A DNA stretch of 64,000 bases, from NCBI GenBank assembly GCA_943787485.1, contig CALSMP010000001.1:248001-312000 (forward strand), read 5' to 3'. The stretch comes from an uncultured Luminiphilus sp. (GTDB lineage Bacteria > Pseudomonadota > Gammaproteobacteria > Pseudomonadales > Halieaceae). The translations under genes were made by a program, and so were the position numbers. The notes beneath the pieces are model-generated. The model did no database searches. It was given only the letters and a program-made list of their open reading frames with translations, and was not told the origin of the DNA. This document shows positions 1-64,000 of the stretch, in pieces; positions within the stretch are counted from its first letter, which is position 1; each line of letters begins with the position of its first letter.

Positions 1-1
1 T

Positions 2-127
2 AGGACGCTCCGCGTGAAGGGAAAGAGAAAGCAAAACCGATTTGGCTGGGCGACCAAGCCGACTTGGAAAAAAGCCTACGTAAGGCTGGAGCAGGGTCAA
101 GAAATTGACTTTGCTTCCGTGAGTTAA
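2..127 (+). CDS. rplW: 50S ribosomal protein L23, 3' end only
   Basis: The window opens inside this gene; 41 C-terminal residues and the stop are visible, ending [11 protein letters not shown]. The stretch [20 protein letters not shown] is typical of the L23 C-terminus. L23 sits at the polypeptide exit tunnel of the large subunit, where it contacts trigger factor and SRP. Its place directly before rplB is the normal S10-operon order. The reading frame is open back to base 2, so nothing suggests truncation other than the window edge. Confidence 0.9.
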
Positions 128-140
128 GGGGACGGTTGCT

Positions 141-968
141 ATGCCAGTTGTAAAGAGTAAACCGACGTCGGCGGGCCGTCGTCACCAGGTTAAGGTGACG
201 AACGCTGAGCTGTACAAAGGCCGTCCGCACGCACCACTGCTGGAGAAAAAGTCCAAAACCGGTGGCCGTAACAACCTAGGCCGCATTACCACACGTCACA
301 TTGGCGGTGGTCACAAGCAACATTATCGCGTGATTGATTTCAAGCGCACCAAGGATGGCATTCCCGCTAAGGTTGAGCGCATTGAATACGATCCAAATCG
401 CACCGCACATATTGCGCTGGTGCTTTACGCCGACGGTGAGCGCCGTTATATCTTGGCCCCCAAAGGTGTTTCCGCAGGTGACGTCCTATATTCAGGTTCC
501 GCCGCGCCAATTAAGGCTGGTAACTGCCTGCCTATCCGTAACATTCCCGTGGGCGCTGTTATTCACGCTATCGAATTGAAGCCCGGTAAAGGCGCCCAGC
601 TTGCGCGCTCAGCAGGTGCATCTGTGCAGCTGGTTGCCCGCGAAGGTCAGTACGCCACGATTCGCTTGCGTTCCGGCGAGATGCGCAAGGTGCCAGCTGA
701 TTGCCGCGCGACCTTGGGTGAGGTATCAAATTCCGAGCACAGCCTCCAGAAGCTGGGCAAGGCGGGTGCTGCACGCTGGCGAGGCGTTCGTCCGACGGTT
801 CGCGGTGTGGCGATGAACCCGGTCGATCACCCCCACGGTGGTGGTGAGGGTCGTACTTCCGGTGGTCGTCATCCTGTGTCTCCTTGGGGTGTTCCGACCA
901 AGGGCTACAAGACCCGAAAGAACAAGCGAACCGACGGCTTTATTGTGCGTCGTCGCAACAAGAAATAA
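141..968 (+). CDS. rplB: 50S ribosomal protein L2
   Basis: L2 is a core large-subunit protein near the peptidyl transferase centre. The 275-residue length is close to the 273 of E. coli. Visible family signatures are [15 protein letters not shown] near residue 60 and the C-terminal [20 protein letters not shown], which carries the conserved histidines. It starts 13 bases after rplW and is followed by rpsS, the standard S10-operon order. Nothing unusual is seen. Confidence 0.98.
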
Positions 969-990
969 TCGCTGAAGGAATCAGGAAGCT

Positions 991-1266
991 ATGCCACGTT
1001 CATTGAAAAAAGGCCCCTTCATCGACCTTCACTTGCTTAAGAAGGTTGAAGCCGCGGTTGAAAGTAACGATCGACGTCCGATCAAAACTTGGTCTCGTCG
1101 ATCCATGATTTCCCCCACCATGGTGGGCCTCACGATTGCCGTCCACAACGGTCGGCAGCATGTTCCCGTTTTGATAAACGAAGACATGGTGGGCCACAAG
1201 TTGGGTGAGTTTGCAGTGACCCGCACGTTTAAGGGCCACATCGTAGACAAGAAGGCCAAGCGTTAA
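991..1266 (+). CDS. rpsS: 30S ribosomal protein S19
   Basis: S19 binds the head of the small subunit next to S13. The 91-residue protein starts [20 protein letters not shown] and contains [23 protein letters not shown], both diagnostic. An AGGAA ribosome-binding element lies just upstream. The gene keeps its usual place between rplB and rplV. Confidence 0.98.
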
Positions 1267-1286
1267 GGCCGTTGGAGAGAGAGACG

Positions 1287-1625
1287 ATGGAAGTATCAGC
1301 AAAGCTCCGCGGCGCGCGTATCTCCGCGCAAAAAGCCCGATTGGTCGCCGACCAAGTGCGTGGCAAGCCCGTGGGTGAGGCGCTCAGCTTGCTTGAGTTC
1401 AGCACCAAGAAAGCCGCTCATCTGGTTCGAAAGGTGCTGAATTCGGCGATTGCAAACGCCGAAAACAACGAGGGCGCAGACGTGGACGAGCTGCGCATAT
1501 CGACCGTATTTGTCGATGAGGGATTAACCATGAAGCGCATGCGTGCGCGAGCAAAGGGTCGTGGTGATCGAATATTTAAGCGAACTTGTCACATTACTGT
1601 GAAAGTTGCGGACAGCGAAGGCTAA
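1287..1625 (+). CDS. rplV: 50S ribosomal protein L22
   Basis: L22 lines the exit tunnel. The ORF track opens at a TTG at 1272, but the family start is [20 protein letters not shown]. The ATG at 1287 has GGAGAGAGA directly before it and gives 112 residues against 110 in E. coli. The C-terminal hairpin [18 protein letters not shown] is intact. It lies 20 bases after rpsS and 13 before rpsC. Confidence 0.96.
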
Positions 1626-1638
1626 AGGGGACTGACGC

Positions 1639-2308
1639 ATGGGTCAGAAGGTACATCCAACGGGTATTCGCCTTGGTGTGGTCAAGGATCACAACTCAGT
1701 GTGGTATGCGGATAGCAAGAATTACGCGAAGAATTTAATCAGCGACCTTGAAGTTCGTGACTACGTGCTCAAGAAGCTAGATGCCGCATCCGTCAGCCGG
1801 GTCGTTATTGAGCGTCCTGCGCAAACCGCTCGCGTCATTATTCATACAGCGCGGCCCGGTATTGTGATCGGCAAGAAAGGCGAAGACGTTGAAAAGCTGC
1901 GCCAGGAGCTCAGCAGCAAGATGGGCGTTCCGGTCCATATCAATATCGAAGAAATTCGCAAGCCTGATTTGGATGCACGTTTGGTCGCGCAGAACGTTGC
2001 TCAGCAGCTTGAGCGCCGGGTGATGTTCCGCCGGGCCATGAAGCGTGTAGTTCAGAACGCTATGCGTCAGGGCGCTGAGGGTATCAAGGTGCAAGTTGGC
2101 GGTCGTCTAGGCGGTGCTGAGATCGCTCGTTCAGAGTGGTATCGCGAGGGCCGAGTGCCATTCACACGCTTCGGCGGATATCGACTACGCGACTTACGAA
2201 GCTCATACGACCTACGGCGTCATTGGCGTCAAGGTTTGGATCTTCAAGGGTGAAGTTATTGGTGGCGACGATGAGGGCCAGGAACCTCGTCGCGCGGCGG
2301 CCAGCTAA
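1639..2308 (+). CDS. rpsC: 30S ribosomal protein S3, frameshifted in this sequence
   Basis: The first frame reads [20 protein letters not shown] through the KH domain ([17 protein letters not shown]) to [10 protein letters not shown], then loses homology and stops at 2253. The rest of S3 ([28 protein letters not shown]) continues in the next frame to 2308. The family text at the junction is PLHTLRADIDY. Adding one base after 2160 and one G near 2174 restores it exactly and gives about 223 residues. Two separate single-base losses 14 bases apart in an essential single-copy gene point to sequence error, not a pseudogene. S3 forms part of the mRNA entry site. Confidence 0.93.
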
Positions 2309-2327
2309 GCCGGTAGGGGACTGAAAC

Positions 2328-2741
2328 ATGCTGCAACCTAAACGTACAAAATTCCGCAAGATGCAAAAGGGTCGTAACCGCGGCCTCGCAGAGCGTGGAA
2401 GCAAGGTGAGCTTCGGCGAATATGCGTTGAAAGCGACAGGCCGTGGACGTATCACCGCCCGTCAGATCGAAGCTGCTCGTCGAGCAATGACGCGCCACAT
2501 TAAGCGTGGCGGAAAGATTTGGATTCGGATTTTCCCCGACAAGCCCATCACGGGTAAACCGCTCGAGGTTCGTCAGGGTAAAGGTAAGGGTAACGTCGAG
2601 TATTGGGTGGCGCAGATCCAGCCGGGTCGTGTGCTCTATGAAGTAGAAGGTGTGTCGGAAGACCTGGCCAGAGAGGCATTTCAACTTGCGGCCGCAAAGC
2701 TTCCCGTACAAACCACGTTTGTGAAACGGTCGGTGATGTGA
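2328..2741 (+). CDS. rplP: 50S ribosomal protein L16
   Basis: L16 helps organise the aminoacyl-tRNA site of the large subunit. The protein has 137 residues (136 in E. coli), starts [21 protein letters not shown] and contains [20 protein letters not shown]. The stop overlaps the rpmC start as TGATG, so the two are translationally coupled. Confidence 0.98.
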
Positions 2742-2932
2742 TGAAAGCGAGTGAACTTCGTGACAAGTCGGTAGAGGAGCTCAACGGTGAGCTGCTCAAG
2801 CTGCGTGAAGAGCAGTTCAAGCTGCGCATGGCAAAGTCCACGGGTCAACTCGGGCAGACCCATCTGCTTAAGCAGACTAAGCAGGACATCGCACGCGTGA
2901 AGACCGCATTGAACCAGAAGGTAGAAGGCTAA
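2741..2932 (+). CDS. rpmC: 50S ribosomal protein L29
   Basis: L29 lies near the tunnel exit beside L23. The ORF track begins one codon earlier at a GTG (2738), but the ATG at 2741 gives [20 protein letters not shown], the family start, and the 63 residues of E. coli L29. It overlaps the rplP stop by one base and shares its last base with the rpsQ ATG, so three genes are chained by overlaps. Confidence 0.96.
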
Positions 2933-3198
2933 TGGCAGCAGGAGAAAAGCGTACTCGGACCCTGCAGGGCCGTGTTGTCAGCGACAAAATGGATAAGACG
3001 ATTACCGTCCTGGTTGAGCGTCGCGTAAAGCACCCGGTGTATGGGAAATATATTACCCGTTCTTCGAAGGTGCATGCGCATGATGAGAGCAACTCGGCAG
3101 GAATGGGTGACACCGTGCTCGTCGCTGAGTCGCGCCCGCTGAGCAAGACTAAGTCGTGGACGTTAGTAGAAGTAGTTGAGACAGCCACAGCGATCTAA
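2932..3198 (+). CDS. rpsQ: 30S ribosomal protein S17
   Basis: S17 is an OB-fold protein of the small-subunit body. The 88 residues include [30 protein letters not shown], the conserved core. It starts at a TAATG overlap with rpmC. It is the last gene of the S10-type segment; the 48-base gap that follows is where the spc segment begins. Confidence 0.98.
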
Positions 3199-3246
3199 TG
3201 AGCGCTTGGCCGATTGCGGTATTGAGCCGCGGTTTGGAGTAAAAAA

Positions 3247-3615
3247 ATGATTCAGACCCAGTCGTATTTGGAAGTTGCAGACAATAGCGGGGCCCGCCGA
3301 GTCATGTGCATTAAGGTGCTCGGTGGTTCCAAGCGTCGATATGCCCGTGTCGGTGATCTGATCAAGGTCACGGTCAAAGAGGCTATCCCCCGGGGCAAGG
3401 TCAAGAAGGGCCAGGTCATGACGGCCGTTGTGGTTCGCACCAAGAAGGGTGTTCGTCGTCCCGATGGCTCGCTGATTAAGTTTGATGAGAACGCAGCGGT
3501 GTTGCTCAACGCGCAGCAAGCCCCTATCGGTACTCGAATTTTTGGACCGGTCACCCGTGAATTGCGTGGTGAGAAGTTCATGAAAATTATCTCGCTGGCG
3601 CCAGAAGTTATCTAA
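3247..3615 (+). CDS. rplN: 50S ribosomal protein L14
   Basis: L14 forms an intersubunit bridge. It is 122 residues, as usual for the family, starting [28 protein letters not shown] and ending [14 protein letters not shown]. It opens the spc-type run. The gap before it contains a small GCGG/CCGC hairpin, but no convincing promoter was read there. Confidence 0.98.
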
Positions 3616-3640
3616 GCGGTCAGCAGGAGGATTAAAGGTC

Positions 3641-3958
3641 ATGGCAAAGATTAAGCGCGACGATGAAGTCATCGTGTTGACAGGGAAGGACAAGGGCAAG
3701 CGAGGAACAGTGCGTACTGTGCTGGACGACAACCGCGTGATTGTGTCCGGTGTCAACATGATTAAAAAGCACACCAAGCCGAACCCCCAGATGGGTGTTA
3801 CGGGTGGCATTGTCGAGAAAGAGGCGCCGATTCAGGTGTCTAACATCGCGATTTTCAACCCGGCGACCAGCAAGGCCGATCGTGTGGGTTATCAAGTAAT
3901 GGATGGCAGTAAGAAAGTTCGAGTCTATAAATCTAGTGGAGAACAGATTGACGTCTGA
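3641..3958 (+). CDS. rplX: 50S ribosomal protein L24
   Basis: L24 is an assembly-initiator protein with a KOW motif, seen here as [17 protein letters not shown] near residues 8-24. Its length is 105 residues. AGGAGG lies about 9 bases before the ATG. It follows rplN and precedes rplE in the standard order. Confidence 0.97.
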
Positions 3959-3989
3959 GCAAGGCTCAGCGCAGTTGAGGTAGCGAATA

Positions 3990-4529
3990 ATGGCAACCCT
4001 GAAGGATAAATACCGAGGTGAAATTGCACCCAAGCTCAAAGAAGAGCTGGGGCTGAGCAATCCCATGGCGGTTCCCCGCATTACCAAAATCACACTCAAT
4101 ATGGGTGTGGGGGAAGCAGTTGGCGATAAGAAAGTATTGGAAAATGCATTGTCCGATATGGAGAAAATCGCCGGGCAGAAGCCTGTCGTCACCAAGTCTC
4201 GTAAGTCTATTGCCGGCTTCAAGATTCGTGATGGCTGGCCTATTGGTTGCAAGGTTACTCTTCGCGACGAACGCATGTATGAGTTTCTTGAGCGTTTGGT
4301 CAGTATTGCTATCCCACGTATCCGCGATTTCCGTGGACTGAGCGCCAAGCAGTTTGATGGTCGCGGCAACTTTGCCATGGGCGTCACCGAGCAAATTATT
4401 TTCCCTGAGATTAACTACGACGAAGTCGACGCGTTGCGTGGTATGGACATCACGATCACCACAACGGCAACCAACGACGAGCAGGGTCGCGCTTTGTTGC
4501 GTGCCTTTAACTTCCCGTTCAAGAGCTGA
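3990..4529 (+). CDS. rplE: 50S ribosomal protein L5
   Basis: L5 binds 5S rRNA and contacts the P-site tRNA. The 179-residue length equals that of E. coli. Conserved blocks include [51 protein letters not shown] and [20 protein letters not shown]. No anomalies. Confidence 0.98.
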
Positions 4530-4542
4530 GGAATCAATAGCG

Positions 4543-4848
4543 ATGGCGAAGAAGTCAATGATTGCCCGAGAAGAGAAGCGTGCGCGCACAGTGGCCAAGT
4601 ACGCGGCAAAGCGGGCGCAACTGAAAGAAATTGTTACCAGTGCTTCCTCCTCTGATGAGGAGAAATGGGATGCGCAGATCGCGCTCCAGAAGCTGCCCCG
4701 CAATTCGAGCCCTGTCCGACAGCGGCGCCGCTGCCAGATAACCGGCAGGCCTCACGGGGTTTACAGAAAATTCGGCCTTTGCCGCAACAAATTGCGCGAG
4801 GCTGCCATGCGTGGCGATGTGCCTGGCTTGGTTAAGTCCAGCTGGTAA
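4543..4848 (+). CDS. rpsN: 30S ribosomal protein S14
   Basis: The ORF track runs back to 4354 inside rplE, but the real start is the ATG at 4543 ([20 protein letters not shown]), preceded by a GAGGAA element. That gives 101 residues, the long form of S14. The C-terminal [26 protein letters not shown] lacks the CxxC pairs of the short zinc form. It lies between rplE and rpsH as expected. Confidence 0.96.
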
Positions 4849-4862
4849 CGGAGTAGAAGATT

Positions 4863-5258
4863 ATGAGCATGCAAGATCCTATCAGCGACATGTTGACCCG
4901 CCTGCGCAACGCGCAAATGGCAGGGAAAAAGTCGGTGGAGATGCCCGGGTCCAAACTAAAGGCAGCGCTTGCCAAAGTATTGGCAGAGGAGGGTTACATC
5001 GGCGCATTTAACTTGGATGCGAGCAGTGGCAAGCCCAGGTTGTCGATAGAGCTTCGTTATTTTGATGGAAAGCCGGTTATCGCTGAGATTCATCGCGTAA
5101 GCCGACCTTCCTTGCGGCAGTACGCGTCAAAGGGGGAATTGCCCTCAGTGCGCGGTGGTTTGGGTTGCGCCATTGTCTCCACTTCCAAAGGGGTGATGAC
5201 TGATCGTGCAGCCAGAGCGGCGGGTGTGGGCGGCGAAGTCCTCTGCACCGTTTTCTGA
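4863..5258 (+). CDS. rpsH: 30S ribosomal protein S8
   Basis: S8 binds helix 21 of 16S rRNA and in E. coli also represses the spc operon through an mRNA mimic. The 131 residues start [18 protein letters not shown] and end [24 protein letters not shown], both diagnostic. I did not identify an S8 target in the mRNA here. Confidence 0.97.
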
Positions 5259-5287
5259 TTCGACGTATCTGAAGAGCAGACTGAGTT

Positions 5288-5815
5288 ATGTCACGAGTTG
5301 CAAACAATCCGGTTACTTTACCGAAGGGTGTTGAAGTCAACATCAACGCGGGCAAGGTCTCTGTTAAGGGTGGCAAAGGTACCCTCGAGATGGACCTGGT
5401 CGACGGCATTGGTATCGAAGTAGAGGACGGCCAGGTAAAAATTGTCTATGACTACGATACTAGTCGCGCCATGGCCGGGACCACGCGGGCACTGCTTAAC
5501 AATCTTGTTGTCGGTGTAAGCGAAGGCTGGCAAAAAAAGTTGGTGTTGAATGGCGTTGGTTATCGAGCCAAGGCGTCCGGCAATACGGTCAATTTGACAA
5601 TCGGCTTGTCTCATAACGTCGATTACGAGTTGCCCAAGGGCCTATCCGCTGAAACACCGTCACAAACCGAAATCGTGATCAGCGGTACAGACAAGCAGGC
5701 AGTCGGACAGGCAGCAGCGGAGATCCGCGCTTTCCGTCCGCCAGAGCCTTACAAGGGCAAAGGTATTCGTTACCACGATGAGTACGTCCGTCGTAAAGAA
5801 GCCAAGAAAAAGTAA
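5288..5815 (+). CDS. rplF: 50S ribosomal protein L6
   Basis: L6 lies near the sarcin-ricin loop and the factor-binding site. The protein has 175 residues with two similar domains, starting MSRVANNPVTLPKGVEVNI and ending RPPEPYKGKGIRYHDEYVRRKEAKKK, the conserved C-terminal block. Normal spc order. Confidence 0.98.
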   Translation: MSRVANNPVTLPKGVEVNINAGKVSVKGGKGTLEMDLVDGIGIEVEDGQVKIVYDYDTSRAMAGTTRALLNNLVVGVSEGWQKKLVLNGVGYRAKASGNTVNLTIGLSHNVDYELPKGLSAETPSQTEIVISGTDKQAVGQAAAEIRAFRPPEPYKGKGIRYHDEYVRRKEAKKK

Positions 5816-5827
5816 ATAGGTAGGCCA

Positions 5828-6178
5828 ATGAACGAGAAAGTTGAATCACGTCAGCGAAGAGCACGCAAGTCACGTGTTCGGATGCGCACCGCGCGCGTCA
5901 CGCGACTCACAGTACATCGTACGCCGCGGCATATTTATGCTCAGGTGATCGGCCCTGAGGGCGATCGCGTGCTGGCGAGCGCATCGACACTGGACAAAGA
6001 TCTTCGCTCTGGCGCGACGGGAAACATCGACGCTGCTGCCAAGGTGGGAGCGCTTGTTGCTGAGCGCGCTAAAGCGGCTGGCGTTACCGAGGTGGCCTTT
6101 GATCGCTCTGGATTCAAGTACCACGGTCGGGTCAAGGCGTTGGCGGATGCCGCGCGTGAAGGCGGATTGGAGTTTTAA
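5828..6178 (+). CDS. rplR: 50S ribosomal protein L18
   Basis: L18 binds 5S rRNA together with L5. It is 116 residues (117 in E. coli) and ends [19 protein letters not shown], the typical C-terminus. The N-terminus is rich in Arg and Lys, as usual for the rRNA-binding tail. It ends two bases before the rpsE ATG. Confidence 0.97.
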
Positions 6179-6180
6179 GC

Positions 6181-6708
6181 ATGGCGTATAACGATCAGAA
6201 GAAGCAGGGCGATAGAGACCAGCGTACTGAGGGAGATCTTCAGGAAAAGCTGGTTCAGGTCAATCGCGTTGCCAAGACCGTTAAGGGTGGTCGCATCATG
6301 AGCTTCACTGCGTTGACCGTGGTGGGTGATGGTAAGGGCCGTGTTGGCTATGGACGCGGCAAGGCACGGGAAGTGCCAGTGGCGATCCAGAAAGCCATGG
6401 AAGCGGCGCGCCGCAATATGGTTAAGGTTGAACTGGTCGAGGGTACGCTGCAGTACCCGGTTAAGGCCGCCCACGGGGCGTCAAAGGTTTACATGCAGCC
6501 CGCATCAGAAGGTACGGGTGTTATTGCGGGCGGCGCGATGCGTGCCGTGTTGGAACTGGCTGGAGTCCACAACGTATTGGCCAAGTGCTATGGCTCAACC
6601 AACCCGGTAAACGTTGTGCGCGCCACATACAAGGGCCTGCGCGACATGCAGTCTCCCGATGCGATTGCTGCCAAGCGCGGCAAAACCGTCGAAGAAATCC
6701 TGAGCTGA
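6181..6708 (+). CDS. rpsE: 30S ribosomal protein S5
   Basis: S5 helps maintain decoding fidelity and lies at the mRNA entry. The 175-residue protein has the double-stranded RNA-binding-like N-terminal half ([18 protein letters not shown]) and the [18 protein letters not shown] loop. It starts two bases after rplR, so coupling is likely. Confidence 0.98.
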
Positions 6709-6724
6709 GGCGGGGATCGAAGTC

Positions 6725-6919
6725 ATGAGTAAGCAAATGATCAAGGTGACCCAGGTAAAGAGTATCCACGGTCGTCTTAAAAAGCATCAGGCCTGTGTTG
6801 CTGGTCTGGGGTTACGCCGCATTGGGCACACGGTCGAGGTGGAAGATACTCCTTCGGTGCGCGGCATGATTAACAAGGTGAACTATCTGGTTCGCGTAGA
6901 GGGCGAGACCAATGGCTGA
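6725..6919 (+). CDS. rpmD: 50S ribosomal protein L30
   Basis: A 64-residue L30, slightly longer than the 59 of E. coli, with [20 protein letters not shown] and the family block [21 protein letters not shown]. Its 3' end overlaps rplO by 8 bases, so the two are likely coupled in translation. Confidence 0.96.
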
Positions 6920-7358
6920 TGACATGCGTTTAAATTCACTGAGTCCAGCGCCGGGTTCTAAGCGCGCAGCAAAGCGCGTGGGTCGTGGCATTGGTTCGGG
7001 CACCGGAAAAACCGCGGGTCGCGGCCACAAGGGTTTGAAGGCGCGCTCTGGCGGCACGGTAAAGCCGGGCTTCGAGGGTGGTCAGATGCCGCTGCAGAAG
7101 CGCCTGCCCAAATACGGCTTTACGTCGCGTATTGGACGCACCACTGCGCAAGTGCGTCTGCACGAGCTGAATCGCGTCGAGGGCGATGTGGTCGATTTGG
7201 CCTCATTGAAGCAAGCTGACCTGATCAAAGAAGATGTTCTTCGGGCTCGCGTGTTCCTATCTGGAACAATCGAAAAGGCCGTGAAAGTCCAAGGTCTTGC
7301 CGTCACGAAGGGTGCTCGAGAAGCGATCGAAGCGGCTGGCGGGAGCGTCGAGGCGTAA
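6912..7358 (+). CDS. rplO: 50S ribosomal protein L15
   Basis: L15 is a late-assembly protein of the large subunit. Its 148 residues include the Gly/Arg-rich extension [20 protein letters not shown] and the block [23 protein letters not shown]. The start lies within the 3' end of rpmD, and secY follows after two bases, which keeps rplO and secY tightly linked. Confidence 0.97.
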
Positions 7359-7360
7359 TC

Positions 7361-8689
7361 ATGGCCAACGGTATGCCAACAATGAATACGGCGGGGATGG
7401 GCGAGCTTTTCACCCGTCTTCGTTTTGTATTTATGGCATTGGTGGTTTACCGCATTGGTACCCATATCCCTGTTCCCGGAATCGATCCGGAGCAGTTGGC
7501 GGCGCTGTTTAACCAGAATCAGGGCACTATCTTAGGCCTGGCTAACGTATTTTCCGGTGGCGCACTGGAGCGAATGAGTATTTTGGCGCTCGGCATCCTT
7601 CCCTATATTTCCGCGTCGATCATCATGCAGCTTATGACGGCGGTGACACCCCAGCTTGAGCAGCTGAAGAAGGAAGGCGAATCTGGACGTCGTCGTATTT
7701 CACAGATGACACGTTACCTGACTGTGCTTCTGGCGCTGGTACAGGGCACAGGTATGACCGTCGGCCTGGCGAATCAGGGCTTGTCTTTTGACACCTCGCT
7801 TAGCTTCTACGTCATTGCCGTGACCTCACTGGTGACAGGTGCGGTGTTCATGATGTGGCTTGGGGAGCAGATTACCGAGCGCGGTATTGGTAACGGCATT
7901 TCCCTGCTGATCTTTGCCGGCATCGCTGCTGGATTACCTTCCGCGGTCGGCCAGTCTCTAGAGCAGGCTCGTCAGGGCGAACTGAATATTCTAGTCCTGC
8001 TTGGCATTGTCGCTCTGGCTATTGTGGTGGTGTATCTCGTGGTCTTTATCGAGCGCGGCCAACGCCGGGTGACAGTCAATTATGCCAAGCGGCAGCAGCA
8101 GGGCCGACAGCAGTACCAGGCGCAGTCTTCGCACTTGCCGCTTAAAGTTAATATGGCGGGTGTCATTCCCGCGATCTTCGCGAGCTCTATTCTGTTGTTT
8201 CCCGCGTCAGTGGCGCAATGGTTTGGCAGCGGTGATAGTGCCGATTGGCTGCAGGACCTCGCGGTTGCGATCGGTCCAGGTCAGCCACTCAACATTATGC
8301 TGTTCACGGGCTTTATTGTGTTTTTCTGTTTTTTCTACACTGCGCTGATGTTTAACCCGCAGGAAGTATCCGACAACCTAAAGCGGTCTGGAGCCTTTGT
8401 TCCGGGTATTCGCCCCGGGCAACAAACCGCCAATTATCTGGATGGGGTTCTCACACGCCTCACCGTGTTCGGATCGGCGTATATCGCGCTGGTTTGCTTG
8501 CTGCCCCAATTCCTGGTCGTCATGTTCAACGTACCCTTCTACTTGGGGGGCACCTCGATGCTGATCGTAGTGGTCGTGGTGATGGACTTTATGGCGCAAA
8601 TTCAGAGTCATTTGATGTCGCACCAATACGAGGGTGTGATGAAGAAAGCCAATCTAGCTAACGTCGGCCCCGCCGGTCGGTTGCGCTAG
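7361..8689 (+). CDS. secY: Protein translocase subunit SecY
   Basis: SecY forms the channel of the SecYEG translocon in the inner membrane. The 442-residue product (443 in E. coli) shows about ten hydrophobic segments. Family landmarks are [10 protein letters not shown] after helix 1, the plug-region [28 protein letters not shown] and the cytoplasmic loop [14 protein letters not shown]-like segment ([18 protein letters not shown]). The C-terminal [15 protein letters not shown] is also typical. It lies between rplO and rpmJ, the classical spc arrangement. Confidence 0.98.
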
Positions 8690-8705
8690 GTATTAGGAGC
8701 GAGAG

Positions 8706-8822
8706 ATGAAGGTACGAGCTTCTGTCAAGAAAATATGCCGAAACTGTAAGGTGGTACGCCGCAACGGTGTGGTGCGGGTGATCTGTTCCAGCGATCCCCG
8801 TCACAAGCAGCGTCAGGGTTAA
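8706..8822 (+). CDS. rpmJ: 50S ribosomal protein L36, zinc-binding type
   Basis: This gene is too short for the ORF track. The frame reads [20 protein letters not shown] and ends [11 protein letters not shown], 38 residues, the usual length. Cysteines at CRNC, a third in VICSS and the histidine in PRHKQ supply the CxxC-C-H zinc set, so this is the zinc-bound form and not a cysteine-free paralogue. AGGAGCGAGAG precedes the ATG. It closes the spc segment directly before the rpsM leader. Confidence 0.96.
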
Positions 8823-8852
8823 TACCATTGAATTTTGTTCGGAAAATCAGTA

Positions 8853-8945
8853 ACCTGCGCGCCCCTTGTGAAAAGGGGGTCGCTTTTTGTGGTGCCGTCG
8901 AAGTACGGGATGGCGCCACAGTGAACGTTTGGAGATAAATCAATG
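8853..8945 (+). promoter_or_regulatory. Candidate alpha-operon leader (S4-type autoregulation) before rpsM
   Basis: In the 120-base gap between rpmJ and rpsM I read three possible pairings. One is a CCCCTT/AAGGGG hairpin (8862-8878). The second is TGGTGCC (8890-8896) with GGCGCCA (8912-8918). The third is a long-range match of CGCGCC (8858-8863) with GGCGCG at the start of rpsM (8945-8950). E. coli uses a pseudoknot at this place, bound by S4, to repress the alpha operon. A similar role here is inferred from position and complementarity only; the E. coli sequence itself is not conserved. Confidence 0.4.
8862..8888 (+). terminator. Terminator-like hairpin between rpmJ and rpsM
   Basis: The stem CCCCTT/AAGGGG is followed by TCGC and a run of five T. 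The stem is short and the T run is interrupted by four bases, so this would be a weak or partial terminator, possibly setting the ratio of spc to alpha transcripts. It could equally be one stem of the leader described above. Confidence 0.35.
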
Positions 8946-9299
8946 GCGCGTCTCGCCGGTGTCAACATCCCCGACAACAAGCATGCAGTGGTATCACTGA
9001 CCTACATTTATGGCGTTGGCCGCACCCAGGCTCGTCGTTTGCTCGATGCCACTGGCATCAATCATCAGACCAAGGTCGGTGAGCTGAGCGAAGGTGAGCT
9101 GGATCAGTTGCGCGGTCTTCTGTCAGAAATGATGGTCGAGGGCGACCTGCGACGAGAAGTGTCGATGAATATCAAACGTCTGATGGACCTCGGTTGCAAC
9201 CGTGGCCTTAGACACAGAAAAGGGCTGCCTTTGCGCGGTCAGCGTACCAAGACTAACGCGCGTACCCGAAAGGGACCCCGTAAGCCGATACGCAAGTAA
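8943..9299 (+). CDS. rpsM: 30S ribosomal protein S13
   Basis: S13 lies in the head of the small subunit and contacts the P-site tRNA and L5. The 118 residues (E. coli 118) start [26 protein letters not shown] and end with the basic tail [27 protein letters not shown] lies 8 bases before the ATG. It is the first gene of the alpha segment. Confidence 0.98.
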
Positions 9300-9369
9300 T
9301 TGGTGCGCAAACACCTGTTTAGTGTAGCTACATCCTAATTTGTAGCGCTGATATTGAAGTAGGGACATT

Positions 9370-9759
9370 ATGGCCAAGAATGCCAAAACAACGAAACGCA
9401 AGATAACCAAGCAGGTTGTCGATGGTGTGGCACATGTACACGCCTCGTTTAACAACACGATCGTGACCATCACTGATCGTCAGGGCAACACCCTGAGCTG
9501 GGCCACTGCCGGTGGTTCTGGTTTCCGGGGCTCTCGAAAGTCGACTCCGTTTGCTGCCCAGGTTGCAGCCGAGCGTGCTGGAGAAGCGGCTAAAGAGTAC
9601 GGGCTGAAGAATCTGGACGTCGAAGTCAAAGGTCCAGGCCCGGGTCGCGAATCAGCCGTGCGCGCGTTAAACAGCTGCGGCTACAAAATCACCAATATCA
9701 CTGACGTGACGCCTATCCCGCATAACGGATGTCGTCCCCCCAAGAAGCGTCGCGTCTAA
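9370..9759 (+). CDS. rpsK: 30S ribosomal protein S11
   Basis: S11 forms part of the platform near the mRNA exit. Its 129 residues match the family length. Core blocks are [22 protein letters not shown] and the C-terminal [16 protein letters not shown]. It sits between rpsM and rpsD in normal order. Confidence 0.98.
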
Positions 9760-9783
9760 CGCCCGCGCAGAGGATTTATTCAT

Positions 9784-10404
9784 ATGGCTCGTTATATCGG
9801 ACCCAAGTGCAAACTCTCTCGGCGCGAAGGCACTGACCTTCAGCTCAAGAGCGGTGTGCGTCCACTGGATGCCAAGTGCAAGCCCGAAACAGCACCCGGC
9901 CAGCACGGAGCTCGCCGCGGTCGTCTGTCTGACTACGGCGTACAGCTGAGAGAAAAGCAAAAGGTGCGTCGTATCTATGGCGTACTCGAGAAGCAGTTCC
10001 GCAACTACTACAAGGAAGCTGCTCGGTTGAAGGGCGCGACGGGCGAAAATTTGCTGCAGTTGCTCGAAAGCCGACTCGATAATGTCGTCTATCGCATGGG
10101 CTTTGGTTCAACCCGAGCCGAAGCACGCCAGTTGGTGTCACACAAAGGCATTTTGGTGAACGGCGTTGTGGTGAACATTCCTTCCTATCAGGTGAAGCCT
10201 GGCGATACGGTGAGCGTGCGCGAGAAGGCGAAAAAGCAGTTGCGAATACAAGCGTCTCTTTCCATTGCGGAACAACGTGGTGAGCCCGTTTGGATCGAGG
10301 TTAATTCGGACAAACTTGAAGGAACCTTCAAGTCGAAACCTGAGCGTCAGGATCTCTCGAATGAGATTAACGAGAACCTGATTGTGGAGCTGTACTCCAA
10401 GTAA
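9784..10404 (+). CDS. rpsD: 30S ribosomal protein S4
   Basis: S4 nucleates assembly of the small-subunit body and is the autogenous repressor of the alpha operon in E. coli. The 206-residue protein starts [19 protein letters not shown], has the S4 RNA-binding domain ([31 protein letters not shown]) and ends NLIVELYSK. There are two cysteines near the N-terminus but no zinc CxxC pair. Confidence 0.98.
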
Positions 10405-10462
10405 CGTCGTATAGACGGTTTAGGAGTCAGCCCTTTCAACACGACTACGAAATAGGTGAAAT

Positions 10463-11467
10463 ATGTCCAGTTTTGTTAATGAGTTACTTACGCCCCGCGT
10501 CATCAAGGTAGACGAAAAGTCAGCCACCCGTGCTCAGGTTACCCTTGAGCCATTGGAACGCGGCTTTGGCCATACCTTGGGCAATGCGCTGCGTCGGATA
10601 CTTCTGTCGTCTATGCCTGGTGCGGCCATTACGGAGGTAGAGATTGACGGTGTATTGCATGAGTACTCCGCTATCGAAGGCGTCCAGGAAGACATGATTG
10701 AAGTCCTGCTTAATCTTAAGGGCGTAGCCCTCACGATGGCGGGCAAGGATGAAGCCGAGCTCTCTTTGGTCGCAAAAGGTCCCTGCACGGTGACCGCGGC
10801 AGATATTCAGGTCGATCACGATGTTGAAGTTTGTAACCCCGATCACGTAATTTGCACGCTGACTGCTGAAAAAGAAATGATTATTCGGCTGGTCGCAGAG
10901 CGTGGTCGTGGTTACTCGCCAGCGGATTCGCGCCTCAATCCAGAAGATGAGACTCGCGCCATTGGTCGGCTGCAGCTCGACGCTTCTTTCTCGCCAATAC
11001 GCCGCGTGTCATACGTGGTTGACTCGGCGCGGGTAGAGCAGCGGACGGACTTGGATAAGTTGATTATCGACCTCGAAACCAATGGCACTATCGACCCAGA
11101 GGAAGCCATTCGCCGAGCGGCGACGATTCTTCAGCAGCAGCTCTCGGTTTTTGTTGATCTCGAGAGCGAGGCACAGACGACGGCTCAAGAGGCGGACGAC
11201 GAAGTTGACCCGGTCTTGCTGCGCCCCGTTGATGATCTTGAGTTGACCGTTCGATCAGCTAACTGCCTCAAGGCAGAGAACATTTACTACATCGGTGATT
11301 TGGTGCAACGCACTGAGGTTGAGCTGTTGAAGACGCCTAACCTGGGTAAAAAGTCCCTGACCGAAATTAAGGACGTGCTTGCTTCGCGTGGATTGTCGCT
11401 GGGCATGCGTCTGGAGAATTGGCCGCCAGCCAGCCTTAAGAATGATGAGCGGTTACTGAGCGTTTAA
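10463..11467 (+). CDS. rpoA: DNA-directed RNA polymerase subunit alpha
   Basis: The 334-residue product (329 in E. coli) has the dimerising N-terminal domain with [20 protein letters not shown] and [17 protein letters not shown] linker of acidic residues ([16 protein letters not shown]) follows. The C-terminal domain ([33 protein letters not shown]) contacts UP elements and activators. It lies between rpsD and rplQ as in other gammaproteobacteria. Confidence 0.98.
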
Positions 11468-11542
11468 AGGCACTAACGCGCAGGTACCGATAAGAGAAGA
11501 GTGGCCAGCTAAGATAGCGGCCCGTAGCAAGGAAAAGAGACA

Positions 11543-11947
11543 ATGCGTCATCGTCACAGCGGTCGTCAGCTAAACCGCAACAGCTCCCACCGAAAGGCCA
11601 TGTTCCGCAACATGGCGGTATCGCTGGTTGAGCACGAGCTGATCAAAACCACACTGCCCAAGGCAAAAGAGTTGCGAAGTTATGCCGAGCCGCTTATCAC
11701 GCTGGCGAAGCAAGACAGCGTCGCCAACCGAAGGCTGGCGTTCGATCGCACTCGCAGCAAAGAGGCGGTGGGCAAATTGTTTGACGAACTGGGGCCGCGC
11801 TATGCGGAGCGTCCCGGCGGATACATTCGTATTCTCAAGTGCGGATTTCGCACCGGAGACAAGGCACCCATGGCTTATGTGGAGCTGGTCGATCGCCCAG
11901 AACCGGAAGTCTTTGATGCACCCGAGGAGGATGATACCGAGGAGTAG
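11543..11947 (+). CDS. rplQ: 50S ribosomal protein L17
   Basis: L17 lies at the tunnel exit. The conserved start [21 protein letters not shown] and the [22 protein letters not shown] block are present. At 134 residues it is a few longer than the E. coli protein because of an acidic tail ([15 protein letters not shown]). It is the last gene of the ribosomal superoperon; a strong terminator follows. Confidence 0.98.
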
Positions 11948-11975
11948 TTCTCTGGCTTCGGTAGTATCGACAGAG

Positions 11976-12011
11976 GTCCCCGCGAACTTTGTGTTCACGG
12001 GGATTTTTTTT
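11976..12011 (+). terminator. Rho-independent terminator after rplQ
   Basis: CCCCGCGAAC and GTTCACGGGG form a stem with one mismatch and a TTTGT loop, followed by A and eight T. It lies 30 bases after the rplQ stop and ends the ribosomal run before the convergent hydrolase gene. Confidence 0.92.
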
Positions 12012-12067
12012 GGCCGTCTAAACGCGCGAGAAAGAGGCGGCCACTGAAGTCGAGCGACCTTGCCGAC

Positions 12068-13831
12068 TTATTGGTCAATCAATGCGGCGAGCTGCTGTGC
12101 TTCGGTGTTTTGCCAACCAGGCAAAGTCAGCAATGAACTCACTCTGGCAACGACCCCGATCAACTCATCTCGAGTCATAGACGCAGTAGCGCTAGTACTA
12201 TCAGCATGGTCTGATGGATTGGTCACTGACTCGACGAATAGCACGTTGTTGCGCAGCATCAGCAAATAGGGTTCCTCATCTACGGATAACGTTATCACCG
12301 ATCGAATGTTGTCAGCTTTTTCGGCTTTTACCCGTGCCTTCAGTCGTGAAAGTAGAGTGGTATTGTCCAGCTGCGCATAAGCACGCTGGTTGAGCGGAGC
12401 AAGCTGCCGTGAGAAATCAATCTTGCCCTGCTCTTCCAGAATGAACCCCAAAAGATAGTTTCGCTCATTGGCGCTGTTAGTCGTTTGAGCGACTTTGAGG
12501 AAAGCGCGCTGACGAATAGCCTGGGCGTCCTCATTACCGGGGTTAGTATGCAGCACATAAGTCGCGAGCCGGGCTGACCAACGCGGGTCCCCCTCGATGC
12601 TCGTTTCTGCTACCGCGAGCACTCGGTCAACCCCCCCCAGTAATGGCACTAGCCTACGCGACTCCTCCAGCGCATTGAGCGATAGGTAGTCCATAGAGTC
12701 ATCGATGAAGCCTCCCAGCTTCACAAATCGCTGGCGTACCATCCACTCCCAGCGATGATAATAGGGTTGTAAATCCGGACTGGCAGCAATGGCTGGCGGC
12801 AAATCTATTGTGTCGAGCAGGTCGTCTGCTGAGCGGTTTGCTAGAAAAAATCGATTGACCTGATCAACCAAAAAGGCGATGGCATCACGGGTATCTGACA
12901 TGATGCGATCAATCTCATTTCTACCTCTGAGTATTTGTGAGTGACCCGGCACGATCGCTTCGGGTTGCAAGAAGAGCGAGGTTTCGACGGCGCGTAGCAT
13001 TTCGTCGGGATTACGGCCAATTTCGAAGCGCGCGGTTTCAACCGCGGGGAACACGCCATGGGGTGGCGAATCCCCGCTAAACAGTACGCGGTCCTCGGGC
13101 AGCCAGACCCAGATATGTTCGGTAACGTCGCCTTCCATGGGCATGATGCGCAAGGGGACCCCCGCAATAACAACGTCTAGAGGCTGATCCACGTCGATTG
13201 TGGGAGGGAAGCTCAGCGGATCATTGGGCTCGGGTATAGGGGACGGGCCGATACCATTTCCGACAGTTCCCTCTTCACCCTGGGGGAGCAGCATACCCAT
13301 CTGAAGGTAAACGCGACGGAGGATCGATTCCCGGTCCTGTTTTAAGAGGCGCGTGACCCAGTGCTCCCAGCCGGCGGGACCATACACAGGGATGTCTGTT
13401 GGCTGGCCCGCCATGATGGGTCCGATGCCGCCAAAATGATCCAGATGGAGGTGGGTGTAAATAATCGCTGCCACGGGTTTATCGGTGAATTCCCTGAGCT
13501 CGGTGATTGCCCGCTGCGTGGTTGTGGGGAACCAACCACCATCGACAACGATAATGCCGTCCTCGCCCTCGATAAATCCGTGGTTGGAGTAGCCGATAAA
13601 CTCTGTGGCGTAAACCCGATCGCCAAGCTTTCGGAGCAGGGGTTTCTGTCTCTGTGCGAGTTCCACAAGCTCGGGATTGACCCGCTGTTCGGTGCTCGGA
13701 GCGGCCACTCCAGTAGGTGAGAGGGCAACGAGGAGTAGCGCCATACAGGCGAGAGAGCATCGTGAAATGTTGAGCAAAAGGCGTGTGAACAGGAAGTCGT
13801 TTAATTCTTTTACCATCTTTATGGTTCTCAC
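12068..13831 (-). CDS. Secreted metallo-beta-lactamase-fold hydrolase, alkylsulfatase-like
   Basis: The 587-residue protein has an N-terminal signal peptide (hydrophobic 28-38, cleavage near GVAA at 44). Its metallo-beta-lactamase domain carries the metal motif THLHLDHFGG at 126-135, followed by later ligand-region blocks FSGDSPPH and VPGHSQIL. The middle and C-terminal part (YYHRWEWMVRQRFVKLGG, LAVAETSIEGDPRWSARLATYVLHTNPGNEDAQAIR) resembles the dimerisation and SCP2-like domains of type III alkylsulfatases such as SdsA1. That family hydrolyses primary alkyl sulfates to alcohols outside the cytoplasm. It lies 74 bases downstream of the CYP153 gene on the same strand, so they may be co-transcribed and both would yield fatty alcohols. 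The exact substrate is unproven. Confidence 0.75.
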   Translation of the reverse strand: MRTIKMVKELNDFLFTRLLLNISRCSLACMALLLVALSPTGVAAPSTEQRVNPELVELAQRQKPLLRKLGDRVYATEFIGYSNHGFIEGEDGIIVVDGGWFPTTTQRAITELREFTDKPVAAIIYTHLHLDHFGGIGPIMAGQPTDIPVYGPAGWEHWVTRLLKQDRESILRRVYLQMGMLLPQGEEGTVGNGIGPSPIPEPNDPLSFPPTIDVDQPLDVVIAGVPLRIMPMEGDVTEHIWVWLPEDRVLFSGDSPPHGVFPAVETARFEIGRNPDEMLRAVETSLFLQPEAIVPGHSQILRGRNEIDRIMSDTRDAIAFLVDQVNRFFLANRSADDLLDTIDLPPAIAASPDLQPYYHRWEWMVRQRFVKLGGFIDDSMDYLSLNALEESRRLVPLLGGVDRVLAVAETSIEGDPRWSARLATYVLHTNPGNEDAQAIRQRAFLKVAQTTNSANERNYLLGFILEEQGKIDFSRQLAPLNQRAYAQLDNTTLLSRLKARVKAEKADNIRSVITLSVDEEPYLLMLRNNVLFVESVTNPSDHADSTSATASMTRDELIGVVARVSSLLTLPGWQNTEAQQLAALIDQ

Positions 13832-13905
13832 TTGTGCGTGAATGTTTCCGGAAATTTGGCTTTGCGTTGCTGTGATAATTCTCTCTGCTGAGGTTTTGCC
13901 GCGTG

Positions 13906-15141
13906 TTATTGGTGGAGTATTACGGGCATGGATTCAAAACCCCGCACAAAATTTGATTGCACGCGGACTGGCTCTCCTGCCACCTCCACATGCGAGTAGC
14001 GGTTTAAAAGTTCTTCCCACAATATCCGGAGCTGCATTTCACCTAGACGGTTGCCCATGCAACGATGAATCCCAAACCCAAAGGACAAGTGAAACCGGGG
14101 ATTATCGCGATCGATAATGAAGCTGTTGGGATTATGAATAGCCCTTTCATCGTGGTTGCCAGACAGGTACCACATCACCACCTTGTCACCCTGACGAATT
14201 TTTTTGCCACCCAATTCGACATCTTTATTGGCGAGACGGCGCATGTGCATCAAGGGGGTTTGCCAGCGAATAATCTCGGGTACCAGCGATGTGACCAACT
14301 CGGGATTGGCTTTTAGCTTGGCGTACTGATCAGGGTTTTCATTGAGCGCAAGAACACCGCCAGTGATTGAATTTCGGGTAGTGTCGTTGCCGCCCACGAT
14401 CAGCAAGATGATATTGCCCAGGTACTCAAGCGGGTCATCAACCATTCCCGCGGTATTCGGATTGGTGGCCATCATACTGATCAAATCCATGGTGCCGGGG
14501 GGGTTATTTTTCCGCTCGTGCCAAAGCGCGGTGAAGGTTTCGAGGCAGTCCTGCAAAGCGTGCGTGCGTGCGTCGTTGTCACCCGCGCCTCCAGCGATTT
14601 CCGGTAGAGAGGTCGCCATATCCGACCAAAAAGGAAGCTTGGCACGGTCCTCAAAGGGGAAGTCAAAAATGGTAGCGAGCATTTGGGTCGTTAAATTGAT
14701 GGATACATGCTCTACCCAGTCGAAGGCCTCACCCACAGGCAGCGCTTCCAGCATGGCAACAACGCGATGTCTGATCAGGGTTTCCAGATCAGCCAGATTC
14801 CTTGGCGCTACTACGCCTTGCACAGCCTTTCGCTGGATATCGTGAAGAGGGGGGTCCATGGCAATAAACTGCCTGACTGGCAGGTCGTCCCCATAATCTC
14901 CGATGGTGATCGCAGGTTCAGAGGAAAAGTCATGGTGATTCTTGTCGACAGCGACGATGTCATCGAAGCGGGTTACCGACCAGAAGCCACCGAAATCGGC
15001 ATTCTCAGTCCAGTGAACCGGGTCTTCATCCCTCAGGCGCGCAAACCAGGGTCGCCAGTTATCGGTTTGATAGAGGGCGGGATTAGAGACGTCAATGTCT
15101 TCGATGGACACCGCCGCGGGGTCGGTTAGCGCTATATTCAT
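13906..15141 (-). CDS. Cytochrome P450, CYP153 alkane hydroxylase family
   Basis: The 411-residue protein has the P450 I-helix GGNDTTRNSITGGVLALNENP, the ExxR region (PEIIRWQTPLMHMRR) and the heme-thiolate motif FGFGIHRCMGNRLGEMQ with Cys361. The runs GDKVVMWYLSGN and SFIIDRDNPR are close to CYP153A enzymes, which hydroxylate the terminal carbon of medium-chain alkanes and fatty acids. CYP153 needs a ferredoxin and ferredoxin reductase, and neither is next to it here. It is soluble, with no signal peptide. Assignment to the family is firm; the natural substrate is inferred. Confidence 0.88.
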   Translation of the reverse strand: MNIALTDPAAVSIEDIDVSNPALYQTDNWRPWFARLRDEDPVHWTENADFGGFWSVTRFDDIVAVDKNHHDFSSEPAITIGDYGDDLPVRQFIAMDPPLHDIQRKAVQGVVAPRNLADLETLIRHRVVAMLEALPVGEAFDWVEHVSINLTTQMLATIFDFPFEDRAKLPFWSDMATSLPEIAGGAGDNDARTHALQDCLETFTALWHERKNNPPGTMDLISMMATNPNTAGMVDDPLEYLGNIILLIVGGNDTTRNSITGGVLALNENPDQYAKLKANPELVTSLVPEIIRWQTPLMHMRRLANKDVELGGKKIRQGDKVVMWYLSGNHDERAIHNPNSFIIDRDNPRFHLSFGFGIHRCMGNRLGEMQLRILWEELLNRYSHVEVAGEPVRVQSNFVRGFESMPVILHQ

Positions 15142-15277
15142 CGCTGGCTCTCATTATTTTTATCGATGGCAGGATTAAAGCACGCGAGACTTTTTTGACT
15201 GTGTCTGAAGTCGTCAGGGGGGTGTCATTTGGAGCCAAAAGCCGCTTTTGACTGGCTCTGAACTTTAAGCAAGACGT

Positions 15278-18184
15278 CTAGGCGGCTTTCGACTTTTTGC
15301 TCGAACTTCGACGAGAGGTTTTAGTCTTGGTCGCCGTCTTGCCCGCCGCCGCGTCGCGGCCTGTCAGCAGCGTCCTCAGGAAGCGCCCGGTGTGGGAATC
15401 CGGGTTTTCAGCCACCGCTTCGGGTGTGCCCGTGGCGATAATCTCGCCGCCGCCAGACCCTCCTTCGGGACCCAAATCGATAAGCCAGTCAGCGGTTTTG
15501 ATCACGTCTAGATTGTGTTCGATGATGACGACCGTGTTGCCACCGTCGCGCAGCCTATGCAGCACCTCCAGCAGCTGTCGAATATCCTCGAAGTGCAAGC
15601 CTGTCGTGGGTTCATCCAAGATATAAAGGGTGTTACCCGTGTCTCTTTTTGAAAGCTCTTTCGCGAGTTTGACGCGTTGTGCTTCGCCACCGGAGAGGGT
15701 GGTGGCTGCCTGACCTAGGCGGATATAGGACAGGCCGACATCGACCAGGGTTTGCAGCTTGCGATGGATCACCGGCACGGGCTCAAAGAACGCCAGGGCG
15801 TCTTCGACAGTCATGTCGAGAACTTCAAAAATATTTTGCCCTTTGTAGCGGATTTCGAGGGTCTCTCGGTTGTAGCGTTTCCCTTTACACACATCACAGG
15901 GCACATAAATGTCAGGTAGAAAATGCATTTCCACTTTGGTAACCCCATCACCCTGACAGGCCTCACAGCGACCGCCGCGCACATTGAAGCTGAAGCGCCC
16001 GGGTTTGTAGCCCCGAGACCGCGATTCTTGGGTGCCGGCAAATAGTTCGCGGATGGGGGTGAAGATCCCGGTATAGGTCGCTGGGTTTGATCGCGGTGTG
16101 CGGCCAATCGGTGACTGGTCGATATCAATGCATTTGTCAAAGTGCTCAAGGCCCGTGAAGCGTTTGTGAGGGGCTGCTTTGAGCGTGGTGGCACCGTTGA
16201 GTGCGGTGGCCGCTAGTGGGTAAAGCGTGCCGTTGATCAGAGTCGACTTTCCTGATCCTGAGACGCCCGTTACGCAGGTCAGCAGGCCAATCGGTAATTC
16301 GAGTTTGACGCCCTTTAAGTTATTGCCCGTTGCGCCCTCAATCACTAGCTTCCGTTTTGGGTCAGCGGCCGTGCGTCGATTGGGTACTGCGATCTCCCGT
16401 TTGCCTGACATATAGGCACCGGTCAACGATGCCTCCACCGCCATGATGGCGTCAATCGGCCCCTGTGCAACGATTTCGCCCCCGTGCACGCCAGCGCCGG
16501 GGCCGATGTCAATGACGTGATCCGCGGTGCGAATAGCATCTTCGTCGTGCTCGACGACGAGTACGGTATTACCCAGGTCGCGCAGATGCGTCAGGGTGCG
16601 CAAAAGACGCTCGTTATCGCGCTGGTGCAAGCCAATAGAGGGCTCGTCAAGGATATACATGACGCCCACTAGCCCCGCACCGATTTGCGAGGCCAGGCGT
16701 ATTCGTTGCGCCTCACCACCTGAGAGTGTCTCCGCGCTTCGGTCAAGGGTCAGGTAGTTGAGGCCTACATCGACCAGAAAGCGATAGCGTGCACGGAGCT
16801 CCTTCAAAATCTTGTCAGCAATTTCGCCGGCGCGACCTTCCAACTGCAGGGCTTCAAAATAGGCCTGAGCCTCGCCCACCGGGAGGTGCGTAATCTGCGG
16901 CAGCGTGCGCTCGTCCACATACACATGGCGAGCATCCGCACAAAGTCGGGTTCCCTCACAGGCCTGACAGGGTGCGGTAGATACGTATTTGGAGAGTTCC
17001 TCTCTGACGCCTTGGGATTCGGTTTCCCGGTAGCGACGTTCGAAATTGGGTAATACCCCTTCGAAAGCGTGACGGCGTTTGAACACGGTGCCGCGGTCAT
17101 TGATGTAGGCAAATTCGATCTCCTCGCCATCGTTTCCGTGCAGAATGATGTCGCGATACTTCTTTTTAAGCTTCTCGAAAGGCTGATCGATATCAAAGCC
17201 GTAGTGGTCGGCTAAGGAGGTGAGGATATGAAAGTAGTAAACGTTGCGGCGATCCCAGCCTCTGATAGCGCCGGCGGCGAGACTGGCCTCGGGATGGGAG
17301 ACCACCCGGGTCTCATCAAAGTACTGGGTGACCCCAAGCCCATCGCAGCTGTTGCATGCACCCGCAGGGTTATTGAATGAAAACAGGCGGGGTTCGAGCT
17401 CATCAATAGCGTGACCACATTCTGGGCAGGCATAGCGGGCCGAGAACAACAGTGTCTCACCGGTTTCTCCTTCCATGGGTGCTACCGACGCTAGACCTTC
17501 GGTGAGTTCAAGGGCGGTCTCGAAGGACTCGGCGAGCCGAAGTGCGAGATCGTCACGGACTTTAAAGCGGTCAACCACAACCTCGATACTGTGCTTTCGC
17601 TTTTTGTCGAGAGCGGGTACGTCATCGAGGTCTACCAAAATGCCATCGACCCTGACTCGCACAAAACCAGCGGCCCGCATTTGCTCAAATACATGCAGGT
17701 GCTCACCTTTGCGGTCGCGCACCACAGGGGCGAGCAACATCAGCTTGCTCCCCTCGGGTCGGGCCAGCACGGCATCAACCATTTGGCTTACCGTCTGCGC
17801 CTTCAGCGTGACGCCGTGCGTGGGACAGCGTGGGTCCCCCACCCGGGCGAAGAGCAGCCGCAGATAGTCGTAAATTTCGGTGATGGTGCCCACCGTCGAT
17901 CGCGGATTGTGCGAAGTGGATTTTTGTTCGATGGAAATAGCGGGGGAAAGGCCTTCAATATGATCGATGTCGGGCTTTTCCATCATCGACAAAAATTGCC
18001 GTGCGTAGGTGGAGAGGGATTCGACGTAGCGTCGCTGCCCTTCTGCGTAGAGCGTGTCAAAGGCGAGGGACGATTTACCCGAGCCGGAAAGCCCAGTGAT
18101 CACCACTAATTTGTCCCTGGGGATATCCAGGTCAATATTCTTGAGATTGTGGGTACGCGCGCCGCGGACCTGAATGGTATCCAT
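15278..18184 (-). CDS. uvrA: Excinuclease ABC subunit UvrA
   Basis: UvrA is the damage-sensing ATPase of nucleotide excision repair. The 968-residue protein has two ABC modules: Walker [10 protein letters not shown] near residue 31 and GVSGSGKST near 645, with signatures [16 protein letters not shown] and [15 protein letters not shown]. Zinc-finger cysteines are seen in CPECGH...CNSCDG and in CEACQGDG...CDVCKG. The last 25 residues are a basic Lys/Thr/Ser tail beyond the usual end. A TATACT -10 and a dyad lie upstream (see separate entries). The uvrA/MFS/ssb layout resembles Pseudomonas. Confidence 0.98.
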
Positions 18185-18222
18185 GGGTTTCGCCTGTAGC
18201 TAATGAGCGTGACGGGTAGCGG

Positions 18223-18228
18223 AGTATA
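18223..18228 (-). promoter_or_regulatory. Candidate -10 element of uvrA
   Basis: Read on the minus strand this is TATACT, 39 bases before the uvrA ATG. The position 17-18 bases further upstream has no good TTGACA and falls inside the CCTGTCC/GGACAGG dyad. Confidence 0.4.
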
Positions 18229-18240
18229 CGCAACTCGGGC

Positions 18241-18257
18241 CCTGTCCGATGGACAGG
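18241..18257. promoter_or_regulatory. 17-bp perfect dyad in the uvrA/MFS intergenic region, possible operator
   Basis: CCTGTCC-GAT-GGACAGG is a perfect inverted repeat with a 3-base centre. It contains CTGT and ACAG separated by 7 bases, whereas the gammaproteobacterial LexA box has 8. It overlaps the expected -35 of uvrA and lies just upstream of the MFS promoter. That position is right for a repressor, but the spacing argues against ordinary LexA binding. Confidence 0.45.
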
Positions 18258-18272
18258 TTCCCGATTGTGTCG

Positions 18273-18281
18273 TGCTAGACT
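18273..18281 (+). promoter_or_regulatory. Candidate extended -10 of the MFS gene
   Basis: TGCTAGACT is an extended -10 (TGnTAGACT), 25 bases before the GTG start at 18307. No clear -35 is seen; the CCTGTCC/GGACAGG dyad occupies that region. Confidence 0.35.
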
Positions 18282-18306
18282 ACGCATTTAGTGATGCGAC
18301 TTCGCT

Positions 18307-19539
18307 GTGACTCCCCCGGACCCCTTCACATCAGACGAACGCAGGGCCATCTTGACCCTCGGCAGTCTCTACAGTTTCCGGATGCTCGGCCTCTTTATGG
18401 TGCTGCCGGTGCTCGGTATTTATGCGGTCGACCTGCCGGGTGCCACGCCAGAAACCCTTGGCGTGGCCCTGGGTGCCTACGGCTTGACCCAAGCTGCGCT
18501 TCAGCTGCCTCTGGGGTGGCTATCCGATCGGATAGGACGCCGTCCGGTGGTTATTGGCGGCTTGCTTTTGTTCATTCTTGGCAGCGTCATTGCGGCGTCT
18601 GCGGAGACCATTTACGGCATTATTGCGGGACGATTTGTGCAGGGTGGCGGGGCTATTGCTGCGGCCCTTGCAGCGCTGGCCGCGGATTATACTCGCGACT
18701 CCCAACGCACCAAGGCGATGGCGATTGTTGGCGCCAGTGTCGGTCTGTCCTTTGTGCTCGCTATCGTGCTGGGCCCTGAAATTGCCGCACGCTTCGGCCT
18801 CGGGGCGGTATTTTCGTTGACGGCCTGCCTCGGCCTTGTGGGACTGTTCATTGTGCTGGTGGCGCTGCCGGCGGTGCCGGTCGCGCCAGCCGATACCGTT
18901 CGGGGAGACTGGGAGGTTTCCCACGTGTTTGGCGGTGGCCTGCCGGTGCTGTATGCGAGTGTGTTTTTGTTGCACGGTTTGATGATGGCCACGTTTTTGA
19001 TAGCACCCAAGGCCCTCACCGACGGCCTGCAGGTGCCTGCCGACCAGCACAGTGTGCTGTACTTGGGGACCGTCGTCCTCTCTCTTCCACCGGCGCTGTT
19101 GATCATGCGCTGGGGCCGCCGGGTTGCAGACCCGCGAGCCCCGATTATCGCTGCCATCCTGCCGTTCATTGCAGGGGTTTTGTTGACAATACACAGCCCG
19201 AGTTTTTGGTTCGTTGTGGCGGGGTTTGTCCTGCTCTTTACCGGCATCAATGCTCTGGAGGCACTGCTGCCAGCCACCGTGAGTCGTCTTGCCCCCGGTG
19301 CTCGGCGGGGTACCGCCATGGGGTTTTTTGCCACCAGCCAGTTTCTGGGCATTTTTGTTGGCGGCGCTGCGGGGGGTATTGTCCTTGGCGCGGGGGGTGC
19401 TACGGGCGTGGTTTTCCTCGTGATTGCTTGTTGCCTCCTGTGGCTGGCTCTTATTGGCATACGCCCGCTCGTGATACCGATGACAACACCGCTCGCGACG
19501 GTGGGGGTGGCATCAAAAATCGACAAATCCGGCGAATAG
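18307..19539 (+). CDS. Major facilitator superfamily transporter, YajR-like
   Basis: The 410-residue protein has about 12 hydrophobic segments and the MFS loop 2-3 motif GWLSDRIGRRPVVIGG. The N-terminal block LGSLYSFRMLGLFMVLPVLGIY and the RFVQGGGAIAAALAALAADYTR stretch resemble E. coli YajR. The cytoplasmic C-terminal domain of YajR is missing here: the protein stops after helix 12 with a short tail. The start is GTG at 18307. It lies between uvrA and ssb, as in Pseudomonas. The substrate cannot be told from sequence. Confidence 0.85.
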   Translation: MTPPDPFTSDERRAILTLGSLYSFRMLGLFMVLPVLGIYAVDLPGATPETLGVALGAYGLTQAALQLPLGWLSDRIGRRPVVIGGLLLFILGSVIAASAETIYGIIAGRFVQGGGAIAAALAALAADYTRDSQRTKAMAIVGASVGLSFVLAIVLGPEIAARFGLGAVFSLTACLGLVGLFIVLVALPAVPVAPADTVRGDWEVSHVFGGGLPVLYASVFLLHGLMMATFLIAPKALTDGLQVPADQHSVLYLGTVVLSLPPALLIMRWGRRVADPRAPIIAAILPFIAGVLLTIHSPSFWFVVAGFVLLFTGINALEALLPATVSRLAPGARRGTAMGFFATSQFLGIFVGGAAGGIVLGAGGATGVVFLVIACCLLWLALIGIRPLVIPMTTPLATVGVASKIDKSGE

Positions 19540-19641
19540 CGGTCTGGCGCTCGCCACCATCGTAGAGCGTTGCTATAGTCGACAGTCAGCGATCAATTTT
19601 CATTCCCCTCATGCGAGTGGGTATAAAGTCTGGAGAAAGCT

Positions 19642-20100
19642 ATGGCGTCCCGAGGTATTAACAAGGTTATTTTGGTCGGTAATTTGGGTGCTGATCCCGA
19701 GCATCGGATGTCCCAGGCTGGCGCAGCGATTACCAATATCAGTGTGGCTACCTCGGAAACGTGGAAAGACAAAAACACCGGCCAACCCCAGGAGCGAACC
19801 GAGTGGCACCGGGTGGTGTTTTTTAACCGCTTGGCCGAGATCGCTGCTGAGTACCTCCGTAAGGGGTCCAAGGTATATGTGGAAGGGTCTCTCCGCACCC
19901 GCAAATGGCAGGACCAAAGCGGGCAAGATCGCTACAGCACCGAAGTGGTGGCGAATGAAATGCAAATGCTCGACAGCCGTGGCGGCGATAATTATGGCGG
20001 CCAGTCTGGGGGCAACGATTATGCCCAGAGTGCTCCGCCGGCACCGCAAGCCGCAGGTGGGGGTTCTTTCGATCCCATGGATGATGACATCCCCTTCTGA
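19642..20100 (+). CDS. ssb: Single-stranded DNA-binding protein
   Basis: SSB protects single-stranded DNA in replication and repair. The 152-residue protein has the OB fold ([46 protein letters not shown]). A Gly/Gln/Asn/Pro-rich linker leads to the acidic tip MDDDIPF, which recruits partner proteins. TGGAGAAAG lies before the ATG. The linker is on the short side (E. coli SSB has 178 residues). Confidence 0.97.
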
Positions 20101-20131
20101 GGCTGGTGCGAACCTCGGGGTGCTTTGACGC

Positions 20132-21007
20132 TTGCGTATCCTATTGCTTGGGGCTGATACCCCGATCGGACATTCGTTGCGGGCATTTTTGGCCCCGTTA
20201 CAGCGCCATGAACTCATTCAAGCGCCGCTCGAGTCGACGCGCCTTAATCGTTCCCGCCAAGCAAAAAAACTCCTCAAGTCCGCCGATCCCGGCATCATTC
20301 TAGACGCTCGCCTAATTAGTTTGATTGATCGCGAAGACGATTTGCAGCCGGACGACCTTGAGCGGACTCGGTGGTTGGGCGAAACCAGTGCCAAGTTGGG
20401 CTGTCGTTATTTCTTGTTGTCGAGTTCTCGGGTGTTTTCCGGCTCACTTCGGCGGGCCTACCGCGAGAGCGATTCACCCGATGCGACAGATGCGCTGGGT
20501 CAAATCATGATGGACACTGAGCGGCACTTGTCTGGGCTTATAGAGTCTCTTTTTATCCTGCGACTCGGCTGGGTCTTTTCAGGGCGAGGTCCGAGTGCCT
20601 TTAATCGGTTGCTGGACCAGCTGCGGGCTGGCGTACCAATACAGGCCTCTGACAATCGTCGAGACTGCCCCGTGCACAGTGCTGAGGTTGCCCGCGTGAT
20701 TGCGGGAATCATCGATCAAATCGAAGTCGGTGCGCCGTCCCGCGGTCTTTTTCATTACGGCAGTGAAGGCGACACCGGTTACTTTTCCTTTATCGAGGCC
20801 GTCGTGGCTGTCGCCTCACAGTTTGAGGCCTTTCCGGGCGCGGCTGAGTTGCTCGAGGAGGACTTTACGACCCCCGTTGTGAATCGGTCTCTCGATTGTG
20901 GCGCCATTCGCCATCGTTTTGGTATTCAACGTCGACCCTGGCGAGATTTTGTAGAGCGGGCTATTCGGCGGTACATTGAAATTTATTGCGAGGAGCAAAC
21001 CGCATGA
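20132..21007 (+). CDS. RmlD-like NAD(P)-binding protein lacking the catalytic YxxxK
   Basis: The 291-residue protein starts at TTG with MRILLLGADTPIGHSLRAFL, a Rossmann glycine motif (GxxxxxG). The order of blocks follows dTDP-4-dehydrorhamnose reductase: SSSRVFSG for STDYVFDG, AYRESD for YTEED, and LRLGWVFS for LRTSWVYG. At the active site, where the family has YGxSK, this protein reads LGQIMMDTE, so both Tyr and Lys are gone. It may bind a nucleotide or sugar without the usual reduction. Its stop overlaps the moaB start (ATGA). No rhamnose pathway genes are near. Confidence 0.7.
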   Translation: MRILLLGADTPIGHSLRAFLAPLQRHELIQAPLESTRLNRSRQAKKLLKSADPGIILDARLISLIDREDDLQPDDLERTRWLGETSAKLGCRYFLLSSSRVFSGSLRRAYRESDSPDATDALGQIMMDTERHLSGLIESLFILRLGWVFSGRGPSAFNRLLDQLRAGVPIQASDNRRDCPVHSAEVARVIAGIIDQIEVGAPSRGLFHYGSEGDTGYFSFIEAVVAVASQFEAFPGAAELLEEDFTTPVVNRSLDCGAIRHRFGIQRRPWRDFVERAIRRYIEIYCEEQTA

Positions 21008-21516
21008 GTGACGATGACCCCATTGGCTTGGGTATTGCCGTGTTAACCGTTAGCGACACCCGCTCCGAAGACAACGATACCTCCGGAGACTTTCTGTGCG
21101 AAGCCGCCGTGGCAGCGGGTCACCAGTTGATTGAGCGGCAGATTGTTAAGGATGACATTTACCAGATTCGTGCCGTGATCTCCGCTTGGATTGCCGATGC
21201 CAACGTCGCTGCTGTGCTGGTGACCGGTGGTACTGGATTTTCCGGGCGGGATTCGACACCCGAAGCCGTGGCGCCCCTGTTCGATAAGCAGATCGAGGGA
21301 TTTGGCGAGCTGTTTAGATTTCTCTCCTATGAGGAGATCGGGTCCTCGACCATCCAATCTCGTGCTCTCGGCGGGTTCGCCAACAGCACGGTTATCTTTT
21401 GCATGCCCGGGTCTACGGGTGCCTGCAAGACGGCGTGGAACCGCATTCTTAGCGAGCAACTCGACAGTCGCCATAAACCCTGTAACTACGTGGGCGTTCT
21501 GGGCGGACATGAATAG
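21004..21516 (+). CDS. moaB: Molybdenum cofactor biosynthesis protein MoaB
   Basis: MoaB/MogA-type proteins adenylylate molybdopterin. The ORF track opens at 20986, but the ATG at 21004 gives MSDDDPIGLGIAVLTVSDTR and a 4-base overlap with the upstream stop. The 170-residue product has VTGGTGFSGRDSTPEA and FCMPGSTGACKTAWNRIL, the molybdopterin-binding signature blocks. moeA follows after two bases. The pair covers the last steps of cofactor assembly; no moaA/moaC is in the window. Confidence 0.93.
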   Translation: MSDDDPIGLGIAVLTVSDTRSEDNDTSGDFLCEAAVAAGHQLIERQIVKDDIYQIRAVISAWIADANVAAVLVTGGTGFSGRDSTPEAVAPLFDKQIEGFGELFRFLSYEEIGSSTIQSRALGGFANSTVIFCMPGSTGACKTAWNRILSEQLDSRHKPCNYVGVLGGHE

Positions 21517-21518
21517 CC

Positions 21519-22736
21519 TTGGCACTGTTACCGCTCAATGACGCGTTGGCGCAAATCCTCTCGACAGCGCCCGCTCCGCCGAAGGTAGAGTCGCTTTCCA
21601 TCTTTGACGGACTCGGCCGAGTCCTTGGGGCCTCGGTGGTTAATCCGCGCGATGTTCCTCCCTTCGACAACAGTGCAATGGACGGGTACGCCGTCCGTGC
21701 CGCGGAGCTGCCCGCAACGCTCAGGGTGAGTCAACGGATTCCCGCGGGGGCGCCGGCAGCGCCTCTAGAGCCCGGGACGGTTGCCCGGGTCTTTACCGGA
21801 GCGGTAATACCTCCGGGCGCCGATGCGGTGGTTATGCAAGAGGACGTTTCAGTCCCGCCAGGGGAGGCTATTGAGGTGACCTTTGGGCAGCCGGCCACCG
21901 TGGGTCAGCATATTCGTCGCCGGGGCAGTGACATTATGGCCGGCCTGACGGTACTGGAGCCCGGCCGAGTACTGCAGCCGCAGGACCTTGCGCTGCTCGC
22001 GGCAACGGGAGCGCCGCGGGTTGAGGTTTATCGGCGACTGCGGGTGGCGATTTTTTCTACCGGCGATGAGTTGGTGCCCCCCGGTAAGGTCCCCGAGGAC
22101 TGGCAGATTTTCAACAGCAACAGCGTGCAGCTTGCGACCCAAATACAAGCCTTGGGATGCGAGCCAATTCTGCTGGAAACCCAAGGCGATAATCCCACCG
22201 AGATCGGGGCGGCTCTAAGACACGCCGCTACCGTTGCAGACTGCATCGTGACCTCCGGTGGCGTGTCGGTGGGGGAGGAAGATCACGTTCGTGCGCAAAT
22301 TGAACAACATGGAGAACTCACCTTGTGGAAGCTTGCTATCAAGCCGGGCAAGCCAGTGGCTTACGGCCATGTCCAGGGGTGTCCAATTTTTGGGTTGCCG
22401 GGCAACCCTGTTTCCACGTGGGTAACTTTTGGTCTCGTGGTCAAGCCATGGTTGTTGGCAGCGCAAGGTGCTGTGGTGCCAAAGCATCGGCGCCTCGCGT
22501 GTCGCGCTGATTTCGAGAGGCCCCTGCCCGGGTCCCGAGAGGAGTACCTTCGGGTTGTGATGTCTGGGGGTGGCAAGCTCGCAGCATTAGCGGGTGATCA
22601 AAGTAGCGGCGTGTTGAGCAGCGTGGGACGGGCTGACGGACTAGCGATAATTCCGCCGGGTCAGACGCTTCGCGTCGGTGATCCGGTGGATGTTGTGTTG
22701 ATCACAGAGTTCCTGTCGCCTAACGCCGCAGGCTGA
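21519..22736 (+). CDS. moeA: Molybdopterin molybdenumtransferase MoeA
   Basis: MoeA inserts molybdate into adenylylated molybdopterin. The 405-residue protein starts at TTG (MALLPLNDALAQIL) and has the N-terminal VPPFDNSAMDGYAVR, the domain III signature TSGGVSVGEEDHV and the LPGNPVSTWVTF loop. The family C-terminal domain is complete. It is convergent with fabB, with only 10 bases between the stops and no obvious terminator. Confidence 0.95.
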   Translation: MALLPLNDALAQILSTAPAPPKVESLSIFDGLGRVLGASVVNPRDVPPFDNSAMDGYAVRAAELPATLRVSQRIPAGAPAAPLEPGTVARVFTGAVIPPGADAVVMQEDVSVPPGEAIEVTFGQPATVGQHIRRRGSDIMAGLTVLEPGRVLQPQDLALLAATGAPRVEVYRRLRVAIFSTGDELVPPGKVPEDWQIFNSNSVQLATQIQALGCEPILLETQGDNPTEIGAALRHAATVADCIVTSGGVSVGEEDHVRAQIEQHGELTLWKLAIKPGKPVAYGHVQGCPIFGLPGNPVSTWVTFGLVVKPWLLAAQGAVVPKHRRLACRADFERPLPGSREEYLRVVMSGGGKLAALAGDQSSGVLSSVGRADGLAIIPPGQTLRVGDPVDVVLITEFLSPNAAG

Positions 22737-22746
22737 TGCGCATGGG

Positions 22747-23973
22747 TCAGGCGCTGTAACGCTTAAAAACAAGGGTAGCGTTTGTTCCGCCAAAGCCAAA
22801 GCTGTTGGACATCACCCGCTGCAATCCTGCGTTGTCCATGCGTTGCTGCGCGATGCGAATGCCTTCTGCGCCCGGGTCTAGATTTTCGATATTGGCAGAG
22901 GCGGCGATGAAGTCATCGCGCATCATCAGGAGGCTGTAGATGGCTTCCTGCACGCCAGCGGCGCCGAGGGAATGACCACTTAAGGATTTGGTGGATCCAA
23001 CCCAGGGAGTCTGCGCGTCGGCACCAAACACGTCTTTCACGGCTTTGAGCTCCTGAATATCCCCCGCGGGGGTGCTAGTGCCGTGAGCGTTGATGTAGTC
23101 GACTGGCCCATCGAGCGTTGCCATGGCTTGTTGCATACAACGCACTGCACCCTCACCGGAGGGCGCCACCATGTCATGACCATCACTGGTCGCGCCATAC
23201 CCCACAATTTCGGCATAAATGGTCGCGCCCCGGGCAAGGGCATGGTCAAGAGACTCGAGCACTAACATGCCGCCACCACCGGCAATCACAAAACCATCGC
23301 GGTCCGCGTCGTAAGCGCGTGATGCGCGCGCGGGGTCGTCGTTGTATTTTGTCGACAGAGCGCCCATGGCATCGAAGAGACTGCTCATGGTCCAGTGAAG
23401 CTCTTCCCCTCCACCGGCGAAGACCACATCCTGCTTGCCCAGTTGGATCAGCTCGGCGGCGTTACCAATACAGTGAGCACTGGTGGAGCAGGCGGAAGAA
23501 ATTGAATAATTGACGCCTTTAATCTGGAACGGGGTTGCCAGGCAGGCGGAGACGGTGCTGCCCATGGTTTGGGTTACCCGATAGGGGCCGACCCGACGCA
23601 AACCGCGCTCGCGCAGGATGTCCGCGGCCTCGACCTGGCTCGCTGAAGACGCGCCCCCGGATCCGGCGACAATGCCTGTCCGCGGATTCGACACCTGCTC
23701 TTCACTGAGTCCGGCATCGGCGATGGCTTGCTGCAGACTTAAGTACGCGTAGCCCGCGGCATCGCCCATGAAGCGCCATTGTTTGCGGTCGATGTGTTCA
23801 GCCAACTCGATGTTGGGCTGGCCCGCGACGTGGGAGCGCATCCCCGCATCGACATGGGCCTGGCAATGGGAGATACCCGATTGACCGCTCTTGAGCGCAG
23901 CTACTACCGCCTCAATCTCGTTGCCGAGGCAGGAGACGATGCCCATTCCCGTGACAACAACCCGCGCTGCCAT
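22747..23973 (-). CDS. fabB: 3-oxoacyl-ACP synthase I
   Basis: FabB elongates cis-3-decenoyl-ACP and so is needed for unsaturated fatty acids. The 408-residue protein starts [18 protein letters not shown]. The catalytic cysteine lies in [14 protein letters not shown] and the two histidines in [12 protein letters not shown] and [14 protein letters not shown]. Its start overlaps the fabA stop by one base, so the two are coupled. Confidence 0.96.
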
Positions 23974-24503
23974 CAGAACGTTTCCGTCGAGCTGAAGAGG
24001 CCCACGCGTAGGTCGTTGGCGGTGTAGATGATATTCCCATCGACGGCCACAGAACCGTTGGCGATACCCATGATGAGCTTGCGCTCGATGACGCGTTTCA
24101 TCGAAATACGGTATTCCACTTTTTTGGCGCTAGGCAGGATTTGTCCAGTGAACTTCACCTCGCCACAGCCGAGGGCTCGGCCGCGCCCCGGATTTCCTCT
24201 CCACCCGAGGAAAAATCCCACCAGCTGCCACATGGCGTCAAGCCCGAGACAGCCTGGCATCACCGGATCTCCTGGAAAGTGGCAGGCAAAAAACCACAGG
24301 TCGGGATGAATATCGAGCTCCGCAATGATTTCGCCCTTGCCGAATTCGCCTCCCTCCGAACTGATGTGCCTAACGCGGTCGACCATCAGCATGTTATCGA
24401 CAGGCAATTGAGCATTGCCGGGGCCGAATAACTCTCCGAGTCCACAGGCGACGAGCTCTTCCTTGGTGTAGCTGGACTGTTGAACGTGAGTTGGCGCGGT
24501 CAT
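23973..24503 (-). CDS. fabA: 3-hydroxydecanoyl-ACP dehydratase/isomerase
   Basis: FabA introduces the cis double bond at C10 in anaerobic unsaturated fatty acid synthesis. The 176-residue hot-dog fold protein has the active-site histidine in [12 protein letters not shown] and the aspartate in [17 protein letters not shown]. It forms a two-gene operon with fabB. No FabR-type operator was recognised upstream. Confidence 0.97.
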
Positions 24504-24825
24504 AGGGGTCCGTCGGGCTGATTGTTAGTCGGGCTGTGTGTTAAAGGTGCAGGTAAAACGGTGATGCAGGCAGAAAGTGGCTCGCCAGCTCAACGAGCTT
24601 AGATTTGCAGCGGCCTCGCCTTTGCTACGGCGCGAAGTGTAATGCCAAAGGCGCTCTCGGCCAAGCCTTTAGAGGTCAGCTAGTGTCTACTGTTATGCTC
24701 GCTGAGTGGGCCTCAAATGGCACATTCCCCTGAAAATTCGGGGGTTTTACGGGTGATCGATGCTCAACCGGTGTTGGGGGATTGAGTTACAATGCCGGCC
24801 CCAAAAGACCTGAGGAAGCAACTAG
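24504..24825. other. Intergenic region between fabA and manC
   Basis: This 322-base stretch separates two divergent genes and should hold both promoters. I see no credible gene in it. The only structure noted is a hairpin at 24727-24748. Confidence 0.6.
24727..24748 (+). terminator. Hairpin with short T run upstream of manC
   Basis: CCCCTGAA and TTCGGGGG pair with one G-T, followed by TTTTA. It lies about 80 bases before the manC ATG, within the likely leader. With only four T it may be an attenuator-like element or chance. Confidence 0.25.
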
Positions 24826-26238
24826 ATGCTTGTCCCCGTTCTATTGTCAGGCGGTGTCGGCAGTCGACTGTGGCCGGTGTCCCGCGAGGGGCGGCCGAAA
24901 CAGTTCCTGCCCATGAGTGGCACGCTGTCCATGCTTCAGTCGACGTGTCAGCGGGTCGACGCTGCGGCCCCGTCACCCCCTATCGTCGTCTGCAATGAAG
25001 AGCATCGGTTTTTAGTGGCGGAGCAGCTCCGAGAGATTGGCGTCTCCCCCCAAGCCCTCGTGCTTGAGCCCGAGGGCCGCAATACGGCACCGGCCATTGC
25101 CCTGGCGGCTTTCCAGGCCCTATCTGTTAACAGCGACAGTGTCCTGCTGGTCTTGCCCGCGGATCACCACATGAGCAACGTTGACGCCTTTGTGGCGGCC
25201 CTTGCGCCGGCGAGAGCGGCGGCCGCGGACGGTCGGCTGGTGACCTTTGGTGTGGTCCCCTCGCGGGCGGAAACGGGCTACGGCTACATCAGATGTGGCG
25301 ACGAGATGTCCTGCGGGGCGCGCGAGCTAGCCGAATTTGTTGAGAAGCCTGATGAGGCTACGGCCGTTGGTTACGTTGACTCCGGGGATTATGTTTGGAA
25401 CAGCGGTATGTTCCTGTTTCGGGCGGATCGCTATCTGGAAGCGCTGCGGGCGTCGAACCCTGCGATTTACACAGCCTGCGAAAAGGCCATGGCCTCGGCG
25501 ACGACAGATATGGATTTTCTGCGGCCCGACCCCGAGCTTTTCAAGGCCTGTCCCAGTGATAGCATCGATTACGCGGTCATGGAGCACACCGAGTACGGTG
25601 CCGTCGTGCCGCTTGAGTGCGGTTGGAGTGACATCGGCGCCTGGTCAGCGCTCTGGGACGTTGGGACATCGGATGATCAGGGCAACGTGTTGGTGGGCGA
25701 CGTGTTGGCCCACGCCACGCAAAATAGTTACCTTCGGAGCGAAAGCCGGCTCGTAGCAACCACTGGGGTAGATAATATTGTTGTGGTTGAAACGGCCGAT
25801 GCTGTCCTGGTCGCCAGTCGCGATCAGGTACAGGGCGTTAAGGAGATTGTGTCAGCACTTAAAGCCGCCAAGCGCAGCGAAGCGACGGTCCATCAGCGCG
25901 TTTACCGGCCCTGGGGGTCTTACGAATCCTTGGTTGAGTCAGAGGGCTTTCAGGTCAAACGAATTATTGTCCAGCCCGGGCATAAGCTGTCGCTGCAAAA
26001 GCATTTTCACCGCGCCGAGCACTGGATCGTTGTGCGAGGTACTGCTGAAGTTACCCGGGGTGATGAGGTCTTTACGCTGTCTGAAGATCAATCGACCTAC
26101 ATTCCTCTAGGGACCGTGCATCGCCTGGTTAATCCCGGGCAGATACCGCTTGAGCTGATTGAGGTTCAGTCGGGGTCGTATCTCGGCGAGGATGACATCG
26201 TCCGGTTTGAGGACGTCTACGGCCGGCAACAATCCTAG
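24826..26238 (+). CDS. manC: Mannose-1-phosphate guanylyltransferase / mannose-6-phosphate isomerase
   Basis: This is a bifunctional enzyme making GDP-mannose. The 470-residue protein has the nucleotidyltransferase start LLSGGVGSRLWPVSREGRPKQFL and the FVEKPD block. From about residue 350 a cupin-type isomerase domain follows (RPWGSYESLVESEGFQVKRI, PGHKLSLQKHFHRAEHWIVV). Together with manB and galU downstream it supplies sugar nucleotides for polysaccharide or LPS. The AlgA/CpsB/ManC names refer to the same family, so the role (for example alginate versus O-antigen) stays open. Confidence 0.93.
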   Translation: MLVPVLLSGGVGSRLWPVSREGRPKQFLPMSGTLSMLQSTCQRVDAAAPSPPIVVCNEEHRFLVAEQLREIGVSPQALVLEPEGRNTAPAIALAAFQALSVNSDSVLLVLPADHHMSNVDAFVAALAPARAAAADGRLVTFGVVPSRAETGYGYIRCGDEMSCGARELAEFVEKPDEATAVGYVDSGDYVWNSGMFLFRADRYLEALRASNPAIYTACEKAMASATTDMDFLRPDPELFKACPSDSIDYAVMEHTEYGAVVPLECGWSDIGAWSALWDVGTSDDQGNVLVGDVLAHATQNSYLRSESRLVATTGVDNIVVVETADAVLVASRDQVQGVKEIVSALKAAKRSEATVHQRVYRPWGSYESLVESEGFQVKRIIVQPGHKLSLQKHFHRAEHWIVVRGTAEVTRGDEVFTLSEDQSTYIPLGTVHRLVNPGQIPLELIEVQSGSYLGEDDIVRFEDVYGRQQS

Positions 26239-26279
26239 CGCGGTGAATTGCCAGTGACCTTAATGCCAAGCCAAAGCGT

Positions 26280-26326
26280 AGTTCAGTAACAGTTCAGCTA
26301 ACAGTTCAGCTAACAGTTCAGCTAAC
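26280..26326. repeat. Tandem 12-bp repeat, AGTTCAGCTAAC
   Basis: Three exact copies of AGTTCAGCTAAC (26291-26326) follow an 11-base variant, AGTTCAGTAAC (26280-26290). The array lies 45 bases before galU, in the gap after manC. The unit has no obvious dyad. It may be a slippage product or a cluster of binding sites. Confidence 0.9.
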
Positions 26327-26371
26327 AAGGGTGCCCGACATTTTCATCGGTCGCCACGTGAGAGGAAACCC

Positions 26372-27208
26372 ATGATTCGAAAGTGCCTTTTTCCGGTGGC
26401 TGGTTACGGCACCCGTTTTTTGCCCGCGACCAAAAGCATGCCCAAAGAGATGCTTCCCATCGTCAACAAACCCTTGGTGCAGTATGGGGTTGAAGAGGCA
26501 ATGGAAGCCGGAATGACCAACTGCGCATTTGTGACGGGTCGCGGCAAGCGCGCGATTGCTGATCATTTTGATATCAGCTACGAATTGGAACATCAGATAG
26601 CTGGGAGCAGCAAAGAGTCCCTGCTAACCAGCATTCGCGATGTCATTGATCGCGGCACTTTTACCATGGTCAGGCAGCGCGAAATGCTGGGGTTGGGCCA
26701 CGCCATTCTCACGGGGGAATCACTGATTGGTCCGGAAGCTTTTGGGGTGGTGTTATCAGACGACCTGTGTTTCAACGATGGCGGCCCCGGCGTCCTATCG
26801 CAAATGGCCGAACTCTACCGTCAGTTTCGTTGCTCCATCGTCGCGGTCATGGAGGTCCCCGAGGCAGAGATTCACAAGTACGGGGTAATCGCCGGCGAGA
26901 CTATGAAAGATGGGTTATATCGGGTTGAGCGAATGGTAGAAAAACCCTCTGCCGATGAAGCCCCCTCCAATTTGGCGATTATCGGTCGTTACATTTTAAC
27001 CCCCGATATCTTCGACATTATTCGAGGGACGCCGCCAGGGGCGAATGGCGAAGTCCAAATTACTGACGCGTTGCAGGCTCAGGCAAAAGCGGGTTGCGTT
27101 ATGGCTTACCGCTTCAAGGGCCGACGTTTTGACTGCGGAAGTGTCCCCGGTTTTGTTGAGGCCACCAACCACGTCTATGAACACGTTTACGGTAGAGACA
27201 CGCTATGA
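26372..27208 (+). CDS. galU: UTP--glucose-1-phosphate uridylyltransferase
   Basis: GalU makes UDP-glucose. The 278-residue protein starts MIRKCLFPVAGYGTRFLPATKSMPKEMLPI, the nucleotide-binding signature, and has VVLSDDLCFN and VEKPSADEAPSNLAIIGRYIL. Its stop overlaps the manB start in ATGA. GAGAGGAAA lies before the ATG. Confidence 0.96.
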   Translation: MIRKCLFPVAGYGTRFLPATKSMPKEMLPIVNKPLVQYGVEEAMEAGMTNCAFVTGRGKRAIADHFDISYELEHQIAGSSKESLLTSIRDVIDRGTFTMVRQREMLGLGHAILTGESLIGPEAFGVVLSDDLCFNDGGPGVLSQMAELYRQFRCSIVAVMEVPEAEIHKYGVIAGETMKDGLYRVERMVEKPSADEAPSNLAIIGRYILTPDIFDIIRGTPPGANGEVQITDALQAQAKAGCVMAYRFKGRRFDCGSVPGFVEATNHVYEHVYGRDTL

Positions 27209-28560
27209 GTGACCCCATCACCTGCTTTAAAGCCTATGACGTACGAGGCAGGGTGCCCGATCAGTTGAACGAAGATATCGCGCGGCGCATCGGGCGCGGG
27301 TTTGCCGACGTCATCAAGCCAACCAGCGTAGTGGTGGGTCATGATATCCGTCTGACGAGCCCGGCCCTGAAGGACGCGGTAATCGATGGGCTTCGGGAGC
27401 AGGGAGTGAATGTTATTGATATCGGGCTTTGCGGCACGGAAGAAATTTATTTTGCGACCAGCCACCTGAAAGCGGGAGGGGGCATTGCGGTAACCGCCAG
27501 CCACAATCCCAAGGATTACAACGGCATGAAATTCGTTCGTGAGGAATCTCGCCCTATCTCAAGCGACTCGGGATTGGTCGAGATCAAAGGCCTCGCTGAA
27601 GAAAATCAGTTTGTCGCCGCGCCACAGCGGGGCAGCTACGAGGCTATGTCTACCCTCGATGCCTATGTGGCGCACTTGGTCAGCTATGTCGATGTAAGTA
27701 AGCTGAAGCCGCTGCACATTGTGTGTAACGCGGGCAACGGCGGTGCCGGCCACGTCATCGATGCGCTTGAGCCTCATCTTCCTTTTCGGTTTACCAAGGT
27801 GCATCACGAGCCCGACGGTGAGTTTCCTCACGGTGTACCCAATCCGCTTTTGCTCGAAAATCGTGAAGCCACGGCAGCGGTGGTGAGGGCGGAGGCAGCT
27901 GATCTGGGCATCGCCTGGGATGGGGACTTCGATCGCTGTTTCTTTTTTACCGCCGCCGGCGAGTTCGTTGAAGGCTATTACATTGTTGGCCTGCTGGCAG
28001 ATGCCTTTTTGGCTCAGTACGGACCCCAGCGGATCGTGCACGACCCGCGGCTGACGTGGAATACCCGCGCCATGACCGAAGCTGCCGGCGGTGAAGCGGT
28101 GCAAAGTAGGACTGGGCACGCATTCATTAAACAGCGGATGCGAGAGGTCGACGCCATTTACGGCGGTGAAATGAGCGCGCATCACTATTTTAGGGATTTC
28201 GCCTACTGCGACAGCGGCATGATTCCCTGGCTGTTGGTCGCAGCCCTAATCAGCCAGCGGGGGCGAGGTCTGGCTGAGTTGGTGGCAGAGAGAGAGGCGG
28301 CTTTTCCCTGCTCGGGGGAGATCAATCGAGAGATCGCTGATCCCAAGGCATTGTTGACGCAGGCGGAGGCCCTATATGGCGCCGATGCGACCTCCATCCA
28401 GCATCTGGACGGACTCAGTGTCGAGATGGAGCAGTGGCGCTTCAACTTGCGCATATCCAATACTGAACCTGTTGTCAGGTTAAACGTCGAGAGCCGGGCG
28501 GATAGCGCGCTCATGAAGGAGAAAACCGAGGAGCTACTCGCGTTCATTGACCAGTTCTAG
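27205..28560 (+). CDS. manB: Phosphomannomutase
   Basis: This enzyme converts mannose-6-phosphate to mannose-1-phosphate, the substrate of ManC. The 451-residue protein starts with CFKAYDVRGRVPDQLNEDIA, has the phosphoserine loop VTASHNPKDYNGMKFVRE, the metal loop AWDGDFDRCF and the sugar-binding GGEMSAHHYFRDF. It matches CpsG/ManB best. Some relatives, such as AlgC, also act on glucose phosphates. It overlaps galU by 4 bases. Confidence 0.93.
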   Translation: MSDPITCFKAYDVRGRVPDQLNEDIARRIGRGFADVIKPTSVVVGHDIRLTSPALKDAVIDGLREQGVNVIDIGLCGTEEIYFATSHLKAGGGIAVTASHNPKDYNGMKFVREESRPISSDSGLVEIKGLAEENQFVAAPQRGSYEAMSTLDAYVAHLVSYVDVSKLKPLHIVCNAGNGGAGHVIDALEPHLPFRFTKVHHEPDGEFPHGVPNPLLLENREATAAVVRAEAADLGIAWDGDFDRCFFFTAAGEFVEGYYIVGLLADAFLAQYGPQRIVHDPRLTWNTRAMTEAAGGEAVQSRTGHAFIKQRMREVDAIYGGEMSAHHYFRDFAYCDSGMIPWLLVAALISQRGRGLAELVAEREAAFPCSGEINREIADPKALLTQAEALYGADATSIQHLDGLSVEMEQWRFNLRISNTEPVVRLNVESRADSALMKEKTEELLAFIDQF

Positions 28561-28600
28561 GGAGCGGTCTCCGCGCTGACCTGTATGGCTGTGTAGACTC

Positions 28601-29567
28601 TCAGCGGTTGCGAGCCACCGCGAGTTCCGCAAGGGCAACCAAGGCGTCTTTGGCCGGCGAAGCGCCGACGAGGGCGAGCCCGGCCAAGGCCTTCTGTTGA
28701 TGTTCTAGTGCTTGGTTTTGCGTGTATTCGATCCCACCAGAGCGGCGAACGGCAGTGATAACGTCGCTCAGATGCTCGCTGCTTTTGTCTGCTAGCGACT
28801 GCCTGATCAGGGCAGCGTCAGTCGTCGAACCTGCGGTCATGGTGTAAATGAGCGGCAGAGTAGGCTTGCCCTCGTTAAGATCATCTCCAACTTGCTTACC
28901 GGTCACCTCGGGATCCCCCGTGTAATCGAGCACGTCGTCGACCATTTGAAAGGCGATGCCAAGGTGGCGTCCATAGTCCGCTAGGGCGGCTTGCATGTCT
29001 GACCCGTGGTCGTTGAGCATGGCAGGCCCCTTGCATGCTGCCGCGAACAGCGCCGCAGTCTTGCGCTCAATGACTTCTAGGTATTGGCATTCCGTCACCG
29101 AAGGGTCGCCAGCACGCATCAACTGGAGCACTTCACCCTCGGCGATCACGTTGGTGGTGTCTGCCATATGATCGAGCAGGTCCATGTTGGCAAGCTGGAC
29201 CATTAACTGAAAAGCCCGGGTGTAAATGAAGTCGCCGACCAGCACACTGGAGGCGTTACCAAAATGCGCATTAGCCGTCGGGCGCCCGCGGCGCAGGGTC
29301 GAAATGTCTACCCACGTCGTCATGAAGCAGGGTTGCGGTGTGGATAAATTCGACGACGGCGGCGAACTTAATAGCTCTGTCATCGACCTTTTCCAGCGCT
29401 TTGGCCGTGAGGAGTGCCAGCAGGGGCCGAAGTCGCTTACCTCCAGCATCAACAATGTAATGGCCAATGTTCTCGACCAGCTCGACGTCAGATTGGAGCT
29501 GATCGATGATCAGCTGGTTAACGCGTTCAAAATCGTCCGCCACACAGGCTCGGATGGTCTCTATCAC
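28601..29567 (-). CDS. ispB: Octaprenyl diphosphate synthase, frameshifted in this sequence
   Basis: IspB makes the ubiquinone side chain. The N-terminal frame (MIETIRACVADDFERVNQLI to IHTATLLHDDV) runs from 29567 and then goes out of frame at a GGG (29311-29313 on the plus strand). The rest (STLRRGRPTANAHFGNASSVLVGDFIYTR onwards) is in the next frame to 28601. Removing one G restores LLHDDVVDISTLRRGR with the first DDxxD and gives 321 residues (323 in E. coli). The second Asp motif (VDDVLDYTGD) is intact. It is an essential gene divergent from rplU, so the shift is most likely a sequencing error. Confidence 0.92.
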
Positions 29568-29798
29568 TGGGGGCCTCCAAAATCAGCGCGGAGTATAGTG
29601 CGTTGAGCTCCTTTCTGTCATGGCGGAGCGGCTCGAAACCCAGCAAAATGGTCAAAAATGGGCTTGAACTGCTGGCTTTAGTCGCCTACTATTCGCGCCC
29701 CTGACCTCTGGCCATTGGCCCGAGGCACTGGTGCCGATGCTCTGCCTCCGCCAACGCGGACCACAATTTGCGAGCCGGCTAACTGAGTGGAGAGACCC

Positions 29799-30110
29799 AT
29801 GTACGCAGTAATCGAAAGTGGCGGTAAGCAGCACCGCGTAGAAGAAGGTGAGGTGCTCAAGCTGGAGAAGCTTGAAGCGGCTACCGGTGAGACGATTGAG
29901 TTTGAGCGTGTCCTGATGGTAGGGGCTGGTAGCGACGTAAAAATCGGCGCGCCCACGGTGGATGGCGGAAAGGTGACGGCTGAGGTGGTAGCACACGGCC
30001 GGCACGAGAAAATCCGCATTGTTAAGTTCAACCGCAGAAAGCACTACCGCAACGAAACTGGTCATCGCCAGTGGTATACCGAAGTGAAGATCACAGGCAT
30101 CAAGGGTTGA
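29799..30110 (+). CDS. rplU: 50S ribosomal protein L21
   Basis: The ORF track begins at 29787, but the family start [18 protein letters not shown] is the ATG at 29799, preceded by GTGGAGAGA. The product has 103 residues as in E. coli. [23 protein letters not shown] near the end is typical. rpmA follows after 12 bases. Confidence 0.96.
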
Positions 30111-30122
30111 GAGGAAACTGAT

Positions 30123-30380
30123 ATGGCACACAAAAAAGCTGGCGGTAGTACCCGAAACGGCCGCGATTCCGAAAGCAAACGACTTGGCGTCAAAGTATTT
30201 GGTGGGCAGGAAGTGTCCGCGGGTAGCATCATCGTTCGACAACGTGGCACCCGCTTCCACGCCGGAGATAATGTTCGTACTGGCAAAGACCACACGCTGT
30301 TCGCGACTGCCAATGGTAAAGTCGAGTTTTATACCGGTGGCCCGCAGAACCGCAAGCAGGTGCGGGTGGTGAGTGCCTGA
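30123..30380 (+). CDS. rpmA: 50S ribosomal protein L27
   Basis: L27 reaches into the peptidyl transferase centre with its N-terminus. The 85-residue protein starts [24 protein letters not shown], the conserved tail. It forms the usual rplU-rpmA pair, closed by a terminator. Confidence 0.98.
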
Positions 30381-30404
30381 TTGGGAATTCGAGTTAATCC
30401 CTAG

Positions 30405-30433
30405 AAGCCTCGTCACCGGACGGGGCTTTTTTG
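30405..30433 (+). terminator. Rho-independent terminator after rpmA
   Basis: AGCCTCGTC and GACGGGGCT pair with one G-T around an ACCG loop, followed by six T. It lies 25 bases past the rpmA stop and separates the ribosomal pair from obgE. Confidence 0.9.
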
Positions 30434-30504
30434 TTTTGGGGCCAAGCTCGGGTTCTGCTAAGTCCCGGTTAACACCCGTCCAAGGAGGCGCGGTATCGCG
30501 ATAG

Positions 30505-32816
<2,312 letters not shown>

Positions 32817-32820
<4 letters not shown>

Positions 32821-33662
32821 ATACCACCACAACGTTATTGGGGTTTTATCTTGCCGCTATTTTTGCCGCCAGCTTGCTTGGCGGTTGGCTGCCGCGACGG
32901 TTCCAGCTGACACACACACGCACGCAACTCATCATGAGTTTGGTTGCTGGATTGATGTTGGGCGTGGCTTTTTTCCACCTCATACCCCATTCGGCGTTGA
33001 CCCCGCCTGTCGATGTCGATTTTACGATGCTGTGGTCCGTCATGGGTCTAGTATTTATGCTGGTCTTACTGCGATTATTTCATTTCCATCAGCATGACTT
33101 TGCGCTGGCCGGCGATACCTGTGACCACGGAGATGCGGATGCGCATTCCCACACCCATGCTCACGATCATGGTCATGTCTCGGCCCCCAGCGGCCCTTTT
33201 ACCTGGTTAGGCTTGCTCCTGGGTCTCAGCGTGCACACGGTTGTCGATGGTATTGCTCTGGGTGCGGTGATGCGTGCAGAGCCCACGGGAGGGGGTGTGC
33301 TTGGGCTGGGGGTTTTTCTCGCGATCTTGCTGCACAAACCCCTCGACTCACTGTCCATTGAGACTGTGATGATCGCCACAGGCCAATCGTCTTTGCGGCG
33401 GCGTTGGATTAATGTCGGTTTTTCCCTGCTCTGTCCCCTTGCTGCGTTGGTGTTCTGGTCGGCGGTTGATCCTACGCTCGCGGACTCGCTACTACTCTCG
33501 GGAGCACTCGCGTTTTCCGCGGGGGCGTTTATTTGTATCGCCTTGGGGGACCTCTTGCCTGAAATCCAGTTTCACAGCCATGATCGCGGCAAGCTCACCG
33601 GGCTATTTTTGCTTGGATTAGGGCTCGCCTGGGCGATCGGTCTGGTAGAGGGTATGCACTGA
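32817..33662 (+). CDS. ZIP-family metal transporter
   Basis: The 281-residue membrane protein has about eight hydrophobic segments. It carries a His-rich cytoplasmic loop (DHGDADAHSHTHAHDHGHVS, about 104-123) and the metal-site motifs LSVHTVVDGIALGAV and LLHKPLDSLSIET, typical of ZIP transporters of zinc or other divalent cations. The start overlaps the proB stop. hemH follows convergently after 16 bases. The metal cannot be named from sequence. Confidence 0.85.
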
Positions 33663-33678
33663 TTGCGGAGCGAGCCGG

Positions 33679-34773
33679 TTAGGCATTACCGTCTTCAGCG
33701 TCTAGCAGCACTTTTGCTTCACGCGCCGTCACATCGCTTGGGTAACGCGGATGTTCCCACCCCTGAAGCTCGCGCATGACCAACCCCGACAGTACCTCAA
33801 TGTGGGCATCGCTAGCATTCAAACACGGGATGTATTCGTAGCGTTCTCCGCCAGCTTCGAGAAAGTAGTCGCGATTCTCCATGCCAATTTCTTCGATGGT
33901 CTCTAGGCAGTCTGCTGAAAATCCCGGACACAGAATCTGCAAGGATTTGACCCCTGTGCCGGGCAGTTCCTTGAGCGTCTCGTCAGTATAGGGCTTGAGC
34001 CACTCTTCCCGCCCAAAGCGGGATTGAAAGGTAGTCAAGTAGCGTTCTGCCGGCAGCCCAAGTTGTTCGGCGACCAAACGGGTGGTCTTATGGCATTGGC
34101 AGTGATATGGATCGCCGTTATCGAGATAGCGCCGCGGACTGCCATGGTAGCTAAAGACTAACTTGTCTGCCTGCCCGTGCTGTGTCCAGTGTTCGCGGAC
34201 GGATTGCGCAATGGCATTGATGTACCCCTGGTCATCGCCGTACTGGGCGATAAAACGAAAGTCGGGTAGCCAGCGTCGCCCTAAAAAGTCGTTAGCCACC
34301 TCATCAAAGGTTGAGCCTGTGGTTGGGCCTGCATATTGTGGATAGAGCGGCAACACCACGAGACGTTGGATACCTGCTGTGAACATATCCTGCAGCACGG
34401 AAGGGATAGACGGATTGCCGTAGCGCATGGCTCCTCGCACCATAACGTGAGAGCCAAGTGACTGCTCCAACTTGGCCTGTACGCCACTGACTTGATCCAT
34501 GAGGTGGTAAAGCAGCGGAGAGCCGCGATCGGTCCAAACCTCACTGTAGGCTTCGGCGGATCGTGCGGGCCGGGTGTTTAAGATGATGCCGTGGAGAATC
34601 ATCCACCAGATAAGTCGCGGGACCTCGACAACCCGAGGGTCGCTGAGGAACTGCTTGAGATAGGGGCGGAGCGCACCTTTTGTCGGCGCGTCAGGCGTGC
34701 CTAGATTCGTCAGCAGCACACCCGTCAATGGCGGTGTGCTGTGATCAAACCCTGTGGTCCCTCGATAACTCAT
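33679..34773 (-). CDS. hemH: Ferrochelatase
   Basis: HemH inserts iron into protoporphyrin IX. The ORF track starts at 35001, but the first 76 residues have no family match and lie across the start of the divergent gene. The ATG at 34773 gives MSYRGTTGFDHSTPPLTGVLLTNLGTPDAP and 364 residues. Signature blocks are YSEVWTDRGSPLLYHL, LPLYPQYAGPTTGS, VFSYHGSPRRYLDNGDPYHCQC and CPGFSADCLETIEEI. It is somewhat longer than E. coli HemH (320). Confidence 0.95.
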   Translation of the reverse strand: MSYRGTTGFDHSTPPLTGVLLTNLGTPDAPTKGALRPYLKQFLSDPRVVEVPRLIWWMILHGIILNTRPARSAEAYSEVWTDRGSPLLYHLMDQVSGVQAKLEQSLGSHVMVRGAMRYGNPSIPSVLQDMFTAGIQRLVVLPLYPQYAGPTTGSTFDEVANDFLGRRWLPDFRFIAQYGDDQGYINAIAQSVREHWTQHGQADKLVFSYHGSPRRYLDNGDPYHCQCHKTTRLVAEQLGLPAERYLTTFQSRFGREEWLKPYTDETLKELPGTGVKSLQILCPGFSADCLETIEEIGMENRDYFLEAGGERYEYIPCLNASDAHIEVLSGLVMRELQGWEHPRYPSDVTAREAKVLLDAEDGNA

Positions 34774-34930
34774 CAATCGTCCTTGAAATCCTCGGTTCGC
34801 GGGAAATACGCCGTTGCGCCAGACATGGATGCCTATTGTACGCCCTGTAAGTCTAGGAGAGGGCACTGGGTTACGCAGGCTTGAACGGGTAGTATACAAA
34901 CCTCCGCAATGTTCAACGGGTGTTTCCCCA

Positions 34931-36097
34931 ATGAGTCTCGATTTCGACAGCGCCCGCCTGTACAACCCGAATTTGACATCTAGCCATGAGGAATGGCGCA
35001 CTCAACTACGGCGTTTTGTGGATGCCGAAATTATGCCCTACGCCGAGGATTGGGATGAGGCTGGCGAAATTCCCATAGAGTTGTGGCCAAAGGCTGCCGC
35101 GGTGGGTTTGTTGGGGTTGGGCTACCCCGAGCAGTATGGTGGTACCCCCGGGGACGTCTGGCTCACCCAAATCGCCACCGAGGAGTTGTCCCGCGTTGGG
35201 GTAGGCGGGGTCAACGCCAGTCTCATGGTGCACGGTATCGGACTTCCTCCCGTTATCAACTGGGGTAGCGAGGCGATGAAAGAGCGAGTCGCCCCGCCCG
35301 TGCTGCGGGGAGAAGCATGGATTTCATTGGGCATTACCGAGCCCGGCGGTGGTTCCGACGTGGCGAATTTGCAGACCACAGCGGTGCGTGACGGGGATCA
35401 TTTCATCGTAAATGGCTCGAAGACCTATATTACCGGAGGCATGCGCGCGAACTGGGTATCGACCGCCGTTCGCACCGGCGGTGAGGGCGCCGCGGGTGTT
35501 TCGATGTTGTTGATTCCCACTGATGCTGAGGGCTTTTCGCGCACCGCGCTAGAGCGCAAGCAGGGTTGGTGGGCCTCCGATACGGCTACCTTGTACTTCG
35601 ATAACGTGCGGGTTTCGGTCGATCAGTTGATCGGCGAGGAGAATCAGGGGTTCAAGGTCATCATGACCAACTTCAATGCCGAGCGGATGGCAATGGCGGT
35701 CGGTATGGAGGCCTACGGGCGCGTCTGCATGGAAGAGGCGGTCAGCTGGGCGCGGGAACGCAAAACCTTCGGCAAGCGGCTCGCCGATCATCAGGTGATT
35801 CGCCATAAGATCGCCATGATGAAACAAAAGATTAATGCGACGCAGGCCTACATACGCTGCTGCAACGAGTCGATCGAGCGCGGCGATCCGGACCCGGCAG
35901 ATATCGCGCTTTTAAAAGTCCAGGCGAGTGAGGTCATGGAGTTTTGTGCCAGGGAAGCCTTACAGATTATGGGTGGAATCGGCTACATGCGGGGGAGCCG
36001 CTCTGAGCGCTTGTACCGCGAGGTCCGGGTGAATGCAATTGGCGGGGGCTCTGAGGAAATCATGCGAGACCTTGCCTCCCGCCAGTATGGCTTATAG
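34931..36097 (+). CDS. Acyl-CoA dehydrogenase
   Basis: The ORF track opens at 34814; the ATG at 34931 (MSLDFDSARLYNPNLTSSHE) fits the family and gives 388 residues. The FAD/substrate blocks GITEPGGGSDVANLQTTA and RKTFGKRLADHQVIRHKIAMM and the C-terminal ALQIMGGIGYMRGSRSERLYREVR are present. At the usual catalytic position near the end it has GGGSEE and no glutamate. FNAERMAMA supplies a glutamate in helix G, where isovaleryl- and long-chain enzymes carry theirs. It starts a run of three dehydrogenases. The substrate is unknown. Confidence 0.9.
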   Translation: MSLDFDSARLYNPNLTSSHEEWRTQLRRFVDAEIMPYAEDWDEAGEIPIELWPKAAAVGLLGLGYPEQYGGTPGDVWLTQIATEELSRVGVGGVNASLMVHGIGLPPVINWGSEAMKERVAPPVLRGEAWISLGITEPGGGSDVANLQTTAVRDGDHFIVNGSKTYITGGMRANWVSTAVRTGGEGAAGVSMLLIPTDAEGFSRTALERKQGWWASDTATLYFDNVRVSVDQLIGEENQGFKVIMTNFNAERMAMAVGMEAYGRVCMEEAVSWARERKTFGKRLADHQVIRHKIAMMKQKINATQAYIRCCNESIERGDPDPADIALLKVQASEVMEFCAREALQIMGGIGYMRGSRSERLYREVRVNAIGGGSEEIMRDLASRQYGL

Positions 36098-36182
36098 ACG
36101 TGAGGTTTAAGCCCTAAACCCTAAATCCAGATCAAGTCTAGCCTAGGCAAAAAGTGATTAATCAACGTTAGAGAGCAATGCG

Positions 36183-37385
36183 ATGAGTGAATCGAAAGCC
36201 GCTTTAAAAGAGTTTCAGACCGAGGTGCGGGCGTGGATGAAGGAGAATGTCCCCGCGCCACCCCCTTTCCTGCTGCCACTCAGTTTTTTGGAGGTGGGCA
36301 CCGAGCAGCAGTTGGATTTTCTGCGGGAATGGCAGCACAGGGTTTGGTCGGCGGGTTATCTGGGGATGCACTGGCCAAAGGAGTACGGCGGTCAGGGTGC
36401 CGACCCCGCCTATCAGGGCGTCGTCGATCGTGAATTGGGTGCCGCTAACGCCCCGATCATGTTCAACACCATAGGCTTGGGCTGGGTAGGCCCATTGTTG
36501 CTGGAAATGGGTACTGAGGACGAGAAAGCCAAGTACCTGAAGGCGATTCTTTCGGGCGAGGAAATCTGGTGTCAGGGTTTTTCAGAGCCTGATCACGGCT
36601 CGGACCTTGGCGCCGTTCAGACCCGTGCTGTTCGCGATGGCGATGAGTATGTCATTAATGGATCGAAGATTTGGACCACGATGGGCAACTACGCTGACCA
36701 CATGATCCTGTTGGCTCGAACGGACCCAACCGCCGAGCGCAAATACGACGGACTGTCGTTCTTTTTATCGCCTATGAAGATACCTGGGGTAGATGCGGTG
36801 CCTATCCGCAAGGTGACGGGAGAATATGGCTTTAATCAGGTGTTCTTTACCGACGCCCGTATTCCTGCGTCTACCCTGATGCTGGAAGAGGGCAAGGGCT
36901 GGCAGGTGGCGATGAAAACCCTTGAATACGAGCGGGGCGTTCAAGCGGGGCAGGGCACGAGTCACTGGGCGGTCTCAATACAAATCGATGATTTGATCGA
37001 TGACCTTCGCGGCTTTGAGCGCGACGGTGAGCCGCTGTTTCAGGATCCTTCGGTGAGGGACCAAGCGGTCACCCTCATTATGGAAGCCAAGGCGTTGGCG
37101 CTGTCCCAGCGTCGCATGCGGTTGTCCGGTCTCACGTCGGATTTTCCGATGGGTTTGCCCTTGTCTTCCAAATATCGCGGCACCGAATGGGCGCGCCGGA
37201 TGAAGTTGTTTGGTACCGCCATGCAGGGGGCGAGCAGTTCGCTCTATATGGGTGATGGCGATGCTTATCGCGGCGGCTTTTGGCAGCGCGCCTACTTTTC
37301 AAACTTTGGTATGACCATTGGGGGTGGCACCACCCAAGTGCAGGCCAACATTATCGCCGAGCATGTGCTTGGCTTGCCGAAGTAA
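36183..37385 (+). CDS. Acyl-CoA dehydrogenase, probable catalytic partner of a two-subunit enzyme
   Basis: The 400-residue protein has the FAD block GFSEPDHGSDLGAVQTRA, the helix-G glutamate in TLEYERGVQAG and the C-terminal MTIGGGTTQVQANIIAEHVLGLPK. A 12-base gap leads to a second, more diverged dehydrogenase of 373 residues. Adjacent long-short pairs of this kind are known as alpha2beta2 enzymes in actinobacterial steroid side-chain degradation (FadE26-27, FadE28-29). Here the pairing is inferred from order and divergence. Confidence 0.88.
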   Translation: MSESKAALKEFQTEVRAWMKENVPAPPPFLLPLSFLEVGTEQQLDFLREWQHRVWSAGYLGMHWPKEYGGQGADPAYQGVVDRELGAANAPIMFNTIGLGWVGPLLLEMGTEDEKAKYLKAILSGEEIWCQGFSEPDHGSDLGAVQTRAVRDGDEYVINGSKIWTTMGNYADHMILLARTDPTAERKYDGLSFFLSPMKIPGVDAVPIRKVTGEYGFNQVFFTDARIPASTLMLEEGKGWQVAMKTLEYERGVQAGQGTSHWAVSIQIDDLIDDLRGFERDGEPLFQDPSVRDQAVTLIMEAKALALSQRRMRLSGLTSDFPMGLPLSSKYRGTEWARRMKLFGTAMQGASSSLYMGDGDAYRGGFWQRAYFSNFGMTIGGGTTQVQANIIAEHVLGLPK

Positions 37386-37397
37386 GGGGAACGAGGG

Positions 37398-38519
37398 ATG
37401 TCGTCATTAGTTGGAAATGTAGCGCTTAACTTCAGTGAAGAGCAGTCCATGCTCCTCGATGTAGCTCGCGCGTTTGTCCGCGACAAAGCCCCTATCGATC
37501 GGGTCAGGGCGCAGCTTGAAACAGAGGCAGGTTACGATCAGGCCGTCTGGCAGGAGATGGTTGATCTCGGCTGGACAGGGATCGCCCTCCCCGAATCGGT
37601 GGGGGGCTCGGCGCTGGGTTTCTCCGCGGTGGTGCCGGTGATAGAGGCGCTCGGTCATGGACTGTTAGGGACGCCGTTGATGGATACGACCCTGGCTGGG
37701 CAACTTTTGCTGAGAGCGGGAGGTGCTGCGCAGGAGTCAGCGCTCGCGGCGATTGCAGAGGGCGAAATAGCCACGGTGGCATTCCTTGACGGGGCCGATT
37801 GGGGAGCCGATAACACGGGCGTCTCCTTGGATGATCAGGGTTGTTTGCAGGGCAGCAAGTCCTTTGTGGGCAGCGCTCAGGTCGCCTCGCGCTTTGTTGT
37901 GGTGGGAAACCAGGGGGGAGAGCCGTTGCTCGCGGTGGTTGCTCGCGATGCACTTTCCGATGATGCTTTGGTGGCCAATACCCTGATTGATCTCACCAAG
38001 CGTTCCGCCCGAATTGACTTTTCTGGCGTAAAGCCTGAGCAAGTGATAACGGGTGAAGCCGTTGTCGCGGCGCTACGCGACTACCGCCTGCTGGGTGCGC
38101 TGCTCGCCGCCGTCGAGGCAACCGGTGCCGGTGCGCGCTGTCTTGAGGTGATCGTGGATTATCTGAAAACCAGAAAGCAGTTTGGCAAACTGATTGGCTC
38201 CTATCAGGCGCTAAAGCACCCAACGGTCGATATCTATTGTGCGGTGGAGGACTCCCGCTCATTTTGCTATCACGCTGCCAGCATCATTGAAGAAGGTGGG
38301 CTCAGCGCTGATGCGGAGACCGCGTGCCGCATGGCGAAAACCTCAGCAGGAGATATGCTGGTTTTTGCCGGTGATCGAGCCGTTCAATTTCATGGTGGCA
38401 TTGGTTTCACCTGGGATTGCGACTCGACCTTGTTTATCCGGCGGGCTCAGTGGACACAACAGGTGTTCGGGGACGCAATCCATCATCGCAAACGCTTGGC
38501 GAGCTTACTGCTGGATTAG
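37398..38519 (+). CDS. Acyl-CoA dehydrogenase-like protein, diverged partner subunit
   Basis: The 373-residue protein keeps the fold (LNFSEEQSMLLDVARAFVRD, RKQFGKLIGSYQALKHPTVDIY, AVQFHGGIGFTWDCDSTLFIRRA). It lacks the SEPxxGSD FAD loop, reading ATVAFLDGADWGADNTGVSL in that region, and has no helix-G glutamate in the usual context (LGALLAAVEATGAG). This suits a non-catalytic or half-site subunit beside the preceding gene. The substrate is unknown. Confidence 0.85.
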   Translation: MSSLVGNVALNFSEEQSMLLDVARAFVRDKAPIDRVRAQLETEAGYDQAVWQEMVDLGWTGIALPESVGGSALGFSAVVPVIEALGHGLLGTPLMDTTLAGQLLLRAGGAAQESALAAIAEGEIATVAFLDGADWGADNTGVSLDDQGCLQGSKSFVGSAQVASRFVVVGNQGGEPLLAVVARDALSDDALVANTLIDLTKRSARIDFSGVKPEQVITGEAVVAALRDYRLLGALLAAVEATGAGARCLEVIVDYLKTRKQFGKLIGSYQALKHPTVDIYCAVEDSRSFCYHAASIIEEGGLSADAETACRMAKTSAGDMLVFAGDRAVQFHGGIGFTWDCDSTLFIRRAQWTQQVFGDAIHHRKRLASLLLD

Positions 38520-38577
38520 CGCCCCCTGTCTCTTTCAATGAGGAAGTCCGGCTCAGGGTTTCTTTCGTAGAGCACCC

Positions 38578-39951
38578 ATGACCAAAAAAACACCTATTCG
38601 CCGCGGCGCTATCGGCCGCGGTCTCGCGTTGTCTTTGGCTGGTGCCAGAGCAGGCAGTGCCTTTGCCATCGATGGCGCCTTGCGGCGTCTCCGTGGCGAC
38701 TCAGGCGTCGATGAGGATCGTTTGCAGCGAGAGGCCGATCGATTCGCGGATACCCTCGGCGAGCTCAAGGGAAGCTACGTCAAGATAGGCCAGTTACTGG
38801 CACTCTTGGGTGAGCACTTTTTGCCCGCACCTCTGACTCGAGCGCTGCACCGACTGGAATCTCAAACCCAGCCTTTGGACTGGTCTCACATCGAGCCAGT
38901 CCTGCAGAGCGCTATGGGCGCCGAGCTCGAGCAACTGAATATCGATCGGCAAGCTCTTGCGGCGGCGTCTCTCGCGCAGGTGCATCGTGCTAAGCACCGA
39001 CAAACCAAAAAAGACTTGGTCCTCAAAATTCAGTACCCGGATCTCGCTGCGGTACTGGATGAGGATTTTGCCGCGGTCGTGAGGATGCTCCGTTTGGCTC
39101 GATGGATACCGGCGAGTAAAGACTTTGATAGCTGGCTGCAGGTGCTTCATGAGCAGTTGATCCTCGAGGTCGACTACCCGAGAGAGCTGGCGTTGGCCCG
39201 AGAAATGGCTGAAGCCCTTGGGACTAATGCTCGGATGGCCGGTTTGGATGTCGAATTCCATGTGCCCGGCTATGACGCCGAGCTTAGTTCCTGTGATGTG
39301 CTTGTTATGGACTTTGTCCGCGGTAAGTTAGTGACAGATCCGTCGGTTGTCGCACTGAGTCAGAAACGTCGTGATCAATTGGGCAGGGCGATGCTCGAAC
39401 TGTTCTTCTTTGAGGTGTTTGATCTGGGCCTGATGCAGGCAGATCCCAATTTCGGTAACTATCTGATTGGTGACAAGGGCAAACGAATTACGCTGCTAGA
39501 TTTCGGCTCGTTTGTGCGCTTGTCAGAGGACACCCGCAGCGGGCTGGCTGACACCATTGCGGGGGGGCAGCAAAAGGACTGGGGCAGACTTGAGCGTGGA
39601 TTAACAAAGCTCGGTTGTATTGATACGGACAGCAGTGACCATGCACGCCGCACGTTTGTCGCCTTTGTTGAAAAATTGCTGGAGCCCCTACGACCGCCTG
39701 AGGAACTGCCATCGGAGCTGCTCAATGCTCGCGGTGTCTATCGTTGGGCTGATTCACAGCTGCTGAAACGCACAGGGCGTCATGTGGCGGGGTCGGTGGC
39801 AAGCCGGGATTTCTCTATCCCGCCGGGCAACTTCGCCTTAATGGCTCGCAAGTTGACAGGTGTTTTTACCTTTATTTCGGTGGTCGGCGCGGAATTTAAC
39901 GGCGTGGATATTGTCGATGACTGGCTACGCCGCTGGGGGTGTGCCGAATGA
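38578..39951 (+). CDS. UbiB/ABC1 (ADCK) family atypical kinase, copy 1
   Basis: The 457-residue protein has the family KxGQ motif (GSYVKIGQLLALLGE), the alanine-rich nucleotide loop AAASLAQVHRA, the lysine in LVLKIQYPDL and the metal and DFG-like motifs QADPNFGNYL and LLDFGSFV. UbiB proteins act as ATPases supporting ubiquinone synthesis or lipid handling. This one lacks the two C-terminal membrane helices of true UbiB. A second family member follows with a 4-base overlap. Confidence 0.88.
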   Translation: MTKKTPIRRGAIGRGLALSLAGARAGSAFAIDGALRRLRGDSGVDEDRLQREADRFADTLGELKGSYVKIGQLLALLGEHFLPAPLTRALHRLESQTQPLDWSHIEPVLQSAMGAELEQLNIDRQALAAASLAQVHRAKHRQTKKDLVLKIQYPDLAAVLDEDFAAVVRMLRLARWIPASKDFDSWLQVLHEQLILEVDYPRELALAREMAEALGTNARMAGLDVEFHVPGYDAELSSCDVLVMDFVRGKLVTDPSVVALSQKRRDQLGRAMLELFFFEVFDLGLMQADPNFGNYLIGDKGKRITLLDFGSFVRLSEDTRSGLADTIAGGQQKDWGRLERGLTKLGCIDTDSSDHARRTFVAFVEKLLEPLRPPEELPSELLNARGVYRWADSQLLKRTGRHVAGSVASRDFSIPPGNFALMARKLTGVFTFISVVGAEFNGVDIVDDWLRRWGCAE

Positions 39952-41258
39952 GTGATCACTCCCGGTCAGTGCCCCGAGGTCGCGTGCGACGCTTCGGTAA
40001 GTTCGCCCGACTCGCCGGAGGTGTTGCCGGCAACATGCTGGCACAGGGTGCCAAGCAGGTCGCCTCGGGTCAGCGGCCAAGGGCAAGGGATTTGCTGCTG
40101 ACCCCGGCAAACGCTCGTCGGCTGACGCGCCAGCTGTCAGAGATGCGCGGTGCGGCGATGAAGCTGGGTCAAATTCTCTCTATGGATAGTGGTGATCTTC
40201 TGCCCAGAGAGCTTGCGGATATTCTGGCAACCCTTCGTAACGCGGCTTATGCCATGCCAAAGCGCCAGCTTGATGAGGTCCTCACCGAGGCCTTTGGCGT
40301 TGAACACCAGTTGGTTCTGATCGACTTTGAGCACAAACCTTTTGCAGCTGCATCGATAGGCCAGGTCCACCGCCTGCGGTCGGCTCGGGGTCAACCGGCC
40401 GTGCTCAAAATCCAGTACCCCGGTGTGCGCGAAAGTATCGACTCGGATGTCGACAATCTGGTGGCTCTTCTGAAGGTATCGGGTCTGCTGCCCAAACACA
40501 TGGATATCAGCCCTCTTCTCACAGAGGTGAAAGCACAGTTACACGAGGAGGCAGACTATAAGCAAGAAGCCAAGTATCTCCGTGCCTTTGTAAAAGGATT
40601 GGGAGATGACGAGCGATTTTTGTTGCCCCGCGTGATTCCCTCCCTTAGTGGTTCACGTGTTCTTGGGTTGACCTACGTCGATGGGATACCCATCGAAGAG
40701 GTTGCTGATGAGAATCAGGAAGAACGCGATCGGGTGATGTCGCTGCTTTTTGAACTCTTACTCATAGAACTTTTTGAACTTGGCTTAGTGCAGACCGATC
40801 CGAACTTTGCCAACTATCGTTACAACCCAGAGACTGGCCAGGTCGTTCTGTTGGATTTTGGTGCATCAAAATATTTTCCAGATACCTTTACTGTTGCTTA
40901 TCTGGATCTCTTAGCAAGTACTATCGAAGGAGATCGCCTAGGGATGGCCGCGGCAGCGGAAACGGCTGGGTACTCCCTTGGGTCCGAGGGCTCTCCTTAT
41001 AGAGAGGTTGTTCTGGATTTATTGGAGTTGGCCCTAGAGCCAATCAGCTGTGGTGAAGCCTACGACTTTGGGGAGTCAACCCTGCCTAGGCGTCTCGCGG
41101 ATATGGGCCAACAAATTCAAGGCCATAAGGAATACTGGGAAGTGCCACCCATGTATGCGGCATACATCCACAGAAAGATTGCCGGATTGTTTTTGCTGGC
41201 GAGTCGCCTGAAGGCGCGTGTCAACATCCATGAGCTTGTTTTGCCCTGGTTAGATTAA
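39948..41258 (+). CDS. UbiB/ABC1 (ADCK) family atypical kinase, copy 2
   Basis: The ORF track starts at 39939, but the ATG at 39948 overlaps the previous stop (ATGA) and gives MSDHSRSVPRGRVRRFGKFARL, 436 residues. Family motifs are RGAAMKLGQILSMDSGD (KxGQ), FAAASIGQVHRL, AVLKIQYPGV, QTDPNFANYRY and LLDFGASK. It is diverged from its neighbour, so this is an old duplication. No ubi genes are near. It ends 4 bases into the convergent dipeptidase. Confidence 0.9.
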   Translation: MSDHSRSVPRGRVRRFGKFARLAGGVAGNMLAQGAKQVASGQRPRARDLLLTPANARRLTRQLSEMRGAAMKLGQILSMDSGDLLPRELADILATLRNAAYAMPKRQLDEVLTEAFGVEHQLVLIDFEHKPFAAASIGQVHRLRSARGQPAVLKIQYPGVRESIDSDVDNLVALLKVSGLLPKHMDISPLLTEVKAQLHEEADYKQEAKYLRAFVKGLGDDERFLLPRVIPSLSGSRVLGLTYVDGIPIEEVADENQEERDRVMSLLFELLLIELFELGLVQTDPNFANYRYNPETGQVVLLDFGASKYFPDTFTVAYLDLLASTIEGDRLGMAAAAETAGYSLGSEGSPYREVVLDLLELALEPISCGEAYDFGESTLPRRLADMGQQIQGHKEYWEVPPMYAAYIHRKIAGLFLLASRLKARVNIHELVLPWLD

Positions 41259-42427
41259 CCGCCTTGTGGTAAGTGGTTTTTCAGAAATCGAACCATATTA
41301 CCGCCCATCACAGCGCGGATTTCAGCCTCTGAAAACTCGGCGTCGAGTAACCCTTGAGTCAGCTGCGCTATGTTGGCCGCATCAAAGGGCGCGCTGATTG
41401 CGCCATCCCAGTCTGATCCAAGGGCGATGTGTTCGAGGCCAAATCGGTCGATGCCGTAGCGGATTGCGCCGACTATTGAGTCAACGTCGTCGCCGCAGAT
41501 CGCGCCATCCCAGAAACCGACACCTATCAGGCCGCCGGCTGTGGTGATCAGTTCCATGGTGGCGTCAGAAATGTTGCGCGGGCTGGCGCAGTGACCCTGA
41601 AAGCCGGTATGACTCACGATAAGTGGCACCGGATGCCTTGCCAGAAGATCCTGCACCACCGCCTCGGATGAGTGGGCGACGTCGATCATGATGCCGAGTG
41701 CGATCATGCGGTCTACTGCCTGCTCGCCAAAGGATGTCAGCCCCTGATTACTCTCCCCATGAAGTGATCCGCCAAGGGCGTTATCGAAAAAGTGTTGCAG
41801 AGACATCATGCGAAAGCCTGCAGCATAAAGTCGATCCACGTTATCAACGTCGACGTCCAGTGCGTGGGACCCCTCTGTGCCAATGAGGGCGCCCACGATG
41901 GGCTCGCCGGCCGTTCGTCGGGCTAAAACGTTCTCAAGGTCGTCTTGATTCAATACCACCTGGAGATGAGGCGAATCGGCGGCTGCCTGAGTGATCCGAT
42001 CTGCTTGATACAGCGCCCGCTCGGCAAGTGATTCTCGCGTGGCGGCGGGCCAGCGCTGAATAAGCGCGAGGAGAGAAATATTGTCGAACGCCTCGCTTGA
42101 GTTCTCCTCATAGTTCTGACCCCGAGGTGATTTGGTAACCGTGGTGAACATTTGCAGTGTGATGTTGCCTTCCAGTAGCCGCTCAAGATCCACATGCCCC
42201 CGGTTGCTGCGTGACTCAATGGGTCGTTGCCACAAGGCGGTATCCGCGTGAAGGTCACCAATGACCAATGTTTTGTGCAGCGCCAGAGTTGTGCTATCCA
42301 CTGATGGCTGGCTGTCGACGGTTAAACGGTTCATCGATTGCTCGAACAGCGCGGGTCCTAGGCCGAACACCACGCTGACACCGATAAGTGAGAGTAGTCC
42401 CAAAGCGAAAAGGATGGTGCGGATCAT
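41255..42427 (-). CDS. Membrane dipeptidase, M19 family
   Basis: The 390-residue protein has an N-terminal hydrophobic signal or anchor (ILFALGLLSLIGVSVVFGL). The zinc ligands of renal dipeptidase are visible: HAD in VIGDLHADTALW, the bridging Glu in LIGTEGSHAL, His in IDVAHSSEAV and IVSHTGFQG, and Asp in LGSDWDGAI. Family members split dipeptides, including some with D-residues, outside the cytoplasm. It stands alone on the minus strand. Confidence 0.92.
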   Translation of the reverse strand: MIRTILFALGLLSLIGVSVVFGLGPALFEQSMNRLTVDSQPSVDSTTLALHKTLVIGDLHADTALWQRPIESRSNRGHVDLERLLEGNITLQMFTTVTKSPRGQNYEENSSEAFDNISLLALIQRWPAATRESLAERALYQADRITQAAADSPHLQVVLNQDDLENVLARRTAGEPIVGALIGTEGSHALDVDVDNVDRLYAAGFRMMSLQHFFDNALGGSLHGESNQGLTSFGEQAVDRMIALGIMIDVAHSSEAVVQDLLARHPVPLIVSHTGFQGHCASPRNISDATMELITTAGGLIGVGFWDGAICGDDVDSIVGAIRYGIDRFGLEHIALGSDWDGAISAPFDAANIAQLTQGLLDAEFSEAEIRAVMGGNMVRFLKNHLPQGG

Positions 42428-42575
42428 GGCGGCGAGCCTCCTGCGTTAGCAGCTCCCATCATGGTACCTTCGGCGTGGCGGATGCAAGTCAACCCAGGTC
42501 TGGCTTTGCAGCGAAGATCGTTATCCTAATAAGAGTCCGTCGATCCGCGCGCTGCGCCGCCACGTAAGTTCAGCT

Positions 42576-44096
42576 ATGACGCAACCCCGACTGATTCTGA
42601 TCCTGGCGGATCAGTTGAGCCCAGCCAACCCGGCTCTCGTGCTCGCCGACAAGGCCCGTGACGTGATTCTCCTTGCGGAGGTCGCCGAGGAGGCGCATTA
42701 CGTTCGTCACAATCGGCACAAGATCGTCCTGTTGTTTTCCGCCATGCGTCATTTTGCGAAGGATCTAGAGCGCGACGGTTTTTCGGTTCAATACCTGTCC
42801 TTTGATCGCGGCGTAGCGAGTCTCGAGGATGCCTGCCGCGTGGCACTCGACGCGACGGGCTGTGGCGAACTGCTTGTCTGTGAACCGGGGGAATATCGAC
42901 TCGCTTCAGCCATGGCAACCTGGAGCGGAGAGCTCGCTGTTCCCGTGCAGATTCTCGAAGACCGTCGATTTTTGGCGAGTCACGATCAGTTCCAGCAGTG
43001 GGCTGCCGGTCGGAAGCAACTGCGTATGGAGTATTTCTATCGCGACATGCGTCGCCAATACGGTGTGCTGCTGGACGGCGCGGAACCCTGCGGTGGCAAA
43101 TGGAATTACGACAGCGAGAACCGCGTAGGTTGGCGGGGGCAGTGCGAAATTCCCGAGCGGCCAGACCTTGTCCCAGACGCCATCACCAGCGAGGTAATAG
43201 CGCTTGTCGAGCGCGGGTTTCCCAGTAATCCCGGCGATTTGACGCAGTTTCGTCTCGCGGTAACCCGCGACGATGCGCAAGCCCAGTTCGATTGGTTTTG
43301 CAACTATGCGCTGGCCAACTTTGGGACTTACCAGGATGCCCTCGTGGAGGAGTCCCCCTGGGTGTTTCACAGCCTCATATCCATGTACTTGAACTGCGGT
43401 TTGTTGGAGCCGCTGGCGGTGTGCCAGCAGGTGGAGCAGGCGTGGCGCGACGAGCGTTGCTCGCTCGCAGCGGCCGAGGGTTTCATCCGCCAAATTCTGG
43501 GTTGGCGCGAGTACGTCCGAGGTATTTATTGGTTGCTCATGCCTGAGTATGCGACACGAAATACCTTTGATGCTCGCCGACCGTTACCGGACTTCTTTTG
43601 GACCGGTAACACCGATTTGCGCTGTCTGGAGCAAGCGATCAAGCAGTCGCTAGATTTGGGGTATGCGCATCACATTCAGCGACTGATGGTGATCGGTAAC
43701 TTTGCTTTGCTGGCAGGCTTGGATGTGGAGGCGGTGTGCGCCTGGTATCTCGCGGTGTACGTCGACGCCTACGAATGGGTTGAGCTGCCCAATACCGCGG
43801 GTATGGCTCTGCACGCTGACAACGGCGCCATGGCGAGCAAGCCCTATGCGGCCAGTGGCAAATACATCCAGAAGCAAGGTAATCATTGTAAGTCCTGCCG
43901 CTTTAACCCGGCCAAGACAACGGGAGAGGGTGCTTGCCCGTTCAACAGCTTGTATTGGCATTTCATTGATCGCCATGCCGATTACTTGGGCGGCAACGCG
44001 CGCATGGGGCTTATTCTGGCGAACTGGCGCAAAAGAGACGCCGCTGACAAAGCCTCAATCCGAGACTGGGCCGACGCTTTCCTCGCCGCGCTTTAG
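42576..44096 (+). CDS. Iron-sulfur photolyase/cryptochrome (CryB/PhrB type)
   Basis: The 506-residue protein starts MTQPRLILILADQLSPANPAL, the DPRP-type N-terminus. It has EYFYRDMRRQYGVLL, QILGWREYVRGIYWLLMP and HHIQRLMVIGNFALLAGLD. Near the end HCKSCRFNPAKTTGEGACP supplies three cysteines for a 4Fe-4S cluster; a fourth may be the cysteine in LNCGLLEPL. Proteins of this class repair (6-4) photoproducts or act as blue-light sensors. It is convergent with a DASH cryptochrome and DUF2256 gene. Class is firm, exact activity inferred. Confidence 0.9.
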   Translation: MTQPRLILILADQLSPANPALVLADKARDVILLAEVAEEAHYVRHNRHKIVLLFSAMRHFAKDLERDGFSVQYLSFDRGVASLEDACRVALDATGCGELLVCEPGEYRLASAMATWSGELAVPVQILEDRRFLASHDQFQQWAAGRKQLRMEYFYRDMRRQYGVLLDGAEPCGGKWNYDSENRVGWRGQCEIPERPDLVPDAITSEVIALVERGFPSNPGDLTQFRLAVTRDDAQAQFDWFCNYALANFGTYQDALVEESPWVFHSLISMYLNCGLLEPLAVCQQVEQAWRDERCSLAAAEGFIRQILGWREYVRGIYWLLMPEYATRNTFDARRPLPDFFWTGNTDLRCLEQAIKQSLDLGYAHHIQRLMVIGNFALLAGLDVEAVCAWYLAVYVDAYEWVELPNTAGMALHADNGAMASKPYAASGKYIQKQGNHCKSCRFNPAKTTGEGACPFNSLYWHFIDRHADYLGGNARMGLILANWRKRDAADKASIRDWADAFLAAL

Positions 44097-44231
44097 CTTG
44101 TAGCGCTGGCTGCCACATTTTCGTGAGCAGTAGACTACCTCGTCCCAATTGTTTTTCCAGCGAGCGCGCCAGGCGAAGGGTCGCTCGCACACCGGACAAA
44201 CCTTGGTAGGCAGATCGCTTTTCTTACGCAT
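44055..44231 (-). CDS. DUF2256 small zinc-ribbon-like protein
   Basis: This 58-residue protein lies inside a longer ORF of the track; the family start is MRKKSDLPTKVCPVCERPFAW at 44231. It has CPVC and CSRKC pairs, with RARWKNNWDEVVYCS between them, so it probably binds zinc. Its start overlaps the DASH cryptochrome stop by 8 bases, and its end overlaps the convergent photolyase by 42. DUF2256 genes are often found next to DASH cryptochromes; the function is not known to me. Confidence 0.85.
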   Translation of the reverse strand: MRKKSDLPTKVCPVCERPFAWRARWKNNWDEVVYCSRKCGSQRYKLKRGEESVGPVSD

Positions 44232-45537
44232 CGCCAAGGTCTCGCTCGGTGATGGGCCAGTCCGCCGCGTCGGTGACGAAAGCCGGTTGTGGCGCTCGAT
44301 ACCCGTCCCATTTGCGGGTGAACAAACCGTCGGGGTCGTGCTGGGCGGCCTGCTTGTCGAGATTGAACTGACGGCCGCCTCTGGGGTCATGGCCCACCCC
44401 GGCGATGTATTGCCAATTGCCGTAGTTACTCCCAACGTCAAAGTCGATCAGGTGCTTTTCAAAGAAGGCGGCGCCAAACCGCCAGTCACCCTGCAGTTCG
44501 TGGATTAAGCAACTGGCCGCGATCTGCCGGCCGCGATTGCTCATCCAGCCGGTCGCCACAAGCTGGCGCATCAGAGCGTTAACCAGCGGGAAGTCGGTGT
44601 CCCCCGCGCACCAGCGGGCAAACTGCCGGGGTTCGAAGGGACTGAGTCGGGGCTTGCCCACAACCCCTCCGATGCGAAATAGCTTGGGGCCATCGACCAC
44701 TGCCCGCCAGTGGAAGAACTCGCGCCAGAGCAGCTCGAAATAGAGCCAGTAAGTGGATTCGTTGGCGATTTCCCGGCGCTCGAAATCAAAAATACGATGG
44801 GCGATGTGACGTACGGAGAGGTTGCCGTTGGCCAACCAGGGTGACAGCGTGCTCGAGCCGTCCAGACCATCGAGGCAGTTGCGCGTCTCTTTGTAGTCGA
44901 CAATCGATTTGTCGACGTCGATGAATTGTTGCAAGCGGCGCTCCCCGGCCCGTTTTCCACCGGGCAGCGGGAGTGCGGGATGGCGGCTATGAGGTGAGGG
45001 CGGAATGCTGTCGAACTCGGCCGCCGGCGGCGGAGGCAGCCGCTCTGGCGGTGCGAGGGGTGTTTTGACGGTGAGTTTCTCAACCTGACGGCGAAAGGGC
45101 GAAAAGACCCCGGGAATCTCCGCGAGTCCGAAGGGAAAATCCTCGGGTTGGAACAGGGTGTTGCCCCGATGGACAACCAGGGGAATGGTGAGCTTTTGCT
45201 CAAGAAACGCCAGCGTTTTGGCTTCATTTGACCCGTGGCAACGTGACAGACTGATCTCGGTGATGCCAAATCGCGCTACCAGATCCGGGAGCACCAACTC
45301 GGGTGAGCCCTCCAGCACCATCAGATTTTGCCCGAGAGCTTGGAGTTCCCGCTGCAGTTCGGTCAGGGACTCTCGAAGAAAACGGTCTCGCTGGGGCCCC
45401 AAGCCCACGGTGTTACACCAGGGCTTTGGCCTCGGCATCAAAAACACGCAGAGCAGGGAGTCCGCGGCCGCGTGACTCAAGAGCGCCGGATTGTCGTCTA
45501 ACCTGAGATCCTGCTGAAACCAGTGCAGATGCCGCAT
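44224..45537 (-). CDS. DASH-type cryptochrome/photolyase
   Basis: The 437-residue flavoprotein starts MRHLHWFQQDLRLDDNPALL. It contains ELLWREFFHWRAV and GWMSNRGRQIAASCLIHEL. It also has DFDVGSNYGNWQYIAGVGHDPRGGRQFN, the FAD and DNA-binding core of cryptochrome DASH. These repair cyclobutane dimers mainly in single-stranded DNA. A Pro/Arg-rich stretch near 170-195 (PPPPAAEFDSIPPSPHSRHP) is an unusual low-complexity linker. It is followed by DUF2256 with an 8-base overlap. Confidence 0.92.
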   Translation of the reverse strand: MRHLHWFQQDLRLDDNPALLSHAAADSLLCVFLMPRPKPWCNTVGLGPQRDRFLRESLTELQRELQALGQNLMVLEGSPELVLPDLVARFGITEISLSRCHGSNEAKTLAFLEQKLTIPLVVHRGNTLFQPEDFPFGLAEIPGVFSPFRRQVEKLTVKTPLAPPERLPPPPAAEFDSIPPSPHSRHPALPLPGGKRAGERRLQQFIDVDKSIVDYKETRNCLDGLDGSSTLSPWLANGNLSVRHIAHRIFDFERREIANESTYWLYFELLWREFFHWRAVVDGPKLFRIGGVVGKPRLSPFEPRQFARWCAGDTDFPLVNALMRQLVATGWMSNRGRQIAASCLIHELQGDWRFGAAFFEKHLIDFDVGSNYGNWQYIAGVGHDPRGGRQFNLDKQAAQHDPDGLFTRKWDGYRAPQPAFVTDAADWPITERDLGDA

Positions 45538-45617
45538 AAAACAAGGTGCTTGCTAGGGTGTAGGGCATGTACGGGATCTGAAGCGCGCCGGGTCACTGAC
45601 TGCATTGCAACAAAATA

Positions 45618-45657
45618 GTGTCATCGGAATTTCACGGCACTTTCATCGTATTTTCAC
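45618..45657 (+). promoter_or_regulatory. Four-half-site Pho-box-like array upstream of the TonB receptor
   Basis: Four 7-base units stand at exact 11-base spacing: GTGTCAT-CGGA-ATTTCAC-GGCA-CTTTCAT-CGTA-TTTTCAC. This matches the architecture of PhoB sites, which are pairs of 7-base direct repeats (CTGTCAT-like) with 4-base spacers. The array ends 96 bases before the receptor ATG. It suggests phosphate-starvation control by PhoB; no phoB gene is in the window. Confidence 0.65.
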
Positions 45658-45753
45658 ATGACCAAAAGGCATTTATCTCTTATTATTCTCGAAGCGCTCG
45701 CGAGAGCGATAATGGGTCCGTTTAACAACTCTTTTTCCCAGGAGTCTTTCATC

Positions 45754-48700
45754 ATGAAGAAGTCCGTTGCACAGCTGTTTGCGCGTAAAGCGCTGGTGAG
45801 TGCCATCGTTGGCACCAGTATCGTTGGTGTGGTTGGTAGCTCAAATAGCGCTTATGCGCAAGAAACATCCGCCATGGTACGTGGTGTGGTGACAGATTTA
45901 GCAGGTAGCCCTGTAAGCGGTGCCACGGTTGTGGTGACCTCATCAAGCACCGGTATCAGCAAAACGGTAACTACCGATACTAACGGTGCCTACTCGGTTC
46001 GTGGCTTACCTGCCGGTGTTGCCTATGATGTAACCGTTGATGCCAACGGTCTTCAAAAGGCCAGCACAGAAGGCATGCAGTTGGCGGTGGGTCAATCAGC
46101 GGTTATGAACTATCGTTTGAGTGATGAAGAGGAAGTGATTGTTGTGGCGCAACGTGTGGCCGTTGCCGAGACAGCAATTGGGCCTACGGCAATTTTTGAT
46201 CTCCAAAGCCTACAGGATTCGCCCGCTATTAACCGCAACATCAACGACATTATTGGTCAAGATCCCCGTATTTTTATTGATCAGTCACGCGGTGTTGACT
46301 CGATTCAGTGCAATGGTGCCAACCCCCGGTTCAATAGCCTGACGGTTGATGGTATTCGCCTGAATGACGGCTTTGGTCTTAACAGCAATGGCTACCCAAC
46401 TCAGCGTATGCCTTTCCCATACGACGCTATTTCAAGTGTGGCTGTGGAGTTGGCGCCAATGAGCGTGGTCTACGGTGGCTTCTCTGCGTGTAACGTAAAT
46501 GCTGTAACCAAAACGGGCGGCAATGAGATTTTCGGCTCGCTGTTTTTCGACTACGGCAGCGATTCACTGCGTGGTGACAAACTGGAAGGCGATACTATCG
46601 AATCGCAATCCTATGAAGAGACCCGTTATGGTTTCGAGATTGGCGGTGCCATTCTTAAAGACAAGCTGTTCTTCTACGGAGCTTACGAAAAGTATGACGG
46701 CGTCGATTTGAACGATAGAGGTGCTATCGGTTCTGGCGCAGTTAACGAAGTACTTATCTCGCAGGCGGAACTTGACCGTATTGCTCAAATAGCCCGTGAC
46801 GTATACGACTACGACCCAGGTACGGCGAAAGCTGAACCGTTCGATTTTGAGGACGAAAAATACCTCGCCAAGATCGACTGGTATGTAACCGACGCGCAAC
46901 GTGTAGCGCTCACGTACATGTACAACGATTCCTTTAACTTCACGCCCTCTGACGGTGATTTAAACGAATTTGAATTCAGCAAGCATTTCTACAAGCGCGG
47001 CGCAGAGCTCGAGTCATACACTCTGAACTGGTACTCAGACTGGAGCAGCAACTTCTCGACCGAAGTACGTTACAGCGTGAGCGAGGTGGACTTCCTGCAA
47101 CAGTCTGTGTCGGGCCCCGATTTTGGAGAGGTTCAAATCCGGGCGGGCGATGGTGTCAACGTTTACCTGGGTGCCGATGACAGTCGTCACGCAAATTCTC
47201 TGAATTGGGATACCGAGCAGTTGGTTCTTCGTGGTCATTACACCCTTGGTGATCACACCATCACAGCTGGTTTTGAACGTGAGTCAATTGAGGTCTACAA
47301 CCTATTCTACCAGCACACTGATACTGAAATTCGCTTTAACAGTATTGATGACTTTGAGGCTGGTCTCGCGCAGCGCGTTTACTACGGTAATGCTATCAGC
47401 AACGTCGATACCGATTCGGCGGTTGAGTGGGCCTATGACGTCAACACCTTCTACATTGAAGACGAGTGGCAGTTTAACGACCGCTTGTTACTCACCTTTG
47501 GTCTGCGTTACGACTACTACGAGACCAGTGACGTGCCCAATGAGAATCCGGATTTTGTTGCCGATTATGGTTTCTCAAACACGGCGACGCTTGATGGTGT
47601 AGATCTATTGTTGCCACGATTTGGTTTCACTTTTGCAGCAACGGATGACATCACTCTGCGCGGTGGCGTGGGTCTCTTCTCGGGTGGTAACCCCAACGTT
47701 TGGTACTCAAACGTGTACTCCAATACCAACACTACCTCAGTACAGGCGCTGTACCGAGCGGGTCGCGGTGACTTCTCCGATGTATCGGCGCTAGCACTGT
47801 TCGACTTTGACTACAGCTTGTGTGAGAGCGGTGTGCCTACCTGTGGCCCCGGCTACGGGGTGCCCACGGGTCTGGCTAATGAGGTTGCAGCGGGTAATGG
47901 CTCCAACTTTGAAATCGTTTACCTTGACCCCGATTTTGAGGCACCCACAGAGTGGAAATATGCGCTGGGCATGACCTGGGAGATTGGCGATGGCTACACC
48001 TTACAAGCCGATGCACAGATTACCCGCGGTGAAGACACGGCCATCTACAAGCACGGCGATCTCGAGCAGGTGGGCACCAGCGCCGATGGCCGCCCGGTGT
48101 ATGACAGTGTGCGTGTACCCACCTTTGTGCTGACTAATAGCTCCAAGGGTAATGAGTCTGAGTCTCTGTCGGTAAGCCTGTTTAAGGCTTATGACTTTGG
48201 TTTGGATATGCGCTTGGGTTACGCATGGACAGATGCCAAAGACGTCAATCCTATGACGTCCTCGGTGGCGTTCTCTAACTACTCAAATCGCACGTTCTTT
48301 GACCCAGAGGAAGAGGTGCTGTCTACATCTAACTACAACGTGGAGCACCGCTTTACGGCTGTATTGAACTACACCACGGAGTTGTTTGCTAACTACCAGA
48401 CGCGGGTCTCACTGTTTGCTCAGAGCAACTCGGGCACGCCCTACAGTATTGTATTGCCAGAGTTTGAGGGTCAGTTGGCCTACGGCTTCACGCCTTATTT
48501 CGAGGGCGACGTGGTATTGGTTGAACCTGGCACTCGTAATAATCAAGAAGGCAGCTGGTGGACCAAGGCGGACCTGCGTATCACGCAAGAGTTTCCCGGC
48601 TTGACGGCCGAGCATCGTGGTAGCGCATTCATCATTATCGACAACTTTACTAACTTGTTGAACGATGATTGGGGTGTGATGGAGCGACCCATCTTCCCTT

Positions 48701-48801
48701 ACGGTGTAACCCAAGCACAGCAAGCCAATGGCCAAGCTGAGACGCGTGTGGGTGAGGCTTCCTTGTGGGAAGTGCGTGTGGGTTTGAACTATCGCTTCTA
48801 A
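45754..48801 (+). CDS. TonB-dependent outer-membrane receptor with carboxypeptidase-like domain
   Basis: The ORF track begins at 45658, but the ATG at 45754 follows CCCAGGAGT and opens a signal peptide (MKKSVAQLFARKALVSAIVG, cleavage at AYAQ). The 1015-residue protein has a carboxypeptidase-regulatory-like beta domain (VRGVVTDLAGSPVSGATVVV), then a TonB-box-like EEVIVVAQR. A plug domain (IGQDPRIF, FNSLTVDGIRLNDG, VNAVTKTGGNE) and a beta-barrel follow, ending in the Phe of LWEVRVGLNYRF. This is the Oar-like class, which imports unknown large substrates. The four-unit Pho-like array upstream suggests phosphate control. A strong terminator follows. Confidence 0.92.
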   Translation: MKKSVAQLFARKALVSAIVGTSIVGVVGSSNSAYAQETSAMVRGVVTDLAGSPVSGATVVVTSSSTGISKTVTTDTNGAYSVRGLPAGVAYDVTVDANGLQKASTEGMQLAVGQSAVMNYRLSDEEEVIVVAQRVAVAETAIGPTAIFDLQSLQDSPAINRNINDIIGQDPRIFIDQSRGVDSIQCNGANPRFNSLTVDGIRLNDGFGLNSNGYPTQRMPFPYDAISSVAVELAPMSVVYGGFSACNVNAVTKTGGNEIFGSLFFDYGSDSLRGDKLEGDTIESQSYEETRYGFEIGGAILKDKLFFYGAYEKYDGVDLNDRGAIGSGAVNEVLISQAELDRIAQIARDVYDYDPGTAKAEPFDFEDEKYLAKIDWYVTDAQRVALTYMYNDSFNFTPSDGDLNEFEFSKHFYKRGAELESYTLNWYSDWSSNFSTEVRYSVSEVDFLQQSVSGPDFGEVQIRAGDGVNVYLGADDSRHANSLNWDTEQLVLRGHYTLGDHTITAGFERESIEVYNLFYQHTDTEIRFNSIDDFEAGLAQRVYYGNAISNVDTDSAVEWAYDVNTFYIEDEWQFNDRLLLTFGLRYDYYETSDVPNENPDFVADYGFSNTATLDGVDLLLPRFGFTFAATDDITLRGGVGLFSGGNPNVWYSNVYSNTNTTSVQALYRAGRGDFSDVSALALFDFDYSLCESGVPTCGPGYGVPTGLANEVAAGNGSNFEIVYLDPDFEAPTEWKYALGMTWEIGDGYTLQADAQITRGEDTAIYKHGDLEQVGTSADGRPVYDSVRVPTFVLTNSSKGNESESLSVSLFKAYDFGLDMRLGYAWTDAKDVNPMTSSVAFSNYSNRTFFDPEEEVLSTSNYNVEHRFTAVLNYTTELFANYQTRVSLFAQSNSGTPYSIVLPEFEGQLAYGFTPYFEGDVVLVEPGTRNNQEGSWWTKADLRITQEFPGLTAEHRGSAFIIIDNFTNLLNDDWGVMERPIFPYGVTQAQQANGQAETRVGEASLWEVRVGLNYRF

Positions 48802-48818
48802 GCGATTTGGAGGATGTG

Positions 48819-48846
48819 AAGGGCGCCCTAGGGCGCCCTTTTTTAT
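48819..48846 (+). terminator. Rho-independent terminator after the TonB receptor
   Basis: AAGGGCGCCCTAGGGCGCCCTT is a perfect palindrome followed by TTTT. It lies between two convergent genes. The T run is on the plus side, so it mainly ends receptor transcription. Confidence 0.93.
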
Positions 48847-49694
48847 TGCGCCCCCAGCAGCGCCGTCAAGAGCAAAGCCAGTCGCCGACTGGCCAGCTGC
48901 CGACGTGTGATCACAGTCGGCGCATGGGCGAGTAAATACTCCTCGGTGAGGACCGCCAATCGGTAGGGCTTCAAATAGGCAGCGGCAGGTGTGTTAAGAA
49001 TAGCGATGCTTTCATTCGCCCAGTCGTTAGGATTCAAAGAGGGCTGGGTTTGCCAATCAGTGGCAGCGTTGGATGCTTCGCGAATACGTGCGGCAGCCGC
49101 CGGATCCTGGTCACTTAAGTAGCCGAAGTAGCGGCTAATCAGGCCGTCCCATATCGCATGCATGTTGACCCGATCGCGCTGCTCTCCCAGTAGCCGCTGC
49201 AGGTGAGGAGGGAGCGTTAAATAAACCCGATTCCCACCTAGATCCTCGGCATAAGCGACATGAAAAGGCTGATGCAAGTCGCCCACCAGGTGGCCGATCC
49301 ACATGAGTGCTTCGCGCCGCTGTTGCTTTGGTGCGGCCGAGGTCAGCACGTTAATCTGCTGCTTGAGTGCGGACAGGGCATCACCGTCCTTGGGGACGGC
49401 TGTTTGTTCGATAGTCTCCACCCCGGGGAAACTATTCCGATAATGCCAGGGTCGTGTCTCGGGTCGAGTCCGTTTAATGTTGTCCGCCCAGACACAGGCA
49501 TCCGGGAACGGTCTGTCGAGAAGCTCGACCACGCTGGCCCGCACGTCGAGGCTAAGCTGGCTGAGCGCCTCTTCACAAATTGTTTTGTGGTCTATGTCCC
49601 ACCAGGCGCTGGCGACGCCCGGTATCAGCATAACGAGGGCCAAGGCCCCGCTGAGAATCGCGAGTCGGTGGGTGCTTCTGTGAGGTATGGGCAT
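48843..49694 (-). CDS. Secreted S1/P1-type nuclease
   Basis: The 283-residue protein has a signal peptide ending near GVASA, so that the mature chain starts WWDIDHKTICEEAL; the N-terminal Trp and His6 are zinc ligands in this family. Other ligands seen are Asp in ACVWADNI, His in RPWHYR, the HxxxDxxxxxH of HLVGDLHQPFHV and HxxxD in NMHAIWDG. All the expected ligands of the trinuclear zinc site are present. The enzyme would hydrolyse single-stranded DNA or RNA and 3'-nucleotides outside the cytoplasm. It precedes a nucleoside transporter and follows the Pho-like TonB receptor. Confidence 0.92.
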   Translation of the reverse strand: MPIPHRSTHRLAILSGALALVMLIPGVASAWWDIDHKTICEEALSQLSLDVRASVVELLDRPFPDACVWADNIKRTRPETRPWHYRNSFPGVETIEQTAVPKDGDALSALKQQINVLTSAAPKQQRREALMWIGHLVGDLHQPFHVAYAEDLGGNRVYLTLPPHLQRLLGEQRDRVNMHAIWDGLISRYFGYLSDQDPAAAARIREASNAATDWQTQPSLNPNDWANESIAILNTPAAAYLKPYRLAVLTEEYLLAHAPTVITRRQLASRRLALLLTALLGAQ

Positions 49695-49849
49695 ACGATG
49701 GCTCAGGCTCGGGTGCTTAGGCGGTGCGCAGAAGCCCTAGCATACTGCCCGACGATCCTGCTCGCTACTGAGCGCGCGCTCTGGTTGCCGCCCGCGCAGA
49801 CGACTCTTCCGCCTGAGATCGCGTAATCCGGTACACTGGGCTTTCACTC

Positions 49850-50305
49850 ATGGTGTATCACCTCTTCTGCAGACAATTCATGGACTCGATGCAGCGGCAG
49901 TTTTTTGCGATCTACAATGCCGACGGTTCGCTCAGCGGCGAAATTCGGTACCTGTTCGGTAAATTGAGCGGGGCATCTGAGTGTGCCCTGTGTGAATTAA
50001 GCCACGGGTGGAATCCCTTGGGGCGCGAGGTATGGCGTCAATCGAAAGAAGCACTTTCTCAGTTAGTTTGGTTGCATCGTGACGAGCAGCCGGATGCCTT
50101 GCGAGCCTTTAGCGAAGGCTTGTTGCCGGCGGTGATTATGGAAGAGGCGAGCGGTTTTAAGATCTTGATGGATGCGGCCTGCTTGAGGACCTGTGCGGGC
50201 GATTTCAAGGTTTTCGAACAGGAATTTCTCGCTCGGGTGGGGGCCTTAATCGGTGATAGCATGGCGCTCGAAGGACCCAATCAAACAAGGGAATTTGATG
50301 AATAG
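49850..50305 (+). CDS. Conserved hypothetical protein with a CxxC motif
   Basis: I do not recognise this 151-residue protein. It may start later, at the ATG of [20 protein letters not shown] (49880). It has [11 protein letters not shown] near residue 46, a CxxC that could bind metal, and a second cysteine pair in [12 protein letters not shown]. No signal peptide or membrane segment is seen. It overlaps the start of the nucleoside transporter by 8 bases and so is likely co-transcribed with it. Confidence 0.65.
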
Positions 50306-51515
50306 CTTAATCGGTGTTGTCGCGCTATTGGCTTTTGCCTGGTTGGTGTCTTCCAATCGGACAGCCATTAATTGGCGCACGGTTGGGTGGGCTTTTACCT
50401 TGCAGGCTGGCATCGGCGGTATCGCGTTATTTTCTGCTTGGGGACAATCGGCGTTGCAACTTCTATCGGAGCGCGTCGCATCGCTTTTGGAGTATAGCCA
50501 AGCAGGTATCGCTTTCATGTTTGGTCCTCTGGTCGCGAGCGAGAGTAATTTGGGATTTATTTTTGCCTTTAGCGTACTGCCCATAGTCATATTTTTTAGT
50601 GCACTGATTGCCGTGCTGTATCACCTGGGTGTGATGCAGTGGATTATTCGTATTATCGGCGGCGGTCTCAGACGCCTGCTCGGCACCAGTCATACCGAAT
50701 CCCTGTCAGCTGCGGCAAACGTGTTTGTGGGTCAGGCGGAAGCGCCTTTGGTGGCAAGGCCCTATCTACCGGGTATGACATCTTCCGAGCTTTTTGCGGT
50801 GATGGTCGGTGGAATGGCATCGATTGCCGGTTCAGTTATGGCAGGTTACGTGGCCCTCGGCGTGTCTTTGGAATTTCTCCTCGCCGCGTCTTTTATGGCG
50901 GCACCTGGGGGTCTGTTAATGGCAAAGATGCTGGAGCCGGAAACAAAAATTCCTGAGCAACCAAAACCCGGTGCCAAGCTTGAAGGTGAGCGTTACGTAA
51001 ATCTGGTGGATGCCGCCGCGTCGGGTGCCATGGACGGATTTAAGATGGCCGGTGCGATCGCCGCAATGCTGATGGCTTTTATCGGCCTCATCGCCATGCT
51101 CAACGGTTTGTTAGGTTGGGCGGGTGAGGTATTGGGTCAGCCGGGCGTAACCCTTGAAGCCTTGCTTGGCCTTTTGTTCAAGCCCCTGGCGTGGTTACTC
51201 GGGGTGCCCTGGAGCGAGGCGGAGCTGGCGGGGAGCTTGATCGGCCAGAAGTTGGTGCTCAATGAGTTTGTGGCCTATGTCGCCTATTCGGAAGTAGCGA
51301 ACGACTTTTCAGCCAATGCTTCTGCCATCGTTGTCTTTGCCTTGTGCGGATTTGCCAACCTCTCGTCGATTGCGATTTTACTCGGCGGGTTGGGAGCTAT
51401 TGCGCCTATGCGACGAGACGAGATTTCTCGTTTTGGGCCGCGGGCACTGCTTGCCGCGACCCTGTCGAATTTGATGAGCGCTTCTCTGGCGGGATTTTTT
51501 CTGTCCATCGGCTGA
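50298..51515 (+). CDS. nupC: Concentrative nucleoside transporter, NupC family
   Basis: The ORF track starts at 50253; the ATG at 50298 gives [20 protein letters not shown] and 405 residues. The CNT signature [20 protein letters not shown], the [19 protein letters not shown] segment and [12 protein letters not shown] are present, with about eight to ten hydrophobic helices. NupC imports nucleosides by proton or sodium symport. The secreted nuclease 600 bases away would produce nucleotides, so the two may serve one purpose. Confidence 0.92.
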
Positions 51516-51555
51516 AGGTGTTGAGGGTGAAAATGGTCACAAGGACCGTCAAACA

Positions 51556-52389
51556 ATGAGTGAGTTGCCGTTGCTGTCTTGCAGTGACCCGGAATTCGGC
51601 GAGAAATTCGTGATGTCGCTGCAACAGTATGGTTTCGGTGCGTTGATCGATCACCCATTGGACATGCGGCGGGTACGGCGTATTTATCAGCATTGGGGCA
51701 CCTGGTTCGGCAGTGACAAAGATGCGTGCTTCGATGTCGATCCTAAAACACAGGATGGCTATGTTTCGCTGGATCTTGCTGAGCATGCCAAAGGGTATGA
51801 ACAGCAAGACTATAAAGAGTACTTTCAATACTATCCTTGGGGTCGCTGTCCCGACGCTTTGCGCACAGATTTGGCGGCGCATTACCACGATGCAGTGCAC
51901 TTTGGGTCCCGGTTGTTGATGTATATCCAAGACGCAATGCCCGAGCCGATCGCCGCGACCCTCGAACAACCGCTTCACGCCATGATTGCCAATAGTCAGC
52001 AATCTATGCTCAGAGTGTTGCATTACCCCCCGCTACCGGACAATGTGGCTGCGCCGCGTGCCGCACCCCATGAAGACATCAATTTTCTTACGCTGCTGCC
52101 TGCGGCGGATGGCCCCGGGCTTGAAATCAAAACCCGCGAAGGGGAATGGATCTGTGTTTCCAATGAGCCCAACCAGCTGTTGGTGAATATTGGTGACATG
52201 CTGCAGGAGGTTTCCGGCGGCTGGCTGCCATCGACAACCCATCAGGTAGTCTTGAGTGACAATCATCGGCGATCTGGAAGGATGTCATTGCCCCTGTTTC
52301 TGCACCCGCGCCCCGAGGTGCGCTTGTCGTCTCGCTATTCGGCCAGGGGCTATCTGCAAGAGCGCTTGGGCGAATTGGGTGTGCTGTGA
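51556..52389 (+). CDS. 2-oxoglutarate/Fe(II)-dependent oxygenase, isopenicillin N synthase-like
   Basis: The 277-residue protein has the iron ligands His and Asp in APHEDINFLTLLP and the distal His in STTHQVVLS. The 2-oxoglutarate-binding arginine lies in RRSGRMSLPLFLHP (RMS). The blocks PNQLLVNIGDMLQEVSGGWLPS are typical of the IPNS/plant dioxygenase superfamily. The substrate is unknown and no biosynthetic genes are near. It lies 40 bases after nupC. Confidence 0.86.
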   Translation: MSELPLLSCSDPEFGEKFVMSLQQYGFGALIDHPLDMRRVRRIYQHWGTWFGSDKDACFDVDPKTQDGYVSLDLAEHAKGYEQQDYKEYFQYYPWGRCPDALRTDLAAHYHDAVHFGSRLLMYIQDAMPEPIAATLEQPLHAMIANSQQSMLRVLHYPPLPDNVAAPRAAPHEDINFLTLLPAADGPGLEIKTREGEWICVSNEPNQLLVNIGDMLQEVSGGWLPSTTHQVVLSDNHRRSGRMSLPLFLHPRPEVRLSSRYSARGYLQERLGELGVL

Positions 52390-52459
52390 TCCTTTGTCGA
52401 TACGGGTTTATCGCCATAGCGCTGGTGTTGTCTGCTTTGGCGGTATCGGTAGAGTCGCC

Positions 52460-53371
52460 TTAGTCGCCGGTGGCTTTCTGGTGTTGTTGCCATCCCAGAC
52501 CGCCGAGAATAAATACCAACCCCACCAGCGTTGACGGCATGACGGGCTCATTGAGCAGCCACCAGATAAGCAGCAGGGAGAGGGGTGGCGCCAGAAAAAT
52601 CAAGGTCGAAATTCGCGCGGTGTTGTTGGTTAGGCGCATGGCTCGCAGCCACAATATAAAGCTTAGGCCCATTTCAAACAGGCCGATATAAATCGCGCCC
52701 AGCACACCGGTAAGACCCACGCTAGCGAGGTCGCCCCGCCAAAGAGCGATGAGTAAAAGGAGGGGTGCGGCGGCGGAGAAATTAAGAAACAGACTGACCA
52801 CCGGCGACAGTGAGATCTTGGTGTTGGCAATCCAGTAAAGTGCCCACAGCAGGGTGCTGCCAATGGCGAGCGCGACACCCACCGGGTTGGACAGTGTCAG
52901 GCTGGTGAAGTCGCCCCGGGTGGCAATGACCACGACCCCTAAATAACTGATGAGTGCAGCTATGGCATCGCGCCCTTTGAGCGGTTGTCGTAATAGTGGT
53001 ACCGCCAACAGCGGCAGCACGAGTGCCCACGTGTAGTTGAGCGCCATGGCTTCCTGCGCTAGCAGCGCGTCGTAGGCGGCAAAAAGTACGAGATAGTAAA
53101 GGCCGGGGTTGAGCAAGCCGAGGGTTAAGGCATGCACCAGTGATCTCCTCTGCATACCTCGAAGCTCCTGCCCAGCACCCGTGATACAGAGGACGCCGAG
53201 CAAAAAAAGCCAGGACACTGAACTGGCAAGGGCCACTAGAGCGAGGGGTGTTAGCGCAGCCAGCGAGATCTTGAAGGCCGTCGCTACCGTCGACCATAAC
53301 AACACCGCACCGAGGCCGTTGATCAGGGCAAGTCGGTGGGAAGAGTTTGCTGACAGTGAGAGCACAGACAC
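52460..53371 (-). CDS. EamA/DMT-family transporter
   Basis: A 303-residue membrane protein with ten hydrophobic segments in two EamA repeats (LINGLGAVLLWSTVATAFKIS near the start, AIGSTLLWALYWIANTKISL in the second). Members export small metabolites and amino acids. Its start faces the rhodanese gene end, both on the minus strand, with 23 bases between. Confidence 0.85.
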   Translation of the reverse strand: MSVLSLSANSSHRLALINGLGAVLLWSTVATAFKISLAALTPLALVALASSVSWLFLLGVLCITGAGQELRGMQRRSLVHALTLGLLNPGLYYLVLFAAYDALLAQEAMALNYTWALVLPLLAVPLLRQPLKGRDAIAALISYLGVVVIATRGDFTSLTLSNPVGVALAIGSTLLWALYWIANTKISLSPVVSLFLNFSAAAPLLLLIALWRGDLASVGLTGVLGAIYIGLFEMGLSFILWLRAMRLTNNTARISTLIFLAPPLSLLLIWWLLNEPVMPSTLVGLVFILGGLGWQQHQKATGD

Positions 53372-53394
53372 ACTAGTGAAGGAATTAACGGCGG

Positions 53395-53745
53395 TTAGCC
53401 GGGTGAGTTACCGATTAAGTCGCGGTAACCGCCTCCATTGATAATATGGGTATAGCCCTCGGCCTGCAGCGTACTCGCCGCCATGCCAGATCGGTTGCCG
53501 CTGCGACAATAAAGCACGATGGTGTCATCGTTGGAAAGGTTGAGTGCGGATACACCCTCCAGGATTTTCTGGTGTGGTATGTGAATAGCGCCCGGTAGCA
53601 TGCCATCTTTGACTTCTTCGTCTGTGCGCACATCGATCACGACCGCGCCCTGCTCAATAGCGGCAAGCGCTGCCGGTGTGTCGACATTGCTCTGACTACA
53701 GGCCAGTAACACGACTCCCAGTATCAGCAGTAACAGTGTTCGCAT
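53395..53745 (-). CDS. Rhodanese-domain lipoprotein
   Basis: The ORF track starts at 53802; the ATG at 53745 follows GGAGGG and opens a lipoprotein signal (MRTLLLLILGVVLLACSQ, lipobox LLAC). The 116-residue product has one rhodanese domain with VIDVRTDEEVKDGMLPGAIHIPH and the active-site loop YCRSGNRSGM with its cysteine. Such proteins move sulfane sulfur; the donor is unknown. It is followed by the EamA gene on the same strand. Confidence 0.86.
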   Translation of the reverse strand: MRTLLLLILGVVLLACSQSNVDTPAALAAIEQGAVVIDVRTDEEVKDGMLPGAIHIPHQKILEGVSALNLSNDDTIVLYCRSGNRSGMAASTLQAEGYTHIINGGGYRDLIGNSPG

Positions 53746-53898
53746 GATGATGCCCTCCGGGCGCAGGATCCAATTAGTGTAGAGTTGACGATTATGACCC
53801 ATTAAGATGCTCCCCGCGGAGCCTTTCTGTCGCGCAATGTGCTTTTAACAGGCAGCTGGGCGACTCGCACCGAGGGACTCACAACCAGAGGTAAGTGC

Positions 53899-55221
53899 AT
53901 GCGATTAAGTCTGTTCATGGTGTTACTGCTCACAGTGGTGGAGGCCGGAGCGTGGTCGAATCACGCCATGCTGCTCTGGCCAGTCATGAAAAATACCCAA
54001 GCCCTGACCGAGAACCGCCTTGTCGTCGAATCTCTCGAGGCTCTTATCCGTGCCGAGGGTGCCGCAATCGCCAATACCCTTGATGAAGTAGAAAAGTGGT
54101 CTGTCGCGAATTTGGATGCCTATCCGCCCACCCCTCCCGAGCTCCGGTTTGACCCTGCAACCCCCGAGAAGGCTTTGCATGATTTTCTAGCGGCGATTCG
54201 CGTTAACCCAGATCTGAACTACGGCCTGTTTCGGCAAGGGACAGTAGACGATGTCGCGAATGGGCAGGCGGCGCTGAATTGGACTGACGTCAGCTTTCTC
54301 AGCATGCATAGCTCCACCCGTGAACTCGTTTATTACCAACTCAAACCAGGTGACTTGATAAGCCCGGCCCATGTGATGATATCGGCGAATGACGAGCCCG
54401 ATCACGGGATGGATATCGGGTTGTACACCGACAACGGGACGTCGTTCGGCGCGGCTTATGGTTTTGGATCTCAGCCCTTTGGCAATCCCAATCTGGACTA
54501 CAGCTCACAGGCCCCCTTTCACATGGGCTTTTATCATCTCGACTGGCTTACCGCCCAGGTTGAGCCCGACCTGCTGCGCACTTTGCCCGCCTGGCGAATT
54601 CGCCTGTATGAATCACTGGCAGCACTTGCCTTTAGAACCGGACACGACTACTGGGGGTGGCGCTTCATGGGTTGGGCGCTGCACTATATCGGCGACCTGA
54701 CCCAGCCGTATCATACCGATCCTTTGCCGGGCGTGGATTTGTTGTCCTCACTTTGGTTGGTGGTGCAGGGTAAGACCGCCGATGCCATTCAGCTCGTGTC
54801 CAACCGGCATGGAGTCTTGGAGTCTTACCAGTTTCAGCGCATACGCGAGGCACAACTGGCGCAAGCTTGGCGCGGACCACTGCTGTCATCGCTGTCTTTT
54901 CAGGACACGGCCTGTGTGCATTCTGGGCCGGATATCATTGCTTTAACCGGAGACTCAAAAGCCCTTGGCGAGCATCTTGATCGCACACTTGAACAGCAGT
55001 CGCCGCCTCGCTTTGTCGCCGATCCCTCATTTGAGTGGACGGGCTCGGGCTATGAGGCCGAGGTTGATCGACTTGTCGGTATTTTTGGCGGTCAGTCTGC
55101 GATCGCGACCCTCGATGATGAGCTACTGATCCACCTCAATCGTTTTTCACACTACGCCAGCGGATGGATTAACCAAAGCGTGGCTTTTGAGTCAGGCCAG
55201 TCGACCGGATGTTCGCGTTAA
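53899..55221 (+). CDS. Secreted phospholipase C/P1-nuclease-fold protein
   Basis: The ORF track starts at 53839; the ATG at 53899 gives MRLSLFMVLLLTVVEAGA with cleavage before WSNHAMLLW. An N-terminal Trp after the signal, plus HxxxDxxxxxH in HYIGDLTQPYHTD and HxxxE in RHGVLESYQF, is the zinc-ligand pattern of bacterial zinc-dependent phospholipase C, whereas the nuclease nearby has HxxxD. FHMGFYHLDW and AHVMISANDEPDHGMD may hold other ligands. At 440 residues it is longer than known phospholipases C, with extra N-terminal and C-terminal parts. The substrate is inferred, not proven. Confidence 0.75.
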   Translation: MRLSLFMVLLLTVVEAGAWSNHAMLLWPVMKNTQALTENRLVVESLEALIRAEGAAIANTLDEVEKWSVANLDAYPPTPPELRFDPATPEKALHDFLAAIRVNPDLNYGLFRQGTVDDVANGQAALNWTDVSFLSMHSSTRELVYYQLKPGDLISPAHVMISANDEPDHGMDIGLYTDNGTSFGAAYGFGSQPFGNPNLDYSSQAPFHMGFYHLDWLTAQVEPDLLRTLPAWRIRLYESLAALAFRTGHDYWGWRFMGWALHYIGDLTQPYHTDPLPGVDLLSSLWLVVQGKTADAIQLVSNRHGVLESYQFQRIREAQLAQAWRGPLLSSLSFQDTACVHSGPDIIALTGDSKALGEHLDRTLEQQSPPRFVADPSFEWTGSGYEAEVDRLVGIFGGQSAIATLDDELLIHLNRFSHYASGWINQSVAFESGQSTGCSR

Positions 55222-55286
55222 TCGATATCCTCATTGACGGTACGACAGGCGCTCTTCACCGAGCCCAATAACGGAGCGAGATAACC

Positions 55287-55838
55287 ATGATCATAGCCAG
55301 AGTCAGCCGGTCGTTTATCTGGGGGGTCATGCTGTGGTGTGGTGTCGCCACTGCCTTGGCCGAGCCGCAAACAGGGCCGGTCGTTCCCTCTTTTGGTCCG
55401 GTGCTCCCCCCGCCAGAAGGTGCCTATAGTCTTGATGCCGACACCCATTACAAAGTGTCCATCGATGTGGGTGAGACCGCAGAGTTTCCCGGGGATCAAA
55501 GTCGCAAGCTGACCTCGGTAGCGCGCTTTCTGAATATGCATGCCCAGCAGGGAATGTCGGCCCAGAATATTGAATTTGCGGTCATTGTTCACGGTATGGC
55601 AGCTAACGACTTGCTGACCGATGACGCGTATGAAAAACGCTTTAACAGCCCGAACCCGAACACGGCGCTACTCGATGAGTTGAATCGTGCTGGCGTCATC
55701 GTCTATCTATGTTCACAGACGGCGGCTTTCCGCCAAATGGCGCCTGAGGAATTTCGAGAAGATGTCGTGATGGCGCTGTCTGCGATGTCCGCTCATGTCA
55801 GACTGCAGCAGGAGGGCTTTACGCTCATCCCATTTTAA
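55287..55838 (+). CDS. Exported DsrE-like protein
   Basis: The 183-residue protein has a signal peptide (to about ALAEP) and then YKVSIDVGETAEFPGDQ, LTSVARFLNMHAQQGMSAQNIEFAVIVHG and GVIVYLCSQTAAFRQ, the DsrE/DsrF-type fold. The cysteine in YLCSQ is where this family carries its sulfur-binding residue. Its function is unknown; a role in periplasmic sulfur relay is possible given the rhodanese lipoprotein 1.5 kb away. Confidence 0.8.
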   Translation: MIIARVSRSFIWGVMLWCGVATALAEPQTGPVVPSFGPVLPPPEGAYSLDADTHYKVSIDVGETAEFPGDQSRKLTSVARFLNMHAQQGMSAQNIEFAVIVHGMAANDLLTDDAYEKRFNSPNPNTALLDELNRAGVIVYLCSQTAAFRQMAPEEFREDVVMALSAMSAHVRLQQEGFTLIPF

Positions 55839-55869
55839 CGACGGTTGAATCCATTCCAAGGGCTATGCC

Positions 55870-56535
55870 ATGACAACCCCAAAATACGCTTACGCTACTT
55901 TACTTACCTGGTTTTTAGCGCTGGGCGGGTGCTTCGATATCAACCAGACTTTCGAGCTGACTGACGAGGGACAAGCCACTTTTCGCTTTCTGCTGGCTTT
56001 TGATGCCGAGTTTTTGGCTCTGGCTGAATCCGAAGACATGGATATGGCCTCGGTGTGTCAGACCGAGGATTTTCTGACCGTGTTACCGGAGGGGTTGGCC
56101 CGTGAGCAGACCTATGAGCGCGTCGACGATACCTTAATTTGTGGTTACAGCGTGTTTGGACCGATTGAGAAATTTGAGGATTTGTCGGCGGAGCTCGTGC
56201 GGGAGACGGGTGATGCCGATGTGCTGACTCTCTCGTTACTCGATGACAATCGGGTAGAAATCAGCAGCGTCTATCGCTTTGACGAAGAGGATCTCGAGGG
56301 TTCGGAAGAAGGCGGTTTGGGTCAGGCCATTAAACAAATGATTGCCAGCAATTTTGCCGGACACGTTATCACGTGGTCGTTTCGTGCACCGCGGATCGTT
56401 GAGACCAACGGCGAGCTCTCTGCCAATGGCCAAACAGTGACTTGGGTAATCCCTTTTGGGGAAGCCATCGTCTCTGGAGGGGAATACCGCTTTCATGTGA
56501 TTGCCGACTACAGCACACAAACGACGCTTTTTTGA
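55870..56535 (+). CDS. LppM-like lipoprotein
   Basis: The 221-residue protein starts MTTPKYAYATLLTWFLALGG with a lipobox LGGC, so it is a lipoprotein. The first mature segment FDINQTFELTDEGQATFRFLLAFD and the ending NGQTVTWVIPFGEAIVSGGEYRFHVIAD recall the LppM domain (DUF3153), a beta-rich fold. No catalytic motif is seen. I am fairly sure of the lipoprotein call and less so of the family. Confidence 0.65.
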   Translation: MTTPKYAYATLLTWFLALGGCFDINQTFELTDEGQATFRFLLAFDAEFLALAESEDMDMASVCQTEDFLTVLPEGLAREQTYERVDDTLICGYSVFGPIEKFEDLSAELVRETGDADVLTLSLLDDNRVEISSVYRFDEEDLEGSEEGGLGQAIKQMIASNFAGHVITWSFRAPRIVETNGELSANGQTVTWVIPFGEAIVSGGEYRFHVIADYSTQTTLF

Positions 56536-56559
56536 GGTGAGTGCAGTGAGAGTGATAGC

Positions 56560-56982
56560 TTGAGCGACGAAGCGATATTTCGATTGGACCACCGACTTGC
56601 GTCGGACACTACCACGGTAGGTGTTTTGGTGCTGAGCCGCGTGTTGCTCATGAACGACAGTCGTTATCCATGGATAATACTGGTGCCCCAGCGTGCCGGG
56701 TTGGTGGAGTGGTCAGACCTTGGGGTGGCCGATCGGCATCTGTTGTTGGATGAAGCAGTGGTGGTTGGCGAGGTGATTAGCCGCCTGTGGGAAGTGGATA
56801 AAATTAATACCGCCAGCTTGGGTAACATGGTAGCTCAGCTTCATGTGCATATTATTGGTCGCCGCCACGGTGATCCGGCCTGGCCGGGTCCAGTCTGGGG
56901 CCGCGGTGAGGCGCTCCCCTACGAGCCTGTCGCACAGTCCAGTTTGGTGGCGACGCTGCGCAAAGAGCTTGGGTGTTTATGA
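56560..56982 (+). CDS. HIT-domain hydrolase
   Basis: The 140-residue protein starts at TTG ([20 protein letters not shown]). It has the HIT motif [10 protein letters not shown] (HxHxxxR) with SLGNMVAQL before it, and [14 protein letters not shown], the usual nucleotide-site strand. HIT proteins hydrolyse nucleotide phosphoramidates or dinucleotides. Its stop overlaps the dtd start (ATGA), so both are in one operon. Confidence 0.88.
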
Positions 56983-57416
56983 AAGCCCTTATCCAACGGG
57001 TGAGTTCGGCGTCGGTGTCAGTTGCTGGCGATGTTATCGGGGCCGTTGATCAGGGTTTGCTCGTGTTTGTAGGGATCGAGAAGCGCGATACCGTAGCGCA
57101 GGCCGAGCGCATGGCGGCGCGGTTATTGAGCTATCGTGTGTTTTCGGACGACGCCGATAAGATGAATCTCTCGGTGAGCGATGTAGGGGGTGGCCTGCTG
57201 CTCATCTCGCAATTCACTCTCGCTGCCGACACCAACACAGGAAAGCGAGCGAGTTTCTCCTCTGCCGCCCCGCCCGGGGAGGCCGAAGCCTTATTTAATC
57301 GCGTGGTGGACCAGATCAGGCAGCAGCACGCGCCCGTGGCCACCGGCAAATTTGGCGCCGATATGCAGGTGAGCTTGGTTAACGACGGTCCGGTGACTTT
57401 TTTGTTGACCGTGTAA
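56979..57416 (+). CDS. dtd: D-aminoacyl-tRNA deacylase
   Basis: Dtd removes D-amino acids from tRNA. The ORF track starts at 56973; the ATG at 56979 fits the family ([20 protein letters not shown]) and overlaps the HIT stop. The 145-residue product has [21 protein letters not shown] with the SQFT motif and [11 protein letters not shown] with the NxGP cross-subunit motif. Both active-site elements are intact. Confidence 0.96.
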
Positions 57417-57445
57417 ACTCCCCAATCCATGCAAGAGGCACCCCT

Positions 57446-58150
57446 ATGGCCCAGGGTTCAGTTAACCCGAGTCAGGTAAATACTGGTCCGGTAAAAAAAG
57501 CGATCCTGGATACGCTTACCCTATTTTTACCGGCTATCCCGTTTGCGTTGGTATTTGGACTGGTAGTGGTTGAGTCGGGCCTTCCTGCGCTCCTGGGTTG
57601 GAGTACTTCGCCACTGATGTTCAGCGGTGCTGCACAAATTACATTGGTAACCTTGCTCGGCGAGGGTGCCTCCCTTGCCGCCGCGGCGACGGCGGCGCTG
57701 ATTGTGGGGGCGCGTCATCTGTTTTACTCCATTACGCTGGCGCCTCGGTTTCAAGGCCAACCCGCTTGGTTTCGCTGGCTAGGGCCCTACCTGTTGATTG
57801 ATCAGCTCTTCGCGCTGACGGTCACCATGGAAAATCGCGACCCTGATTATTTTCGACGCTACTACCTGGCTTCGGGTTTTAGCTTTTGGACCTTGTGGAT
57901 GAGCTTCACCGCGCTGGGGTTGTTTATTGGCCCTGCTATTCCTGAAAGCTGGGGTCTCGCTTTCGCAACACCAGTTCTGTTTTTGGGCCTGTTGGCGCTC
58001 TCGGTCGATCGCTGGGAGAAAGTGGTGGTTGCCGTGGTGGCCATGTTGATCACCTTTGCGCTTGCGGATATGCCCAATCGGTCGGGTATGTTGGTGGCGG
58101 CGTTTCTGGGTATTCTGCTGGGATTAATGCTCGAGCGGTTTCGACGATGA
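57446..58150 (+). CDS. azlC: AzlC-family branched-chain amino acid exporter subunit
   Basis: The 234-residue membrane protein has about six hydrophobic segments and the AzlC block MFSGAAQITLVTLLGEGASLAAAATAALIVGARHLFYS. AzlC with AzlD exports branched-chain amino acids. It overlaps azlD by 4 bases (ATGA). Confidence 0.9.
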   Translation: MAQGSVNPSQVNTGPVKKAILDTLTLFLPAIPFALVFGLVVVESGLPALLGWSTSPLMFSGAAQITLVTLLGEGASLAAAATAALIVGARHLFYSITLAPRFQGQPAWFRWLGPYLLIDQLFALTVTMENRDPDYFRRYYLASGFSFWTLWMSFTALGLFIGPAIPESWGLAFATPVLFLGLLALSVDRWEKVVVAVVAMLITFALADMPNRSGMLVAAFLGILLGLMLERFRR

Positions 58151-58458
58151 CGGTGTTGTTAACAATCGCGGTGGTTGGCTTTCTTGGGTATTGCATGCGC
58201 GCCGTGTTTATTGTGTCGCTGGCCAAGCACGCCTTCCCGCCCTTGGCTCTGCGTGTGCTGGAATATGTTGCGCCCGCGGTGATGGGGGCTTTGGTGATGA
58301 CTATGCTCACCGGGGCAGAGGGCACTTTGGTCATTGGCGTGCCGGAGGTAGCGGGTTTGGTGGTGGCCGCAGGGGTGGTCGTTCGCACCCGCAATGTTGG
58401 TATCGGCTTGATCTCCGCGATGGCGGTGTTCTGGATCCTGGGAAGCGTGATCAGCTGA
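58147..58458 (+). CDS. azlD: AzlD-family branched-chain amino acid exporter subunit
   Basis: A 103-residue membrane protein with four hydrophobic segments, typical of AzlD, the partner of AzlC. It contains LRVLEYVAPAVMGALVMTML and AGVVVRTRNVGIGLISAM. Its ATG overlaps the azlC stop. A 118-base gap follows before the OmpA-like gene. Confidence 0.88.
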   Translation: MTVLLTIAVVGFLGYCMRAVFIVSLAKHAFPPLALRVLEYVAPAVMGALVMTMLTGAEGTLVIGVPEVAGLVVAAGVVVRTRNVGIGLISAMAVFWILGSVIS

Positions 58459-58576
58459 CACAATTCAGCAGAATTCTTATCGACGTCGGCATATTGCATC
58501 ATCCCGGCGCCCAGCTTTCTTCTGTGCAATAGGCCTATCGGCACCCCTGTGGTGTCAGGACTTACAGGAGAACACC

Positions 58577-59314
58577 ATGAGACCCTTTTTATCGACTAAT
58601 CGCTTTTTAACCACTGCCGCACTCGTCGGGGCTATTGCCGCAGCCACTGTGCTGCCCGTCAGCGCGATGGAGACGCAGACTAAGCAGGAACTCACCGCTT
58701 TGAGTACGGTAGCGGTTGCCACCGTGGCGGCTGGTCCTGTTGGTCTGGTGGCCGGAATATTGGGTGGCAGTTGGTTGATCGGCCAGATAGAAGACGCCGA
58801 TCAGTACGCCGCGACGGCGGCAGCGCTTGAGGATGTGGAGGTGGCGTTGGCCGCTCGGGAAGCGGAGCTCAAGGTCCTCGAACAGGAACTCACGGGAGCG
58901 CGGGAATCGCAACAGCGTTTTGCCCGGATGGCGCTGGATCAATTACAACTCGAAATGCTGTTCAAAACCGGGGACAGCTCCCTGACTCCCGGCGGCATCG
59001 ATCGGCTTGGCCTGTTGGCCGCCTTTCTGGAGAAAAATCTCGACCTAGATATCGTCATTGCCGGGTTCTCCGATCCCCGAGGTAACAGTGCTGCGAATCT
59101 GGCGCTGTCCAAAGCGCGGGCACAGCGGGTGGCGGATCAGCTGATGTCCCGTGGCATTAAGGCGGATCGGCTTCAAGTGGAAGCCTACGGCGAAACGCAA
59201 TCGACGGCGCAGGAGGGTGATCAGGATGCTTATGCGTTTGAGCGTCGGGTTCAGATCGCGCTGCAGCGGCGCGATGGTCGACAGCTTGCCCGGGTATCGA
59301 TTAGCGACGACTGA
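58577..59314 (+). CDS. OmpA-domain envelope protein
   Basis: The 245-residue protein has a signal peptide (to about PVSAM), a Gly-rich hydrophobic segment (VATVAAGPVGLVAGILGGSWLIGQI), a coiled-coil-like stretch (LEDVEVALAAREAELKVLEQEL) and a C-terminal OmpA peptidoglycan-binding domain (LDIVIAGFSDPRGNSAANLALSKARAQRV). The layout recalls PdsO, the OmpA-like protein of proteobacterial dedicated sortase systems, but no sortase or its regulators are seen nearby. ACAGGAGAA precedes the ATG. It overlaps the convergent DUF938 gene by 14 bases. Confidence 0.85.
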   Translation: MRPFLSTNRFLTTAALVGAIAAATVLPVSAMETQTKQELTALSTVAVATVAAGPVGLVAGILGGSWLIGQIEDADQYAATAAALEDVEVALAAREAELKVLEQELTGARESQQRFARMALDQLQLEMLFKTGDSSLTPGGIDRLGLLAAFLEKNLDLDIVIAGFSDPRGNSAANLALSKARAQRVADQLMSRGIKADRLQVEAYGETQSTAQEGDQDAYAFERRVQIALQRRDGRQLARVSISDD

Positions 59315-59915
59315 ACAGCACTGACAGATTGTTTGCAGGCATCTCTACGGTCGTAAGATGGTTGAAGTTGTGGTGGTCAGCCAGCTCGATCACACTTTCC
59401 AGATTTCGGACCCCCCAAGTGGGGTCCTGATTTTTTAGATGGCTATCAAAGGCGGCATTCGAGGGCGCGGTGTGTCGGCCGCCTCGCTTGAAGGGGCCGT
59501 AGAGATAGAGGACCCCTCCGGTGGCTAGGATGTGCTCAGCCCCCTGGAGCAGTCCCTCACAGCAGTGCCAAGGGGCGATGTGGATCATGTTGATGTTCAC
59601 GATCGCTGTGATGGGTTGGCCTGAGCTCCGAGGCTCACTCCACCAGTAGGGCGCACTGACGTCGAGACGCTGCGGGGGGTGGAGGTTGGCCGATGGATAA
59701 CGCTCCCGCCACGCGGCGATAGAGACGAGATTCTCTGGTTCGAGCTCTGTTGGCAACCATTCTCTGGGTGCGAGCGCCGGCGCGAAGTGAGCCGCGTGCT
59801 GGCCGGTGCCACTGGAAATCTCAAGAACAGCGCCCTCAGGGGGCAGATGGGTTGCTAGCACTTCGAGAATAGGCTCTCGGTTGCGTTCGGTTGCCGGTGC
59901 GTGGCGCTGGGTCAT
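59301..59915 (-). CDS. DUF938 family SAM-dependent methyltransferase-like protein
   Basis: The 204-residue protein starts MTQRHAPATERNREPILEVL and has the SAM-binding VLEISSGTGQHAAHFAPAL, then INMIHIAPWHCCEGLL and LYLYGPFKRGG. These match the DUF938 family. The fold suggests methyl transfer, but the substrate is not known. It is monocistronic and convergent with the OmpA-like gene. Confidence 0.88.
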   Translation of the reverse strand: MTQRHAPATERNREPILEVLATHLPPEGAVLEISSGTGQHAAHFAPALAPREWLPTELEPENLVSIAAWRERYPSANLHPPQRLDVSAPYWWSEPRSSGQPITAIVNINMIHIAPWHCCEGLLQGAEHILATGGVLYLYGPFKRGGRHTAPSNAAFDSHLKNQDPTWGVRNLESVIELADHHNFNHLTTVEMPANNLSVLFSRR

Positions 59916-60005
59916 GGAGCATCACTCCCGGAGCTCGAGCTCCCTTGGGTTAACTCAGGTAGACTGCCGTGTTGCTGTTCCATCTTTCTATCCATGAGGA
60001 GTTCC

Positions 60006-61181
60006 ATGAGCACTGACAGACAATACGACATTGTGGTTTTTGGCGCATCCGGCTATACCGGTCGGCTGGTCGCTGAATATTTGCACGAGCGCTACGGCGA
60101 TGCCGCGCTGTCCTGGGCGATGGCGGGGCGATCCCTCGATAAACTTGCCGCCGTTCGTACCGAGATTGGCGTGAGCGATACTATCCCGCTAATTGCGGTA
60201 AACAGCGATGATCCCGATTCCGTGGCAGCCATGGTGACCTCGACTCGCGTGGTGATCACCACGGTCGGCCCCTATCAGCTATATGGCAACGAGTTGGTTA
60301 AGCAGTGTGCAGAGGCCGGTACGGACTACGTTGATCTCTCGGGGGAACCCGGGTGGATGCATGAGACCATTGCAGCCTACAGCGCCGCCGCTAAAGCCTC
60401 AGGCGCGCGCATTGTGCACTCCTGTGGGTTTGATTCAATCCCCTTTGATCTTGGCATTTTTCACTTACAGGAGCACGCCAAGGCGGTAACCGGCAACACC
60501 GTCAGTCGGGTAAAAGGGCGGGTTAAATCCATGAACGGGGCATTTTCTGGCGGCACTATCGCTTCGCTGCGCGCGACCATGACGGCCGCCGCGGACAACC
60601 CCAGTCTGATCGGCATTCTGATAAATCCGTTTGCACTCACCGAGGGGTTTAGTGGTCCCGAGCAGCCCGACGGTAACAAGCCGGTGTACGAAGAAGAGCT
60701 CAACAGTTGGTCAGCCCCCTTCGTGATGGCACCCATCAACACCAAAAACATTCACCGATCTAACTTTTTAATGGGACACCCTTACGGTGAGGACTTCAGC
60801 TACGACGAGATGCTCCTGACGGGTGATGGCGACAAGGGTAAGGCCGCAGCTGAGTTTGTGGCAGCGGATGACTCGTTGGCAAAGAGCCCTCTGCAACCGG
60901 GTGAAGGCCCAAGCAAAGAGGAGCGTGAGAACGGCAGCTACGAAGCCATTTTTGTCGCTCAAACGGAATCCGGCGAGCTGCTAATGACCAGCGTCACCGG
61001 TGATCGAGATCCCGGCTACGGGTCCACCTCTAAGATGTTGGCAGAGTCTGCCTTGTGTTTGCTGCAGAATCCCGAGCTGGCAAGTGGCGGCATTTGGACG
61101 CCCGCCGCGGCTATGGGGCAAGCGCTTATCGACCGCCTCGAAACCAACGCCGGCATCAGTTTTAAGGTGGAGATACCCTGA
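60006..61181 (+). CDS. Saccharopine dehydrogenase-like reductase
   Basis: The ORF track starts at 59901; the ATG at 60006 (MSTDRQYDIVVFGASGYTGR) fits and follows ATGAGGAG. The 391-residue protein has the Rossmann GASGYTGRLVAEYL and TTVGPYQLYGNELVKQCAEAGTDYVDLSGE, typical of the saccharopine dehydrogenase-like family that includes trans-acting enoyl reductases and mammalian SCCPDH. There is no lysine pathway context. The function is unknown. Confidence 0.85.
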   Translation: MSTDRQYDIVVFGASGYTGRLVAEYLHERYGDAALSWAMAGRSLDKLAAVRTEIGVSDTIPLIAVNSDDPDSVAAMVTSTRVVITTVGPYQLYGNELVKQCAEAGTDYVDLSGEPGWMHETIAAYSAAAKASGARIVHSCGFDSIPFDLGIFHLQEHAKAVTGNTVSRVKGRVKSMNGAFSGGTIASLRATMTAAADNPSLIGILINPFALTEGFSGPEQPDGNKPVYEEELNSWSAPFVMAPINTKNIHRSNFLMGHPYGEDFSYDEMLLTGDGDKGKAAAEFVAADDSLAKSPLQPGEGPSKEERENGSYEAIFVAQTESGELLMTSVTGDRDPGYGSTSKMLAESALCLLQNPELASGGIWTPAAAMGQALIDRLETNAGISFKVEIP

Positions 61182-61216
61182 TAATTACCGCGGGCATCAA
61201 CCGCTTGTCGCTTTTA

Positions 61217-61234
61217 TTGGGAAAATAATCCCAA
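61217..61234. promoter_or_regulatory. Operator-like dyad 1 (TTGGGA-N6-TCCCAA) of the DUF6502 promoter
   Basis: TTGGGA-AAATAA-TCCCAA is a dyad with 6-base arms. It lies just upstream of the candidate -35 (61242). The 20-base segment 61217-61236 recurs as an exact inverted copy at 61256-61275, so the two sites face each other with centres 41 bp apart, about four helical turns. Confidence 0.7.
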
Positions 61235-61241
61235 AAAAAAC

Positions 61242-61270
61242 TTGACGACCTCATATTTTGGGATTATTTT
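61242..61270 (+). promoter_or_regulatory. Sigma70-type promoter of the DUF6502-DUF5666 operon
   Basis: TTGACG (61242-61247) and TATTTT (61265-61270) stand 17 bases apart, a near-consensus promoter. The expected start of transcription, about 7 bases after the -10, falls at about 61277-61279, right at the ATG. This predicts a leaderless mRNA. The -10 lies inside dyad 2, so a bound repressor would block it. Confidence 0.6.
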
Positions 61271-61281
61271 CCCAAAATATG
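61252..61281. promoter_or_regulatory. 30-bp palindrome (dyad 2) over the -10 and start codon of the DUF6502 gene
   Basis: CATATTTTGGGA-TTATTT-TCCCAAAATATG is a perfect dyad with 12-base arms. It includes a core TTGGGA-N6-TCCCAA like dyad 1, the -10 hexamer and the ATG of the gene. The length and position are those of an autoregulatory operator. Confidence 0.75.
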
Positions 61282-62103
61282 AGTGACGGAACCCGAAACG
61301 CCATCTACAAAGCCACGCAAGCGGTACTGCGTGGGTTGGTGCGCCTACTGCTTCGTCATGGTGTCGACTACAGCGCTTTCAGCACTCTCGCCCGCCAGGT
61401 GTTTGCCGATACCGCCTATGAAAAGCTTGAGCGAGAGAACGGCAAGGCGACGGCATCTGCAGTCTCAGCGCTCACCGGCTTAAGCCGAAAAGAGATCAAG
61501 CGATTACGGGAAACGGAATCCAATGTGCTTGCCAATGCCGCACAGGGAAGAAATCGGGCGGTGCGAGTGTTGGCCGGCTGGACCACCGACCCGCAGTTTA
61601 TGTCTGATGGACGGCCCCGCGTGCTGAGCCTTGATGCGACCAGCGGAGGATTCCAGTCATTGGTTGAATCCCATTCGGGGGATGTGACACCAATAGCCAT
61701 GCTCGCGTTACTCGAGCAGGCAGGCTGCGTCGCGCGGGTAGAGGGCGGTGTGCAGCTTATGCGCAACGCTTTCCTGCCTATGAGCACCCCCGCTGAGCGC
61801 TTCAATATTTTGGGTACAGATGCATCTGAGCTGGTCGCGTCGATTGACCACAACATTCATTGCGCTGAAAGCGAGCGTGTCTTTCAACGCAAAGTAAGCG
61901 TCCAAGGGTTATCCGCGAAGGATCTCGAGGATTTCAAACAGTATTCGAATGAGCGCTCCCAAGCGCTCTTAGAAGAGTATGACAAATGGCTGTCAGAGCG
62001 CGTTTTACCGAGCGAAAAGTCCGGAGATGAAAACGGGCATTACGCGGCAGTAGGTATTTATTTTTACAGCGATAAACAAGGAGGTACGGGAGATGGACAG
62101 TAA
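61279..62103 (+). CDS. DUF6502 family protein, probable autoregulator
   Basis: The ORF track starts at a TTG (61258) inside the palindrome; the ATG at 61279 gives MSDGTRNAIYKATQAVLRGL, 274 residues. There is no Shine-Dalgarno sequence before it, consistent with a leaderless mRNA. The segment ATASAVSALTGLSRKEIKRLRE near residues 62-83 looks like a winged-helix or helix-turn-helix, so DNA binding is plausible. No signal peptide or membrane segment is seen. It overlaps the DUF5666 gene by 11 bases, a pair I believe recurs in proteobacteria. Function is unknown; autoregulation through the two dyads is my inference. Confidence 0.75.
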   Translation: MSDGTRNAIYKATQAVLRGLVRLLLRHGVDYSAFSTLARQVFADTAYEKLERENGKATASAVSALTGLSRKEIKRLRETESNVLANAAQGRNRAVRVLAGWTTDPQFMSDGRPRVLSLDATSGGFQSLVESHSGDVTPIAMLALLEQAGCVARVEGGVQLMRNAFLPMSTPAERFNILGTDASELVASIDHNIHCAESERVFQRKVSVQGLSAKDLEDFKQYSNERSQALLEEYDKWLSERVLPSEKSGDENGHYAAVGIYFYSDKQGGTGDGQ

Positions 62104-63862
62104 CCAATTTAAGGTTCTCCCAATGGTGGCCGCACTTGCGTTGACAGCAGTACATGCTGAGTCAGCGCCCGGCAATCGATTCGGTGCTCTAGTGAGTAAT
62201 GTAGGCGGCGTACGCGTTGGTATGCCGGCGGGTAAGGTCACGTCTGGGATAAGTGGGTCGGGCTTACCCGTTGCGATGGGCACTATTGACGGTTTTGGAT
62301 CGATTTTCGTTAACGGCGTAGAGTTCGATACGTCAAATGCAACCATCATCATGGATGGTGAGCTGGCTACTGAGGACGATCTGGGCGTTGGTATGGTCGT
62401 ACTCGTCGAGGGCACAGTGAATCCAGATGGGGTCACAGGCATCGCCGAAACCGTTATTTTTGATGATGAAGTAGAGGGTCCGATCACCGCTATAGAGGTT
62501 AATGCGAACGGCGATGCGAAGCTCATTACCGTACTGGGTGTCTCTATCATTGTTGAACGCACAGGCACTGTGTTCGAGAACGTTACTTTTGAGACCCTCT
62601 CGGTCGGAAATGTGGTTGAAGTGTCGGGATTCCCGGAGGGTATTGCGAGTCTGAGAGCAACCCGGGTGGAAAAAAAGGCTGATTCGTATGGTGCTGGACA
62701 GGTTATAGAAATAAAGGGCTTCATCAGCGGTTTACAGGCTACGGAGTTTTTAATTGGTGCTCAGCGGGTTGATTTTGCGACTGCCGATCTCGCGGATGTT
62801 CCGGGCGGGGTTCTAAATGAAGGTGATTATGTCGAGGTCTATGGCACTCTCGAAGGGGAGCTTCTTGTCGCCTCCCGTATTGAGTCCGAGGACACAGCAG
62901 CGATAAACCCAACTCCCGGAGCAACCTTTACGGTTCAGGGTGGTATCCGGAATTTCGTTAGCATAAGTAATTTTGATGTCGCTGGTATCAACGTTGACGC
63001 GTCCGGTGCGACCCTGACACCAGCGGATCTCAACTTGGGCAATGGCGTTGCCGTCGAGGTGACGGGGGTTTGGGAGGAAGAGACATTGGTTGCCGTTACA
63101 GTGGAATCGCGTCGAGGTGACATTGAGGTCGATGCATCGGTTACTGGTCTCGATCCAGCTGCTCGCTCAATCACTATCAGCGCGTTCGGTGGTTCTGTCA
63201 CGGTGATAACCGATGCCAAAACAATGTTCGATGATGATACCTCGGTGGTTACGAACTTGCAGTATGAAGACATTCGTGTGGGAGACTTCTTGGAGATTGA
63301 AGCTATCGATCTTGGAGATGGCCTCATCGCGACCCGAGTAGACCGTGACGATGCTAACGACGAAGTTATTCAGGCGCGCATCCAGGACCTTGACATAAAT
63401 GTCAGCATAACTCTTCTGGGAATCACTATCCCGGTATCTGGTGCGGAGTTTGAGGACCGCGACGGTAACGACGCCAGCGCAGAGATTTTCTTCCAACAGG
63501 CTACGATTGGTGACTTGGTAAAAGTCGAAGATGAAGAACCCGCGGATGGAAGCGCTGATGAGGTCGAGTTTGAAAATCCAGGCAGGCCTGACGGTGGGTT
63601 TGACTTTGATGACGATGATTCTGACGATGACGACCTCGACGATGATGAATCTGACGACGATGAATCTGACGATGATGAATCTGACGATGATGAATCTGAC
63701 GATGATGAATCTGACGACGATGAATCTGACGATGATGAATCTGACGATGATGAATCTGACGACGATGAATCCGACGACGAATCTGATGATGAGTCCGATG
63801 GTGACCCAGATACGCCGACAGGTTCCTTAGGCGGCAATTCGGGGCAGGGACTGTTGCTGTAA
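62093..63862 (+). CDS. Exported DUF5666-repeat protein with acidic repeat tail
   Basis: The 589-residue protein starts at an ATG with AAGGAGG before it. It has a short signal (VLPMVAALALTAVHA). Several beta-rich DUF5666-type units follow, each with a VxVEGTV- or VEVSG-like strand (GMVVLVEGTV, GNVVEVSGF, GDYVEVYGTL, GVAVEVTGVW, GDFLEIEAID). From about residue 500 the tail is (DDDES)n, very acidic, encoded by 15-bp repeats, and ends TPTGSLGGNSGQGLLL. No anchor or sorting motif is obvious. It is coupled to the DUF6502 gene by overlap. Its role is unknown; an envelope or metal-binding role is only a guess. Confidence 0.8.
   Translation: MDSNQFKVLPMVAALALTAVHAESAPGNRFGALVSNVGGVRVGMPAGKVTSGISGSGLPVAMGTIDGFGSIFVNGVEFDTSNATIIMDGELATEDDLGVGMVVLVEGTVNPDGVTGIAETVIFDDEVEGPITAIEVNANGDAKLITVLGVSIIVERTGTVFENVTFETLSVGNVVEVSGFPEGIASLRATRVEKKADSYGAGQVIEIKGFISGLQATEFLIGAQRVDFATADLADVPGGVLNEGDYVEVYGTLEGELLVASRIESEDTAAINPTPGATFTVQGGIRNFVSISNFDVAGINVDASGATLTPADLNLGNGVAVEVTGVWEEETLVAVTVESRRGDIEVDASVTGLDPAARSITISAFGGSVTVITDAKTMFDDDTSVVTNLQYEDIRVGDFLEIEAIDLGDGLIATRVDRDDANDEVIQARIQDLDINVSITLLGITIPVSGAEFEDRDGNDASAEIFFQQATIGDLVKVEDEEPADGSADEVEFENPGRPDGGFDFDDDDSDDDDLDDDESDDDESDDDESDDDESDDDESDDDESDDDESDDDESDDDESDDESDDESDGDPDTPTGSLGGNSGQGLLL
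63638..63802 (+). repeat. 15-bp in-frame tandem repeat encoding (ESDDD)n
   Basis: The unit GAATCTGACGATGAT recurs at a strict 15-base period from 63647, with about nine copies and small GAC/GAT changes, then two shorter 12-base units. Each copy adds five acidic or serine residues, so copy-number change would alter tail length without breaking the frame. Confidence 0.93.
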
Positions 63863-63940
63863 AGGGCAGGGTCATGCACTCTAGGTTGGCGGTTGCACTC
63901 CCCGTGCCATCACGCCAACGACAAGCAGAGGCTGGCCTCC

Positions 63941-64000
63941 ATGATTATTCGGCTCCTTTCCGAGCGCATTTCTCTGGTGTTTATCACTGCCAGTGGGCTT
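63941..64000 (+). CDS. Possible start of the next gene, cut by the window edge
   Basis: From the ATG at 63941 the frame reads MIIRLLSERISLVFITASGL and runs off the window. It has a basic start followed by hydrophobic residues, as at the beginning of a membrane protein. Another open frame from 63874 also reaches the edge. No clear ribosome-binding site decides between them, so this is tentative. Confidence 0.3.
   Translation, partial: MIIRLLSERISLVFITASGL

Follow-up and report, generated by a model that had tools for sequence, protein, structure and literature searches.

A tandem Pho-box array before an Oar-like TonB-dependent receptor gene of Luminiphilus, with a predicted role in scavenging phosphorus from nucleic acids

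We report four Pho half-sites in a row before the gene for an Oar-like TonB-dependent receptor, within a 64,000-nucleotide stretch of Luminiphilus DNA that was analysed as a whole (the window). Judged from the sequence, this receptor is probably activated by PhoB and would serve within a route that scavenges phosphorus from nucleic acids. A PhoB-controlled switch for TonB receptors is already known; what is new is the prediction of the substrate. For many TonB receptors of bacteria in the surface ocean no substrate has been assigned, and a phosphorus-hunger control element, taken together with NupC, nuclease and nucleotidase neighbours, points to a specific substrate class for this one. The array and its gene are laid out in window coordinates as follows.

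45618 to 45624, + strand: Pho half-site 1, GTGTCAT (read directly; matrix score as a pair with half-site 2)
45629 to 45635, + strand: Pho half-site 2, ATTTCAC (read directly; matrix)
45640 to 45646, + strand: Pho half-site 3, CTTTCAT (read directly; matrix, as pair 3 and 4)
45651 to 45657, + strand: Pho half-site 4, TTTTCAC (read directly; matrix)
45681 to 45686, + strand: candidate -10 hexamer, TATTAT (sequence read directly, role putative)
45740 to 45744, + strand: Shine-Dalgarno sequence, AGGAG (read directly; also in locus L037)
45754 to 48801, + strand: Oar-like TonB-dependent receptor, 1015 aa (Pfam: N-terminal CarboxypepD_reg, plug, OMP_b-brl_4 barrel)

The half-sites start at 45618, 45629, 45640 and 45651, a period of exactly 11 bp; the spacers between them (cgga, ggca and cgta) are 4 bp each and not A/T-rich, and half-sites 2 to 4 are of the TTTCA and not the TGTCA type. 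The original prediction had described four 7-base half-sites at an 11-base period that chance was unlikely to keep; direct reading verified the positions and spacing, and the pattern scans and simulation bore out the remainder. With TKTCAY-N5-TKTCAY at 0 mismatches the array was the sole place in the 64-kb window, giving three overlapping matches, and the three-unit pattern TKTCAY-N5-TKTCAY-N5-TKTCAY at 0 mismatches had its single match in the 2.67-Mb genome there, the runner-up sites carrying 2 mismatches. At up to 3 mismatches the three-unit pattern gave 32 genome matches, compared with 31 for a reversed control pattern, and the weaker matches are therefore background. When 40 Mb of sequence was simulated with the composition of the receptor's intergenic region, half-site pairs arose with a frequency of 0.0014 per 216 bp; no triple or quadruple arose. 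Since the pattern is unique in the genome and the simulation held no triples, we do not regard the four-fold array as a chance product; its sequence supports a reading as two adjacent Pho boxes in tandem.

A typical Pho box has an A/T-rich spacer and stands in place of the -35 element, with the -10 about 10 bp past the box. A matrix was trained on phoB promoters of the genus, with neither the window's genome nor any receptor in the training set, and was applied to both strands of the window (~128,000 positions), to related loci, and to genome sites selected by pattern. Position 45618 (half-sites 1 and 2) ranked 1 of the ~128,000 window positions, at 20.4 bits, and position 45640 (half-sites 3 and 4) ranked 3; the 45618 array also scored top among the 65 genome sites that match TGTCAYN5TKTCAY with at most 1 mismatch. 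Clear boxes occur in phoB promoters of the genus (e.g., CTGTCATcggaATGTCAT and ATGTCACgttaATGTCAT), frequently with spacers that are not A/T-rich (as in CTGTCATcggaATGTCAT), so an A/T-rich spacer is not a defining trait of the Pho box in Luminiphilus. The candidate -10 lies 23 bp past half-site 4, versus about 10 bp in the genus phoB promoters. Looser pattern scans of the genome returned mostly background-level matches, and a sequence-only covariance model of 18 positions, too short for an effective whole-genome search, gave 2 matches at E<=10, the array being one of them. The top rival genome site (C6:107991) lies immediately beyond recF on the other strand and is probably a chance match; a Pho-like match near a PhoU-like/Pit pair (L020) is downstream of both genes, not before them. 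Outside the array, the highest matrix match in the window is at 1586-1605, where Pho-like matches overlap on both strands (TTGTCACATTACTGTGAA) as an imperfect palindrome.

The three receptor domains all scored above Pfam cut-offs, and a TonB-box-like stretch, EEEVIVVAQR (a resemblance only), follows the N-terminal domain in the translation; a sequence search gave no relative of solved structure. Homologues at E<=1e-100 were present in 38 of 98 related genomes, and of the genus genomes searched roughly half have the receptor. The ATG at 45754 and its AGGAG are common to the window and to the relative in L037 (95% identical); this ATG is the likely start of the gene, in preference to the program-made ORF start, 45658. 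With translation from 45754, 96 bp lie between the end of the array and the start codon.

Upstream sequence was compared at 29 related receptor loci (40-95% identity). A box of two half-sites at 11-bp spacing precedes the receptor in 21 of the 29 (p<=0.02, half-site matrix against shuffles of the same region), a count that includes several close relatives and so is not one of independent loci. With spacer lengths of 2 to 8 bases tried, the mean score was 9.7 at 4 bp versus 1.5 to 5.3 at the others. Examples are CTGTCACcaagCTGTCAC (L043), CTGTCATtaatTTGTCAC (L056) and CTGTAACatttTTGTCAT (L063); the box is also found before the receptor in the Alteromonadaceae strain BrNp21-10 (L068, TTGTCACaaatTTGTCAT), and L. 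syltensis NOR5-1B has a divergent form, TTTTCATtcccCTGTAAC. In L047-L049, L060 and L061 it stands exactly 10 bp before TTTAAT, a phoB-like layout; in the HTCC2080 group (L040, L041, L064) it is weak or absent, with no convincing example, and the gene context is still kept. Thus the conservation in relatives that had been anticipated holds for the two-half-site box but not for the four-fold array, which was found in this genome only, the relatives having a single box. The box persists whether the upstream neighbour is cryptochrome DASH or old yellow enzyme, which argues that it belongs to the receptor. No match of at least 9 bits was obtained for the promoters of NupC, 2OG oxygenase, S1/P1 nuclease, old yellow enzyme and others in the related loci, so that NupC would not be co-regulated through a promoter of its own; in these loci the 9-bit level was reached by a single cryptochrome promoter (9.5 bits) and by two among the 83 unclassified ORFs. 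Adjacent genes for cryptochrome DASH and a photolyase-related protein (DPRP) occupy 42576-45537 of the window, and they lie upstream of the receptor in many members of the genus. Pseudohaliea rubra has a Pho-like box, GTTTCATcgatTTGTCAT (L052, ~2327), flanked on one side by a TonB receptor and on the other by a divergent Exo_endo_phos gene; the window receptor's relative is ~3.7 kb away.

The genome carries phoB, phoR, pstS, pstC, pstA, pstB and phoU in one cluster (names other than phoB and pstB were assigned by reading translations). Directly before its phoB are four half-sites at 11 bp, CTGTCACataaCCATCACaaagTTGGCATaaaaTTGACAC; with 9.4 bits it reaches only a moderate score, so degenerate boxes can occur in this genome. 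Plug-domain searching found 32 TonB receptors in the genome, and among the 30 scored at their gene starts the array-bearing receptor stood at 20.4 bits versus 11.5 for the next, all others falling below 8 bits. The earlier claim of tandem PhoB-type boxes before a TonB receptor is upheld by the top rank under a phoB-trained matrix, by this near-exclusive position among the 30 receptors, by the box retained in most relatives, and by the presence of PhoB-PhoR-Pst. Of the known Pho genes, the phoB-pst cluster has four half-sites in its promoter; PhoX was not found in this genome (90% complete). Neither was a UshA-type 5'-nucleotidase found in it; the single PF02872 match is a SoxB-like protein beside cytochrome genes and not UshA.

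The 11.5-bit receptor adjoins a second PhoB paralogue (G000:C3:43685), the second protein above the PhoB cut-off, and the stretch RTVDVHIRRLRK in the DNA-binding domain is common to this paralogue and the phoR-linked PhoB. In that region (L134 7661-14556, in G000:C3) a large repeated lipoprotein-like gene and the gene for a 1065-aa TonB receptor are on the same strand, with the PhoB-family regulator directly downstream; the Pho-like box of the 1065-aa receptor, ATGTCATagaaATGCAAC, is second-best among the genome's TonB receptors. This arrangement may resemble the Caulobacter ElpS/Cc0171 pair.

The substrate prediction draws upon the genes that follow the receptor in the window and upon their counterparts elsewhere.

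48843 to 49694, - strand: S1/P1 nuclease (PF02265; Pfam), convergent to the receptor
50253 to 51515, + strand: NupC, CNT-family nucleoside transporter, the sole one found in the genome
51556 to 52389, + strand: 2OG-Fe(II) oxygenase, NupC-linked (locus comparison)

The window nuclease retains WWDIDH, HLVGDLH and HAIWD, which we take to be zinc-ligand-like motifs. The NupC-2OG pair adjoins the receptor in most genus loci and an S1/P1 nuclease does so in some species; in L051-L053 the receptor is without a NupC neighbour. The 2OG-Fe(II) oxygenase comes after NupC in almost every locus, Alteromonadales too. In Bowmanella and an Alteromonadaceae strain (receptor identity 44-53%) a divergent group of uridine kinase, NupC and 2OG oxygenase genes is upstream; after the receptor comes an Exo_endo_phos enzyme that bears, close to the N-terminus, a hydrophobic signal-like stretch. 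In Pseudoalteromonas rubra, 48 bp separate the end of an S1/P1 nuclease gene from the receptor that follows, and a UshA 5'-nucleotidase is nearby; in G069 such a nuclease gene begins ~80 bp downstream of the receptor. In four Luminiphilus genomes the position beside NupC is taken by a receptor of 34-39% identity. These differing arrangements share one functional theme and suggest that the substrate comes from nucleotides, oligonucleotides or nucleic acids. A phosphorus-containing substrate had been predicted from the boxes, and the context of NupC, S1/P1, UshA, uridine kinase and Exo_endo_phos genes supports it; on that context the substrate is most likely nucleotides, short oligonucleotides or another nucleic-acid product.

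We infer the following route from the boxes, from how specific they are for this receptor and how well they are conserved, and from the gene context. Low phosphate would activate PhoB through Pst-PhoR, and PhoB-P would bind the tandem boxes and switch on the receptor gene (45754-48801). The TonB-energised receptor would then carry a nucleic-acid-derived phosphorus compound across the outer membrane; an S1/P1-type nuclease/nucleotidase, presumably periplasmic (in relatives UshA or an Exo_endo_phos enzyme), would free phosphate for Pst, and the left-over nucleoside would be taken in by NupC. The weak points of this scheme are that no box stands before NupC or the nuclease, that the -10 distance is odd, that UshA and PhoX were not found, and that the array is not conserved. 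Much of the organic phosphorus that matters in the sea is in dissolved nucleic acids and nucleotides, and if the scheme is confirmed these would lie behind an active outer-membrane importer. A wider and more tentative claim, which we hold possible, is that this receptor family is a nucleotide- or oligonucleotide-specialised TonB transporter under phosphate-starvation control, so that the Luminiphilus group would pump these compounds actively and not rely upon passive Tsx-type pores.

The boxes and PhoB induction could be real, but with a different phosphorus compound as the substrate (phosphate esters, phosphonates, phytate, phospholipid products or metal-phosphate complexes) and a coincidental synteny with the NupC and nuclease genes. 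We consider this unlikely, yet it is the alternative to which we give most weight: PhoB regulons include TonB receptors of unspecified substrate (PMC11208175), L051-L053 have the receptor without NupC beside it, and the NupC-2OG linkage could be an old synteny within the genus. An old synteny accords poorly, however, with a linkage that Bowmanella, Alteromonadaceae and L063 also show in a rearranged order, and that recurs with the 33-39% receptors; nor does it account for S1/P1, UshA, udk or Exo_endo_phos genes in unrelated receptor neighbourhoods.

It is improbable that another regulator of the OmpR/PhoB family reads the 11-bp repeats, in which case the signal might not be plain phosphate starvation. 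The paralogue G000:C3:43685 would be an example, being beside the TonB receptor with the second-best box (11.5 bits) and having RTVDVHIRRLRK in common with PhoB; but the matrix that picked out the array was trained on phoB's own promoters, and the box-bearing genomes G002, G008 and G049 have one PhoB each at the search threshold. We give hardly any credence to a functionless chance run of TTTCAY repeats: the TTTCA form of half-sites 2 to 4 and the lack of a four-fold array in relatives would suit it, but no triple was seen in the 40 Mb simulated at local composition, the array is the top matrix match in the window, and the placement of the box is conserved in relatives. The preferred reading, a PhoB-activated receptor for nucleic-acid phosphorus, is compared below with systems already described.

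A Pho box consists of two 7-bp direct repeats, each followed by 4 bp (PMC4971064). The array resembles known boxes in its 7+4 rhythm, its TGTCAY-like half-sites and its orientation towards the gene, and the phoB-pst promoter of the same genome is built as the array is; it differs in having four consecutive half-sites, of which three are of the TTTCA type, in spacers that are not A/T-rich, and in a candidate -10 that is farther away. In the literature searched we found no paper on a Pho-controlled TonB receptor for nucleotides, which is not proof that none exists. The PhoB regulon of Caulobacter crescentus, as given in the accessible text of PMC11208175 (see also PMC2996285), lists TonB receptors, with uptake of alternative phosphate donors proposed, along with exonucleases and a nucleotide pyrophosphatase; unlike at the Luminiphilus locus, that text reports no linkage of these receptors to a nucleoside transporter. 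Vibrio cholerae obtains phosphorus from extracellular DNA through Xds/Dns, OmpK, UshA/CpdB/PhoX, NupC and Pst, its nucleases being induced at low phosphate (PMC4723616). The proposed route follows the same logic of nuclease, periplasmic nucleotidase, NupC and Pst; however, V. cholerae has UshA and PhoX, neither of which was found in this genome, and its nucleotides cross through an OmpK/Tsx pore, whereas a TonB-driven receptor is proposed here. The present locus joins the PhoB-TonB theme of Caulobacter with the DNA-route theme of V. cholerae.
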